From a virus: DNA of 39,932 nucleotides. Both the position numbers and the translations under genes were made by a program. A model generated the notes under the pieces. That model was not told the origin of the DNA, did not search any database, and saw only the letters and a list, made by a program, of their open reading frames with translations. The DNA lies in the IMG/VR virus record IMGVR_UViG_3300044638_001389, positions 1 through 39,932 of that record; one strand, given 5' to 3'. Shown piece by piece: positions 1-39,932 of the stretch (the stretch's first letter is position 1; each line of letters opens with the position of its first letter).

Positions 1-23
1 TATCCCGCCTATTAAGTACAGTT

Positions 24-42
24 TGTACAGTTAGTCTGTACA
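24..42. promoter_or_regulatory. Operator-like palindrome TGTACAG-N5-CTGTACA
   Basis: A perfect 7-bp inverted repeat has a 5-bp centre (TGTACAGTTAGTCTGTACA). A further GTACAG half-site lies just upstream at 16-21 and a GTACAT at 71-76. The site lies about 50 bp from the terminase start across the circle junction, a natural place for a repressor or activator of the late promoter. The binding protein is unknown. Confidence 0.45.
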
Positions 43-47
43 GTCTA

Positions 48-69
48 GCAAGGCTCCAAAAAGCCTTGC
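48..69. other. Perfect 8-bp hairpin in control region
   Basis: GCAAGGCT (48-55) pairs with AGCCTTGC (62-69) across a 6-nt loop, CCAAAA. Neither strand has a T-run directly after the stem, so a classical terminator is unlikely. It could be part of the late leader transcript (minus strand) or a protein binding site. Confidence 0.5.
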
Positions 70-242
70 AGTACATAGTAAAATAAAAACAATCTCTATA
101 TATACTTAATCCGTTCAAACAGGTAAAACGAACACTTTTTATCCTGTGAGTTTTATCAGATATGTAAAAGCCCTGCTCAGAGCACTGTCACTATACCCTC
201 AGAAATATATTAGTAGAGATACCTATACAAAGGACCAAGCAG

Positions 243-282
243 ATTAATAAACCTAGGGTCTGTCGCCCCTAGATTTATTAAT
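243..282. promoter_or_regulatory. Long 16-bp inverted repeat in control region
   Basis: Positions 243-258 pair with 267-282 over 16 positions with a single C:A mismatch (252/273). The arms contain ATTAATAAA and CTAGGG and flank an 8-nt loop. No T-tract follows on either side. The symmetry and the location midway between the divergent promoters suggest an operator or an insulating hairpin. A replication-origin element is also possible. Confidence 0.5.
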
Positions 283-330
283 AGTCTGCCGACAGAACTG
301 TAGACTGGTCATGCTGTCTGTAGGTACTGT

Positions 331-366
331 CTGCCCACCGAAATAAAAACAGAACGGTGGGGGCAG
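331..366. other. GC-rich inverted repeat CCCACCG/CGGTGGG
   Basis: CCCACCG (334-340) pairs with CGGTGGG (355-361). After a 2-nt bulge, CTG (331-333) pairs with CAG (364-366). The loop is a 14-nt A-rich stretch. It stands out from the A/T-rich surroundings and overlaps the cluster of GTCTG motifs. Confidence 0.4.
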
Positions 367-434
367 TCTAATAAATTAATGTCTACTACTAAAGACTGCT
401 GGCGTAGTCTGTTGTTCTGTCATGGATTCCCCTC

Positions 435-459
435 TCGTCAAGCAAAGTACGCTTGACGA
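435..459. other. 9-bp hairpin in early leader
   Basis: TCGTCAAGC (435-443) and GCTTGACGA (451-459) form a perfect 9-bp stem with a 7-nt loop. It sits about 70 nt upstream of the first early start codon, so it would be in the 5' leader if transcription begins upstream. It could stabilise the leader or bind a regulator. Confidence 0.45.
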
Positions 460-529
460 TTCACTCCTCCATGTCGGTCTGATATTTAAGGAATGTTTCC
501 TTGTGTTATCTGTTGAAAGGTCGTTTGAA

Positions 530-964
530 ATGTTTAGATTGCTGATTACTGGTTCACGCTCTTGGGTTGATACTCAGGCTATCCGTGACGAGTTCGATAT
601 AGTGCAAGCGCATGAAGGTTCTAATGTTGTCCTAGTCAGTGGCAACTGCCCCCGTGGGGCAGACAAACAGTGCGAAGACATCGCGCTTGAGTATGGCTGG
701 TCTGTAGAACTTCACCCTCTCGCTTGGAAAGGCCAAGACGGGCTAGGTGAGTACAACCCTCGCGCTGGTTTCGAGCGCAACAAGTTAATGGTAGACCTCG
801 GTGCGGACTTCGTGCTCGCGTTCGTGATGAACCAATCTGGTGGTGCTATGAATACAGTGGGCCATTCCCGCAGTGCTGGTATCCCTACCAAGATTATCAA
901 TCGGACCACGCCTATCGTGAAAGACTGGTTGATGCCTTACACCAACCAGAAGGTCAAGGCTTAA
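530..964 (+). CDS. SLOG-fold protein, DUF2493/YspA-like
   Basis: A 144-aa protein. The N-terminus carries LITGSRSW and is followed by SGNCPRGADKQCEDIALEYG, the glycine-rich nucleotide-ligand loop and the G-x-GAD block typical of the DUF2493/YspA branch of the SLOG (DprA/LOG-like Rossmann) superfamily. Members are thought to bind or hydrolyse nucleotide-derived ligands; a role in the phage is unknown. The start at 530 is preferred over the in-frame codon at 422 because GAAAGG lies 9 nt upstream and the family similarity begins there. It is the first gene of the rightward arm, so it is probably expressed immediately early. It is followed by a GC-rich hairpin. Confidence 0.85.
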   Translation: MFRLLITGSRSWVDTQAIRDEFDIVQAHEGSNVVLVSGNCPRGADKQCEDIALEYGWSVELHPLAWKGQDGLGEYNPRAGFERNKLMVDLGADFVLAFVMNQSGGAMNTVGHSRSAGIPTKIINRTTPIVKDWLMPYTNQKVKA

Positions 965-976
965 AAGATACAGGCT

Positions 977-1005
977 AACATGCCCCCAAAATGCGGGGGC
1001 ATGTT
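977..1005 (+). terminator. GC-rich hairpin without U-tract after first early gene
   Basis: AACATGCCCCC (977-987) pairs perfectly with GGGGGCATGTT (995-1005) over a 7-nt loop. No T-run follows; the next bases are GGTCTGGTCC. U-less terminators are reported in Actinobacteria, so partial termination is possible. An RNA-processing or 3'-stabilising hairpin is the alternative. Confidence 0.5.
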
Positions 1006-1047
1006 GGTCTGGTCCTTGTTGGTTTCCTACTATGAAAGGTTGTAAGT

Positions 1048-1194
1048 ATGATAAAAGTATCACCACGCCTTGCTATCTATGAGATAGTTAAGGCTGTAGA
1101 ACTAGGCGACATCACCCGCTATCAGGCCAACGAGTACATCATGGATGTACTCATGAACATACCACCAATGCAAGAAACAGAGGAGAACTCATGA
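1048..1194 (+). CDS. Small hypothetical protein (48 aa)
   Basis: A 48-aa ORF (MIKVSPRLAIYEIVKAVELG...) with a good ribosome site, GAAAGG 8 nt before ATG. The stop overlaps the next start (ATGA). It is predicted to be largely helical, with SPRLAIYEIVKAVELGDITRYQANEYI resembling a short helix-turn-helix-like pair of helices; I could not assign a family. It opens a tightly packed set of four small genes with 4-8 nt overlaps, a sign of translational coupling. Confidence 0.65.
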   Translation: MIKVSPRLAIYEIVKAVELGDITRYQANEYIMDVLMNIPPMQETEENS

Positions 1195-1349
1195 CACCAG
1201 AAGACCACAAGAAAATGCTACGCCGTGCCATGTCCGATGACGGACTGATGGCACGGATAATGTCAGAAGCACCAGACAACAGCAAAACTATATACGAACA
1301 ACCAATAAGCGGATGGACACTAATATGGGAAAGGAAAGATGATGAGTGA
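1191..1349 (+). CDS. Small hypothetical protein (52 aa)
   Basis: A 52-aa ORF whose ATG overlaps the upstream stop (ATGA at 1191), with AGAGGAGAACTC just ahead as a ribosome site. The product begins MTPEDHKKMLRRAMSDDGLM and ends with WTLIWERKDDE. It has no recognised motif. It overlaps the next gene by 8 nt, consistent with a co-translated early cluster. Confidence 0.65.
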   Translation: MTPEDHKKMLRRAMSDDGLMARIMSEAPDNSKTIYEQPISGWTLIWERKDDE

Positions 1350-1494
1350 ATACACATGCGTGGAATGCAAGTCCAAATACAGATGGCTCGGTGACAATAT
1401 GGTAGCACTACCAGACAATGAATACATATGTCTATACTGCTACTACGGAGACCAAGAAAGAATGTGGACAACAGAATGGGAGTTAACAAAATGA
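1342..1494 (+). CDS. Small CxxC-CxxC zinc-ribbon protein (50 aa)
   Basis: A 50-aa ORF beginning MSEYTCVECKSKYRW and containing CLYC near residues 30-33. The two CxxC knuckles, about 20 residues apart, predict a single-metal zinc ribbon. GGAAAG precedes the ATG at 1342. The stop overlaps the next start (ATGA at 1491). The next gene also begins MSEY and has paired CxxC motifs, so the two may be related. Such ribbons often act as small protein- or nucleic-acid-binding modifiers of host machinery; the function here is unknown. Confidence 0.65.
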   Translation: MSEYTCVECKSKYRWLGDNMVALPDNEYICLYCYYGDQERMWTTEWELTK

Positions 1495-2024
1495 GTGAAT
1501 ACGCACAATCTCAGGGCATATCAGTATCCAATACATGTTATGACTGCGCCCTAGTCAGTGAGTATAGTCCAGAATACAGGTGCATTGAATGCACCGAAGA
1601 ACAAGAAGGACGAGATGATGCCATAGCCTACGAGATAGTAGACAGAGGCAACATGCAATACAAACATCAGTGGTCACGCACCGATGAACAACCAAGCGGT
1701 AGTGACTGGACTGCATCAGAAACATACATCAAGCCCCAATCATGGGTTGCTAAGATGACAGAAAAATGGGACGATGACAACCCATTCCACCTCATTGAAC
1801 TATCAGTTCAATTCGAGAAGCCAGAAGAAGATTACCTAACACGACATGAGTACAGCCCACCAATAGTGCAACTCGTTGACGGAGGAGTGCTAGATAATCT
1901 ATGGGAACTAGATGATTACACACAGTACAAGCGTGAGACACAGTGCCAATGGTGCAACCTGCTCACACCCAAAATGTTCAATGACTGCCAAGTCTGCGAC
2001 AAACCTTTAGAGAACAATCTCTGA
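1491..2024 (+). CDS. Cysteine-rich protein with two CxxC pairs
   Basis: A 177-aa acidic protein. An N-terminal ribbon has C16/C19 and C31/C34, and a C-terminal ribbon has C152/C155 and C166/C169 (CQWC ... CQVC). The middle (about 40-150) is rich in W, D, E and Y. GGGAG lies 8 nt before the ATG at 1491, preferred over an in-frame codon at 1428 that would run through the preceding gene. The two likely zinc sites at either end suggest a scaffold or adaptor protein. No family recognised. Confidence 0.75.
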   Translation: MSEYAQSQGISVSNTCYDCALVSEYSPEYRCIECTEEQEGRDDAIAYEIVDRGNMQYKHQWSRTDEQPSGSDWTASETYIKPQSWVAKMTEKWDDDNPFHLIELSVQFEKPEEDYLTRHEYSPPIVQLVDGGVLDNLWELDDYTQYKRETQCQWCNLLTPKMFNDCQVCDKPLENNL

Positions 2025-2026
2025 AG

Positions 2027-2062
2027 CAGGGTTCCCCTGTCCTTCTGACAGGGGTAACCCTG
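2027..2062 (+). terminator. 15-bp hairpin with single bulge, U-less
   Basis: CAGGGTTCCCCTGTC (2027-2041) pairs with GACAGGGGTAACCCTG (2047-2062), with one T bulged at 2055 and a 5-nt loop. It directly follows the stop at 2024 and precedes the strong ribosome site of the gene at 2090. No T-run follows. It is a possible attenuator or RNA-processing site separating the small-gene cluster from the next gene. Confidence 0.5.
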
Positions 2063-2089
2063 ACCAACTAACTACAACAAGGAGAAAAC

Positions 2090-2446
2090 ATGTTACAAAA
2101 TACACTAACAGTTAGTGGCTCAATCAAAGCGTTCACAGACAAGAGCCTCAAGACTAACGACTACGGCACGCAACTACTAGGCTGGATTAGCCAGCGAGAT
2201 GTTGCACGCATGAGCAACGGAGATGCAAGCGGTAACCCACGATACATCGTAGGTGTAGGCTTCAAAGCAACAGACCCAGCAATCATTGCTGAGTTAGTAG
2301 CACTAGACAATGCCCGACAAGGCACAGCAGAATCAGCACCAGTCACACTGACAGGACGCTTAACCCAATGGGTTGCTAAGTCCAAGACAGGCGGAGCAGA
2401 CGAGTTCCGCTACCAACTAGAAGTGCTCGACATCGAGCAAGTCTGA
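2090..2446 (+). CDS. Small beta-rich protein, possible OB-fold/ssDNA-binding
   Basis: A 118-aa protein with AAGGAG 6 nt before ATG. Alternating strands (LTVSGSIKAFTD, TQLLGWISQ, RYIVGVGFKA, VTLTGRLTQWVAK, FRYQLEVLDIEQV) suggest a compact beta-barrel. The VSGSI and VTLTGRL strands resemble OB-fold single-stranded DNA binding proteins, which would fit an early gene upstream of replication functions. The match is from general pattern only. It is flanked on both sides by GC-rich hairpins, so it may be a separately controlled, highly expressed monocistron. Confidence 0.7.
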   Translation: MLQNTLTVSGSIKAFTDKSLKTNDYGTQLLGWISQRDVARMSNGDASGNPRYIVGVGFKATDPAIIAELVALDNARQGTAESAPVTLTGRLTQWVAKSKTGGADEFRYQLEVLDIEQV

Positions 2447-2452
2447 TTAGAT

Positions 2453-2481
2453 AGAGGCAGGGACTAACCATCCCTGCCTCT
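2453..2481 (+). terminator. Perfect 11-bp hairpin after gene at 2090
   Basis: AGAGGCAGGGA (2453-2463) pairs perfectly with TCCCTGCCTCT (2471-2481) over a 7-nt loop, 7 nt after the stop codon. There is no U-tract (next bases CTTCAG). Placement right behind a gene supports a terminator or 3'-end-protecting hairpin. The following 80 nt up to the next start hold nothing recognisable beyond A/T-rich sequence. Confidence 0.55.
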
Positions 2482-2564
2482 CTTCAGTAACCCAATAAAA
2501 GTAATCGGCAGCAATGCACAAGTTTTATATTTATACACACTACATACAAGAGAGAGAGAACATT

Positions 2565-2738
2565 ATGTATCTATCACAAGGTGATATAATTGCTATAACT
2601 ATAGCGTTAGGTACTAGCCTAACACTAATAATTATTATGTTGTATGCTAACATACAACTGCTGAATGAGAATAGATTCCTCAAGACTAGACTACGGGCAT
2701 GGCGCAAGTCATTCCAAACTAACAATGAGCAAGCATAA
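2565..2738 (+). CDS. Small single-pass membrane protein (57 aa)
   Basis: A 57-aa protein starting MYLSQGD. A hydrophobic helix spans residues about 8-27 (IAITIALGTSLTLIIIMLYA) and is followed by a charged, coiled-coil-prone tail (LLNENRFLKTRLRAWRK). The start at 2565 follows GAGAGAG; an upstream in-frame ATG at 2514 has no ribosome site and would add a non-hydrophobic stretch. Small early membrane proteins in phages often mediate superinfection exclusion or host takeover, but nothing here identifies which. Confidence 0.6.
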   Translation: MYLSQGDIIAITIALGTSLTLIIIMLYANIQLLNENRFLKTRLRAWRKSFQTNNEQA

Positions 2739-2847
2739 ACATCATTGGTTATGCAGCGATACACCAGGACAATACTATTGTAATGACTGCACTGCACTAG
2801 GATGGTGGAGTCAGATGTTTAGAAAGGTAATAACAAATGAGTTATGA
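2725..2847 (+). CDS. Tiny His/Cys-rich protein (40 aa)
   Basis: A 40-aa ORF beginning MSKHKHHWLCSD and containing a later CNDC, giving potential zinc ligands (three His, three Cys). It overlaps the preceding gene by 14 nt and the next by 11 nt, with only a weak ribosome site, so coupled translation is assumed. It is small and without homology evidence, but fits the pattern of zinc-knuckle genes in this cluster. Confidence 0.45.
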   Translation: MSKHKHHWLCSDTPGQYYCNDCTALGWWSQMFRKVITNEL

Positions 2848-2968
2848 ACCACCATTAGAAGATGACACTGCACTAGATAAAGATGGAGACTGCGAGTACT
2901 GCGGTAACTACGTGATAGAATGTACCTGTAACAGTGAACCTGACCGCATGTATGGGAGCGAAGACTAA
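2837..2968 (+). CDS. Tiny acidic zinc-knuckle protein (43 aa)
   Basis: A 43-aa ORF (MSYEPPLEDDTALDKDGDCE...) with CEYC and CTC motifs that could bind one zinc. GAAAGG lies 9 nt before the ATG, inside the end of the preceding gene. The protein is strongly acidic. The stop at 2968 is followed at once by the ribosome site (AAGGAG) of the transglycosylase-like gene. Confidence 0.55.
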   Translation: MSYEPPLEDDTALDKDGDCEYCGNYVIECTCNSEPDRMYGSED

Positions 2969-2978
2969 GGAGATAGCA

Positions 2979-3407
2979 ATGAGTAAGATAAGAAAATGGA
3001 TTGCTGTTGGTAGCAGTATACTGCTGACACTAACAACTCTTGTAGGTTTACCATTAAAGTATTACTCGCAGCATGTCAATGACCTATGCTATAACGAGCA
3101 ACGATTACCTAAAGTATGGACACCATATGCAGCCAAGATGTATGCTCTGTCATACATGAAGATGTGGTACCCCGATTGGGGTAGAGGTGAACATAAAGCA
3201 CTGATGAAACTATGGGGTAAAGAGTCAGCATGGAAACATGATGCAGACAATCCTAACTCAACAGCCTATGGCATAGCACAAGTACTGGGTACTAAGCCTG
3301 GTACCCCAGCCCCGCAACAAGTTGCGCGGGGGCTGGAGTATGTAGTACATAGGTATGATAAGCCATCAATTGCGTGGTCACATTGGAGAAAACATGGCTG
3401 GTATTAG
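2979..3407 (+). CDS. Membrane-anchored lytic-transglycosylase-like protein
   Basis: A 142-aa protein with an N-terminal hydrophobic helix (about residues 7-27) after KIRKW, giving a membrane anchor or signal peptide. It carries a C-terminal domain of the type found in Gram-positive aggregation-promoting factors and related SLT-like transglycosylases: LWGKESAW (probable catalytic E82), STAYGIAQVLG, ARGLEYVVHRYD and the terminal AWSHWRKHGWY. The domain would cleave peptidoglycan outside the membrane. AAGGAG 6 nt upstream fixes the start at 2979. It lies in the early arm, far from the late lysis cassette, which is unusual. A GC-rich hairpin (3306-3336) lies inside the coding sequence. Confidence 0.8.
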   Translation: MSKIRKWIAVGSSILLTLTTLVGLPLKYYSQHVNDLCYNEQRLPKVWTPYAAKMYALSYMKMWYPDWGRGEHKALMKLWGKESAWKHDADNPNSTAYGIAQVLGTKPGTPAPQQVARGLEYVVHRYDKPSIAWSHWRKHGWY

Positions 3408-3558
3408 TTACATAGTACAAGTAGAGATAGAAGTAGAAGCAGATAACGATGATGCTGCACTCTTTTGGGTGCAGGATGCAGTAACTATGTATGGGGCAAC
3501 CATGTCTATACATAGATGGATAGATACACGACTAAACAAGGGAGAAGCAAGTGAATAA
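3394..3558 (+). CDS. Small hypothetical protein (54 aa)
   Basis: A 54-aa ORF beginning MAGISYIVQVEIEVEADNDD, with GGAG 5 nt upstream. It overlaps the previous gene by 14 nt and the next by 8 nt. The pattern is a beta-strand ending in 'VEAD' followed by an alanine-containing helix (DDAALFWVQDAV). A similar strand-helix arrangement appears in the products at 5209 and 7919. No function known. Confidence 0.6.
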   Translation: MAGISYIVQVEIEVEADNDDAALFWVQDAVTMYGATMSIHRWIDTRLNKGEASE

Positions 3559-4090
3559 AACCATAATCAAATCAAGAATAGAACAAATCAAAAAACTGTC
3601 TAGTCAAGATGAGCATGGACAGTTTGAGATTGGTACACCTGAACAGCAAAGCGCTGCTAGGTTAGTAGAAGATTTCTATACTAACTTTGACTTGAGTAAA
3701 GAAACAAGTGAAGATGAACTATCTATCACAACAGCCGCTGTTATACTGGCACTCAAAGATATTCAAGTGCGTGACTATGCACTAGGAATGTATGACCCAG
3801 CAGAAGAGAAGGCTAGACTATGCTTTGAGTTCTTAACAAAGCATGCACCTAGCAAGTACATTGCTGCACCTACTACATTGCTTGCTCTTACATACTATGA
3901 GAAGCATCAAGATGGTAAAGCAGATGAAGCATTGAAACCAGCACTAGCACAAGGCTATTCATTGGCAACACTATTAAGCCGAGTGTTCCAAACTAACTGG
4001 CCTGTAGGTGCATTCAATAGCATGCGCTTGGAACTACATCCACGCGTAAAAGCAGGCATATTTGGAGGGACAGATGACAATAGCAACTAA
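3551..4090 (+). CDS. DUF4192-like protein
   Basis: A 179-aa protein initiated at GTG with GGAGAAGCAA directly upstream. The C-terminal half (VRDYALGMY, ARLCFEFLTKHAP, APTTLLALTYYEKHQDGKADEALKPAL and GYSLATLLSRV) resembles the helical repeat-like region of the actinobacterial DUF4192 family, whose function is unknown. It overlaps the next gene by 17 nt. The family assignment is by recall of pattern and is moderate. Confidence 0.65.
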   Translation: MNKTIIKSRIEQIKKLSSQDEHGQFEIGTPEQQSAARLVEDFYTNFDLSKETSEDELSITTAAVILALKDIQVRDYALGMYDPAEEKARLCFEFLTKHAPSKYIAAPTTLLALTYYEKHQDGKADEALKPALAQGYSLATLLSRVFQTNWPVGAFNSMRLELHPRVKAGIFGGTDDNSN

Positions 4091-5066
4091 ACACAAGTCA
4101 GCATGGGTAAGAGGTGGCACTGCAGTTGAGGCTACCTCTGCCCGTGATGCAGCAACACAAGCAGGACTTAACTGGACTGTACGAACAGGTGAACTACAAG
4201 CAGTAGCAACACCACTAAGTATTGATGAGCATGGTGTAACACCAGCCACATACATAGATGTGTATAAGAAGCAGGCTATTATCCGTGAGGATAACAACAC
4301 AGTCATTGGTATTGTTGGCACCAAGTACAAGATGGTGCAGAACATGGAAGTATTCAATGCATTAGATACACTAGTAGACTCAGGTGATGCTCGATATACA
4401 GCAGCAGGTGAGTTCAATGGTGGTGCTAACATCTGGATGCTACTTGAATTACCACAAGGTGTAGAGGTAGCCAATGACCCACATGCTGCGTTCCTATTGG
4501 TTAAGACATCACATGATGGCTCATCATCAGTAGTAATTAAGCCAGTCATTGAGCGTTTGTTCTGCGCTAATCAAATCAATGGTTTGATTAGTAACAGTGG
4601 TAAAAAGTACAATGAGTACACATACCGCATGACACACACAACTAATCAAGAACTGTCTATCAAAGACATCCGTAACATTACTAACCTAACATACACTGCT
4701 ATAGCAGACTATCAATTGGTTGCTAACAATCTGTTACGCAAACCAATGACACGACAAGAAGCAGTTAACTTCTTCAAAAGAGTATGGCCTTTACCTACTA
4801 TAGTAGAAGACAAGCCATACGATATGCTAACTAGAGGTGAGCGTAAGCAACAGACTATAGCAAAGGATGCCCGTGCTAGTGCATGGGCTATCTACTCAGA
4901 GTCAGAGACACAAGAAAACATCAGAGGCACAGCCTTCGGTGCATGGCATGCAGTAGTAGAACATGCTGACCACTACGCTACGGGTGGCGCGTCTCGCCTT
5001 GCCGCGGCCACCCTAAGTGGACGCAATGATAAGATAAAGACAAGGGCTTTATCTCTGTTAGTATAG
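4074..5066 (+). CDS. DUF932 (TIGR03299-like) phage/plasmid protein
   Basis: A 330-aa protein. The central stretch VVGTKYKxVQN-like (GIVGTKYKMVQNMEVFNALD), GGANIWMLLELP, LLVKTSHDGSSSVVIKPVIERLFCANQ and the C-terminal helical part match the DUF932 family found in many phages and plasmids; its biochemical role is not established. GGAGGGACAG before the ATG at 4074 supports this start over the in-frame codon at 4062. A GC-rich hairpin (4982-5013) lies near the 3' end of the gene. It is followed by a 142-nt structured leader. Confidence 0.8.
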   Translation: MTIATKHKSAWVRGGTAVEATSARDAATQAGLNWTVRTGELQAVATPLSIDEHGVTPATYIDVYKKQAIIREDNNTVIGIVGTKYKMVQNMEVFNALDTLVDSGDARYTAAGEFNGGANIWMLLELPQGVEVANDPHAAFLLVKTSHDGSSSVVIKPVIERLFCANQINGLISNSGKKYNEYTYRMTHTTNQELSIKDIRNITNLTYTAIADYQLVANNLLRKPMTRQEAVNFFKRVWPLPTIVEDKPYDMLTRGERKQQTIAKDARASAWAIYSESETQENIRGTAFGAWHAVVEHADHYATGGASRLAAATLSGRNDKIKTRALSLLV

Positions 5067-5081
5067 TATTCCGTATGCATA

Positions 5082-5111
5082 CTGCCTAGGCAGCGATAGC
5101 GCGGAAAGCGC
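5082..5111 (+). other. 12-bp perfect palindrome plus small hairpin in leader
   Basis: CTGCCTAGGCAG (5082-5093) is a perfect palindrome. It is followed by GCGC-GGAAA-GCGC (5099-5102/5108-5111), a short hairpin. Both lie in the 142-nt gap between the DUF932 gene and the next start. The palindrome could be an operator for a promoter in this gap (TATATAAG at about 5139-5146 is a possible -10 region). Evidence is symmetry only. Confidence 0.35.
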
Positions 5112-5153
5112 AGAACTTATATCGTTAATCTCTTTTCTATATAAGGGACACCT

Positions 5154-5188
5154 CACTGGGTTGCTCCGCCAGTGGCGAACACGGAGCA
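5154..5188 (+). promoter_or_regulatory. Predicted H-type RNA pseudoknot in 5' leader
   Basis: Stem 1 pairs CACTGG (5154-5159) with CCAGTG (5169-5174). Seven bases of its loop, TGCTCCG (5162-5168), pair perfectly with CGGAGCA (5182-5188) as stem 2. The geometry is canonical for an H-type pseudoknot: loop 1 is 2 nt across the 7-bp stem 2, there is no base between the stems, and loop 3 is 7 nt across the 6-bp stem 1. It ends 20 nt before the start codon at 5209 and just upstream of its ribosome site (GAGAGG). It could control translation of that gene through a ligand, a protein or RNA decay. Confidence 0.55.
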
Positions 5189-5208
5189 TCAAACAACGAG
5201 AGGAACAC

Positions 5209-5637
5209 ATGAACACAATCACAATCATGTCAACAGTAGAGGGTACACCTAATGTAACCTATACTGAAAGCGAAGTACTACGCTACATTGACAAAGCAAA
5301 GGGAATAGATGACCTTAACACCTTGCTCAACCAGCAATACCAAACTATCCGTAGTATTAAAGAGAACGTCCGTGACTTCTTTAGTGAAGTTGAATGGGAA
5401 GACGGTGAGCAAACAGTCACTAAGTCTGATGTCAATGAGTTACTCGAACGCATTGGCTCACACAAACTTACATCAAGATATGGTGGTACATTTACAATCA
5501 CTGGTACCTTCCAAGTAGAAGCAGAAGATGCAGATGAAGCAGAGTCTATGTTTGTAGACAATGTAGATGTATCGTTCAATGATGGTGATTACACCATTGA
5601 CCAGACAGAAGTTAATGATGTAGAAGAGGATTACTAA
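5209..5637 (+). CDS. Acidic hypothetical protein (142 aa)
   Basis: A 142-aa, strongly acidic protein. The N-terminal half (YTESEVLRYIDKAKGIDDLNTLLNQ) is helical, and the C-terminal half has strands FTITGTFQVEAED and a helix DADEAESMFVDNV, an arrangement echoed in the products at 3394 and 7919. GAGAGG 6 nt before the ATG at 5209 sets the start. The leader contains a predicted pseudoknot (5154-5188). The stop overlaps the next start by one base. No family recognised. Confidence 0.7.
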   Translation: MNTITIMSTVEGTPNVTYTESEVLRYIDKAKGIDDLNTLLNQQYQTIRSIKENVRDFFSEVEWEDGEQTVTKSDVNELLERIGSHKLTSRYGGTFTITGTFQVEAEDADEAESMFVDNVDVSFNDGDYTIDQTEVNDVEEDY

Positions 5638-5732
5638 TGAGTAAAGAACTAGAAGATAAACTAAAACAGGCTTCTAAAGAAGCACAAGTATTACTAGATA
5701 AACTGCTAGAAGATATAGAAGAAGACAACTAA
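5637..5732 (+). CDS. 31-aa acidic coiled-coil peptide
   Basis: A 31-aa ORF (MSKELEDKLKQASKEAQVLL...) with heptad-like leucines, ending EDIEEDN. TAATG links it to the upstream stop, and AGAGGA lies about 8 nt upstream. It is very short, but the coupling and strong amphipathic helix favour real translation. It may be a small inhibitor or partner of the preceding protein. Confidence 0.45.
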   Translation: MSKELEDKLKQASKEAQVLLDKLLEDIEEDN

Positions 5733-5793
5733 ACTCGGCGCAACACGCCAGCATCATCATGCATAGTCCGTCACACCATGCTATGATGAGAGC

Positions 5794-5863
5794 AGGTTAG
5801 AGGTAGCAGGGTTTTGGTTCTCTCCTTGTTCCTGCTCCTCTAATCTACTTAACAAGGGAGAAC
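5794..5863 (+). promoter_or_regulatory. Bistable RNA switch over the nuclease ribosome site
   Basis: Two long helices compete. Helix A pairs 5794-5810 with 5831-5846 (16 pairs, one bulged T at 5804, one G:U) and leaves the ribosome site free. Helix B pairs 5817-5830, which lies inside the 20-nt loop of helix A, with 5851-5863, the ribosome-site region AACAAGGGAGAAC (13 pairs, one bulged T at 5823). Helix B fully buries AAGGGAG just before the ATG at 5865. With only 4 nt between 5846 and 5851 the two cannot coexist as a pseudoknot, so they are alternatives. The trigger is unknown. Confidence 0.6.
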
Positions 5864-5864
5864 T

Positions 5865-6638
5865 ATGACAGTAGAAATAACAAGAGATAGATACGGTAGA
5901 CCTATGGTAGTGCCACCTAAGGGTGGCAAAGCAGTACCATACACACGCACTACTACAGTTGCAGGTTCATTAGATGATGGCACTGCATTAGTAGCATGGA
6001 AGTTACGCATGGCTGCAGCAGGATTAACATTGCGTCCTGACCTACTGTTGGCTGCAAGTGCAGCGAGAGACAACAAGTTAGAGATGGATAAGTTAGTTGA
6101 AGATGCAATGGAAGCAGCAGGTGCAACAGCACAGGCTACTATAGGTACAGCCATACACACACTGACAGAAAAGCACGACAAAGGTGAAGACCTTGGCGTG
6201 ATACCAGAAGATTATGTTGCAGACATACAGGCGTATGCTGATGCAACTAAACACTTTAACAATGTATTCATTGAACAGTTTTGTGTGCTAGATAAGTACA
6301 AGATTGCTGGCACACCTGACCGCATAGTTGAATACAAAGGTGAGTTGTTTATCTCTGACCTAAAGACAGGCAGTATCTCGTATCCAAACAAGATTGCTAT
6401 GCAGTTAGCCGTGTATGCGCACGGCCTGCCGTATGACCCTGCCACGGCAGTCCGTGGTAGTTGGGGTGGTGTCAACCAAGATAAGGGAATCATTGTCCAT
6501 CTACCAGCAGGTAGTGGTAAATGTGAACTGCATTTCGTTGACATCAAACAAGGTTGGAAAGGTATAGAGTTAGCAATGAAAGTCCGTACCTTCAGAGATG
6601 GAAAAAAATCCCTAGTAACATCTATTCAAGGAGAATAA
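5865..6638 (+). CDS. RecB/Cas4-like PD-(D/E)XK exonuclease
   Basis: A 257-aa protein. IGTAIHTLTEKHDKG (about 93-107) carries the early His of the RecB-nuclease fold, AGTPDRIV (148-154) has D152, ISDLKTG (163-169) has D165 and K167, and MQLAVYA (179-185) gives the Q-x3-Y motif IV. This is the full PD-(D/E)XK set of Cas4/RecB-like phage exonucleases, which process DNA ends in recombination and repair. It is followed by a zinc-site protein, a RecA/DnaB-like ATPase and a resolvase-like gene, giving a replication/recombination block. AAGGGAG supports the start at 5865, and that site is embedded in a predicted RNA switch. Tandem GCCGT/ACGGC hairpins lie inside the gene at 6408-6457. Confidence 0.85.
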   Translation: MTVEITRDRYGRPMVVPPKGGKAVPYTRTTTVAGSLDDGTALVAWKLRMAAAGLTLRPDLLLAASAARDNKLEMDKLVEDAMEAAGATAQATIGTAIHTLTEKHDKGEDLGVIPEDYVADIQAYADATKHFNNVFIEQFCVLDKYKIAGTPDRIVEYKGELFISDLKTGSISYPNKIAMQLAVYAHGLPYDPATAVRGSWGGVNQDKGIIVHLPAGSGKCELHFVDIKQGWKGIELAMKVRTFRDGKKSLVTSIQGE

Positions 6639-7103
6639 ATGGCAAGTACCGAAGCACCTATCAGCATCACAGTTAAGACAGCAGCAGGTTCTCTTGTTAC
6701 TGTTCGCGCCGAAAGCGGTGAAGGACTAGACCAAGTAGTAGCCCTATCACTAGCATCGCTATCATCAGCAGTACATGAGTTAGAAGCAGCAGTCAAGCCT
6801 AACAACACAGCGGTACCACCTAACCCACAAATGGCAGCAATTGCTACATCATTCGGTGCAACAGATGTTGTTACACACACAGCACCGTTTGTTCCAGCAG
6901 CATACGCTAATGTAACTGATGGTCAGCGTGTATGTCCTCACGGTACAATGACACGCATCCATGGATTAACAGGTAAGTTTGGCCCATACAAGGGCCACTT
7001 CTGTCCTGCTAAGCAGGGTGACATGACTAAGTGCACCACTCAATACATCAAAGCGAATCAACCAGAATGGAATAGTTTCCAAGCCGACCAAACAAAGGCA
7101 TAA
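6639..7103 (+). CDS. Hypothetical protein with C-terminal zinc site
   Basis: A 154-aa protein. The N-terminal 50 residues form strands and a helix (ISITVKTAAGSLVTVRAESGEGLDQVV). A proline/alanine linker follows, and a C-terminal CPHG...GPYKGHFC...C segment (C99, H101, C122, C132) predicts a zinc-binding knuckle. AAGGAG precedes the ATG, which directly follows the nuclease stop. Proteins of this shape follow exonucleases in other actinophages, so it may be a DNA-binding partner of the nuclease; that role is inference. Confidence 0.75.
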   Translation: MASTEAPISITVKTAAGSLVTVRAESGEGLDQVVALSLASLSSAVHELEAAVKPNNTAVPPNPQMAAIATSFGATDVVTHTAPFVPAAYANVTDGQRVCPHGTMTRIHGLTGKFGPYKGHFCPAKQGDMTKCTTQYIKANQPEWNSFQADQTKA

Positions 7104-7919
7104 ATGAAAACATTACGCCGTAGTATAGGCAAGCCTGAAGTGGGGGGCGAACCACTCGCCCCTCCCTTCCAAGGGTTTCAAAGAGAAGGTATGATACTTA
7201 GACGCGCAGAGGTAACTGTAATTGCAGGTACACCTGGAGCAGGCAAGTCATCTATTGCATTACATATCGCAGCAAGACTAAAACAACCTACATTATATTT
7301 TTCTGCTGATACTAATGCACATACAATGGCTATGCGTTTGCTTGCTATGAAAGCAAAGATAACACAAGCACATGCTGAGTACATGCTCAAGACAGAACCA
7401 GCCAAAGCACAAGAGTTCTTGCGAGAGTTCTCTAATCTCTATTGGTCTTTCGAACCTAGCCCTACACTCAAAGATTTAGATGATGAAGTATCAGCATTTG
7501 AAACTATGTGGGGTAGAAGTCCAACGCTTATCGTAGTAGATAACCTTATGGACATAGCGATAGATGGACACGAAGAGTTTGCTGGCATGCGACAAGTAAT
7601 GAAAGAGTTGAAGTATCTTGCAAGAGATACTAACGCATGCGTATTAGTATTACATCATACTAAAGAAGGTGCACTAGGTTATCCATGTCAACCACGCTCA
7701 GCATTACAGGGCATGGTCTCTCAGATACCAGCAATGGTACTGACAGTAGGACAGATGATGCAGGGACAGGATGTATACCTATGTGTAGCACCTGTTAAGA
7801 ATCGTTACGGCAAAGCAGACCATAGCGGTAGCACATACATATCACTATCATTCGACCCAGCCTCTATGTATCTTGAAGATATAGTAAGAGACTACAGACA
7901 AGTGGAGATGACAACATAA
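7104..7919 (+). CDS. RecA/DnaB-like ATPase (replicative helicase candidate)
   Basis: A 271-aa P-loop ATPase. Walker A is GTPGAGKSS (42-50), Walker B is TLIVVDNLMD (141-150, D146), and a later LVLHHTKEG segment matches the sensor/H3-like region of RecA-DnaB-fold proteins. It lacks the N-terminal DnaB domain, as in short phage helicases. Upstream and downstream nuclease and primase genes support a role in loading or unwinding at the fork; a recombination ATPase is the alternative. The start follows the previous stop at once, and a strong GC-rich hairpin (7142-7164) lies just inside the coding sequence. Confidence 0.85.
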   Translation: MKTLRRSIGKPEVGGEPLAPPFQGFQREGMILRRAEVTVIAGTPGAGKSSIALHIAARLKQPTLYFSADTNAHTMAMRLLAMKAKITQAHAEYMLKTEPAKAQEFLREFSNLYWSFEPSPTLKDLDDEVSAFETMWGRSPTLIVVDNLMDIAIDGHEEFAGMRQVMKELKYLARDTNACVLVLHHTKEGALGYPCQPRSALQGMVSQIPAMVLTVGQMMQGQDVYLCVAPVKNRYGKADHSGSTYISLSFDPASMYLEDIVRDYRQVEMTT

Positions 7920-8062
7920 TGCCTAAATATAGAGTGACATACTCACAGTATAAAGTAAAAGTTATCCGTGCTTCTTCGTTAGCAATAGCAGAAGAACGCG
8001 CAAAGAAAGCAGAGACAGGACGCTGGGAACTAACAGAAGTTAGAGACGAACCTAACGAATGA
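7919..8062 (+). CDS. Small basic hypothetical protein (47 aa)
   Basis: A 47-aa ORF coupled to the ATPase gene by TAATG and overlapping the next start by 4 nt (ATGA). The product is MPKYRVTYSQYKVKVIRASS followed by a helix LAIAEERAKKAE and ends in RDEPNE. It has the same strand-then-helix layout seen in the products at 3394 and 5209. No family assigned. Confidence 0.6.
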   Translation: MPKYRVTYSQYKVKVIRASSLAIAEERAKKAETGRWELTEVRDEPNE

Positions 8063-8406
8063 GTAGCGCAGCCAAAGCGAAAGGCTCAGGGGCAGAGAGA
8101 GATGTAGTTAAGTATCTCAAGCAATGGTTCCCTTATGTAGACAGACGCTTGGCTGGTGCAACCCTAGATAAAGGTGACATCTCTGGTATACCTGGAGTTA
8201 CAATAGAGATTAAAAACCACGCCAAGATGGACTTGGCGGGGTGGACAGAAGAGTTAATAGTCGAGATGACTAATGACAAAGCATGGACAGGCGTAGTGTG
8301 GCACAAGCGTAAGGGTAGGGGAAGCCCTGAAGATTGGTACTGCACTATGCCTGGCTATGTGTATGTAGATTTATTAAGGAGAGCACTTGGACAAACCAAA
8401 GATTGA
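8059..8406 (+). CDS. Holliday-junction-resolvase-like PD-(D/E)XK nuclease
   Basis: A 115-aa protein with KGSGAERDVVKYL (E13), RRLAGATLDKGDISGIPGVTIEIKNH (D40, E50-x-K52) and a C-terminal DLLRRAL helix. This arrangement of E, D and E-x-K is that of archaeal Hjc-like/phage resolvases in the PD-(D/E)XK fold, which cut branched DNA before packaging. It sits between the helicase-like and primase genes with short overlaps. A perfect 7-bp hairpin (8220-8238) lies inside the gene. Confidence 0.8.
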   Translation: MSSAAKAKGSGAERDVVKYLKQWFPYVDRRLAGATLDKGDISGIPGVTIEIKNHAKMDLAGWTEELIVEMTNDKAWTGVVWHKRKGRGSPEDWYCTMPGYVYVDLLRRALGQTKD

Positions 8407-8764
8407 AGAGTATCTCCACTACATAGGCGCCACCGTACCCGCTATGGGTAACGGTTGGCGCAAGATGAAGTGTCCGTTCCATTCTGATTCACATGCAAGT
8501 GCAGCAGTAAACTATGACAAAGGTGCATTCATATGTCATGGTTGTGGAGTTAAAGGTGATGTATACTCGCTCATAATGTACAAAGAAGGAGGCGATTTCC
8601 GTGAGGCTATCGAGTTCGCAGCGTCAGTTCTTACTACTGGCGACACAGCAATACGCAGCAAGGCTAGAACTAGCAACAGAGTATCTGTTAAGCCGTCATC
8701 TCTCGGTAGAAGAGGGCAACATCTTTCATCTGGGGGTGGTAGAAGACCCAATGCCAGGACATGA
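8387..8764 (+). CDS. Primase N-terminal part, CHC2 zinc-binding domain
   Basis: A 125-aa reading frame from TTG (AAGGAG 5 nt upstream). MKCPFHSDSHASAAVNYD and FICHGCGVKGD form a CHC2-type zinc ribbon, as in DnaG and T7 primases, followed by LIMYKEGGDFREAIEFA. After about residue 80 the frame loses primase character and ends in low-complexity SSGGGRRPNART. The TOPRIM half continues in the +1 frame (gene at 8601). Either the two halves are made separately, a programmed +1 shift joins them, or there is a sequencing indel. A very strong hairpin (8427-8461) lies near its start. Confidence 0.8.
   Translation: MDKPKIEEYLHYIGATVPAMGNGWRKMKCPFHSDSHASAAVNYDKGAFICHGCGVKGDVYSLIMYKEGGDFREAIEFAASVLTTGDTAIRSKARTSNRVSVKPSSLGRRGQHLSSGGGRRPNART
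8586..8603 (+). promoter_or_regulatory. Strong internal ribosome site deciding GTG start of primase TOPRIM part
   Basis: AAGGAGG at 8586-8592 lies exactly 8 nt before GTG at 8601, inside the zinc-domain reading frame. This is near-ideal Shine-Dalgarno spacing and better than most sites in the arm. It argues for independent initiation of the TOPRIM half, or could act as a stimulator of ribosomal frameshifting. Confidence 0.6.
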
Positions 8765-9239
8765 GCCATATAAAAACAGACTGGCTATCCCATACATCAC
8801 GCCATCAGGCGTAGTAGATATTAGATTCAGAGCCTTACTTCCAGAACAAGAACCAAAGTATCTAGGCTTAGTAGGTAGCAAGACAACTATGTTTAATACA
8901 CAAGCATTGTTTGCAGCAGATAGATACATATGTGTGACCGAAGGAGAGTTTGATTGCATCATGATGTCAGTCAAAATGCCACACCCAACAGTAGGTATAC
9001 CAGGGGCTAACAACTGGAAGCCCCATTATGCTAAACTATTAGATGACTTTGAAACAGTGATAGTACTAGCAGACGGAGACGCAGCAGGACTAGAGTTCGG
9101 CAAGAAGATAAGCAGAGAACTAGGCAATGTCAACATCATCAGCATGCCTGATGGTGAAGATGTAAACAGCATGATAATCAAGAAGGGGAGCGACTGGATA
9201 CATGAGCGAATCGAACAATGTATTTCCACCATTAGATGA
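8601..9239 (+). CDS. Primase C-terminal part, TOPRIM domain
   Basis: A 212-aa frame from GTG. ARLELATEYLLSRHLS and LGVVEDPMPGHEPYKNRLAIPYIT match the linker/RNA-polymerase-like region of phage DnaG-type primases. ICVTEGEFD (catalytic E of TOPRIM) and VIVLADGDAAGLEFG (the DxD motif) are the metal-binding TOPRIM elements. It is in the +1 frame relative to the zinc-domain gene and overlaps it by 164 nt; this frame is open from 8577. Zinc and TOPRIM parts are normally one polypeptide, so this is a split primase or a frameshift product. Confidence 0.8.
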   Translation: MRLSSSQRQFLLLATQQYAARLELATEYLLSRHLSVEEGNIFHLGVVEDPMPGHEPYKNRLAIPYITPSGVVDIRFRALLPEQEPKYLGLVGSKTTMFNTQALFAADRYICVTEGEFDCIMMSVKMPHPTVGIPGANNWKPHYAKLLDDFETVIVLADGDAAGLEFGKKISRELGNVNIISMPDGEDVNSMIIKKGSDWIHERIEQCISTIR

Positions 9240-9516
9240 TAGGTTTTGGGAGCATCTCAAACACATAGAGTTTTCTATTGGTATACCAATCTCAGAAACA
9301 AAGATGCTCAATATCCTAGGAGCACTAGAAGATATATATGTGGCACTGGCTAGAGATGACATAGAAGATGCAACCATGTGCCTCACGGCATTAGGTGCGC
9401 TGCTAGTAGCCTCCAAGTATGACAAAGCAGATGAAGTATGGGAAGAGTTGGTAGTTAAAGAAGCAATGCATAACTTCGACAAGCACTTGAAAGAAGTAAT
9501 AGATGAAGAATCCTAA
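9202..9516 (+). CDS. Helical hypothetical protein (104 aa)
   Basis: A 104-aa protein starting inside the end of the primase gene (38-nt overlap), with GGGGAG about 11 nt upstream. It is entirely helical and acidic (ILGALEDIYVALARDDIEDATMC, KYDKADEVWEELVVKEAM). No catalytic motif is visible. Overlaps with both neighbours show it is part of the replication operon. Confidence 0.7.
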   Translation: MSESNNVFPPLDDRFWEHLKHIEFSIGIPISETKMLNILGALEDIYVALARDDIEDATMCLTALGALLVASKYDKADEVWEELVVKEAMHNFDKHLKEVIDEES

Positions 9517-9820
9517 GAACGCATCACAGATTATGGATGAACTGTACTCAGTACTAGTACGCAAGCATGCTGACTACGGCCCACTGAACATATCAGGTGC
9601 ACCTGGTGGTGCCATGAATGGGCTACGAGTACGCATGTACGACAAACTTGCACGCCTTAACAACCTAGTAGATACAGGCGACACGCCGAACTACGAAAGT
9701 ATTGAAGATACCCTGATTGACCTAGCAAACTATGCCATAATAGGTTTACTAGTCCAACGTGGACAATGGGAAGGCGTACCTAATGGCGCAGCGAAGCAGA
9801 CGGATAGTAGTCCTCAGTGA
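9503..9820 (+). CDS. DUF1599-like (nucleotide modification-associated) protein
   Basis: A 105-aa protein with VRKHADYGPLNI, RVRMYDKLARLNNLV and ESIEDTLIDLANYAIIGLLV. This is the all-helical MazG/dUTPase-like fold of the DUF1599/nucleotide modification-associated domain 1 family, expected to act on nucleotides. It could help remodel the nucleotide pool or accompany modified-base synthesis, but no other base-modification enzyme is evident here. It overlaps its upstream neighbour by 14 nt and the metallophosphoesterase by 38 nt. Confidence 0.8.
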   Translation: MKNPKNASQIMDELYSVLVRKHADYGPLNISGAPGGAMNGLRVRMYDKLARLNNLVDTGDTPNYESIEDTLIDLANYAIIGLLVQRGQWEGVPNGAAKQTDSSPQ

Positions 9821-10532
9821 CCTACAAATTCCGTACCAAGACAACCGAATAGTAGACGCAACACTTCAATTCATCAGGGATTATAAACCAGATGAACTCT
9901 GGTGTGTAGGAGATGAACTAGATGCACCCGAACCTAGTCGTTGGAACAAAGGTATGGCGGGTGAATATGCAGAAACATTACAAGACAGTATAGATTTAAC
10001 GCACGAAACAATGGCTAGTTACCGTAAAGCATTAGGTAACAAGCCATTTGTCATTCAACGCAGCAATCATACTGACCGCATTGATACATACATACGCAAG
10101 TATGCACCAGCATTTCAATCACTTGATTCATTAAAGATTGAAACACTACTAGGCTACGACAAGTTGGGTATCACATACCTTCATAAGATGAAGGAACTAT
10201 TACCTGGTTGGGTAATGGCACACGGAGATGAAGGCGCACTTAACCGTGCACCTGGTGCTACTGCACTTAACTTAGCAAAACGACTAGGCAAATCAGTAGT
10301 GTGTGGACACACACATAGGGTTGGCTTACAACATGAGACATCAGGAATGTATGGAAAAACCAGTACTTTATACGGGTTAGAGGTCGGTCACATGATGGAT
10401 ATGTCACAGGCTCACTACTTAACATCAGGTTCTGCCAACTGGCAGCACGGCATAGGCATACTTGTAGAGACTAACCGCAAAGTTACTCCATTTGCAGTGC
10501 CTATCGTCAATGGTGAGGTACACATTCCCTAA
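9783..10532 (+). CDS. Calcineurin-like metallophosphoesterase
   Basis: A 249-aa protein with the family's motif series: VVLSDLQIP (D13; the usual His two residues on is Gln), CVGDELD (D44), RSNHTDR (Asn-His), MAHGDEG and CGHTHR. It is likely a metal-dependent phosphodiesterase or phosphatase acting on nucleotides or DNA 3' ends. GGAAGG 8 nt before the ATG at 9783 sets the start; the longer ORF from 9759 lacks one. It is coupled to the next gene by TAATG. Confidence 0.85.
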   Translation: MAQRSRRIVVLSDLQIPYQDNRIVDATLQFIRDYKPDELWCVGDELDAPEPSRWNKGMAGEYAETLQDSIDLTHETMASYRKALGNKPFVIQRSNHTDRIDTYIRKYAPAFQSLDSLKIETLLGYDKLGITYLHKMKELLPGWVMAHGDEGALNRAPGATALNLAKRLGKSVVCGHTHRVGLQHETSGMYGKTSTLYGLEVGHMMDMSQAHYLTSGSANWQHGIGILVETNRKVTPFAVPIVNGEVHIP

Positions 10533-11155
10533 TGTCTTACATTGAAAACTATAATTATTTAGTACAGCAACTCGCTAGTGAGTATGCCAAACGCTATACT
10601 ATGGTAGAGCGTGATGACATAGCACAGGAGATGTGGGTATGGTTTGTCGGTCATCCCCATAAGTACAAAGAATGGTCTGCACTAGAGCAGAAAGATTGCG
10701 ACAAAGTAATAGCAAAGTCATTACGCAACGCATCTCTTAAGTTTTGTGAACGGGAGAAGGCAAAGCATAGTGGCTACCAATCATCTGATTTATATTATTA
10801 TGATGCATCAGTAATAGAAGCGTTCTTACCTTCTATCATTGGTAACTCATATGAAATGCCAGCCAAGATACAAGACCTAAATGCTAATTCTGGCAGCAGT
10901 GTTCTTAGTGAAGGTAACAACTGGCTAACGTTACGCTCAGATATAGAAAAGGCTTACAACAAACTAAGTGAAGCCAAGCAGAATGTACTACGGCTACGCT
11001 TCAGCGTTGAGCAGCCTGACTGGACAGAGTTAAGCAAGGATATGGATAGCACACCAGATGGTGCGCGTATGAAAGTACAACGAGCAGTCAACTCTATTAT
11101 CAAAGTACTAGGTGGCTGGAAGCCATATAGAGATGATGATTCAACCAGTGTTTGA
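10532..11155 (+). CDS. Sigma-70-family-like transcription factor
   Basis: A 207-aa protein. YAKRYTMVERDDIAQEMWVWFV (about 18-40) resembles sigma region 2 (the DDIAQE core-binding helix), and AYNKLSEAKQNVLRLRFSVEQPDWTELSKDMDSTPDGARMKVQRAVNSI (about 140-190) resembles region 4 with its helix-turn-helix. The linker is long and Ser/Tyr-rich. It probably redirects host RNA polymerase, for example to late promoters, since no phage RNA polymerase is encoded. It lies just before FmdB- and WhiB-like genes, grouping three likely transcription regulators at the end of the early arm. Confidence 0.7.
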   Translation: MSYIENYNYLVQQLASEYAKRYTMVERDDIAQEMWVWFVGHPHKYKEWSALEQKDCDKVIAKSLRNASLKFCEREKAKHSGYQSSDLYYYDASVIEAFLPSIIGNSYEMPAKIQDLNANSGSSVLSEGNNWLTLRSDIEKAYNKLSEAKQNVLRLRFSVEQPDWTELSKDMDSTPDGARMKVQRAVNSIIKVLGGWKPYRDDDSTSV

Positions 11156-11330
11156 CCTTCAAGGTGAGCCTACCTTTGCCTGCATATGCGGGTGTAAGAT
11201 GTTCAAGGTCATAGTCATGTGGGACGAAAAAACCAGAGCAGTTGGCTGGTATGATTTAAAACAAGAATGCATTGAGTGCGGTACATTAACTACCGCACCA
11301 ACGGAGATAGACGGAGACGACTGTGCCTAA
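11133..11330 (+). CDS. Small zinc-ribbon protein (65 aa)
   Basis: A 65-aa protein. CICGCKMFKVIVMW and CIECGTL supply paired CxC/CxxC ligands separated by a beta-hairpin, a typical zinc ribbon. The start may be ATG at 11133 or the adjacent ATG at 11136; the region overlaps the end of the sigma-like gene by 23 nt. It overlaps the FmdB gene by 8 nt. No specific family. Confidence 0.6.
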   Translation: MMIQPVFDLQGEPTFACICGCKMFKVIVMWDEKTRAVGWYDLKQECIECGTLTTAPTEIDGDDCA

Positions 11331-11484
11331 CTACGACTTCAAATGTGAAACATGTAATACAATACTTGAAGTGCAAGACCCAGCACCACTGCCATGTACC
11401 TTGTGTGGCAACACAATGGTACGCATCTGGACATCTACTGCCGTAAAGTTTAACGGCAGTGGATTCTATTCAACAGGAGGATAA
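11323..11484 (+). CDS. FmdB-family zinc-ribbon protein
   Basis: A 53-aa ORF from GTG with GGAG 6 nt upstream. PNYDFKCETC, LPCTLCGNTMVRIWTS and AVKFNGSGFYSTGG follow the FmdB family closely: an N-terminal Y-x-F/Y-x-C-x2-C, a second CxxCG and the conserved FxGSGFY tail. FmdB proteins are small putative regulators. Its stop is followed at once by WhiB with an overlapping AGGAGG site. An 8-bp hairpin (11437-11460) lies inside the gene. Confidence 0.75.
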   Translation: MPNYDFKCETCNTILEVQDPAPLPCTLCGNTMVRIWTSTAVKFNGSGFYSTGG

Positions 11485-11745
11485 ATGTATAAACCCAGTG
11501 ACACACCTAATTGTGAGTCAACAGATACTGACTTGTTCTTTGTACCAGAAGGACAAGGCACATACCCTGAATTAAAAGCACTTAAAAAGATTTGCGGGTC
11601 ATGTATAGTACAAAAAGAATGTCTTGACTATGCAATGAAGTACAGTGTGATGGGTTACTGGGGTAATACTACTGAGAATCAACGCCACAAAATGCGGCGA
11701 CAACTTAATATCGAACCAATACCAATGTATCTAACATACAAGTAG
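11485..11745 (+). CDS. WhiB-family Fe-S transcriptional regulator
   Basis: An 86-aa protein with the four WhiB cysteines C10, C37, C40 and C46 (C...CxxC-x5-C), which bind a [4Fe-4S] cluster. The turn YWGNTTENQRHKMRRQ follows, matching the G-[VI]-WGGT-x-R-x-R motif and basic tail. WhiB proteins bind region 4 of the principal sigma factor and alter promoter choice. AGGAGG 4 nt upstream gives strong translation. It is diagnostic of an actinobacterial host and, with the sigma-like and FmdB genes, suggests control of the early-to-late switch or host shut-off. Confidence 0.9.
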   Translation: MYKPSDTPNCESTDTDLFFVPEGQGTYPELKALKKICGSCIVQKECLDYAMKYSVMGYWGNTTENQRHKMRRQLNIEPIPMYLTYK

Positions 11746-11753
11746 GAGGAACT

Positions 11754-11912
11754 ATGGAACTATATATTAGCATAGCACTAGGTATCATGCTAGGAGAACT
11801 AGGCAAGGAACTTATCTATCGAATCCAGAATCTATGGTGGTCTTTTAGAAACCGTAACAAACTTAAGCCTGACTTCTTCAACTGGGACACTGAAGAACTA
11901 CTAGAGAAATAA
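11754..11912 (+). CDS. Small membrane-associated protein (52 aa)
   Basis: A 52-aa ORF with AGGAGG 5 nt before ATG. The N-terminal 22 residues (ELYISIALGIMLGELGKELI) are hydrophobic and may insert in the membrane, followed by the basic stretch WWSFRNRNKLKPD and an acidic end. It is the last gene of the rightward arm; its stop lies at the base of the convergent terminator. No family. Confidence 0.65.
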   Translation: MELYISIALGIMLGELGKELIYRIQNLWWSFRNRNKLKPDFFNWDTEELLEK

Positions 11913-11955
11913 AAAAAGAACCCCACTCCCTGTGTCAATACAGGGTAGTGGGGTC
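11911..11955. terminator. Bidirectional terminator at the convergence of both arms
   Basis: ACCCCACTCCCTGT (11920-11933) pairs with ACAGGGTAGTGGGGT (11940-11954) with one bulged A at 11947 and a 6-nt loop. A run of seven or more A on the left gives a proper U-tract for the leftward (late) transcript. On the right CTTCT gives a weak tract for the early transcript. It lies exactly between the last + gene and the last - gene. A second small GGGGC/GCCCC hairpin follows at 11969-11984. Confidence 0.85.
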
Positions 11956-11995
11956 TTCTAGTCTCTACGGGGCTGCTAGGCCCCTTAAAACGGTA

Positions 11996-12181
11996 TTACT
12001 TTGAACCGCGACCAAAATCTGTAGCGGATGGGTCTAGCCATTTAAGGACTGGACCAGCCACACCAGCAAGTGCAGCAGCAGCAAGAGTCTTTGGATTCGT
12101 CTCGCCAGTCATATAGATAGCCACTACCGCAGCAGCGGCAGCACGGAACCAAGTAAGTGCTAGTTGTTTGAATTGCTCCAT
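11996..12181 (-). CDS. Holin-like small membrane protein
   Basis: A 61-aa protein. Two hydrophobic segments (FRAAAAAVVAIYMTG and LAAAALAGVAGPVLKWL) are separated by a short ETNPKT turn, with the C-terminal tail LDPSATDFGRGSK. This shape is common among putative holins of actinophages. AGGAGG upstream of the ATG gives strong expression. It is the last gene of the late arm, directly downstream of the endolysin, so it likely forms the pore that releases the endolysin. Confidence 0.75.
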   Translation of the reverse strand: MEQFKQLALTWFRAAAAAVVAIYMTGETNPKTLAAAALAGVAGPVLKWLDPSATDFGRGSK

Positions 12182-12198
12182 TATATCCTCCTATAGGA

Positions 12199-12690
12199 TT
12201 AGGACTTTGCCCCGTGTAACTTACAGCAGGTGCAAACTTCGGTCTTATATGCTTTCTTTGCAGGGATAGAACTTAGTGATGCGATAACTTGATTAAGAGT
12301 CTTAGGTTGATTCATCCACCAAAACCATGGAGAAGTATCGGCACCCATAGTGGACTCAATAGAAATATGTAGATGCTTGTTATGAGGATTAGACCCAGTG
12401 TACCGTCTGTTTCCCAACTTGCTTTTTTCTTTAGACCAAATCTTTCCTTGAAAGATAAGGTACTTAACTCGTTTATCTTCTTTAAGTTTTTCAAAAATGT
12501 CAACACAATCAATACCATTTTCTGGGTCGTGAGTTAAATCAACAGCCAACCCTGTGTTGTGGTCAGATGTTGGGCTTTGTTTCATATGCGCTGCTGATGG
12601 TAGTAATCCATCGCTGGCCTTCTTGCGCTTAGGGCGCAAGGCTGTTGCTTGTCTTAGTACTGCTATAGCAGCAGGTGTTGCTTTACTCAT
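12199..12690 (-). CDS. Endolysin, M15-type zinc peptidase
   Basis: A 163-aa protein. SDHNTGLAVDL (H44, D51) and NPHNKHLHIS (H106/H108) are the Zn-binding His-x6-Asp and HxH motifs of the M15/VanY-like peptidases, which cut D-Ala-containing peptidoglycan cross-bridges. The C-terminal KTEVCTCCKLHG has extra cysteines. The start at 12690 is chosen because GGGAAG lies 9 nt upstream; longer starts at 12699 or 12720 have none. It overlaps a 28-aa acidic ORF and precedes the holin gene. Confidence 0.85.
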   Translation of the reverse strand: MSKATPAAIAVLRQATALRPKRKKASDGLLPSAAHMKQSPTSDHNTGLAVDLTHDPENGIDCVDIFEKLKEDKRVKYLIFQGKIWSKEKSKLGNRRYTGSNPHNKHLHISIESTMGADTSPWFWWMNQPKTLNQVIASLSSIPAKKAYKTEVCTCCKLHGAKS

Positions 12691-12769
12691 CGTCTTCATC
12701 TTCCCAATCACTAGGGTCAATGTTAGGTGTTACTGGGTCCCACATTGGTTCAGGCACTATGAATCCCAT
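12683..12769 (-). CDS. 28-aa acidic peptide upstream of endolysin
   Basis: ATG at 12769 opens a 28-codon frame, MGFIVPEPMWDPVTPNIDPS followed by DWEDEDDE. The start overlaps the preceding stop (TAATG) and the stop overlaps the endolysin start by 8 nt. The continuous coupling suggests a translated peptide that links endolysin translation to the upstream gene. It is tiny and unclassified. Confidence 0.45.
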   Translation of the reverse strand: MGFIVPEPMWDPVTPNIDPSDWEDEDDE

Positions 12770-12963
12770 TACTTACCTGCAATCAATGCATACAAATCAT
12801 CAATACGTTTTTCCATACGAGCCATAGAATCCTTCATTGAACTACCACCATTGGGTTTGAGTTCGTTAAGATAATGTTTGACCATCCACCTAATGCCACC
12901 AGCAAATGCTGAGAAGATTGCTATGACGGCTACTGCCACTGTTAGATAGTCTTTGAATTGCAT
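12769..12963 (-). CDS. Small membrane protein with coiled-coil tail (64 aa)
   Basis: A 64-aa protein. The hydrophobic segment DYLTVAVAVIAIFSAFAGGI (residues about 5-24) is followed by a charged amphipathic helix SMARMEKRIDDLYALIAGK. Such N-in or N-out single-pass proteins next to an endolysin often act as a second holin, antiholin or membrane-fusion factor. AAGGACAG upstream of the ATG; the start overlaps the previous stop (TAATG). Confidence 0.7.
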   Translation of the reverse strand: MQFKDYLTVAVAVIAIFSAFAGGIRWMVKHYLNELKPNGGSSMKDSMARMEKRIDDLYALIAGK

Positions 12964-14924
12964 TATACTGTCCTTACGGTTATCTCTATGATGCCACCAA
13001 AACCATCAAAGCGTTTATCGGGCGGTGTCATACGGGTGAATGTAACTTGTTCGATTACTGCTTGTCGTGATTCTCCTGTTGTCAAGTCTTGCCAAGTCAG
13101 AACATCGCCTGTTTTTTCAATCTCTTCTAGTAATTGGATACGCTCGAAGGCTCTGCCTTCAAACCCAACTACAGTATTAAACCTATCTGTTTCAATATCA
13201 AAACAATAGACAGGAAAACGAATGACTCTATTGCGTGGAGAAGCAATGGTTGCTTTGGCTTGATACCCCTTAAAGGTGGGACCAGTGGTTGTGTCTGTGG
13301 TATCACGGTCAAGTGTAAACTTGTAAGCAAGAAATTCTTGGGCTACTTCAGGCTGAGATGTAGTTACTTCTACTGCATCTACACCTACATTGTAGGTGAT
13401 ATGGTCATACTGTGTTTCATTACCACTTGCTTCTGTAGCAAGAGATGATAGCGTAAACTCACCAGATGTAAATGAGCCACGTGCAATAAGACGCTTGTAA
13501 TTCTTAGGCTCTAGCGTAGAAAATCTAATCTTACCTGTAGTTATAGAACCAGTGGTTGACAAGACTGTGGTTGACTGAACGGCTATGCCGTTGCTGCCTG
13601 ATGTAGTAAAGGCTAGTTGGTTAGTGTTGCCAATAAAATCTACGCTAGTAGCATAGCCAGTAACACCAGTAAGGTATGTGTCCTTAGCATAAGCAAAGCG
13701 TAGAGATTCAATCTCTGTGCCTAGGTCAATGCGATATAACCCAGGAGATGTTCCAATTGTACCAGTTGCCCAAACATATTTATCACGGAATGCAAAGTCA
13801 TAGACACCATTAGTGTCTTCAAATATCAGTGGACCATAGGACAAGTCACCAGTTGTATCTGAAATACTAGCCACACGCATACCTTTATTAGTACCAATCA
13901 TCAAATAACCAAGGTAAGACTCAATCTTGTAGACTATCTCCCCAATAGGTAGTTGCGCTGCTACAATCCCTGATGTCAGGGTCGGCATAACACCAGCAGT
14001 AGACAGAGTAAACTTATAGATGGCGGAGTTTCCGCCAGCATAACCAGCAGCATAGATAGCAGAGCCACCCTCAGAGATAGATGACCAAGTCCAGTCAGCA
14101 TTTGGATGAGTGTATGTAGCGGTTGGTAGAGCGTGAGTTGAGCCTTTAGTATTAGTTAACTCATAAACAGATGCACCAATACAAGCAACAAGACGTTGCT
14201 TAACCCAACCTAGTACTACTTTTTCGCTACCAGTATTATAGTAACGAGAGTATCCAGCAGTAGGTGTAGCAATTGGACCTGTGTAAATGTGGTCATTATC
14301 AGCAATAAATAAGTTAGTGCCATCTGTTGCAATAGCAAGAATAGCAGTATCTAATGGTGTTCCTATGCCAGTTACGTGTGTATATTCAACAGCAGTACCA
14401 CTAGCAATATAATTTTTTATGGTTGTACTTGCTGGAATCCAACCAAGTATCTTATCTGTAGAGCCATCAACAATAGATAGCACCTTGTATACACCAGTAG
14501 TAACACCAGTCATATTGGCTGTCTCTTTGAGGAGAGTTACTTGTCCCTTAGTCCACACATCTACATTGTCTGAGTCAGCAAAACGATAGTTAACTGTCTC
14601 ACCTGCAGATGGGTCATAGAACTTAATGCCTGTGCCATTGTGGAAAGAAGACTGGCTTCTTAGCCAAAAACCAGTGAGCGACTGCTCACCTGGTTCTGTG
14701 CCAATATCTGATTGTTCCTTGCGAAACGGTGCAGTCTGGCGGATATATGGACGAGCATCACTGATAGCGTAGAAGAAGGGAAGTCCACCTACTGCCACAT
14801 CATATGACTCGTTAGTGTTCTGCCAAGTAGAACTAGATGAAACAATACCTAGGTCAACAGCAATAGCACGACCAATGCTGGCAGTTGCAGAGCCTCTACC
14901 TTCGGTTATATCTCTCGTTGCCAC
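12963..14924 (-). CDS. Large tail protein, beta-rich
   Basis: A 653-aa protein initiated at GTG with AAGGAG 5 nt upstream. It is beta-rich with recurring strand motifs such as TDGTNLFIADNDHIYTG, AIYAAGYAGGNSAIYKF and GLYRIDLG, suggesting a beta-propeller-like middle. The C-terminal 100 residues (RFPVYCFDIETDRFNTVVGF ... VIEQVTFTRMTPPDKRFDGFGG) resemble ends of minor tail proteins in actinophages. It is likely a distal tail or receptor-contact component. It follows the fibre genes and precedes lysis in the late operon. Confidence 0.75.
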   Translation of the reverse strand: MATRDITEGRGSATASIGRAIAVDLGIVSSSSTWQNTNESYDVAVGGLPFFYAISDARPYIRQTAPFRKEQSDIGTEPGEQSLTGFWLRSQSSFHNGTGIKFYDPSAGETVNYRFADSDNVDVWTKGQVTLLKETANMTGVTTGVYKVLSIVDGSTDKILGWIPASTTIKNYIASGTAVEYTHVTGIGTPLDTAILAIATDGTNLFIADNDHIYTGPIATPTAGYSRYYNTGSEKVVLGWVKQRLVACIGASVYELTNTKGSTHALPTATYTHPNADWTWSSISEGGSAIYAAGYAGGNSAIYKFTLSTAGVMPTLTSGIVAAQLPIGEIVYKIESYLGYLMIGTNKGMRVASISDTTGDLSYGPLIFEDTNGVYDFAFRDKYVWATGTIGTSPGLYRIDLGTEIESLRFAYAKDTYLTGVTGYATSVDFIGNTNQLAFTTSGSNGIAVQSTTVLSTTGSITTGKIRFSTLEPKNYKRLIARGSFTSGEFTLSSLATEASGNETQYDHITYNVGVDAVEVTTSQPEVAQEFLAYKFTLDRDTTDTTTGPTFKGYQAKATIASPRNRVIRFPVYCFDIETDRFNTVVGFEGRAFERIQLLEEIEKTGDVLTWQDLTTGESRQAVIEQVTFTRMTPPDKRFDGFGGIIEITVRTV

Positions 14925-14933
14925 TATTGCTCC

Positions 14934-15020
14934 TTAATACGGTAGTAAATCTGTTTTATCTATAGCATCATCTATTGTGCGAGCAGGCTGATGAGAGCAA
15001 CTACCACACTGGTAACACAT
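14934..15020 (-). CDS. 28-aa CxxCxxC peptide
   Basis: A 28-codon frame beginning MCYQCGSCSHQ (C2, C5, C8, H10) and ending DKTDLLPY. It lies in the gap between two tail genes, starts 3 nt after the upstream stop, and its stop (TAA) lies within the ribosome site TTAAGGAG of the big tail gene. The dense cysteine pattern would allow metal binding. Coding is supported by position and spacing only. Confidence 0.45.
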   Translation of the reverse strand: MCYQCGSCSHQPARTIDDAIDKTDLLPY

Positions 15021-15023
15021 TAC

Positions 15024-15164
15024 TTACGCTTCTAGTGAAGCCAGGTATGCCTGATAGTCTGAGTTGGCTGGGTCCATTGGCACTGACCAAATCTTGCCAT
15101 CATTATCTGTCTTTTCAATATATGTATAACCGTTTTCATTTGTTACTTCTTTATATGTTATCAT
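15024..15164 (-). CDS. Small fibre-associated protein (46 aa)
   Basis: A 46-aa frame, MITYKEVTNENGYTYIEKTD ... IWSVPMDPANSDYQAYLASLEA. The ending, with small acidic/aromatic residues after 'PMDPANSDYQAYL', is typical of short proteins encoded behind tail fibres in many phages, thought to be fibre assembly or attachment factors. Its ATG overlaps the fibre stop (TAATG). It is in the same operon as the fibre. Confidence 0.6.
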   Translation of the reverse strand: MITYKEVTNENGYTYIEKTDNDGKIWSVPMDPANSDYQAYLASLEA

Positions 15165-16468
15165 TATAACTCCGCACTAAATTGGACTGAACCGCCTGAA
15201 CGCCATTGACAAACTGCTTGATTAGTTGGTGAACCGCTCAAACTAGGAACTGTTACTGGCGACCAATCTGCCGTATTTGTAAAACCTAAAGATACTGTGC
15301 CACCTGATGCATAATCGCCTATACCCCAAATTGTTACCGTAATAGCAGAAGATTGTGCTACTGACGGTGCTGTTCTCATACCTGCGTGTTGTATTGTTAA
15401 TGAACCCTGACTGCCTGAAATGTTTCCGATGCCTCCAGCAGTTTGGAAAAAGTATCGTCTGCACGCAGCAAGTTCACCCTGCAAAGTACCTGTTGCTGTT
15501 GTAAATGGTGTGGCAGTTGAACCTGCTTCAGCCTGAACTCCCCAGACATCAATGGTTGCTGTTTGATTTCCAACACTGCCTGAACGAGTTGCATAAGTAG
15601 AACCTGCGCTAAACCACATAATTAATTCTAAGTATGAACTTGTGCCGATTGTTTTTCCGCTAATACTTGGAACTGCAATAGTTACAGAATACCTTGCCCA
15701 AGAAGTTGATAGTGTAGCAGATTGTCCAGTTCCATCTACGGCAGCCGAACCCCCGCCACCAAATGTTTGTCGTAATTCCATACCCAATTTAGGTGTGCCG
15801 CTTGCTGCTTTTGCCCAAAAAGATACTGTCACGGTTTGACCAGCAAATGTTCTTACATCTTCAATCTTTTGACTTATGAGGCAATACTCACCACTTGATG
15901 AATCTGTTGTATTCGCTCCTCGCGCAAAATTAGTATATTCGTAACCTGCTACTGGTGCTGCACCTGGAGTAAAAGTTTGAGCAGAATAAGTAAATGATGA
16001 GTTGCTTCTATTTATAGCCCATCTATCAAAACCATAAGTTCCTGCCGTTGTAGCAGAAGTAAATGCTCTTTGATTGATTGTAAAGTCGCCATTGATAATT
16101 TTATTCTTACCAGCAATAAAATCAGGAGCACCAGATACGGTAGCCCAAGCAGGCACACCAGAAGCCACATTTAATACCTGACCAGTAGTACCAATACCCA
16201 AGCGAGCCAAAGCACCAGAACCTGTTCCATAAAGAATATCACCATTGGTTGTGGCTGTACTAATTGTCGGAGTAGTTAGTGCAGGGCTAGTCAGTGTCTT
16301 ATTAGTAAGAGTCTGAGTGCCAGTCAATGTAACTGCAGTAGATGATGGTGCTTTAGCATCCATCTGAGTCTGGATAGCAGAGGTAACACCATCTACAAAT
16401 GCCAATTCAGTTGCTGATACAGCCGATAATGCTGTTGAGGCATTGGCTAGGTCACGGGCTTTAGTCAT
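15164..16468 (-). CDS. Tail fibre protein with carbohydrate-binding-like C-terminus
   Basis: A 434-aa protein. The N-terminus (about 1-75) carries the threonine/serine repeat TGTQTLTNKTLTSPALTTP found in phage fibres, also present in the gene at 17481. The middle (GKNKIINGDFTINQRAFTSA, FDRWAINRS, VSFWAKAASGTPKLGMELRQTFGG) resembles carbohydrate-binding beta-sandwich modules at fibre tips. It probably contacts the host surface. It overlaps its 59-aa upstream partner by 8 nt. Confidence 0.8.
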   Translation of the reverse strand: MTKARDLANASTALSAVSATELAFVDGVTSAIQTQMDAKAPSSTAVTLTGTQTLTNKTLTSPALTTPTISTATTNGDILYGTGSGALARLGIGTTGQVLNVASGVPAWATVSGAPDFIAGKNKIINGDFTINQRAFTSATTAGTYGFDRWAINRSNSSFTYSAQTFTPGAAPVAGYEYTNFARGANTTDSSSGEYCLISQKIEDVRTFAGQTVTVSFWAKAASGTPKLGMELRQTFGGGGSAAVDGTGQSATLSTSWARYSVTIAVPSISGKTIGTSSYLELIMWFSAGSTYATRSGSVGNQTATIDVWGVQAEAGSTATPFTTATGTLQGELAACRRYFFQTAGGIGNISGSQGSLTIQHAGMRTAPSVAQSSAITVTIWGIGDYASGGTVSLGFTNTADWSPVTVPSLSGSPTNQAVCQWRSGGSVQFSAEL

Positions 16469-16640
16469 TAGTTACCTCAGGTTCTGGGAAGAATGCTCCA
16501 CCATCAATGCCGTTGTTGTAATCCCAGCCGTTAGTATATTCAATATACTTGCCAGGATTAGCAGCAACTACTTCATCTTCTACGCCAACAATAATGTTAA
16601 CTACTTTGTTATCTTCAATAACTGCAAATGTTCTTTCCAT
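16461..16640 (-). CDS. Small fibre-associated protein (59 aa)
   Basis: A 59-aa frame (MERTFAVIEDNKVVNIIVGV ... YNNGIDGGAFFPEPEVTND) with AGGAGATAACA before the ATG. 'VVNIIVG ... YIEYTNG ... GIDGGAFFPEPE' is the pattern of small fibre-assembly/hinge proteins seen between fibre genes. Its stop lies inside the start of the fibre gene, so the two are translationally coupled. Confidence 0.7.
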   Translation of the reverse strand: MERTFAVIEDNKVVNIIVGVEDEVVAANPGKYIEYTNGWDYNNGIDGGAFFPEPEVTND

Positions 16641-16649
16641 TGTTATCTC

Positions 16650-17156
16650 CTATGCCCAGTACTCAACAATAATTTTACCGCTAGCCCCAGCGCCTGATGA
16701 ATTATTTGTGCTTGGAGTGCCAGCAGCACCACCTGCGCCAATTGCGTAAGAAATAGTTGCCCCTGCAGTTGCAGACAGTGTTGAAGCAATCATATTTCCT
16801 GGGTCTCCTGACATTCCTCGACCACTTCCACCGTTGTCATACCATCCACCATTTCCACCAATACTTGAATTAGCAACTGCAGCAGGACCAGCATTAACGT
16901 TTTGGCCAACATCGCCTCTTTGTCCACCATTTCCACCAGCAGCACTTGTTGCTCCAGTAAATGTTGTTGTTCCGCCACTGGAACCTATACCGCTACCAGA
17001 AGAAGCAGCACCGCCACCACCGCCACCGCCACCATATAAAATTACATTAAGATAAGTAACTCCAGCAGGAACGGTATAAGAAGTACCAGATGTTAGTGTT
17101 GTGCGAAACATAGTTTTACTTGCTGCACTAGCAGCAGGAAATACTGTTGATGCCAT
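16650..17156 (-). CDS. Glycine-rich tail tip/adhesin-like protein
   Basis: A 168-aa protein. After an N-terminal strand region (LTSGTSYTVPAGVTYLNVILYG) comes a run of eight glycines and repeated GG/GGNGG segments up to about residue 150, ending in SGKIIVEYWA. It resembles the glycine-rich domain of phage tail proteins and adhesins that form polyglycine-II-like bundles for receptor recognition. It is encoded between a small structural gene and the fibre genes. Confidence 0.75.
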   Translation of the reverse strand: MASTVFPAASAASKTMFRTTLTSGTSYTVPAGVTYLNVILYGGGGGGGGAASSGSGIGSSGGTTTFTGATSAAGGNGGQRGDVGQNVNAGPAAVANSSIGGNGGWYDNGGSGRGMSGDPGNMIASTLSATAGATISYAIGAGGAAGTPSTNNSSGAGASGKIIVEYWA

Positions 17157-17461
17157 TATGAAATCTCCACTCCGCTGATGTGAAAGTTAATTGTTGTTGC
17201 TGATGCTCCACCTTGAAGAGTGGATGTAGCAGTAAGTACTTGCTTTAAGTCAATGTATGCAGTTGAGTTAGCAGCAATTGCAGATGTTGTGTGTAACGCT
17301 ACACCATTTAACCATATAGTAAAAGTTCCAGCACTTCCTGCTGTATTAGTTACAGCAATGTTAGTTACCACTGTTGTAGTAGAAGCAGGAACGGTATAGA
17401 GCGTTGTTGTTGTTGTAAGTGATGCTGCTGCTCTTGCAAGCACCTTAGTTGTTGTAGCCAT
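17156..17461 (-). CDS. Small virion structural protein (101 aa)
   Basis: A 101-aa threonine/alanine-rich beta protein (LTTTTTLYTVPASTTTVVTNIAVTNTAG, FTIWLNGVAL, ISGVEIS). The strand pattern and fold size are like small decoration or fibre-base proteins in phages. GAAAGG 9 nt before the ATG. It is coupled to the glycine-rich gene by TAATG. Exact role unknown. Confidence 0.7.
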   Translation of the reverse strand: MATTTKVLARAAASLTTTTTLYTVPASTTTVVTNIAVTNTAGSAGTFTIWLNGVALHTTSAIAANSTAYIDLKQVLTATSTLQGGASATTINFHISGVEIS

Positions 17462-17480
17462 TAGTTACTACCTTTCGTTG

Positions 17481-19799
17481 TTAGAGTGCACCCATTAGTA
17501 GGAGCGTTAGTTCGTCAATTAAACTTCCTGGACCACCTGCTGCAGATAGGTTAATATCACCTGATGCTGTTACTGTTCCAGTTAATGTTGGTGCTGTCAA
17601 AGTTAGACCAGCGATTGTTGTTACCGTTGCACCTGATGCAATAGATGTTGAACCTAGAGTCGGTGCTGAGTAGCCAGATACTGTTGACCAAGTAAGTCCA
17701 GTAGCCGTACTTGAGTCAGCCTGTAGGTACTGTCCATTAGTTCCAACAGTAATTTTACCTACAGTATCTGCTGCAGTTCCTACGATAAGGTCGCCCTTAG
17801 CGTCCATAACTGTGTTAGGGATTGCTGTAGCCAAATCAAATGCTGTAAAGGTAATAATCTCAAGGATGTCAGAAGCAGCAAGAGCAGCAAGAGAAGTAAT
17901 GCTTGTTCCGTTAGATGCTGTGTAATCTGTAGTACGAACTAGAAGTACACCATTGAGGTATACCTGCTCATAACCTGCAAGATAAGAAAGAGTTAAGCCA
18001 TTAGCATCTGCACCAGATACTGATGTTTCTCCGCCAGCAGCAACAAACTTGTAACGATAGATTGCTGCAGTTGATGAAATAGAACCCCAAGCAGAACCTG
18101 ACCAAGCAAACATTGTATTAGATACTGAGTTCCAATAAAGAGCACCAGTAATAAGTGCGTTACCATCATTGTCTACAGATGGTGCAGTTGACTTAGCACC
18201 TAGGTAGCGGTCATCAAAGTTGTCATATGTTGTGGCAGCAGCAGCAGCACTTGCTGCAGCAGCAGTAGCAGAACCAGCAACACCATCTACATAGAGTTTA
18301 GTAGCAGCGTGTAGGTCAATTGTAGGAGCACCTGATAGAACAAGAGCGCCAGTCATTGTAGAACCAGCCTTAAGTACCATAGCATCAAAGACTGAACCGC
18401 CTGCTTGGATTGCCGTTGCAATCTCACCAAGTGTATCTAATGTGCCAGGGGCTGAGTTAACAAGATTTGCTACAGCAGTATCTACATAAGCAGTAGTTGC
18501 AGCATCTGTAGTATTAGCAGTAGGTGTACCTAAACCTGTAATTTTTTGTGCGTTAAGTGCAACCGATGCAGTAGGTGCAGCCATCTGGTCTAAACGAGAT
18601 GTGCGTACCTGTGTGTCAAAGTCTGAGACAGTTGCTGCTAGTTGAGTGCCAGTATGGTTAGCGCGAGCATAAGGGTCAGAAACCAACTTTGCTGCAGTAA
18701 TAGTTCCATCTGCAATATCTCCAGCAACAATAGTTCCGTTAACAATATCAGCAGAAGTAATTGTGCCGTTGAGGTTTAACTTGCTGTAATCAATAGCAGC
18801 AGAGGCATTAACATCTGCGTTAAGAATTGTGCCATCAAGAATCATTGTGCTAGTAACTGTGCCAGTATCTCCAGCAGTAATTGCTGTGCCTGAAATCTTA
18901 GTCTTGTCAATGGCTGCAGATGCATTAATGTCAGCATTAACAATTGCACCAGTACCAATGACTGTTGTTAGGCTTACATTGCCAGTACCATCAAAGGTAA
19001 CTCCGCTTGCTTCTACATCTCCAGTTAATTGGAATGTACGGGCAGTTGCTAAGGCTGTTGCAGTAGCAGCATTACCTGTTGCAGAGCCAGCAGAACCGCT
19101 TACGTTACCAGTTACGTTACCTGTAAGATTACCTGTAAATGTACCTGCAATAGCACCAGTGCCTGTAATAGTTGGGCTATCAATTGTTGGGCTTGTGCCA
19201 AAGACTGCAGCACCTGAACCTGTCTCATCTGTAAGCGCACCACGAAGGTTTGTGCTGGATGGAGTAGCAAGGAATGTAGCAACTCCTGTACCTAGACCAG
19301 ATATACCAGTTGCTACTGGAAGTCCAGTTGCATTAGTTAGAACACCAGATGCTGGTGTGCCTAAGGCTGGAGTAGTAAGAGTAGGACTAGTTAAAGTTTT
19401 ACTAGTAAGAGTCTGTGCGCCTGTTAAAGTTACAAGCGCCGCTGTATCAGTAATACCGTGTATACCAGTTGAATCTTCAATGTGGTCGTTAGCCTCTTGC
19501 AAGTCACGACCAATAACCATATGTCGGACAATGGCACCAGCAGAGTGGGCTACACCAGTAGAACCATCTCTACCTCTAGCAATAGTAAGTGTATTACCTG
19601 ATAAGTAGTTGCTTACATCTACAATTTCTTCAAGAGCCGTATCAGGGTCAATGACAACTGTATATGTTTCGGTCACTGTAGGTGTCTTACCACCCATAAG
19701 ATTAGCACCATTACCTACAGTCATAGTTGCATCACTAGATGTGATGCTGCTACTTAATGTGGTTTGCTGTGCTCTGGACGAGTATTTTCTAGTTGTCAT
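17481..19799 (-). CDS. Large tail fibre protein
   Basis: A 772-aa protein. Residues 1-130 ([20 protein letters not shown] ... [19 protein letters not shown]) form an attachment domain. Then come [20 protein letters not shown] and long low-complexity stretches of GN/TG-VT repeats ([20 protein letters not shown]) and '[16 protein letters not shown]' repeats, the usual trimeric fibre shaft. Central [13 protein letters not shown] and [12 protein letters not shown] segments are coiled-coil-like. The C-terminus is beta-rich. It shares its TLTxKTLTSP repeat with the fibre at 15164. A long opposite-strand ORF here is an artefact of its composition. Confidence 0.85.
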
Positions 19800-19810
19800 T
19801 TATCTGCCTA

Positions 19811-20737
19811 TCAAAGGGAGTAGTGGACACGGATAGGATATTTTTCTTGCTGACTCTTTACTTCTTCATTTAATCGTTGATTAAACAAAGCGTAAACTTG
19901 CTTAGTAAGAGATTGAGATGAACCGTATGGACGCTTGGAATCTGTCTCATCTGCCTGTGGGCTAACCATTGAAGCACGTGCTGGGTCAAGGTTAGATAGC
20001 AAGCGATAGGTAGCACCAAGAATGATTAAGTCTTTACAAGACTCAGGCAATCCAGTTTGTGTTGCAAAGTTTTCTGTATTGCTAGTAAACGGAACTGGGT
20101 CAGTTGCATACACAACTTGAACGCTACGTCCCGAAGGGATATAGTCATAGATAGATACAGTCTGACCGCTAGTAAATGCAGTTGAGTTGGCATTGCCATC
20201 AAAGCGATAACTACGAATAGGAATCCATTCCTTGCTTGAGCCTAAGGCTTGGTATGCAATAGCAAGAATGTTACGAATGTTTAGGGTAGTACCAGTAGTA
20301 GGTAACCTAAAGGCTGAGACTGCAGAGTTAGATGTAATTGTAGTTGTGTTGGCTGCAAAGATAGATGAGCCAATTGCGCTGATAGTATCGTTGATTGCTC
20401 GCTTAATTGTAAAACGTGGGAAGGTAGGTGCAATAGTAACCTTGGTACCTGCTGTGTGTGCAGCAAGAGTAGTACCTAAATATGCTCGACCATAGGGAGC
20501 AATAGTTGCAGTGTTACCAACTCGGTCATAGTTATCTACGTAAAATAGTTCTTCGTCAATCTCAACAATACCCTTGCCTACACTATCGGTAGATGCAAGA
20601 GATAGACTAATTGGTGCAGCAATAGTTGAAGCAGTTGCAGCAACATCTGCGGTAATGTGAGTAGCACGGTCCTGTTGAAGTGTGTAACCTGAAAGGTTCA
20701 TTGACACTTCATCAATCATATCTAATAATGTAGCCAT
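19811..20737 (-). CDS. Virion structural protein, head-tail adaptor or tail candidate
   Basis: A 308-aa protein, mixed alpha/beta: LLDMIDEVSMNLSGYTLQQD at the N-terminus, strands VEIDEELFYVDNYDRVGNTA, a central helix RFTIKRAINDTISAIG and a C-terminal helix LTKQVYALFNQRLNEEVKSQ. The position between capsid-region genes and fibres and the 'LGATYRLL' segment suggest a tail-tube or neck component of a short-tailed phage. No confident family. Confidence 0.7.
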   Translation of the reverse strand: MATLLDMIDEVSMNLSGYTLQQDRATHITADVAATASTIAAPISLSLASTDSVGKGIVEIDEELFYVDNYDRVGNTATIAPYGRAYLGTTLAAHTAGTKVTIAPTFPRFTIKRAINDTISAIGSSIFAANTTTITSNSAVSAFRLPTTGTTLNIRNILAIAYQALGSSKEWIPIRSYRFDGNANSTAFTSGQTVSIYDYIPSGRSVQVVYATDPVPFTSNTENFATQTGLPESCKDLIILGATYRLLSNLDPARASMVSPQADETDSKRPYGSSQSLTKQVYALFNQRLNEEVKSQQEKYPIRVHYSL

Positions 20738-20991
20738 TATACGTTTATGCTCCTTAGGGCTGCAACTGCAGACTTACCAGTAGTAGAGGCAAGTTCATTG
20801 CAAATAGCATTAAGACCTTTGTATGCAGAAGGTTGACGTGAAGCATCAGCCTTAATGTTAAGGGCTGCATTTACACCTAAACCAGAAGTACTAGCATAAG
20901 TGTTTGCCGCACCTTGGTCTGCTTTGCCAGTTGTACCAGCAAGGCGATTGAGTTCTGCAGTAAGACTGCTACCATCTTTACCTAGTGCCAT
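20737..20991 (-). CDS. Small structural protein (84 aa)
   Basis: An 84-aa protein with an internal repeat: NRLAGTTGKADQGAANTYA and CNELASTTGKSAVAALRSI share the 'LA-TTGK--AA' pattern. It is alanine-rich, helical, and lies in a run of short overlapping genes. Similar short proteins occur beside adaptor genes in other actinophages; role unknown. Confidence 0.65.
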   Translation of the reverse strand: MALGKDGSSLTAELNRLAGTTGKADQGAANTYASTSGLGVNAALNIKADASRQPSAYKGLNAICNELASTTGKSAVAALRSINV

Positions 20992-21227
20992 TATCTATAC
21001 CCCGCCGTTTTCTTTGCAATTGATTTGGGTTGCTTTACAAATTGTTTACCTTTGGCATTTCCCGTAGCCTTGGCTTTATTAGTTGCTGCTTTTTCTGCAG
21101 GGCTTAGAGAAGCCCAAGCAGCAGCAGGCAAATATCTCTTCTTGCCTTTTGATGGCTTACCATCAGAGGTCTTCCACTTCTGTGCAGTCCAGTCTTTTAA
21201 GGACTTTTGAGATTTAGCCAGTGCCAT
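20991..21227 (-). CDS. DUF5872-like small basic protein
   Basis: A 78-aa lysine-rich protein: LKDWTAQKWKTSDGKPSKGKKRYLPAAAW, LSPAEKAATNKAKATGNAKGKQFV and a KKTAGYR ending. This pattern matches the DUF5872 family seen in aquatic phages and algae-infecting viruses. Its strong positive charge suggests contact with packaged DNA. It is coupled to its neighbours by overlapping starts and stops. Confidence 0.7.
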   Translation of the reverse strand: MALAKSQKSLKDWTAQKWKTSDGKPSKGKKRYLPAAAWASLSPAEKAATNKAKATGNAKGKQFVKQPKSIAKKTAGYR

Positions 21228-21403
21228 TACTTGTAACCTCCGCCTGCCTTCTTGTACTGAACAGCAAGCAGTTGAGCCTTACGAGCAGACCATTCACCAG
21301 GGTCTCCACCCTTAGAGCCAGCCTTAATTTTCTTGAACAAAGAAGCACGCATCCCTGGCTTGGTATAATTACCAGCAGCATTGACTGTAGATTTCTTCTT
21401 CAT
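21227..21403 (-). CDS. Small basic protein (58 aa)
   Basis: A 58-aa frame (MKKKSTVNAAGNYTKPGMRA ... GGDPGEWSARKAQLLAVQYKKAGGGYK). It is basic, with 'NYTKPGMR' and 'WSARKAQLLA-YK--GGGYK' elements that recur in small phage proteins lying next to DUF5872- and DUF6321-like genes. It has a 1-nt overlap with the next gene and 4 nt with the previous. Confidence 0.7.
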   Translation of the reverse strand: MKKKSTVNAAGNYTKPGMRASLFKKIKAGSKGGDPGEWSARKAQLLAVQYKKAGGGYK

Positions 21404-21690
21404 TTCTTAGCCTTGTTTCTTTTAGAGATTGCTGCAGCCTTACGTTTGGCATCAGCCTTAGAACTTGCTCCCCATGCATTAAGCGATAGAAGCAGTCTTG
21501 TTGGCGAGCCGTCAGGCTTGCGTTCTGGTCCTGGCATTCCACCCATACGTGCTAGAAAGGATGCTCTACGTGGGTTGTCTCCAGCCTTTACAGGGGCTTT
21601 GAGAGTGCCACCCTTGTAAGATGCCCTGCCCTTGGCATTGAGGCCACCAGCAGGGTTCTTGCCTTCTTTACGTGTCCAGGCTGCTGTCAT
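21400..21690 (-). CDS. DUF6321-like small basic protein
   Basis: A 96-aa lysine/arginine-rich protein. WTRKEGKNPAGGLNAKGRASY, GDNPRRASFLARMGGMPGPERKPDGSPTRLLLSLNAWGASSKADA and the terminal KRNKAKK match the DUF6321 pattern common in aquatic phage and environmental sequences. Function unknown; a DNA-associated virion role is inference. AAGGA lies just ahead of the start; it overlaps the methyltransferase gene by 23 nt. Confidence 0.75.
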   Translation of the reverse strand: MTAAWTRKEGKNPAGGLNAKGRASYKGGTLKAPVKAGDNPRRASFLARMGGMPGPERKPDGSPTRLLLSLNAWGASSKADAKRKAAAISKRNKAKK

Positions 21691-22261
21691 TGTTTTTCCT
21701 TAGCCATACTTGTGAGTTTGATAATAGAACTTCTGATTCGTCCTTGACTGCTCCTACAAAGGTATCTATTGACCAGCCTGGCTGGAACTCGACACCTCTA
21801 GGGTCTTCCCATAAATAGTCATCAAATGCCATAATCCCACCTGGCTTGAGTAATCTCCAAGCAAGCACGGCATCTTGTAGTACACCTTCTGCAGTATGGT
21901 CTCCATCAATGTAGATGAAGTCATAGGTTGGTTCTTCAATAGAACGAAGGAACTCTTTGCTGTCCATTTTGTACTTAATCACATTAGGACGAAAGGCAAT
22001 CCGTGAATCGTATACACGCTCAACATCTAGCCAATTCATATCTTTATGTTCTTCTTCATCTGAGCCAGTCCAGATGTCTACATCTTCTAGCACAGAGTTT
22101 TTTGTAACAAGTACGTTATCTACCAGCCATACAGTTGCATCGCCTGTAAAGGCACCAATCTGTAAGAACCTAAGACCAAACTTTCCAGCAAGTGGTAGTA
22201 GTTGTGACTCAAAGTTTTCTTTTGCAGTCATCTCAAACCAGTTAGGATATTTAGTCTGCAT
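21668..22261 (-). CDS. Class I SAM-dependent methyltransferase
   Basis: A 197-aa protein with LQIGAFTGDATVWL (33-46, the glycine-rich SAM loop), DFIYIDGDHTAEGVLQDAVLAW (114-135) and LLKPGGIMAFDDY (137-149). This is the Methyltransf_24-like layout, often acting on sugars or small molecules. GAGGT 7 nt before the ATG at 22261 favours this start over 22285. It overlaps the glycosyltransferase gene, suggesting joint modification of a glycan on virion or host. Confidence 0.85.
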   Translation of the reverse strand: MQTKYPNWFEMTAKENFESQLLPLAGKFGLRFLQIGAFTGDATVWLVDNVLVTKNSVLEDVDIWTGSDEEEHKDMNWLDVERVYDSRIAFRPNVIKYKMDSKEFLRSIEEPTYDFIYIDGDHTAEGVLQDAVLAWRLLKPGGIMAFDDYLWEDPRGVEFQPGWSIDTFVGAVKDESEVLLSNSQVWLRKNNDSSLDT

Positions 22262-22949
22262 AACCCTTACCTCTACCAAAAGCATCGTAGTAGTTCTCGT
22301 CCATATTGAATCGCTTCATATGTCCTACAGTTGCAGCGGTATCACACCACAGAGGAATCTCTGCCTTGTTGACTACTGCAAAGAAGTAGATGTCTTCACC
22401 AGTGAACTGCTTGTTAGCACCCACCTCTGTGAAGAACGGAACTCCTGGCAATGCTTTTTTGATTCTTGTTATTACACTGCGGTGCATTAGGCAAAAGCCC
22501 ATACCTGCAGCACTTACTTTTATAAAGGCATTCTTTGGTAGTGGGTCTAACCTTCTAATCCCAATACCAAACTCTGCCTCAGCAAACTCATACACAGTTG
22601 CTAGAGGTTTCATCAATGGTTGCTCTGGTTCGTTACTTGTAAAGTAAACACCAGTAAGCAATGGAATATCTACGGCATCTCTACGATTCCAGAGTTTAAG
22701 AAACTTCTCTGGAGTAATCATAATGTCCGAGTCAAGCCAGAGTAGCCAATCAGATTTATTATTGTCATACCAGCGATTGACTAGCATCTCTCGCTGTTGT
22801 GCTATCTGATTACCGTGGGCTCTTAACGAGCCACAAAACTCTACGCCTGAGTTTATCAGGGTGTCTACAACACCTTCCATAAACTTGCCATCTACCATAC
22901 CATTGTCGCACCAAGCGACTGCTAAGGTTTCTTTCTTTTGTTTAGCCAT
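22251..22949 (-). CDS. GT-A glycosyltransferase-like protein
   Basis: A 232-aa protein. AVAWCDNGMVDGKFMEG and HGNQIAQQREMLVNRWYDNN lead to SDWLLWLDSDIMITPEK, whose D73-x-D75 (DSD) is the metal/nucleotide-sugar motif of GT-A enzymes. FTGEDIYFFAVVNKAEIPLWCD near the end fits the acceptor side. It overlaps a methyltransferase gene by 11 nt. Placed among capsid and fibre genes, it may decorate virion proteins or host glycans. Confidence 0.8.
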   Translation of the reverse strand: MAKQKKETLAVAWCDNGMVDGKFMEGVVDTLINSGVEFCGSLRAHGNQIAQQREMLVNRWYDNNKSDWLLWLDSDIMITPEKFLKLWNRRDAVDIPLLTGVYFTSNEPEQPLMKPLATVYEFAEAEFGIGIRRLDPLPKNAFIKVSAAGMGFCLMHRSVITRIKKALPGVPFFTEVGANKQFTGEDIYFFAVVNKAEIPLWCDTAATVGHMKRFNMDENYYDAFGRGKGYAD

Positions 22950-22964
22950 TGTCCCCTACCTTTG

Positions 22965-23144
22965 TTACTGGTCGTATCGTTCTGGATTCTTAAGATATCT
23001 TGCTTTTTGAGCAGGTGTCATTTTAGATGGAGAAATCTTATCTGGCATTACTAACACCTTCTTTTTAACAGGTGCCTTTGCTGTTGACTTCTTTGCCGTT
23101 GTTTTGGTACGTGGCGCACTGGCTCCTGAGTATCCTGATGCCAT
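22965..23144 (-). CDS. Small lysine-rich protein (59 aa)
   Basis: A 59-aa frame (MASGYSGASAPRTKTTAKKS ... KMTPAQKARYLKNPERYDQ). The N-terminal half is a disordered K/T/A tract, and the C-terminus has an AQKARYLKNPERY helix. It overlaps the next basic gene by one base (TAATG). It is part of a set of cationic small proteins around the capsid genes. Confidence 0.65.
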   Translation of the reverse strand: MASGYSGASAPRTKTTAKKSTAKAPVKKKVLVMPDKISPSKMTPAQKARYLKNPERYDQ

Positions 23145-23272
23145 TACTTCTTCTTGCCCATCTTCTTCATAGGCTTCTTAACCATCTTCTTACCAGTCTT
23201 CTTTGCTGTTTTCTTTGCAGCCATCTCGCCTGCTGCTGTGTATGGGAATGTCATTTTTCCGACTTTTGGCAT
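23144..23272 (-). CDS. Tiny lysine-rich protein (42 aa)
   Basis: A 42-aa frame beginning MPKVGKMTFPYTAAGEMAAK, then a KKTAKKTGKKMVKKPMKKMG tail; over a third of residues are lysine. Similar 'MPKVGK-FPYT--G' peptides occur in other aquatic phages. Its start overlaps the stop of the gene at 23272. It is likely a DNA-binding virion peptide (inference). Confidence 0.65.
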   Translation of the reverse strand: MPKVGKMTFPYTAAGEMAAKKTAKKTGKKMVKKPMKKMGKKK

Positions 23273-23610
23273 TATTGTATTCCTGCTTCCTTGAGTTCTC
23301 GCATTACTGTGGCTGTTGGTTTGTCTATCTTTTTTGCTTGTATCATTGTGTTACCGTCATAGGCTGCACCTATCTTTTCAGATGCTTCGTGTGCTGCCTG
23401 TATTTGTTTTATCTTTGTCCCATTAGGTTGGATACCCTGCGCCCTAGCACTACGGTAGGCCTCAAGTTCATTGTTCCATTTTTTCTGGGTGGTGCCGCTT
23501 GCTATTACATCACCTCTGGCATCGCCAGTAGATAATTCTAGAAGTTGTATCTTGCATCCAAAGCAACCTTCTACATATTCTGGATGTGTCTGTCTTTGAT
23601 GTAGTCCCAT
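23272..23610 (-). CDS. Hypothetical structural-region protein (112 aa)
   Basis: A 112-aa protein with HPEYVEGCFGCKIQLLELSTGDA near the N-terminus (one CxxC), then WNNELEAYRSARAQGIQPNGTK and AAYDGNTMIQ. This arrangement is shared with actinophage proteins downstream of capsid genes. Function unknown. The start directly overlaps the previous stop. Confidence 0.75.
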   Translation of the reverse strand: MGLHQRQTHPEYVEGCFGCKIQLLELSTGDARGDVIASGTTQKKWNNELEAYRSARAQGIQPNGTKIKQIQAAHEASEKIGAAYDGNTMIQAKKIDKPTATVMRELKEAGIQ

Positions 23611-23882
23611 TATTCCACCGTAAAGTTGGCTGAAGTTACAATGCCGTCAGCAATCATTGCTGTTCTAATAGCATCACTAATTCCAGTATGTTGACATCCA
23701 CCCATATAGTAAGCAGTGTAAGTTGCTAACTCATCTTCGGTTGGATACTGTATAAGCGAGTAAACACCAGCATCTAAGATGATAGTATAACTCTTTGTGC
23801 GTTGTTTAAAGTGTGTGAACAAACGGTGCATACCAATGTGTCCTTGTTCCAAGGTTGGTGTTACGAGTGTGTACGTTGCCAT
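23610..23882 (-). CDS. Small structural-region protein (90 aa)
   Basis: A 90-aa protein starting MATYTLVTP with GGGAG 5 nt upstream; a longer start at 23936 would read through the hairpin after the capsid gene. It is beta-rich (YTIILDAGVYSLIQYPTEDEL) with a helix near the end. It is the first gene after the major capsid protein, a slot often used for head-completion or decoration proteins. Confidence 0.7.
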   Translation of the reverse strand: MATYTLVTPTLEQGHIGMHRLFTHFKQRTKSYTIILDAGVYSLIQYPTEDELATYTAYYMGGCQHTGISDAIRTAMIADGIVTSANFTVE

Positions 23883-23906
23883 TGTTCTCCCTAATGAATT
23901 TACCAA

Positions 23907-23930
23907 GAGGCAGGGTTTTCCCTGCCCCTC
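23907..23930 (-). terminator. Hairpin after the major capsid gene
   Basis: GAGGCAGGG (23907-23915) pairs with CCCTGCCCCTC (23920-23930) with a 2-nt bulge and a four-base loop. It lies 10 nt beyond the capsid stop on the leftward transcript. No strong U-run follows. Partial termination or mRNA 3'-end protection would keep capsid mRNA in excess over downstream genes. Confidence 0.65.
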
Positions 23931-23940
23931 AGTCAATCAA

Positions 23941-24885
23941 TTATGCGACTGATGAACCGTTAAGAATACGATACAAGGCTGCTTCGCGGTAACGCTTGAA
24001 GCCTAGTACGCCGTACCAACCCATTGGGCGGAAACGCATTAACTGGTCAATGACTGGACCGATAACTACATGTGGCTCTTCAGCAACGGCTTCAGCCATT
24101 GCTTCCTTACCAGCAAGAATTGTGCGGTATACCTTGGCGCTTGAAGCACCGTCAGTATCGTTGTACATACGAGCAGACTCTACGAAGTAGGCTCCTTCAT
24201 ATGAACCAATTTCTCCAGCCCAAATGTTTTCATTTGAGTTGTACTCATGAGGCAAACGCCATCCACCAGCACCAGTCTCAGCACGAAGGTCATGTGAAAC
24301 TTCTGGGTGAATACCACACCAGTACATTGAACCCTTACGAGGTACTGACAGACCTGAACGCAACTTAGCAACAGCCTTACGGATGTTAGCAGAAGTGATT
24401 GTATCTGTAGCAGCAATTGTTACTGTGTTAGTACGTGTACCACCGTAGATGACGTTTGTGCCACCACGAAGTTCAGTCTGTGCAACTGTATCAATTGAAC
24501 CTGCAAGGTTGAAAGCGATGATGTTAGCAATTGCTGGGTCTACATCAGCAAGGCTGAATAGTTCCAAAGCACGTGTAACAAGGACAGAGTTACCATACTC
24601 AGCAAGAGTAATAGTAACTGATGTTGGAGCAGCAATCTGTACTGAGTCACGCTCAGTTGATTCTGTCAGAGCAGTTGTCTGTTCAGACAAATCTGCGTAT
24701 AGTTGTAGAACTACGGTTGAGCCAGGGTTTGCTAACTTAGTGGGCTTCTTATCAGCGACACTACGAATTAGGGGTTCTGAACGCAACGCAAAGTCTAATA
24801 GTCGGTCATACGCCTTTTGGACGAGACCTGCAGCACCAGCGGTACCAGCGAGATTGCCAGTAGAGGATGTATATGCATTAGCCAT
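23941..24885 (-). CDS. Major capsid protein (HK97-fold, N4 gp56-like)
   Basis: A 314-aa protein. The N-terminus AYDRLLDFALRSEPLIRSVADKKPTKLANPGSTVVLQ and the conserved TLAEYGNSVLVTRALELFS, followed by MYWCGIHPEVSHDLRAETG and VVIGPVIDQLMRFRPMGWYGVLGFKRYREAALYRI, match the N4-gp56-type/HK97-fold capsid proteins. It is preceded by the scaffold gene and an exceptionally strong ribosome site, and followed by a hairpin. It would assemble the icosahedral shell. Confidence 0.9.
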   Translation of the reverse strand: MANAYTSSTGNLAGTAGAAGLVQKAYDRLLDFALRSEPLIRSVADKKPTKLANPGSTVVLQLYADLSEQTTALTESTERDSVQIAAPTSVTITLAEYGNSVLVTRALELFSLADVDPAIANIIAFNLAGSIDTVAQTELRGGTNVIYGGTRTNTVTIAATDTITSANIRKAVAKLRSGLSVPRKGSMYWCGIHPEVSHDLRAETGAGGWRLPHEYNSNENIWAGEIGSYEGAYFVESARMYNDTDGASSAKVYRTILAGKEAMAEAVAEEPHVVIGPVIDQLMRFRPMGWYGVLGFKRYREAALYRILNGSSVA

Positions 24886-24891
24886 TGTTGT

Positions 24892-24906
24892 TCACCTCCT
24901 AGGTGA
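24892..24906 (-). promoter_or_regulatory. Full-length Shine-Dalgarno of capsid gene inside a palindrome
   Basis: On the minus strand AGGAGGTGA lies 6 nt before the capsid ATG, a nearly complete match to the 16S anti-SD. It is half of TCACCT-AGG-AGGTGA, a 6-bp inverted repeat with a 3-nt centre, so the site could be briefly hidden in a mini-hairpin. It is the strongest ribosome site in the window. Confidence 0.75.
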
Positions 24907-24927
24907 GTTGTGAAATTACTATGTAAA

Positions 24928-25404
24928 TTATTGTTGAGAGAAAATAATAGAGTTGAGTTCTTCTGCGGATGCCGCATTATTAATTCGACTCAATAAATCT
25001 TCTGCTCGGTCAGGGGACGTACCAAGTTGAGTAACTACATCTTGCTGCCGTAAGGCTGCTCGATTTAGTTCTTTCTCTTCGTTTACCTCTGGCTTGGTTA
25101 ATCCAAACAAGTCTCCATTATCTTCAAGCCAGTTATTAACTGACTCTTCGCTAATATCATCCAAGTCTTTTAGGATTAATCGTTGTGCCTTTGGATTGAC
25201 ACCCTTCTGTTCTAGGACCTCTTTGACTGTACGCTCACGCTGCGCCTTGGATAATCCCTCAAGTTGCTCAGTGAGTTCCTTGATACGCTTCTCATCGTTG
25301 CGCTTGGCTTTCCGTAACTTTTTAAGTAAGTCACTTCCATCCATCTGCACTTCGTTGTCGGTATCTAGGTCGTCTTCGTCTTCATCCCAGTAGTTGTTGC
25401 TCAT
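24928..25404 (-). CDS. Scaffolding protein
   Basis: A 158-aa protein directly upstream of the capsid gene. It has an acidic N-terminus (YWDEDEDDLDTDNEVQMDGSD), a long charged helix (LKKLRKAKRNDEKRIKELTEQLEGLSKAQRERTVKEVLEQ) and a helical C-terminus, the profile of scaffolding proteins that guide shell assembly and leave or are cut before DNA packaging. The start at 25404 is preferred (GGGTGGG upstream) over 25437. Confidence 0.8.
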   Translation of the reverse strand: MSNNYWDEDEDDLDTDNEVQMDGSDLLKKLRKAKRNDEKRIKELTEQLEGLSKAQRERTVKEVLEQKGVNPKAQRLILKDLDDISEESVNNWLEDNGDLFGLTKPEVNEEKELNRAALRQQDVVTQLGTSPDRAEDLLSRINNAASAEELNSIIFSQQ

Positions 25405-25524
25405 AGCAACCCACCCTTCTATTCGTTTGAATCGCAAGCCTCAGATTCTAGTCGGGGAACTAGCCTGGCTCTTACTACCAGTCTTCTACGCTATGTGGGC
25501 TGGTGGGTCACATAGGATTCTATT
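25405..25524 (-). promoter_or_regulatory. Structured 120-nt leader of scaffold/capsid genes
   Basis: On the minus strand CTATGTG (25515-25509) and CACATAG (25497-25491) form a perfect 7-bp hairpin. Its loop begins ACCCACC (25508-25502). Those seven bases are perfectly complementary to GGTGGGT (25415-25409), which contains the ribosome site of the scaffold gene. Between them are smaller hairpins (CTGG/CCAG and CTAG/CTAG). The layout suggests that the loop can pair with and hide the ribosome site, or that a promoter for the head genes lies here. Confidence 0.45.
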
Positions 25525-26937
25525 TTATATTTGTCCTGCTGCTGAGGATTTCTTTAGGTAACTAGTACTGTAAGCACCTGGTGCATTACCTGCACTACCT
25601 TCAAAAATAGCACGTTCCTTAGATGCTAATGTAGTGCGCTTACGTTTTGCTGCATCACTAGCCTTTAGAAACTCTTCTTCACTAGCCATCTGGTCATACT
25701 TAATACCAGTCTCGCCATAGATGTTACCGAGTTTAGTAGCCTCTGGAAGTACAGCAGCAACGTTTGCATAGCCCTCAAGGGCTGCTGCTCTATCTACTCC
25801 ATAGTCAGCAAGACCTAATGCAGAAAGTGAAGTACCACCTGTAAAGCCTTGACCTACGGCAGCAGAACTAATCTCAGATGCTGTTACTTTTCTTTCTAAA
25901 TCAATACGTGTAGCCTCTGGATTGAGGAAGTATGAAACTAAATCTTTATCATTAATTGTTGGATAATATGCTTTCAGTTGTTTTAATATCTCTGGGTCGC
26001 TACCTTGTACGCGCTTAACCGCTAGGTTAAGACGCTTATCTACTTCAAGAGCGGATACACTGTTACCAATTAGAGTTGCCTTCTGTGCACGTGTAGATAG
26101 GTTGCCTACACCATATGCCTTAAAGTATTCATCATAAGCATTCTCTTGCTGTAGGTAGTCGTATTCACTTAGAGCATTCTTTCCAGCCTTAACGAGTGCT
26201 TCGTTACCAGCAAATCGAGCCTTGTACACACCAAGATTACGCATGTTAAGGATAGCCATGTTAGGACCAATGTTAGGGTCAATAATTTGTTTCTCAATAA
26301 AGCCAGATAGTTCTGACATCTCAGCATCAGTAAATCCATATGAACGCATTGTGTCTTGAATGAGAGCAAACGCATCACGCTTTTCAGCCTGTTCTGCTGC
26401 TTGCTTAGCAATTGCTGCTTGTTCTGCATCATATCTAGCCTTGGCTGCAGCAGCATCAGCATCTGCTTTTTTAGTTCCTTTAGATAAAAGAAGTCTTTTA
26501 CCAGACTTGTATACTTGGTAAATGTCACCAGTTTCAGGGTCAGTATATGTATCAACTACATAATCAGTTGGGTCATCTGGTGTTACATTGGGGTCAACAA
26601 CAACTTTCTTTTTTGGAATAACATAACCAGTAATAGGGTCAACTGTCCCACCAGTACTCTTAGCAACTGCTGCTGCATTAGCAGCAGCATCTATTTGAGC
26701 CTGTGTTTTACCAGTAGTGCCAACCTTAGCAGTTCCATATGTATCAACTGGAGGTACATAACCTGTTTCCCCACGTGATGCCGCTTCAATACCAGCCATT
26801 GTTGTTGTGTTAACAGTACTTGATTGAGTACTTGCTTTTAATATTGCCTGTTCATCTTGTAATGCTTTAAGACGTGCATTGCTTTTAGCAAGTTGCGCTT
26901 TAGCCGCTTTTAATAATTGTGCTGGAGTTTGTGCCAT
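25525..26937 (-). CDS. Virion-associated protein, Ala/Lys-rich N-terminus
   Basis: A 470-aa protein starting MAQTPAQLL. The first 40 residues form a coiled coil (LLKAAKAQLAKSNARLKALQDEQAIL). A proline/threonine-rich region follows (YVPPVDTYG, GYVIPKKKVVVDPNVTPDDPTDYVVDTYTDPETG), then a helical C-terminal two-thirds. The start at 26937 overlaps the upstream stop (TAATG). Upstream of scaffold and downstream of the giant protein, it is probably an internal or ejected virion protein. Confidence 0.7.
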   Translation of the reverse strand: MAQTPAQLLKAAKAQLAKSNARLKALQDEQAILKASTQSSTVNTTTMAGIEAASRGETGYVPPVDTYGTAKVGTTGKTQAQIDAAANAAAVAKSTGGTVDPITGYVIPKKKVVVDPNVTPDDPTDYVVDTYTDPETGDIYQVYKSGKRLLLSKGTKKADADAAAAKARYDAEQAAIAKQAAEQAEKRDAFALIQDTMRSYGFTDAEMSELSGFIEKQIIDPNIGPNMAILNMRNLGVYKARFAGNEALVKAGKNALSEYDYLQQENAYDEYFKAYGVGNLSTRAQKATLIGNSVSALEVDKRLNLAVKRVQGSDPEILKQLKAYYPTINDKDLVSYFLNPEATRIDLERKVTASEISSAAVGQGFTGGTSLSALGLADYGVDRAAALEGYANVAAVLPEATKLGNIYGETGIKYDQMASEEEFLKASDAAKRKRTTLASKERAIFEGSAGNAPGAYSTSYLKKSSAAGQI

Positions 26938-28451
26938 TAGCCTACCTTGCCCCAACTCTTGAGTATTGTATTAATAAATGTTGCAGCCATTTCATTAGCC
27001 TTTGGAGTCTTACGCCATAGCGGATTAGAACGAACGCCTAATATAAAATCATTAACGCTAGAAATATCAGGACCACCAATAGCCTTTTGTACATCGTCAT
27101 CGTAGATGTCTACTGCATTATCAGTAAGACCCATCTCTCGTTCCTTAAGTCTTTGAAAGTTAGAAGAGATGTCAGATACTTTAAGACCTTGGTCTATATA
27201 ATTTGCTAAACCCTTGAAGTGAACTTTAGCAGCCTGCTTAATACTGTTAGCCTCTTGCTCTAAGCCAGTAGCCATGCTAGTTGGACTAACACCAGCAGTA
27301 ACGCCGCCTGGCTTAAGTGACTTATAAACACGACCAAGTAAGTCCTGATGAGTTAACTGAACGCCATAGTCAGCAGCAACTTCTTTGAGTTTGCCGTAGG
27401 CAGCACCAACAAGAGCACCTTCTTCTTCTAGGGCTTCTTGTGTTGCATTCTTAATGCCAACGCTATTAGAGTTTTTATCACCATTAATAATTAAACCAAG
27501 ACGCATTTCAATACGGTCTTGTTCTGTTAATGGTGCGTAACTAAAACCACTAGAAATACTAACTCCAGTAATCGGGTCACTAGTTGATGTTGATGTTGAG
27601 ATTCTTCGTAATTCTTCTTTATGAAGTTTATTCCAGTATGCCTTACGTAATGCATCTACTTTGTCAACAAGGTTGGGGTCACCAATATACTGTTGGACAG
27701 TACGATTGAACTCTGCATTAGCGTCCATCTCAGTAGTTAACTGAGAAGTCCTTTGAGACTGAGTTGTTTTAGGTGGAAGTATCTGACGAGTATCTATGAA
27801 TTGGTTATAGCCAATAAGATTAGCAGTACTAGTACCACGCTGAGCGGGGTCAATCTGTGCAAACTCTCTTGCTGCAGTCCAGTTAATAGCACTGACTTCA
27901 TTCAAAGAGTTCTTAATGGCTGTCATAAAGCCAATATCAGACTCACCTATTGGTTGAGTTAAAGACTTTTTGTATGCTGCTCCATTGATACCACCTGGGT
28001 AATACTGTTGCAGTTTTTGCTTTACATAAAGATAACTTTCATCATTCTTTGGAATGTACGATAAGAACTCATTTGCTGCTGCATTTGCATCTTGTAATTC
28101 AAAGCCTCTACCATCTGTACTAGGCTTAAGAATGACAGTAACACCTGGTTGCTTAGTATCAGTTGCAGGTAGGGCTACATATGCTTCAGTAGTTACGCCA
28201 CCAGTTGTAGTTGCTGGAACATATATAATCTTTCCATTAAGAAAAGAGCCCCAGTCAGTTCTAGTTCCCTTAGGAATTGGAGTAAGTTGTTCTCCACTTG
28301 TAGTATTGTTTGTTCTTTTCCCAGTATAATCTGATTCAGGGTTTCTTTTATATTCTTCAAGGGCTTTAGCCTTTTGCTGAGCAGGAGTCAGTTTAGGATA
28401 CTGAGTCTTTGCTATCTCCTCATAGTAACTAAGTGGATTTTTTTCAGCCAT
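26937..28451 (-). CDS. Virion-associated protein (504 aa)
   Basis: A 504-aa protein. The N-terminus (PLSYYEEIAKTQYPKLTPAQQKAKALEEYKRNP) is helical and basic, and residues 60-140 are beta-rich (GKIIYVPATTTGGVTTEAYVALPA). The remainder is helical, with DNAVDIYDDDVQKAIGGPD and a final FINTILKSWGKVG helix. No signature domain. It lies between the giant protein and the 470-aa protein, a cluster that in short-tailed phages encodes internal core/ejection proteins. Confidence 0.7.
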   Translation of the reverse strand: MAEKNPLSYYEEIAKTQYPKLTPAQQKAKALEEYKRNPESDYTGKRTNNTTSGEQLTPIPKGTRTDWGSFLNGKIIYVPATTTGGVTTEAYVALPATDTKQPGVTVILKPSTDGRGFELQDANAAANEFLSYIPKNDESYLYVKQKLQQYYPGGINGAAYKKSLTQPIGESDIGFMTAIKNSLNEVSAINWTAAREFAQIDPAQRGTSTANLIGYNQFIDTRQILPPKTTQSQRTSQLTTEMDANAEFNRTVQQYIGDPNLVDKVDALRKAYWNKLHKEELRRISTSTSTSDPITGVSISSGFSYAPLTEQDRIEMRLGLIINGDKNSNSVGIKNATQEALEEEGALVGAAYGKLKEVAADYGVQLTHQDLLGRVYKSLKPGGVTAGVSPTSMATGLEQEANSIKQAAKVHFKGLANYIDQGLKVSDISSNFQRLKEREMGLTDNAVDIYDDDVQKAIGGPDISSVNDFILGVRSNPLWRKTPKANEMAATFINTILKSWGKVG

Positions 28452-31400
28452 TTACTTTAAGCCCTTCGTTGGTATTCTATAAACATCATCTAGTAGTGGC
28501 TTGATAATGTTTTGATATGCCATACTTGCGTATGGGTTAGCAAGAGATAGTTTCATTAAGTTTTCAATACCATCTTTGTAGACAACATTAAGTGTATCTA
28601 TACCAGTTGACTGTGTACGGATATTGTCATCTTCAAATACAAGTAACATTGTGCTTGCTATATTAAGCATCTGCTTAATCTGCTTTTGAGTACTAGGGTT
28701 AATCTTTCCCTTTTGTGGCTTACCCGTAGTAGACGTAAAGTCTGCATCAGTAATCAAAGACTTTATATCTTTAAAGTTCTTTTGCAGTAGTTCACGTGTT
28801 ACTACTTCACTTGTTCCAAGTGTATAAGCCAGCATTGGATTGCCTTCTTTTAGAACAGCCTTTTGATAGGCTACCTGTCCCTTAAGTTCTGAGGCATAGG
28901 CAGGGTCATTACGTCTTGGATTGTCAGGGTCTGTAAGAAGATTGTTCATCTCTCTATCTAAGTCATAGAACTTTGCACGGTCTTTGACCGATGCTAGTTC
29001 CTTGATGTAACGCATCAATGGAGTATCAGCATTTTTATCAGTAACAAATGGATTGTTCTTTGGTTCTATAATTCCACTAGCCTGTAAAAATCTAACAGTA
29101 GCAGGGTCATACTCTGCATCTTGTGGCTTAGGAGCAAAGACAAATGCTGCGCTCTTATAGCGTTCAATCATTTTCTCATTGTCAAAGACCCAGTTCTTTG
29201 TTTCTTTAACTGCATTAACATATAGTTTAGCCCCTAGGCTATCCTTTGCTACAGTAAATACAAGTCTATCTGGATAACTACCAACAAACATAGCCACTGC
29301 CACGGCAATAGGTTCTGACAATGGATAACCATTCTCAGCATTTGTATCTATTACTGCTCGTAGTATGTCATTGAACTCTTCTGTAAATGTGATAATACCA
29401 GCACCACGTAGTAATGGATTTACACCATCACTTGTGTCACCCATAGGTACGGCTGAAAGCGTATTAAATCCACCCTTAACAACAAGAAGATTGTAAGCGC
29501 CAATACCTAATCTGTCATAGTATTTTTGTGCTTTTGCTGGGTCTTGAAGTTCTTCAGGAGTTATCTTGGTGTTATCGTTGTATTGCATAAACATTGCAGC
29601 CTGCTGAATAGCAGTTGCCCAAGCACCAGTTCTATGTTCTGGGTCCATACCAGCCCATATGTTATGTAACGCAGATGGCAACATACGAGCAAGTGTTTGA
29701 TTATCGCTCATCGGTCCAAGAATAAGATTGTCTAATTCTTCACCTTGTTTTTCAAAATTAAGCACCTTAAACAGTTGCTTTAACCCAGCAACAGATATAG
29801 ACATGGTTGTTCCGTGCAAAGAAACCACACCAGAACCCTCAGTATATGATGGATTAAGCATAGAAATCTTAAGTGTTCTTTGATTATATTCTGGTTGCTT
29901 AAAGATTGAATCTAGTTCACCATCTCTAGCAGCCCTTGCAACATTTAATGGATTTAATAATGCAGTAAAAACATTGTTAAGAGTATGGAAAGTTACACCA
30001 TCATTTGGAACAATAACATATTTATTACCATCATCATCAGTGTGAATAAAACCTGCACCATCCATTGCTAACTGATAGTGACCTAATCGCCATACAGCCT
30101 GTGGTGTTTTTGTGGAACCAAGACGTATCATACGTCTCCAGAAGTCCTCATTGGCTCTATTAAAGCGACCCACTCCACGCAATGACCATGCTAGTTGTGA
30201 CCGTACTTCAGTATTATCTGCATATTTCATTACACCATAAACAGAGTTAATACTTGCTTGACCAGCAAATACCATATCAGCCTGCAATGCAGCAGCCTCT
30301 GGGGTTGTACCATTAGCAATCAATTGCTGAGCATAAGCCTTTTCAGCAGCATCCATGCGCTCTCTATTTTCAAATACTTTAACCATATAAGCATCACTAC
30401 GATATAGGTCATTTATTTGCCTATCCATAATTTCCCAAGGAACCCTAGCCATTTTTTCATACATGGCAGATACGGTTAATTTAGGTGCAAATATCTTAAA
30501 GTTTAAATCAGTCTTAACAAATTGAGCCTTTAGTCCATAGCCAACTGTTACATCTTCAAACTCATTAAATGCAATCTTTGCAATATGATAAGAAGCCTTA
30601 GATTGATTCTCTGCCCATTTAGCAAGTGCGCTGCCTTCACCAATAACATCAGCATATGGTCCTTGATTGGCTACTTTTTCTAAACCTTCATTTATTTTAA
30701 AGTTAATCATATTAAGCAGGTTTTCATTAAAATCATCTGCTGAACCATGAAAGATTGTATACAATTCGTCACGCGAGTTGCGAATCAATGCTTCTGCAAT
30801 CTGGTCTGGTGATAGTCCTGCTAGTTGCATTTGAGATGTTTGTCTAAAATCTGTTAAGAATGCTTCAATAGTTTCTTTTGAAATTTTATCATTAATAATT
30901 GGAGTGCCATCTGGTTCAATACCTAGTTGAGTTTTACGAGGCTTCCATTCACCCATAGAATTACGGGTAAATCCAATCTCATTCATTATATCTTCAACAA
31001 ATGCTTTGCCGTCTTCTTTAGTTCGGATTGCATTGTGCTTAATAAAGAAATCACCGTAGTCAACGGCAACCTTAGTAGGCTTATGTGTCCATACGTTTCT
31101 TGCAAAGTACTGCCAAAAGTTTGTATAATGAACTACAGTTTTATCAGACTGAGAAAGTTTATCCATATCTCGAATTTCAAAGTCTCCAGTTTGTCTTAAA
31201 ACATTTGTTCCCTTTAGTTTTGCAAGATACTTTGCACGTATACCTTTTTCTTCCATATGTGCTTCATCTAATGCTTTTGTTAAATTATTTTTACCATACA
31301 TCTCAGCAACAATACTGCCATCTACTTCATGATTACCTAATGTTCTACCAACAGAAGACAATGAATGAGCATGCATAGAGTGAGAGTTGTTTGCTAACTC

Positions 31401-34085
31401 ACTCGCTAGTATTTCTTTTCTGCGAGTAGATAACTTTCCACCATATTTAGCAATACCCATAGAAACTAAACGGTCTAGATATGGAGCACCATGAAACTCA
31501 TCAGCACTAACCCATTCATTAGCCTGTACTATTCTTCCGCTAGGAAGCATTGTGGCTTCTTTTACAATTACATCTTCCTGCATATTTGCACGAGTAGCAG
31601 GTGAAATATACTTGTGTGGTGAGTTATCACCTAGTATCTTGGCTTTAATTAAGCCTATTGTTTCTTCTTTGCCAGTAACGGCAGCACGTACATTAGATGC
31701 TGCTGCACCTTGACGAGTAAGTATACTAAAAATTGCCTTATAAGAGTTTGTTAATCCGTTAAGAACAGACTCGTCCGTTGCTCCCTTTGCTGCAATCTTT
31801 GGGAACAAAAGCAATAGACTCCATAGACCATTTGTAATGTTAGCAAAAGTAGAATAAGTAAGGGACTTAACAAACTTTAATCCAAAATTATCCCAACCAC
31901 TAAGGTCATACAAATCTTTATGTATCTTATTAAAGTTTGGCATACTAACGCCACGAGTTAAGTGGAGTGGCTGGCTTGTACCAGGCGCAACCCGCAATTC
32001 TGTATCGTCAATAAGATGTGTTGGTACTTTAAACTCTGGTACTGGACCAAAACCAGCAACATCACCAAAAGTAGATTCTAATACCTGACGTTGATATTCT
32101 TCTGGAGCACCAATTTTATCAAGATAATATTTAACTGTACTATAAAGCATATTAAATCTATCATTTGGTGGAAGGTCTGTATAAACCTCAGTCATTAGAT
32201 TAGCCATTGCCTTATCTCCAGTAAGGATTCTTGCAAAATCCCTATAAGCAGATTGAGAACTAGTGACAAACTCATTAGATGTATGTATTACAACATTTGA
32301 TGGATGTGCAGCCATTGCTCTGTTGTATGTTCTTTGAATAACAGTACCATGTCTTGTTAAAGACTTGACTGTTGCTATTAATTCAGGGTCATCAGCAAGT
32401 TTTGTTGGAAATTTACCAGCATTAGCAAATGCATCTGTAACAATTTGCATCTTTTTAGTAAGTCCACCACTTGCCAGTGTTTCTTTAGGCTTAGATACAT
32501 CTGCATCATTAACTATGCGTTCAAATCTTGCCCTAAATCTATCGGTTATTAATCGAGTAGACCTTTCAAGCATAATATGATTGTCATTAAAGTAACCTAT
32601 ATTGTTTCTGTATCCATGTGTAATGTAATCAATCATTTCACCACGAATAAAGAAACTTTTTAAAGTTTCCAAATCTGTTACATTAACTTCTACGCCATTT
32701 TTATCAAGTACCTTAGTATCAAGAAGATGTTTAATTGTAATATCATTATCATAATGTGGAAAGTTTTGTTTAATTCTTTCACGTGATAGATAAGCAACAC
32801 TCTTATCTTCTTTAGTTCTAGCCAAACGCAAGACATTTAATTCATCAACTAGGCGAGAATGAATACTAGAAAATCTTTGATTTTTAAAAAGGTCTGCAAC
32901 GCGAATTTCATTTGAAACTCCAGCAGCACCAGCATCATTAAACTTTTTTACTAATTTTTCAGAAAGACCTAGTCCTTTAGAACCACCACCAGTGAGATAC
33001 GTTAATGGGTCTGCAACTAATTCATATTCAAACTGAAAAAACCCAGATGGGTCAGATGTTTGTTTGCCTTTTGAAAATGGATTTGGATTAGCAATTCTCC
33101 ACTGGTTAACTTCTTTTGATTCAACCCCTGCTGCTACTCTGTCTTCATACGTTGCCCATAATGGATTACGAAATGAACTAAATATTAATTGACCAATACG
33201 ACCAGCCTTTGACGGCGGAAAATTCTTGTTCATAAAATTTGTTAAATCATTACCAAATTCTTTTTGTCTAGAACTTATATCAGAAAGTGCAGTTTCGTAT
33301 GCCTTACCAGCAATGGTTAATGGGTACTTTTCTGTTTGATTAGTAGCAACACCAAATAGATACGCATTATAATCACTCTGTGCAGCAATTGCAGTTTGCA
33401 TTTCATAGTTATATCCACCGTATTCACGGTAAATATCTCCTGGTTTTTTACCATCTATTTGTCCACGAATTAATGCAGATAAACCTTTACCGTGAGTTTC
33501 ATCAATAACTCTAACATCATTTTCACGCCAGTTATCTTTACCAGTCCATGCAGTTTGCCAAGACTTTGCAGTTGTTAAATAAGACGCAACAGCAGGAAAA
33601 TTAACTTGACCCATAGCAGTATTTAAATCTGTTGCTTTTACATCTTTAACAAATGCTTCTGCAGTACCAGTTGCTATATTATAAGGTGTTTTTAATATTG
33701 TATTATAAAGACCAGTTATTGCTTTTCCTGCTGTTTGAAATGGTGATTTGTAAATATTTTTTATGCCGCTTAATAGATTTTCTGCAGCATATGCTAAAAC
33801 ACTAGGGTCTCTTTGGTATGCATAATCAGGATTTAATTTTAAAATATTTTCTTTTATAGCAGGTGCAAGTTCTGAAAATTGTTTTCTAGCAGCATTTATG
33901 TTTTTCATGTTGTTTAGTTCAGCATGTTTTGCTTGAAGATATTGAATCTCAGCCATTTGAAAAGCATCTTCTGGTGATGGTTGTCCTGCATTTATGGCAG
34001 CATAAAGACCTGGGTTATATTCAACATATTTTGGATTAAAGTTTTTAGATGTAGCAGGTAATTTATCTGGATAAAGACCTGACAT
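28452..34085 (-). CDS. Giant internal virion/ejection protein candidate (1,877 aa)
   Basis: A single 1,877-codon frame taking 14% of the genome. It is mostly helical, with a hydrophobic segment at about 740-765 (NITNGLWSLLLLFPKIAAKG) that could contact the membrane. A segment at about 1,280-1,340 (QLAWSLRGVGRFNRANEDFWRRM ... HYQLAMDGAGFIHTDDDGNKYVIVPNDG) is like conserved regions of very large proteins in aquatic phages. No polymerase, peptidase or tape-measure repeats were recognised. Its position between portal and scaffold fits an internal core protein ejected with DNA. The 5' half is more A/T-rich than neighbouring late genes. Confidence 0.75.
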   Translation of the reverse strand: MSGLYPDKLPATSKNFNPKYVEYNPGLYAAINAGQPSPEDAFQMAEIQYLQAKHAELNNMKNINAARKQFSELAPAIKENILKLNPDYAYQRDPSVLAYAAENLLSGIKNIYKSPFQTAGKAITGLYNTILKTPYNIATGTAEAFVKDVKATDLNTAMGQVNFPAVASYLTTAKSWQTAWTGKDNWRENDVRVIDETHGKGLSALIRGQIDGKKPGDIYREYGGYNYEMQTAIAAQSDYNAYLFGVATNQTEKYPLTIAGKAYETALSDISSRQKEFGNDLTNFMNKNFPPSKAGRIGQLIFSSFRNPLWATYEDRVAAGVESKEVNQWRIANPNPFSKGKQTSDPSGFFQFEYELVADPLTYLTGGGSKGLGLSEKLVKKFNDAGAAGVSNEIRVADLFKNQRFSSIHSRLVDELNVLRLARTKEDKSVAYLSRERIKQNFPHYDNDITIKHLLDTKVLDKNGVEVNVTDLETLKSFFIRGEMIDYITHGYRNNIGYFNDNHIMLERSTRLITDRFRARFERIVNDADVSKPKETLASGGLTKKMQIVTDAFANAGKFPTKLADDPELIATVKSLTRHGTVIQRTYNRAMAAHPSNVVIHTSNEFVTSSQSAYRDFARILTGDKAMANLMTEVYTDLPPNDRFNMLYSTVKYYLDKIGAPEEYQRQVLESTFGDVAGFGPVPEFKVPTHLIDDTELRVAPGTSQPLHLTRGVSMPNFNKIHKDLYDLSGWDNFGLKFVKSLTYSTFANITNGLWSLLLLFPKIAAKGATDESVLNGLTNSYKAIFSILTRQGAAASNVRAAVTGKEETIGLIKAKILGDNSPHKYISPATRANMQEDVIVKEATMLPSGRIVQANEWVSADEFHGAPYLDRLVSMGIAKYGGKLSTRRKEILASELANNSHSMHAHSLSSVGRTLGNHEVDGSIVAEMYGKNNLTKALDEAHMEEKGIRAKYLAKLKGTNVLRQTGDFEIRDMDKLSQSDKTVVHYTNFWQYFARNVWTHKPTKVAVDYGDFFIKHNAIRTKEDGKAFVEDIMNEIGFTRNSMGEWKPRKTQLGIEPDGTPIINDKISKETIEAFLTDFRQTSQMQLAGLSPDQIAEALIRNSRDELYTIFHGSADDFNENLLNMINFKINEGLEKVANQGPYADVIGEGSALAKWAENQSKASYHIAKIAFNEFEDVTVGYGLKAQFVKTDLNFKIFAPKLTVSAMYEKMARVPWEIMDRQINDLYRSDAYMVKVFENRERMDAAEKAYAQQLIANGTTPEAAALQADMVFAGQASINSVYGVMKYADNTEVRSQLAWSLRGVGRFNRANEDFWRRMIRLGSTKTPQAVWRLGHYQLAMDGAGFIHTDDDGNKYVIVPNDGVTFHTLNNVFTALLNPLNVARAARDGELDSIFKQPEYNQRTLKISMLNPSYTEGSGVVSLHGTTMSISVAGLKQLFKVLNFEKQGEELDNLILGPMSDNQTLARMLPSALHNIWAGMDPEHRTGAWATAIQQAAMFMQYNDNTKITPEELQDPAKAQKYYDRLGIGAYNLLVVKGGFNTLSAVPMGDTSDGVNPLLRGAGIITFTEEFNDILRAVIDTNAENGYPLSEPIAVAVAMFVGSYPDRLVFTVAKDSLGAKLYVNAVKETKNWVFDNEKMIERYKSAAFVFAPKPQDAEYDPATVRFLQASGIIEPKNNPFVTDKNADTPLMRYIKELASVKDRAKFYDLDREMNNLLTDPDNPRRNDPAYASELKGQVAYQKAVLKEGNPMLAYTLGTSEVVTRELLQKNFKDIKSLITDADFTSTTGKPQKGKINPSTQKQIKQMLNIASTMLLVFEDDNIRTQSTGIDTLNVVYKDGIENLMKLSLANPYASMAYQNIIKPLLDDVYRIPTKGLK

Positions 34086-34486
34086 TATTGGTTCAATCTG
34101 TTATAAATCGCTTCTAATTCTCCGCTAGGGTCAAACTGCATTGCACGATAAACTGCTTGTCTTATAGTAGGTTGACCCATACCACGTATACCTGAAGTAT
34201 CTAGTCCTGGACCTTCACCATAGTTTGCACCATAAGAAAGAGGTTCATCTGGAAACTGTGTTGGTGCATCTAATCCCACTATTGCTGGCATTTCTGGCAT
34301 TGTTGGCATTGGATTACCTGCTAATGGTGCAGCAGCCTGTTGCATTGCCATAGATTTATTATTACCGTATGCGCCACCAGTATATGATTGCATTGGTTGA
34401 GTGGCTTGTATTGGCTTTGTACTTTGCTTAAGCACACCTAAGTCTGTACGTTTAGACTGTGATGCTGGTCCTGATACTTCTGCCAT
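34085..34486 (-). CDS. Disordered Pro/Met/Gly-rich virion-region protein (133 aa)
   Basis: A 133-aa protein with low-complexity content: QATQPMQSYTGGAYGNN, PLAGNPMPTMPEMPAI and LSYGANYGEGPGLDTSG, then a short folded end (IRQAVYRAMQFDPSGELEAIYNRLNQ). It is coupled to both neighbours by 1-nt overlaps. It may be a linker or adaptor of the portal or giant protein; no family. Confidence 0.65.
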   Translation of the reverse strand: MAEVSGPASQSKRTDLGVLKQSTKPIQATQPMQSYTGGAYGNNKSMAMQQAAAPLAGNPMPTMPEMPAIVGLDAPTQFPDEPLSYGANYGEGPGLDTSGIRGMGQPTIRQAVYRAMQFDPSGELEAIYNRLNQ

Positions 34487-34716
34487 TACTCGTCCTCCTC
34501 ATCCTCTATATGTTTTTTAATATCTTCAATTGATACATTTTGCATCCATTCAGGATACGCTTGTTTTGCAGAAAGAATATACAAAGCGTTATCAACCGTA
34601 AATCCTGCTCTACGTAATGATTTATAAAATTCATGCAGTTCAATTGCATACTGGTCTAACTTTGAGTAACCTTCATCAGCAACTGTTTTAACTGTTCTCT
34701 TACGAGATGTTGCCAT
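34486..34716 (-). CDS. Small helical protein next to portal (76 aa)
   Basis: A 76-aa protein: basic N-terminus (MATSRKRTVKTVADE), helices LDQYAIELHEFYKSLRRAGF and VDNALYILSAKQAYPEWM, and an acidic tail (HIEDEEDE). It lies 9 nt downstream of the portal gene. Small proteins of this kind commonly accompany portal genes in actinophages. Role unknown. Confidence 0.7.
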   Translation of the reverse strand: MATSRKRTVKTVADEGYSKLDQYAIELHEFYKSLRRAGFTVDNALYILSAKQAYPEWMQNVSIEDIKKHIEDEEDE

Positions 34717-34725
34717 GATTGCTCC

Positions 34726-36501
34726 TTAAATTGCTCGTTCTCTAGTAGTGCTTACTGCTGACCTTGCTTGTCCACCACCACTTAAACTACTTAACATTGT
34801 TTGCAAATCTGGTCTAGCCTGTGGTTGTTCTGGCATTGGAGAACCTCCTGCTGGCATACCTTCGGGAGCAGGGGACATTTGCTCAACCGCATTAGTTGGT
34901 TCACCAGCAGGAGGAACCTCTTGTTGCGGAGCAAAGGTTGCTTCTATCGCGTCCTCTAATGCTTGTCCCTTTTGACGAGCCTTTATTACCGCAGCAATCT
35001 TACGAACAACATCTGAAGCATCCTGACCTTGAGTAGCCATCTGTGGAATTGCTTGTGTATATGCCGTAAGTGAACCAAGTAGCGCAGAGCGCATTTCTTC
35101 AATTTCAATCTTTTCTAATTCTTGTGTTACGTTAACTGTAAATGGTAGTTCTCTCATAGCCATATCTCGGCTGATGAGTTTTCCTCCAAGTGCTTGAAGC
35201 ATAAAGATAAGACCTTGCGCTGGATTAAGACCAGCAAGCATACCGTAACGGACATCAGCAGAATAATCATTCTTGATGTCTTTGGTTGGTTTGTATGTAA
35301 TTTCATAAGGTGAACCCGAATCTACTCCACGAATTGTTTTTTCTTCTGGGTAGATTACTTCATCTACATTAAAGCAAAGACTAATAATGTCCCTAAGTGT
35401 TGCAGCAAAGATTGCTTGCGCAGATTTAACTTGTGTATCAAATGCTCCCATAAGAGCCTGTACACCTTGACCAGTAACAATAGATGCATCTATGTTTCCA
35501 GTACGAGATTCAGGGTATCGTGTACCAACACGCAGTTCTTGATTAAGAATTGTTTGTTCAGTAAATGCACCTTGCGGTAGAGTAAGTTCTACACGGCGTA
35601 CGCCTGCTGGATTGGCTGTGCGAATAACCGCATCACCACCAAGTTGTAGTTCTTGCACATCTTGCGGTAGAACAATTGGTGCCTGTACTGACTTCTCTGC
35701 CGCTTCCATTGCAAGTAATGCAAATCGGTTACGCAGTAACTGAATACCAAGTACGTCATCAAACTGTCCACGCATTTCACCATCAATAGATGGCTTACGT
35801 GCAACAACAACCATCATTTTACCAAGTGGGTTAGCAGCCTGAGAAAGAACTAGGTTCTCTCTACGTGGTACATAAATTATGGATTGGTCTTTATCGTAAT
35901 AACGAACCATCTCAATTGTTGCATTCAGGTCTTGCTTATAGCCTTCTTGTCCAAGAAGTTCTCTATCATACTCTGGGAACTGAGATACTAGTTCACCGAG
36001 TGTCATAGAGTAACGTTTAGCAAATGCCACACAACGTCCATAGCGGTCAAACTCTGGGTAAGCCCCAATAGGATTTTCTATGCGGATACGTGGCAGTTTT
36101 GCTTCATCGTCTAGTTCAATAATGAACGGGACGAATCCATATGTTAGATACCAGTCAGCACCTGAGTACATCTGTACTGCTAAGTCTGAGTGTTGGAAAT
36201 AGTTAGAGGCAATACGAGTGCGCTTATCAGCAAAGGTACGTGCTCTATCAGATACTTGGTTGGCTGCAGAGCAGTTAACCGCTGGAAGCGGAGCCATAAC
36301 TTCAGATAAGTCACGTGCAACAATGTCAATAAAGTTTGCTACTACGTTAGCATCAACACCTTCTGGGAAGAAGTTAGGATATACCTGAGCAATCTTTCCT
36401 TTACGTACGGCAAGTACATCAAGGTTACGCGCATCACGTTCGTGATTGCGATAACGCAGGGAGTCAACCCGTGCCGTTACCTGCTCTATTGTTAATGCCA
36501 T
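34726..36501 (-). CDS. Portal protein
   Basis: A 591-aa protein. ERDARNLDVLAVRKGKIAQVYPNFFPEGVDANVVANFIDIVARDLSEVMAPLP and the middle YLTYGFVPFIIELDDEAKLPRIRIENPIGAYPEFDRYGRCVAFAKRY match phage portal proteins. The region GNIDASIVTGQGVQALMGAFDTQVKSAQAIFAATLRDIISL fits the clip-stem, and the C-terminus is Pro/Met-rich. It forms the dodecameric DNA entry channel. Close position to terminase supports this. Confidence 0.85.
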   Translation of the reverse strand: MALTIEQVTARVDSLRYRNHERDARNLDVLAVRKGKIAQVYPNFFPEGVDANVVANFIDIVARDLSEVMAPLPAVNCSAANQVSDRARTFADKRTRIASNYFQHSDLAVQMYSGADWYLTYGFVPFIIELDDEAKLPRIRIENPIGAYPEFDRYGRCVAFAKRYSMTLGELVSQFPEYDRELLGQEGYKQDLNATIEMVRYYDKDQSIIYVPRRENLVLSQAANPLGKMMVVVARKPSIDGEMRGQFDDVLGIQLLRNRFALLAMEAAEKSVQAPIVLPQDVQELQLGGDAVIRTANPAGVRRVELTLPQGAFTEQTILNQELRVGTRYPESRTGNIDASIVTGQGVQALMGAFDTQVKSAQAIFAATLRDIISLCFNVDEVIYPEEKTIRGVDSGSPYEITYKPTKDIKNDYSADVRYGMLAGLNPAQGLIFMLQALGGKLISRDMAMRELPFTVNVTQELEKIEIEEMRSALLGSLTAYTQAIPQMATQGQDASDVVRKIAAVIKARQKGQALEDAIEATFAPQQEVPPAGEPTNAVEQMSPAPEGMPAGGSPMPEQPQARPDLQTMLSSLSGGGQARSAVSTTRERAI

Positions 36502-36515
36502 TATTATCCTAACGG

Positions 36516-37883
36516 TTATTTCTTAATAGGTCTATTTGATTTTGTATTAGAAGATTTTCTAGTTGTAACATTACGACTAAAGTTAGGTTTACTTTGTGAC
36601 TGTCTTGATTTTTTTGAATTTTCAACAGTTTCTCTTACTGCCTTTTTAACTCTTAATCTTTGTGCTGGAGTTAATTTAGCATGAGTTGCCGCACTTTTTG
36701 CTTCTCTTTTATTTTGTTCTGCTCGTTTTGAACGTGCTTGTCTTTTAAGTTGGATAAGTCTATCTTCTACAGTTTTACGTGGGAGTCTTTTATTAGGATT
36801 TGCTTTTGGAAAATATGTTTTCATTCCTTCATTTACACGTGCTTCAACATCTCTGTCAGTAGCCGCTTTCCCACTTTGCTTGTCTCTAAACTTTTCATCA
36901 ATTGCTTTAACTTTGTTTCCCCTGCTTTCAGGGTTTTGACTTGTTCTAGATTCAATTGTTTTACCACTACGGCTTGGTCGTGATATACGACCTTCAGGAT
37001 ATGCTTTACCACGTACTGTTTGAACATCTCTTGTACCTGTTAAATCTTGCTCGTTTGCTTCTTTATCATATTTACCTGTTTTATTATTTTTTGTTAATTT
37101 TTGTTTTGTTTTTGATTTGGCTGGTTTTACTGGTTTTCTTAATGATTGAATTCGTTCAATTCTAGCAGCCTTAGCAGCCTTAGCAGCCTCAATACGAGCA
37201 GTTTTTATATCTTCAGGATTAGATTTTCTTTTTATAATTGGGCGTGTTTTTAATTCTTCAGCCGCTGCTTGTCGTCTTTGCCCTTTTGCTAATGGGCGTG
37301 ATTCACCAATCATGCCACCAAGACCTGTTCTTGTTGCTGGTGGTTCAATTTTAGGAGTTTGGAACTTTTCTAATAATTTTTTAGTATCGTTGCTTAATCT
37401 AGGCTCTTTAGATAAAGGTTTTCTTTCTTTAGATAGTGAACCTTTATATTTTTCTGCTTTTAAATCTCGTTTTCTATCAGCCTTTAAAGTTTGCGCTCTT
37501 GTTGGTTTTGCAGGTTCTGGCTTTGCTAATGGTTTTCTAGGACCAACAGTAGTCTTTTTATATTTCCCAGATGCTTCTGCTTTATTAATATTTGCTTTAA
37601 CTTGAGTAGCAACATCAGAAGATGCCTTAGCATCTGCAGCATCAACTGCATCCATTTTCTTTTTAATAGCAGCAGATTTTTTTGTTGCACTTACAACTTT
37701 AGCGTCTTTGCCAATAACTTGAGCAGCCTTGTTTATAATCTTGCCAGCCTTAAGAAACTTGCCAGGACCAACAAGCATAGCAGTATTAACTGCTGCATCT
37801 TTAAAAAGTTTTTGAGCAGAGACCTTTGGCATAGCATCGGTCTTCTTCTTAATACTTCTTGCTGCTTGCCCAGTTTGAGCCAT
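36516..37883 (-). CDS. Highly basic Lys/Arg-rich protein between terminase and portal
   Basis: A 455-aa protein starting MAQTGQAARSIKKK, with AAGGA 6 nt upstream; a TTG start at 37889 is weaker. Except for a short hydrophobic helix (FKDAAVNTAMLVGPGKFLKAG, about 26-47), it is a near-continuous series of K/R/A/S/P-rich tracts (KPLAKPEPAKPTRAQTLKAD, RIEAAKAAKAARIERIQ, KPVKPAKSKTKQKLTKNNK), similar in composition to linker histones. It probably binds DNA, in the capsid or at packaging. It is strongly A/T-rich. I know no family for it. Confidence 0.7.
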   Translation of the reverse strand: MAQTGQAARSIKKKTDAMPKVSAQKLFKDAAVNTAMLVGPGKFLKAGKIINKAAQVIGKDAKVVSATKKSAAIKKKMDAVDAADAKASSDVATQVKANINKAEASGKYKKTTVGPRKPLAKPEPAKPTRAQTLKADRKRDLKAEKYKGSLSKERKPLSKEPRLSNDTKKLLEKFQTPKIEPPATRTGLGGMIGESRPLAKGQRRQAAAEELKTRPIIKRKSNPEDIKTARIEAAKAAKAARIERIQSLRKPVKPAKSKTKQKLTKNNKTGKYDKEANEQDLTGTRDVQTVRGKAYPEGRISRPSRSGKTIESRTSQNPESRGNKVKAIDEKFRDKQSGKAATDRDVEARVNEGMKTYFPKANPNKRLPRKTVEDRLIQLKRQARSKRAEQNKREAKSAATHAKLTPAQRLRVKKAVRETVENSKKSRQSQSKPNFSRNVTTRKSSNTKSNRPIKK

Positions 37884-37892
37884 GGTCAATCC

Positions 37893-39785
37893 TTATCCGT
37901 ATATGTCTTGCCACTGCTCTGAGAAAGCCTCATCGAGGTTAATGGCGTATCGTTTATTTGTCTGTGCTTTTGTAGCCCATCTGTTGTAAGCATAGGTAGC
38001 ACTATTGCTTGCTTGTTGCATTAGTTCGCGGATGCGAATAACGGCAAACCACATAGCCATAACAGTATCTGTCTTACCTTTAGTATCAGGTTTCCACGTA
38101 AGTAGTTGCTGAGTTAAAGCCTTTAATCCTTCAGAACCTTCTGAGGATGGTAGTTCAATGATGTTATTGTTTTGAAACTTGCCTTCGCGTTCTGTTCCAA
38201 AGAGGTTGGACATTGAGGCAACGCCGAAAGATGTGTCCCATTTGTTTTTGCCTGTAAAGTGAGCATCAAGTCGTACGCCGTAAGAAGCAAGCCATTGTCT
38301 GAGTTCTTCATCTAGTGAGTATGCTTTCTGGTGGGCGTTGATTTCTACACGAAACTCTTGTGGCTTGTACTTGATAGTCAACTCTTCAATTGCTGCACGA
38401 ATCTTTTGAGGTGTAGGTTCTTCCATATTGATGCAGTCAAGAATATAAATCTTGCCGTCTTCTCTGTTGTATGCTGCAACAACAAAGGCAGCGTTACCCG
38501 CCATGGCGGGGTCAAAGCCAATTACAGTATGAGCCTGTACCTTAGAAGGATGTCCTGCAGCACCTGCACTTAGCAGTCCTCTTTTTCGCATCCCATTCGT
38601 GGCTCCCCGCACCAACACGGGCGGGAAGATAGAATCTTCTTGGATGTCTTCTTGTTGATAGACGAGTGCCCAGGTTGATGGGGTAACTTCGCTGCGTCTC
38701 TTAAATAAGGTTTCGCCGTCCCACTTAGGGTAGAGGCCGTCTTCTGTAGGTGTGTCATCGTCACCGTCCCACGGTGTATCCGAGAAAGGCCAGAGTGTAA
38801 CCCAGTCTTCGGGTTCCTCAGCATATTCAAGGACAGCAGGCATCCCCATGTAAGTAAAGGGAGTCCTACCCCCAGACCAATGCTTAGCATTACGAAGTTC
38901 TTTATAAAGGTCGTTAGCAGCAATTCGTGTCCCAACCACTAGCAGTTTGCCGTTCTTGCCCAGACGGGTAATAACTTCCTTCTGCAGCCAGTCCATCTGC
39001 TTTTCCCACTCATGGGCATTGGCAGTAGTGATGCAGTCGTCAAGGATAATCAGGTCAGCACGGGCACCGTAAATCTGGCCGCCCATACCAAGGGCTTGGA
39101 GGGTAGGGTCCTTCTCGCTGGAGTTACGCGCATCGCCCCCAAGGTAGACTGTATCGGCTTTCCAAGTATCAGCGTCTTCTTTCCACCCGCCATCTGGACC
39201 ATATGCGGTCTGCAGTTTTAGCCAGCGTGGATGAGACAATCGTTGCTTGATAGCGTAAACGAACTCTCTAGCCTTATTCAAAGTCTTTGAGACCACAATG
39301 ATGCGGACGTTGGGATTGAGAGCGATGCGGTAAGTCGAGTAGTTCACCGTGATGACGGTGGACTTAGCATGTTCTGGCGGTACGTTCACCAGAAGTCTAT
39401 TGTTCTCCCCAGGCTCATAAATCATAGAAGGGTGTAGCCAGGTGGGTTCGTATCCCTCTAAAAGGTCTACCCAGTCCTGGTGGTGTGGAAATACTGTCTG
39501 TCCCAAAAACATCTGTGAGAAGTCTGAGAACTCAATTGACTCCTTGGTTAGCCCTAGGGCATCAAAGGATTGCTTGGTTCCCTCTTCCTTGGCCTCTTCA
39601 AGGGCCCTGGCAAAGTCGGGGTCTCGGCGCATCCATTGACGGATGGTATCTGCTTTCTTGTTTTCAGATGCCATAGCCGCTTGGATGGTGTAGCCAGACT
39701 TGATACGTTCTAGGACTGCGTCCTGTACAACTTTAAGGTTCTTGACCAGATGGTGGTCTTTACCCTTTTGAAATCCTGATGCCAT
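37893..39785 (-). CDS. Terminase large subunit with N-terminal HTH-like segment
   Basis: A 630-aa protein. Residues about 20-70 (VLERIKSGYTIQAAMASENKKADTIRQWMRRDPDFARALEEA) resemble the small-terminase helix-turn-helix. The Walker A variant NVPPEHAKST (134-143), Walker B LIILDDC (245-251) and C-motif VVGTR (283-287) form the ATPase; GFDPAMAG (423-430, D425) begins the RNase-H-like nuclease. The start at 39785 has AAGGGGA upstream; a longer frame to 39923 has none. It drives DNA packaging. No separate small subunit was found. It is first in the late operon. Confidence 0.9.
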   Translation of the reverse strand: MASGFQKGKDHHLVKNLKVVQDAVLERIKSGYTIQAAMASENKKADTIRQWMRRDPDFARALEEAKEEGTKQSFDALGLTKESIEFSDFSQMFLGQTVFPHHQDWVDLLEGYEPTWLHPSMIYEPGENNRLLVNVPPEHAKSTVITVNYSTYRIALNPNVRIIVVSKTLNKAREFVYAIKQRLSHPRWLKLQTAYGPDGGWKEDADTWKADTVYLGGDARNSSEKDPTLQALGMGGQIYGARADLIILDDCITTANAHEWEKQMDWLQKEVITRLGKNGKLLVVGTRIAANDLYKELRNAKHWSGGRTPFTYMGMPAVLEYAEEPEDWVTLWPFSDTPWDGDDDTPTEDGLYPKWDGETLFKRRSEVTPSTWALVYQQEDIQEDSIFPPVLVRGATNGMRKRGLLSAGAAGHPSKVQAHTVIGFDPAMAGNAAFVVAAYNREDGKIYILDCINMEEPTPQKIRAAIEELTIKYKPQEFRVEINAHQKAYSLDEELRQWLASYGVRLDAHFTGKNKWDTSFGVASMSNLFGTEREGKFQNNNIIELPSSEGSEGLKALTQQLLTWKPDTKGKTDTVMAMWFAVIRIRELMQQASNSATYAYNRWATKAQTNKRYAINLDEAFSEQWQDIYG

Positions 39786-39805
39786 AGGTCCCCTTATGGC
39801 AGTAC

Positions 39806-39932
39806 TATCCCGCCTATTAAGTACAGTTTGTACAGTTAGTCTGTACAGTCTAGCAAGGCTCCAAAAAGCCTTGCAGTACATAGTAAAATAAAAACAATCT
39901 CTATATATACTTAATCCGTTCAAACAGGTAAA
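39806..39932. repeat. Right copy of 127-bp direct terminal repeat
   Basis: It is identical to 1-127. Positions 39,786-39,805 plus this copy continue into the control region once the circle is closed at 39,805/1. Counting both copies as unique sequence would duplicate the operator-like palindrome and hairpin described at 24-69. Confidence 0.95.

Follow-up and report, generated by a model that had tools for sequence, protein, structure and literature searches.

The window analysed here, the whole 39,932 nt of IMG/VR virus record IMGVR_UViG_3300044638_001389, carries an intergenic RNA element on its plus strand, between a DUF932 gene and a gene for a 142-amino-acid acidic protein. An earlier note had described a canonical H-type pseudoknot at 5154–5188, which is the 3′ half of the element; the full conserved unit covers some 80 nt of the window (5109–5188), with its parts in the order CGC, hairpin P1, S1, GU, S2a, S1′, GCG, NACA and S2b:

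5069–5106, plus strand: upstream hairpin module with outer helix TTCCG/CGGAA and internal loop TATGCATAC / GCGATAGCG; a variable partner, outside the core
5109–5111, plus strand: 5′ strand of helix P0 (CGC), pairing with 5175–5177; within the covariance-model match
5116–5145, plus strand: hairpin P1 (CTTATAT at 5116–5122, ATATAAG at 5139–5145); sequence free, structure kept
5146–5153, plus strand: linker between P1 and S1 (3–9 nt in other copies)
5154–5159, plus strand: 5′ strand of S1 (CACTGG)
5160–5161, plus strand: loop L1 (GU), present in every accepted copy
5162–5168, plus strand: 5′ strand of the pseudoknot helix S2 (TGCTCCG), the inner 6 nt being the conserved pairs
5169–5174, plus strand: 3′ strand of S1 (CCAGTG)
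5175–5177, plus strand: 3′ strand of P0 (GCG), covarying with 5109–5111
5178–5181, plus strand: NACA joint, nearly invariant
5182–5188, plus strand: 3′ strand of S2 (CGGAGCA)
5198–5203, plus strand: Shine–Dalgarno sequence (GAGAGG), outside the fold
5209–5637, plus strand: downstream gene (142-amino-acid acidic protein), with no family above the curated cut-off

Within the window, the geometry proposed earlier was recovered: S1 (5154–5159 with 5169–5174, 6 bp) and S2 (5162–5168 with 5182–5188) lie where they had been placed, the loops measure 2, 0 and 7 nt (GT at 5160–5161 as L1, no L2, and GCGAACA at 5175–5181 as L3), and the knot sits in the leader of the acidic-protein gene, ahead of its Shine–Dalgarno sequence and the ATG at 5209. 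Both stems are perfect in the window, S2 with 7 bp, but the outermost pair of S2 (5162–5188) is unpaired in 29 of 52 distinct sequences, so that the conserved S2 is 6 bp. Similarly, a compact pseudoknot of two interlocked helices stands (98% of S1 cells and 92% of S2 cells are paired, with two-sided changes), but a 35-nt H-type fold does not: loop 3, rather than spanning S1 unpaired, pairs through its GCG with the CGC at 5109–5111, making the knot the 3′ part of a three-way-junction-plus-pseudoknot RNA. A covariance model, the check suggested earlier, matched 5109–5188 with 75.8 bits. Folded without pseudoknots, the leader does not stand out (z = −0.86), and so only comparison reveals the structure; a frameshift pseudoknot was ruled out because the element is intergenic.

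The expectation that the match exceeded chance was borne out. The exact 21-mer CACTGGGTTGCTCCGCCAGTG recurs in 42 viral-contig stretches, with flanks far more divergent than the core, and a structure-only scanner found 131 copies in 4.18 Mb of viral sequence (itself gathered with motif patterns) and none in the same sequence reversed. Homologues of the downstream gene occur in 21 viral loci, and all 20 of those with upstream sequence have the element, which is the conservation among relatives on which the earlier claim had been made to depend.

Altogether, some 157 distinct viral copies were collected, comprising 58 distinct 38-nt cores, many further phages coming from scans in which S1, S2, the closing pair, P0 or the ACA joint was left free. 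Across 52 distinct cores, 95.1% of cells were paired (30–45% with partners slid), 12 of the 16 pairs, including all three of P0, showed two-sided changes, and the covariation score was 0.480, compared with 0.134 for shuffled alignments, none of 500 reaching the observed value. In an alignment of 39 full-length representatives, pairing holds for 96.2% of cells, with two-sided changes at 5 of the 6 S1 pairs and 4 of the 7 S2 pairs. The S2 of the window, TGCTCCG/CGGAGCA, is replaced elsewhere by TGTCCCG/CGGGACA, GGTACCG/CGGTACA and others, and nearly every copy has, 5′ of S1, a CGC, an A or T, a P1 hairpin of any sequence and the short linker. P1 spans 14–90 nt among copies, and its segments fold with a mean z of −2.64 (124 distinct sequences). 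The P0 variants CGC/GCG, CAC/GTG, GTA/TAC and GCG/CGC involve covariation at all three pairs, which is firm for CAC/GTG in two close relatives (L268 and L270, covariance-model scores of 61 and 50 bits, from a scan freed from GCG) and weaker for the candidates with GTA/TAC (L269) and GCG/CGC (L274). GCG and CGC change together across relatives, so P0 is a helix. Two further weak candidates (L266 and L267) have the loop TTAAACA and lack P1.

Because the loci were motif-selected, the constancy of GU, CCG/CGG and ACA counts only in part as independent evidence; with GU and CCG/CGG unfixed in one scan, they were still constant in its structured matches, and with ACA unfixed in another, there was one true exception, ACCA in a divergent contig pair (L292/L301). 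This covariation shows, at the level of comparative prediction, a three-way junction of P0, P1 and S1 in which the S1 loop pairs just 3′ of P0 as pseudoknot S2. The 4-nt NACA joint reaches about 35 Å at most, against 39.6 Å for a continuous 9-bp stack of P0 on S1, and cannot span such a straight stack; on this modelled geometry, the helices must bend, unlike in a simple H-type stack.

Carriers of the element appear to be phages of actinobacteria, an assignment drawn from protein similarity. The window terminase is nearest (62% identity) to those of ‘Ca. Planktophila’ phages E7 and F5, both of which have been isolated (PMC10202952), and among other carriers, L248 is similar to Actinomycetia phage DSL-LC01, L253 to Streptomyces phages and L134 to Gordonia phages; the protein comparison for L247 gave no clear host. 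At the sensitivity of the scans used, cellular genomes lack the element: a strict pattern run over 84,980 bacterial and archaeal genomes yielded no structured copy (40 matches in genome contigs, with poor pairing in one or both stems, were attributed to chance), and nor did a scan of 296 Actinomycetota genomes, in which one pattern match compared with six in the reversed control. Eight records of cultured or annotated phages, among them E7, F5, DSL-LC01, FlowerPower, Stella, Gaia and ctYwJ313, likewise gave no copy with the covariance model; its 17.7-bit match in Gordonia phage DalanDe falls within a tail gene and was dismissed as chance, as were the only matches from BLAST of the 39-nt elements against annotated phages, a method too insensitive at such length. 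Since close cultured relatives (E7 and F5) lack it, the element is dispensable. Rfam has no family for the element, either at the gathering score or up to E = 10 (the region's sole match, to HIV-1 SL3 with E = 7.5, is due to chance), and no paper describing it was found in the literature searched, which mostly excluded subscription journals and preprints. Taken together, the comparisons show a conserved and, we predict, cis-acting RNA family of actinophages, about 60–100 nt in length.

The element lies between genes, and its neighbours vary. By heuristic gene finding, the upstream stop codon lies within 60 nt of P0 in 116 of 133 copies, and in 108 of the 130 copies with a downstream gene the fold stops 16–37 nt short of the start codon, leaving the Shine–Dalgarno sequence free. 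Genes on the 3′ side include two unrelated exonuclease families, DUF932 (L115), DUF4192 (L120 and L124) and, as read from sequence, an HTH gene (L065); those on the 5′ side include the DUF932 gene of the window and genes for a single-strand-binding protein (L134) and a DNA methyltransferase (L245). Some copies have no start codon nearby and stand before an intrinsic-terminator-like hairpin (L070, L108 and L236), with convergent genes downstream in L070 and L108. Most records have one copy and some two (L120, L124 and G013), including a tandem pair in the L065 group (L065 and L067); in L065, two complete copies 32 nt apart (3277–3462, minus strand) precede a small HTH-like gene. These arrangements show a portable module that lies between early genes, bordering the next ribosome-binding site on its 5′ side, or within 3′ untranslated regions ahead of terminators.

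That inverted repeats adjoin replication and recombination genes could indicate an operator, origin or recombination site that merely resembles RNA, but we consider this DNA-level reading, already disfavoured, extremely improbable: the covariation fits interlocked RNA helices with G–U pairs and a P1 hairpin of free sequence, and the strand matches that of the upstream gene wherever one was called, with two doubtful exceptions. Likelier, though still unlikely on the whole, is an operator-like site bound by a protein of the phage or the host, with the fold at the edge of the ribosome-binding site recruiting or excluding the 30S subunit or a phage RNA-binding protein and so coordinating early translation. 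The regular distance to the start codon and the near-invariant unpaired GU and ACA would suit such a site, whereas the exposed Shine–Dalgarno sequence, the unrelated genes that follow and the copies before terminators or convergent genes would not, and no common partner gene was identified.

The near-invariant core within variable helices is also typical of aptamers, and tandem copies exist, as might be expected if the junction bound a metabolite that changes during infection. Such a small-ligand riboswitch is quite unlikely, given that a coherent set of regulated genes is absent, that most copies have no Shine–Dalgarno sequence or terminator built into a switch, and that none was found in the cellular genomes scanned. 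The earlier suggestion of a riboswitch or translational repressor site is thus possible yet not the best supported, the element being neither tied to a particular gene nor inclusive of the Shine–Dalgarno sequence. Unrelated neighbours, tandem copies and a free Shine–Dalgarno sequence instead favour a generic role at the mRNA level over a gene-specific ligand switch.

ToxI RNAs, the antitoxins of type III systems, are short pseudoknots, and the free-standing copies before terminators could recall such an RNA decoy or another activity (self-cleavage or an sRNA processing signal). We regard this as very unlikely: the element usually occurs singly rather than as a repeat array, no toxin-like nuclease gene was identified beside it (nor any ToxN-like family among the neighbours scanned, which would be expected next to a tandem pseudoknot array), and no Rfam ribozyme family matches. 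A processive antitermination or pausing element acting on RNA polymerase, in the manner of HK022 put RNA or lambda nut, would be consistent with the early operon position, the one or two copies per genome and the terminators directly downstream in several phages. It too is an improbable reading: read-through in L070 and L108 would enter convergent genes, a terminator is not nearby in most copies, and put RNAs form a V-shaped pair of stem-loops near early promoters, for which a pseudoknot is not reported (PMC9378689), whereas the pseudoknot of the element covaries.

Other structured features surround the element. The module with TATGCATAC followed by GC.ATAGCG was counted in 13 distinct contexts among related loci and in none of the reversed control; in the window it precedes the pseudoknot, and in L074, L075, L077, L081 and L094 it follows it, which points to interchangeable parts of leader RNAs. 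Another hairpin module, with conserved internal loop CCAGCGTAA / GATGCAGG, lies just upstream of P0, or after the pseudoknot in L077; it was seen in 17 distinct contexts (none in the reversed control) and is permuted, with both strand orders represented (L077, L080, L087, L029, L037, L042 and L054, versus L116, L125, L138, L145, L154 and L176). Elsewhere in the window, a strong inverted repeat (GGGTGGC...GCCACCC, 4982–5013) falls within the 3′ end of the DUF932 gene, and a 31-codon acidic open reading frame without a family match (5637–5732) overlaps the stop codon of the acidic-protein gene (TAATG). The intergenic stretch at 5732–5870 folds with a z of −4.31; within it, a long hairpin before an exonuclease gene (5794–5863) has a loop, GTTCTCTCCTTGTT, complementary to the Shine–Dalgarno region AACAAGGGAGAAC, making it a candidate for a second, Shine–Dalgarno-sequestering pseudoknot, and a similar arrangement was found in L052. 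In L274, a 97-kb viral contig, 22 tRNA genes lie within about 6 kb (302–6235), one of them with the divergent element candidate immediately on its 5′ side.

What the element does we infer from a structure that rests on covariation. Of the readings considered, we favour a roadblock to 5′-to-3′ mRNA decay, because the topology equals that of flaviviral exoribonuclease-resistant RNA (xrRNA), and hold it tentatively. The fold would be a mechanical obstacle to host RNase J, or to 5′-end-dependent initiation of decay, with the three-way junction and loop-to-downstream pseudoknot bracing against the nuclease as in xrRNA; phage mRNA 3′ of the element might then survive cleavage upstream or be protected from its 5′ end, and copies in 3′ untranslated regions could leave a stable small RNA. 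RNase J (TIGR00649) scored above the cut-off in 63 of 80 Actinomycetota genomes, and a flaviviral xrRNA has been found to stop bacterial RNase J1 in vitro (PMC5760640). A promoter of consensus type (TTGACA, 17–18 nt, TACTAT) in L178 and L292 sets the predicted transcript 5′ end at P0, which counts for the roadblock, as do the covariation, the generic placement and the bend of the helices. Several observations weigh against it: transcripts of L178 and L292 starting at P0 would have little single strand for entry of a processive nuclease; the near-invariant GU, CCG/CGG and ACA could equally form a ligand or protein pocket; the resemblance to xrRNA is one of topology, with no sequence or model match; and the close cultured relatives E7 and F5 do without the element. 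The more specific proposal, that the element constitutes a class of DNA-phage exoribonuclease-resistant RNAs, convergent in topology with those of flaviviruses and shielding phage mRNA from RNase J in actinobacteria, is correspondingly more doubtful.

Among systems of comparable form, the H-type riboswitches (SAM-II, preQ1-II/III and guanidine-III) are, like the element, compact pseudoknots whose junction nucleotides hardly vary and which lie near a start codon; the element differs in its free Shine–Dalgarno sequence, its additional P0 and P1 and its unrelated neighbours, which form no consistent pathway or regulon, and it matches no Rfam riboswitch model. The leader of T4 gene 32, an autogenous translational operator, is likewise a pseudoknot in a phage mRNA upstream of an early gene, but the element is a three-way junction and the gene after it is not constant. 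HK022 put RNA is also a cis-acting RNA of about 70 nt, with one or two copies per genome in a phage early operon; its two stem-loops contain a triplex, whereas the element is intercistronic and stands beside many different genes. A further likeness is to flaviviral xrRNA (PMC5760640), in which, too, the loop of the 3′ hairpin of a three-way junction pairs just 3′ of the closing helix (the L3:S4 pseudoknot), and which is also viral, sometimes tandem and often in a 3′ untranslated region. In contrast, the element belongs to DNA phages, is mostly intercistronic or in 5′ leaders and has a 3-bp closing helix, and its exonuclease resistance is a prediction. We class the element as a phage cis-acting pseudoknotted RNA and place it neither among the xrRNAs nor in a riboswitch family: an apparently undescribed, widespread and strongly covarying fold found in actinophages from the environment, some of them presumed to infect the abundant freshwater Nanopelagicales, with portable, gene-independent placement. 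Were a protein or ligand to bind it, the element would be a new, directly testable RNA regulator; were it instead to block RNase J, this would explain how phage mRNAs could survive 5′-to-3′ decay, and DNA phages would share an RNA trick with flaviviruses.
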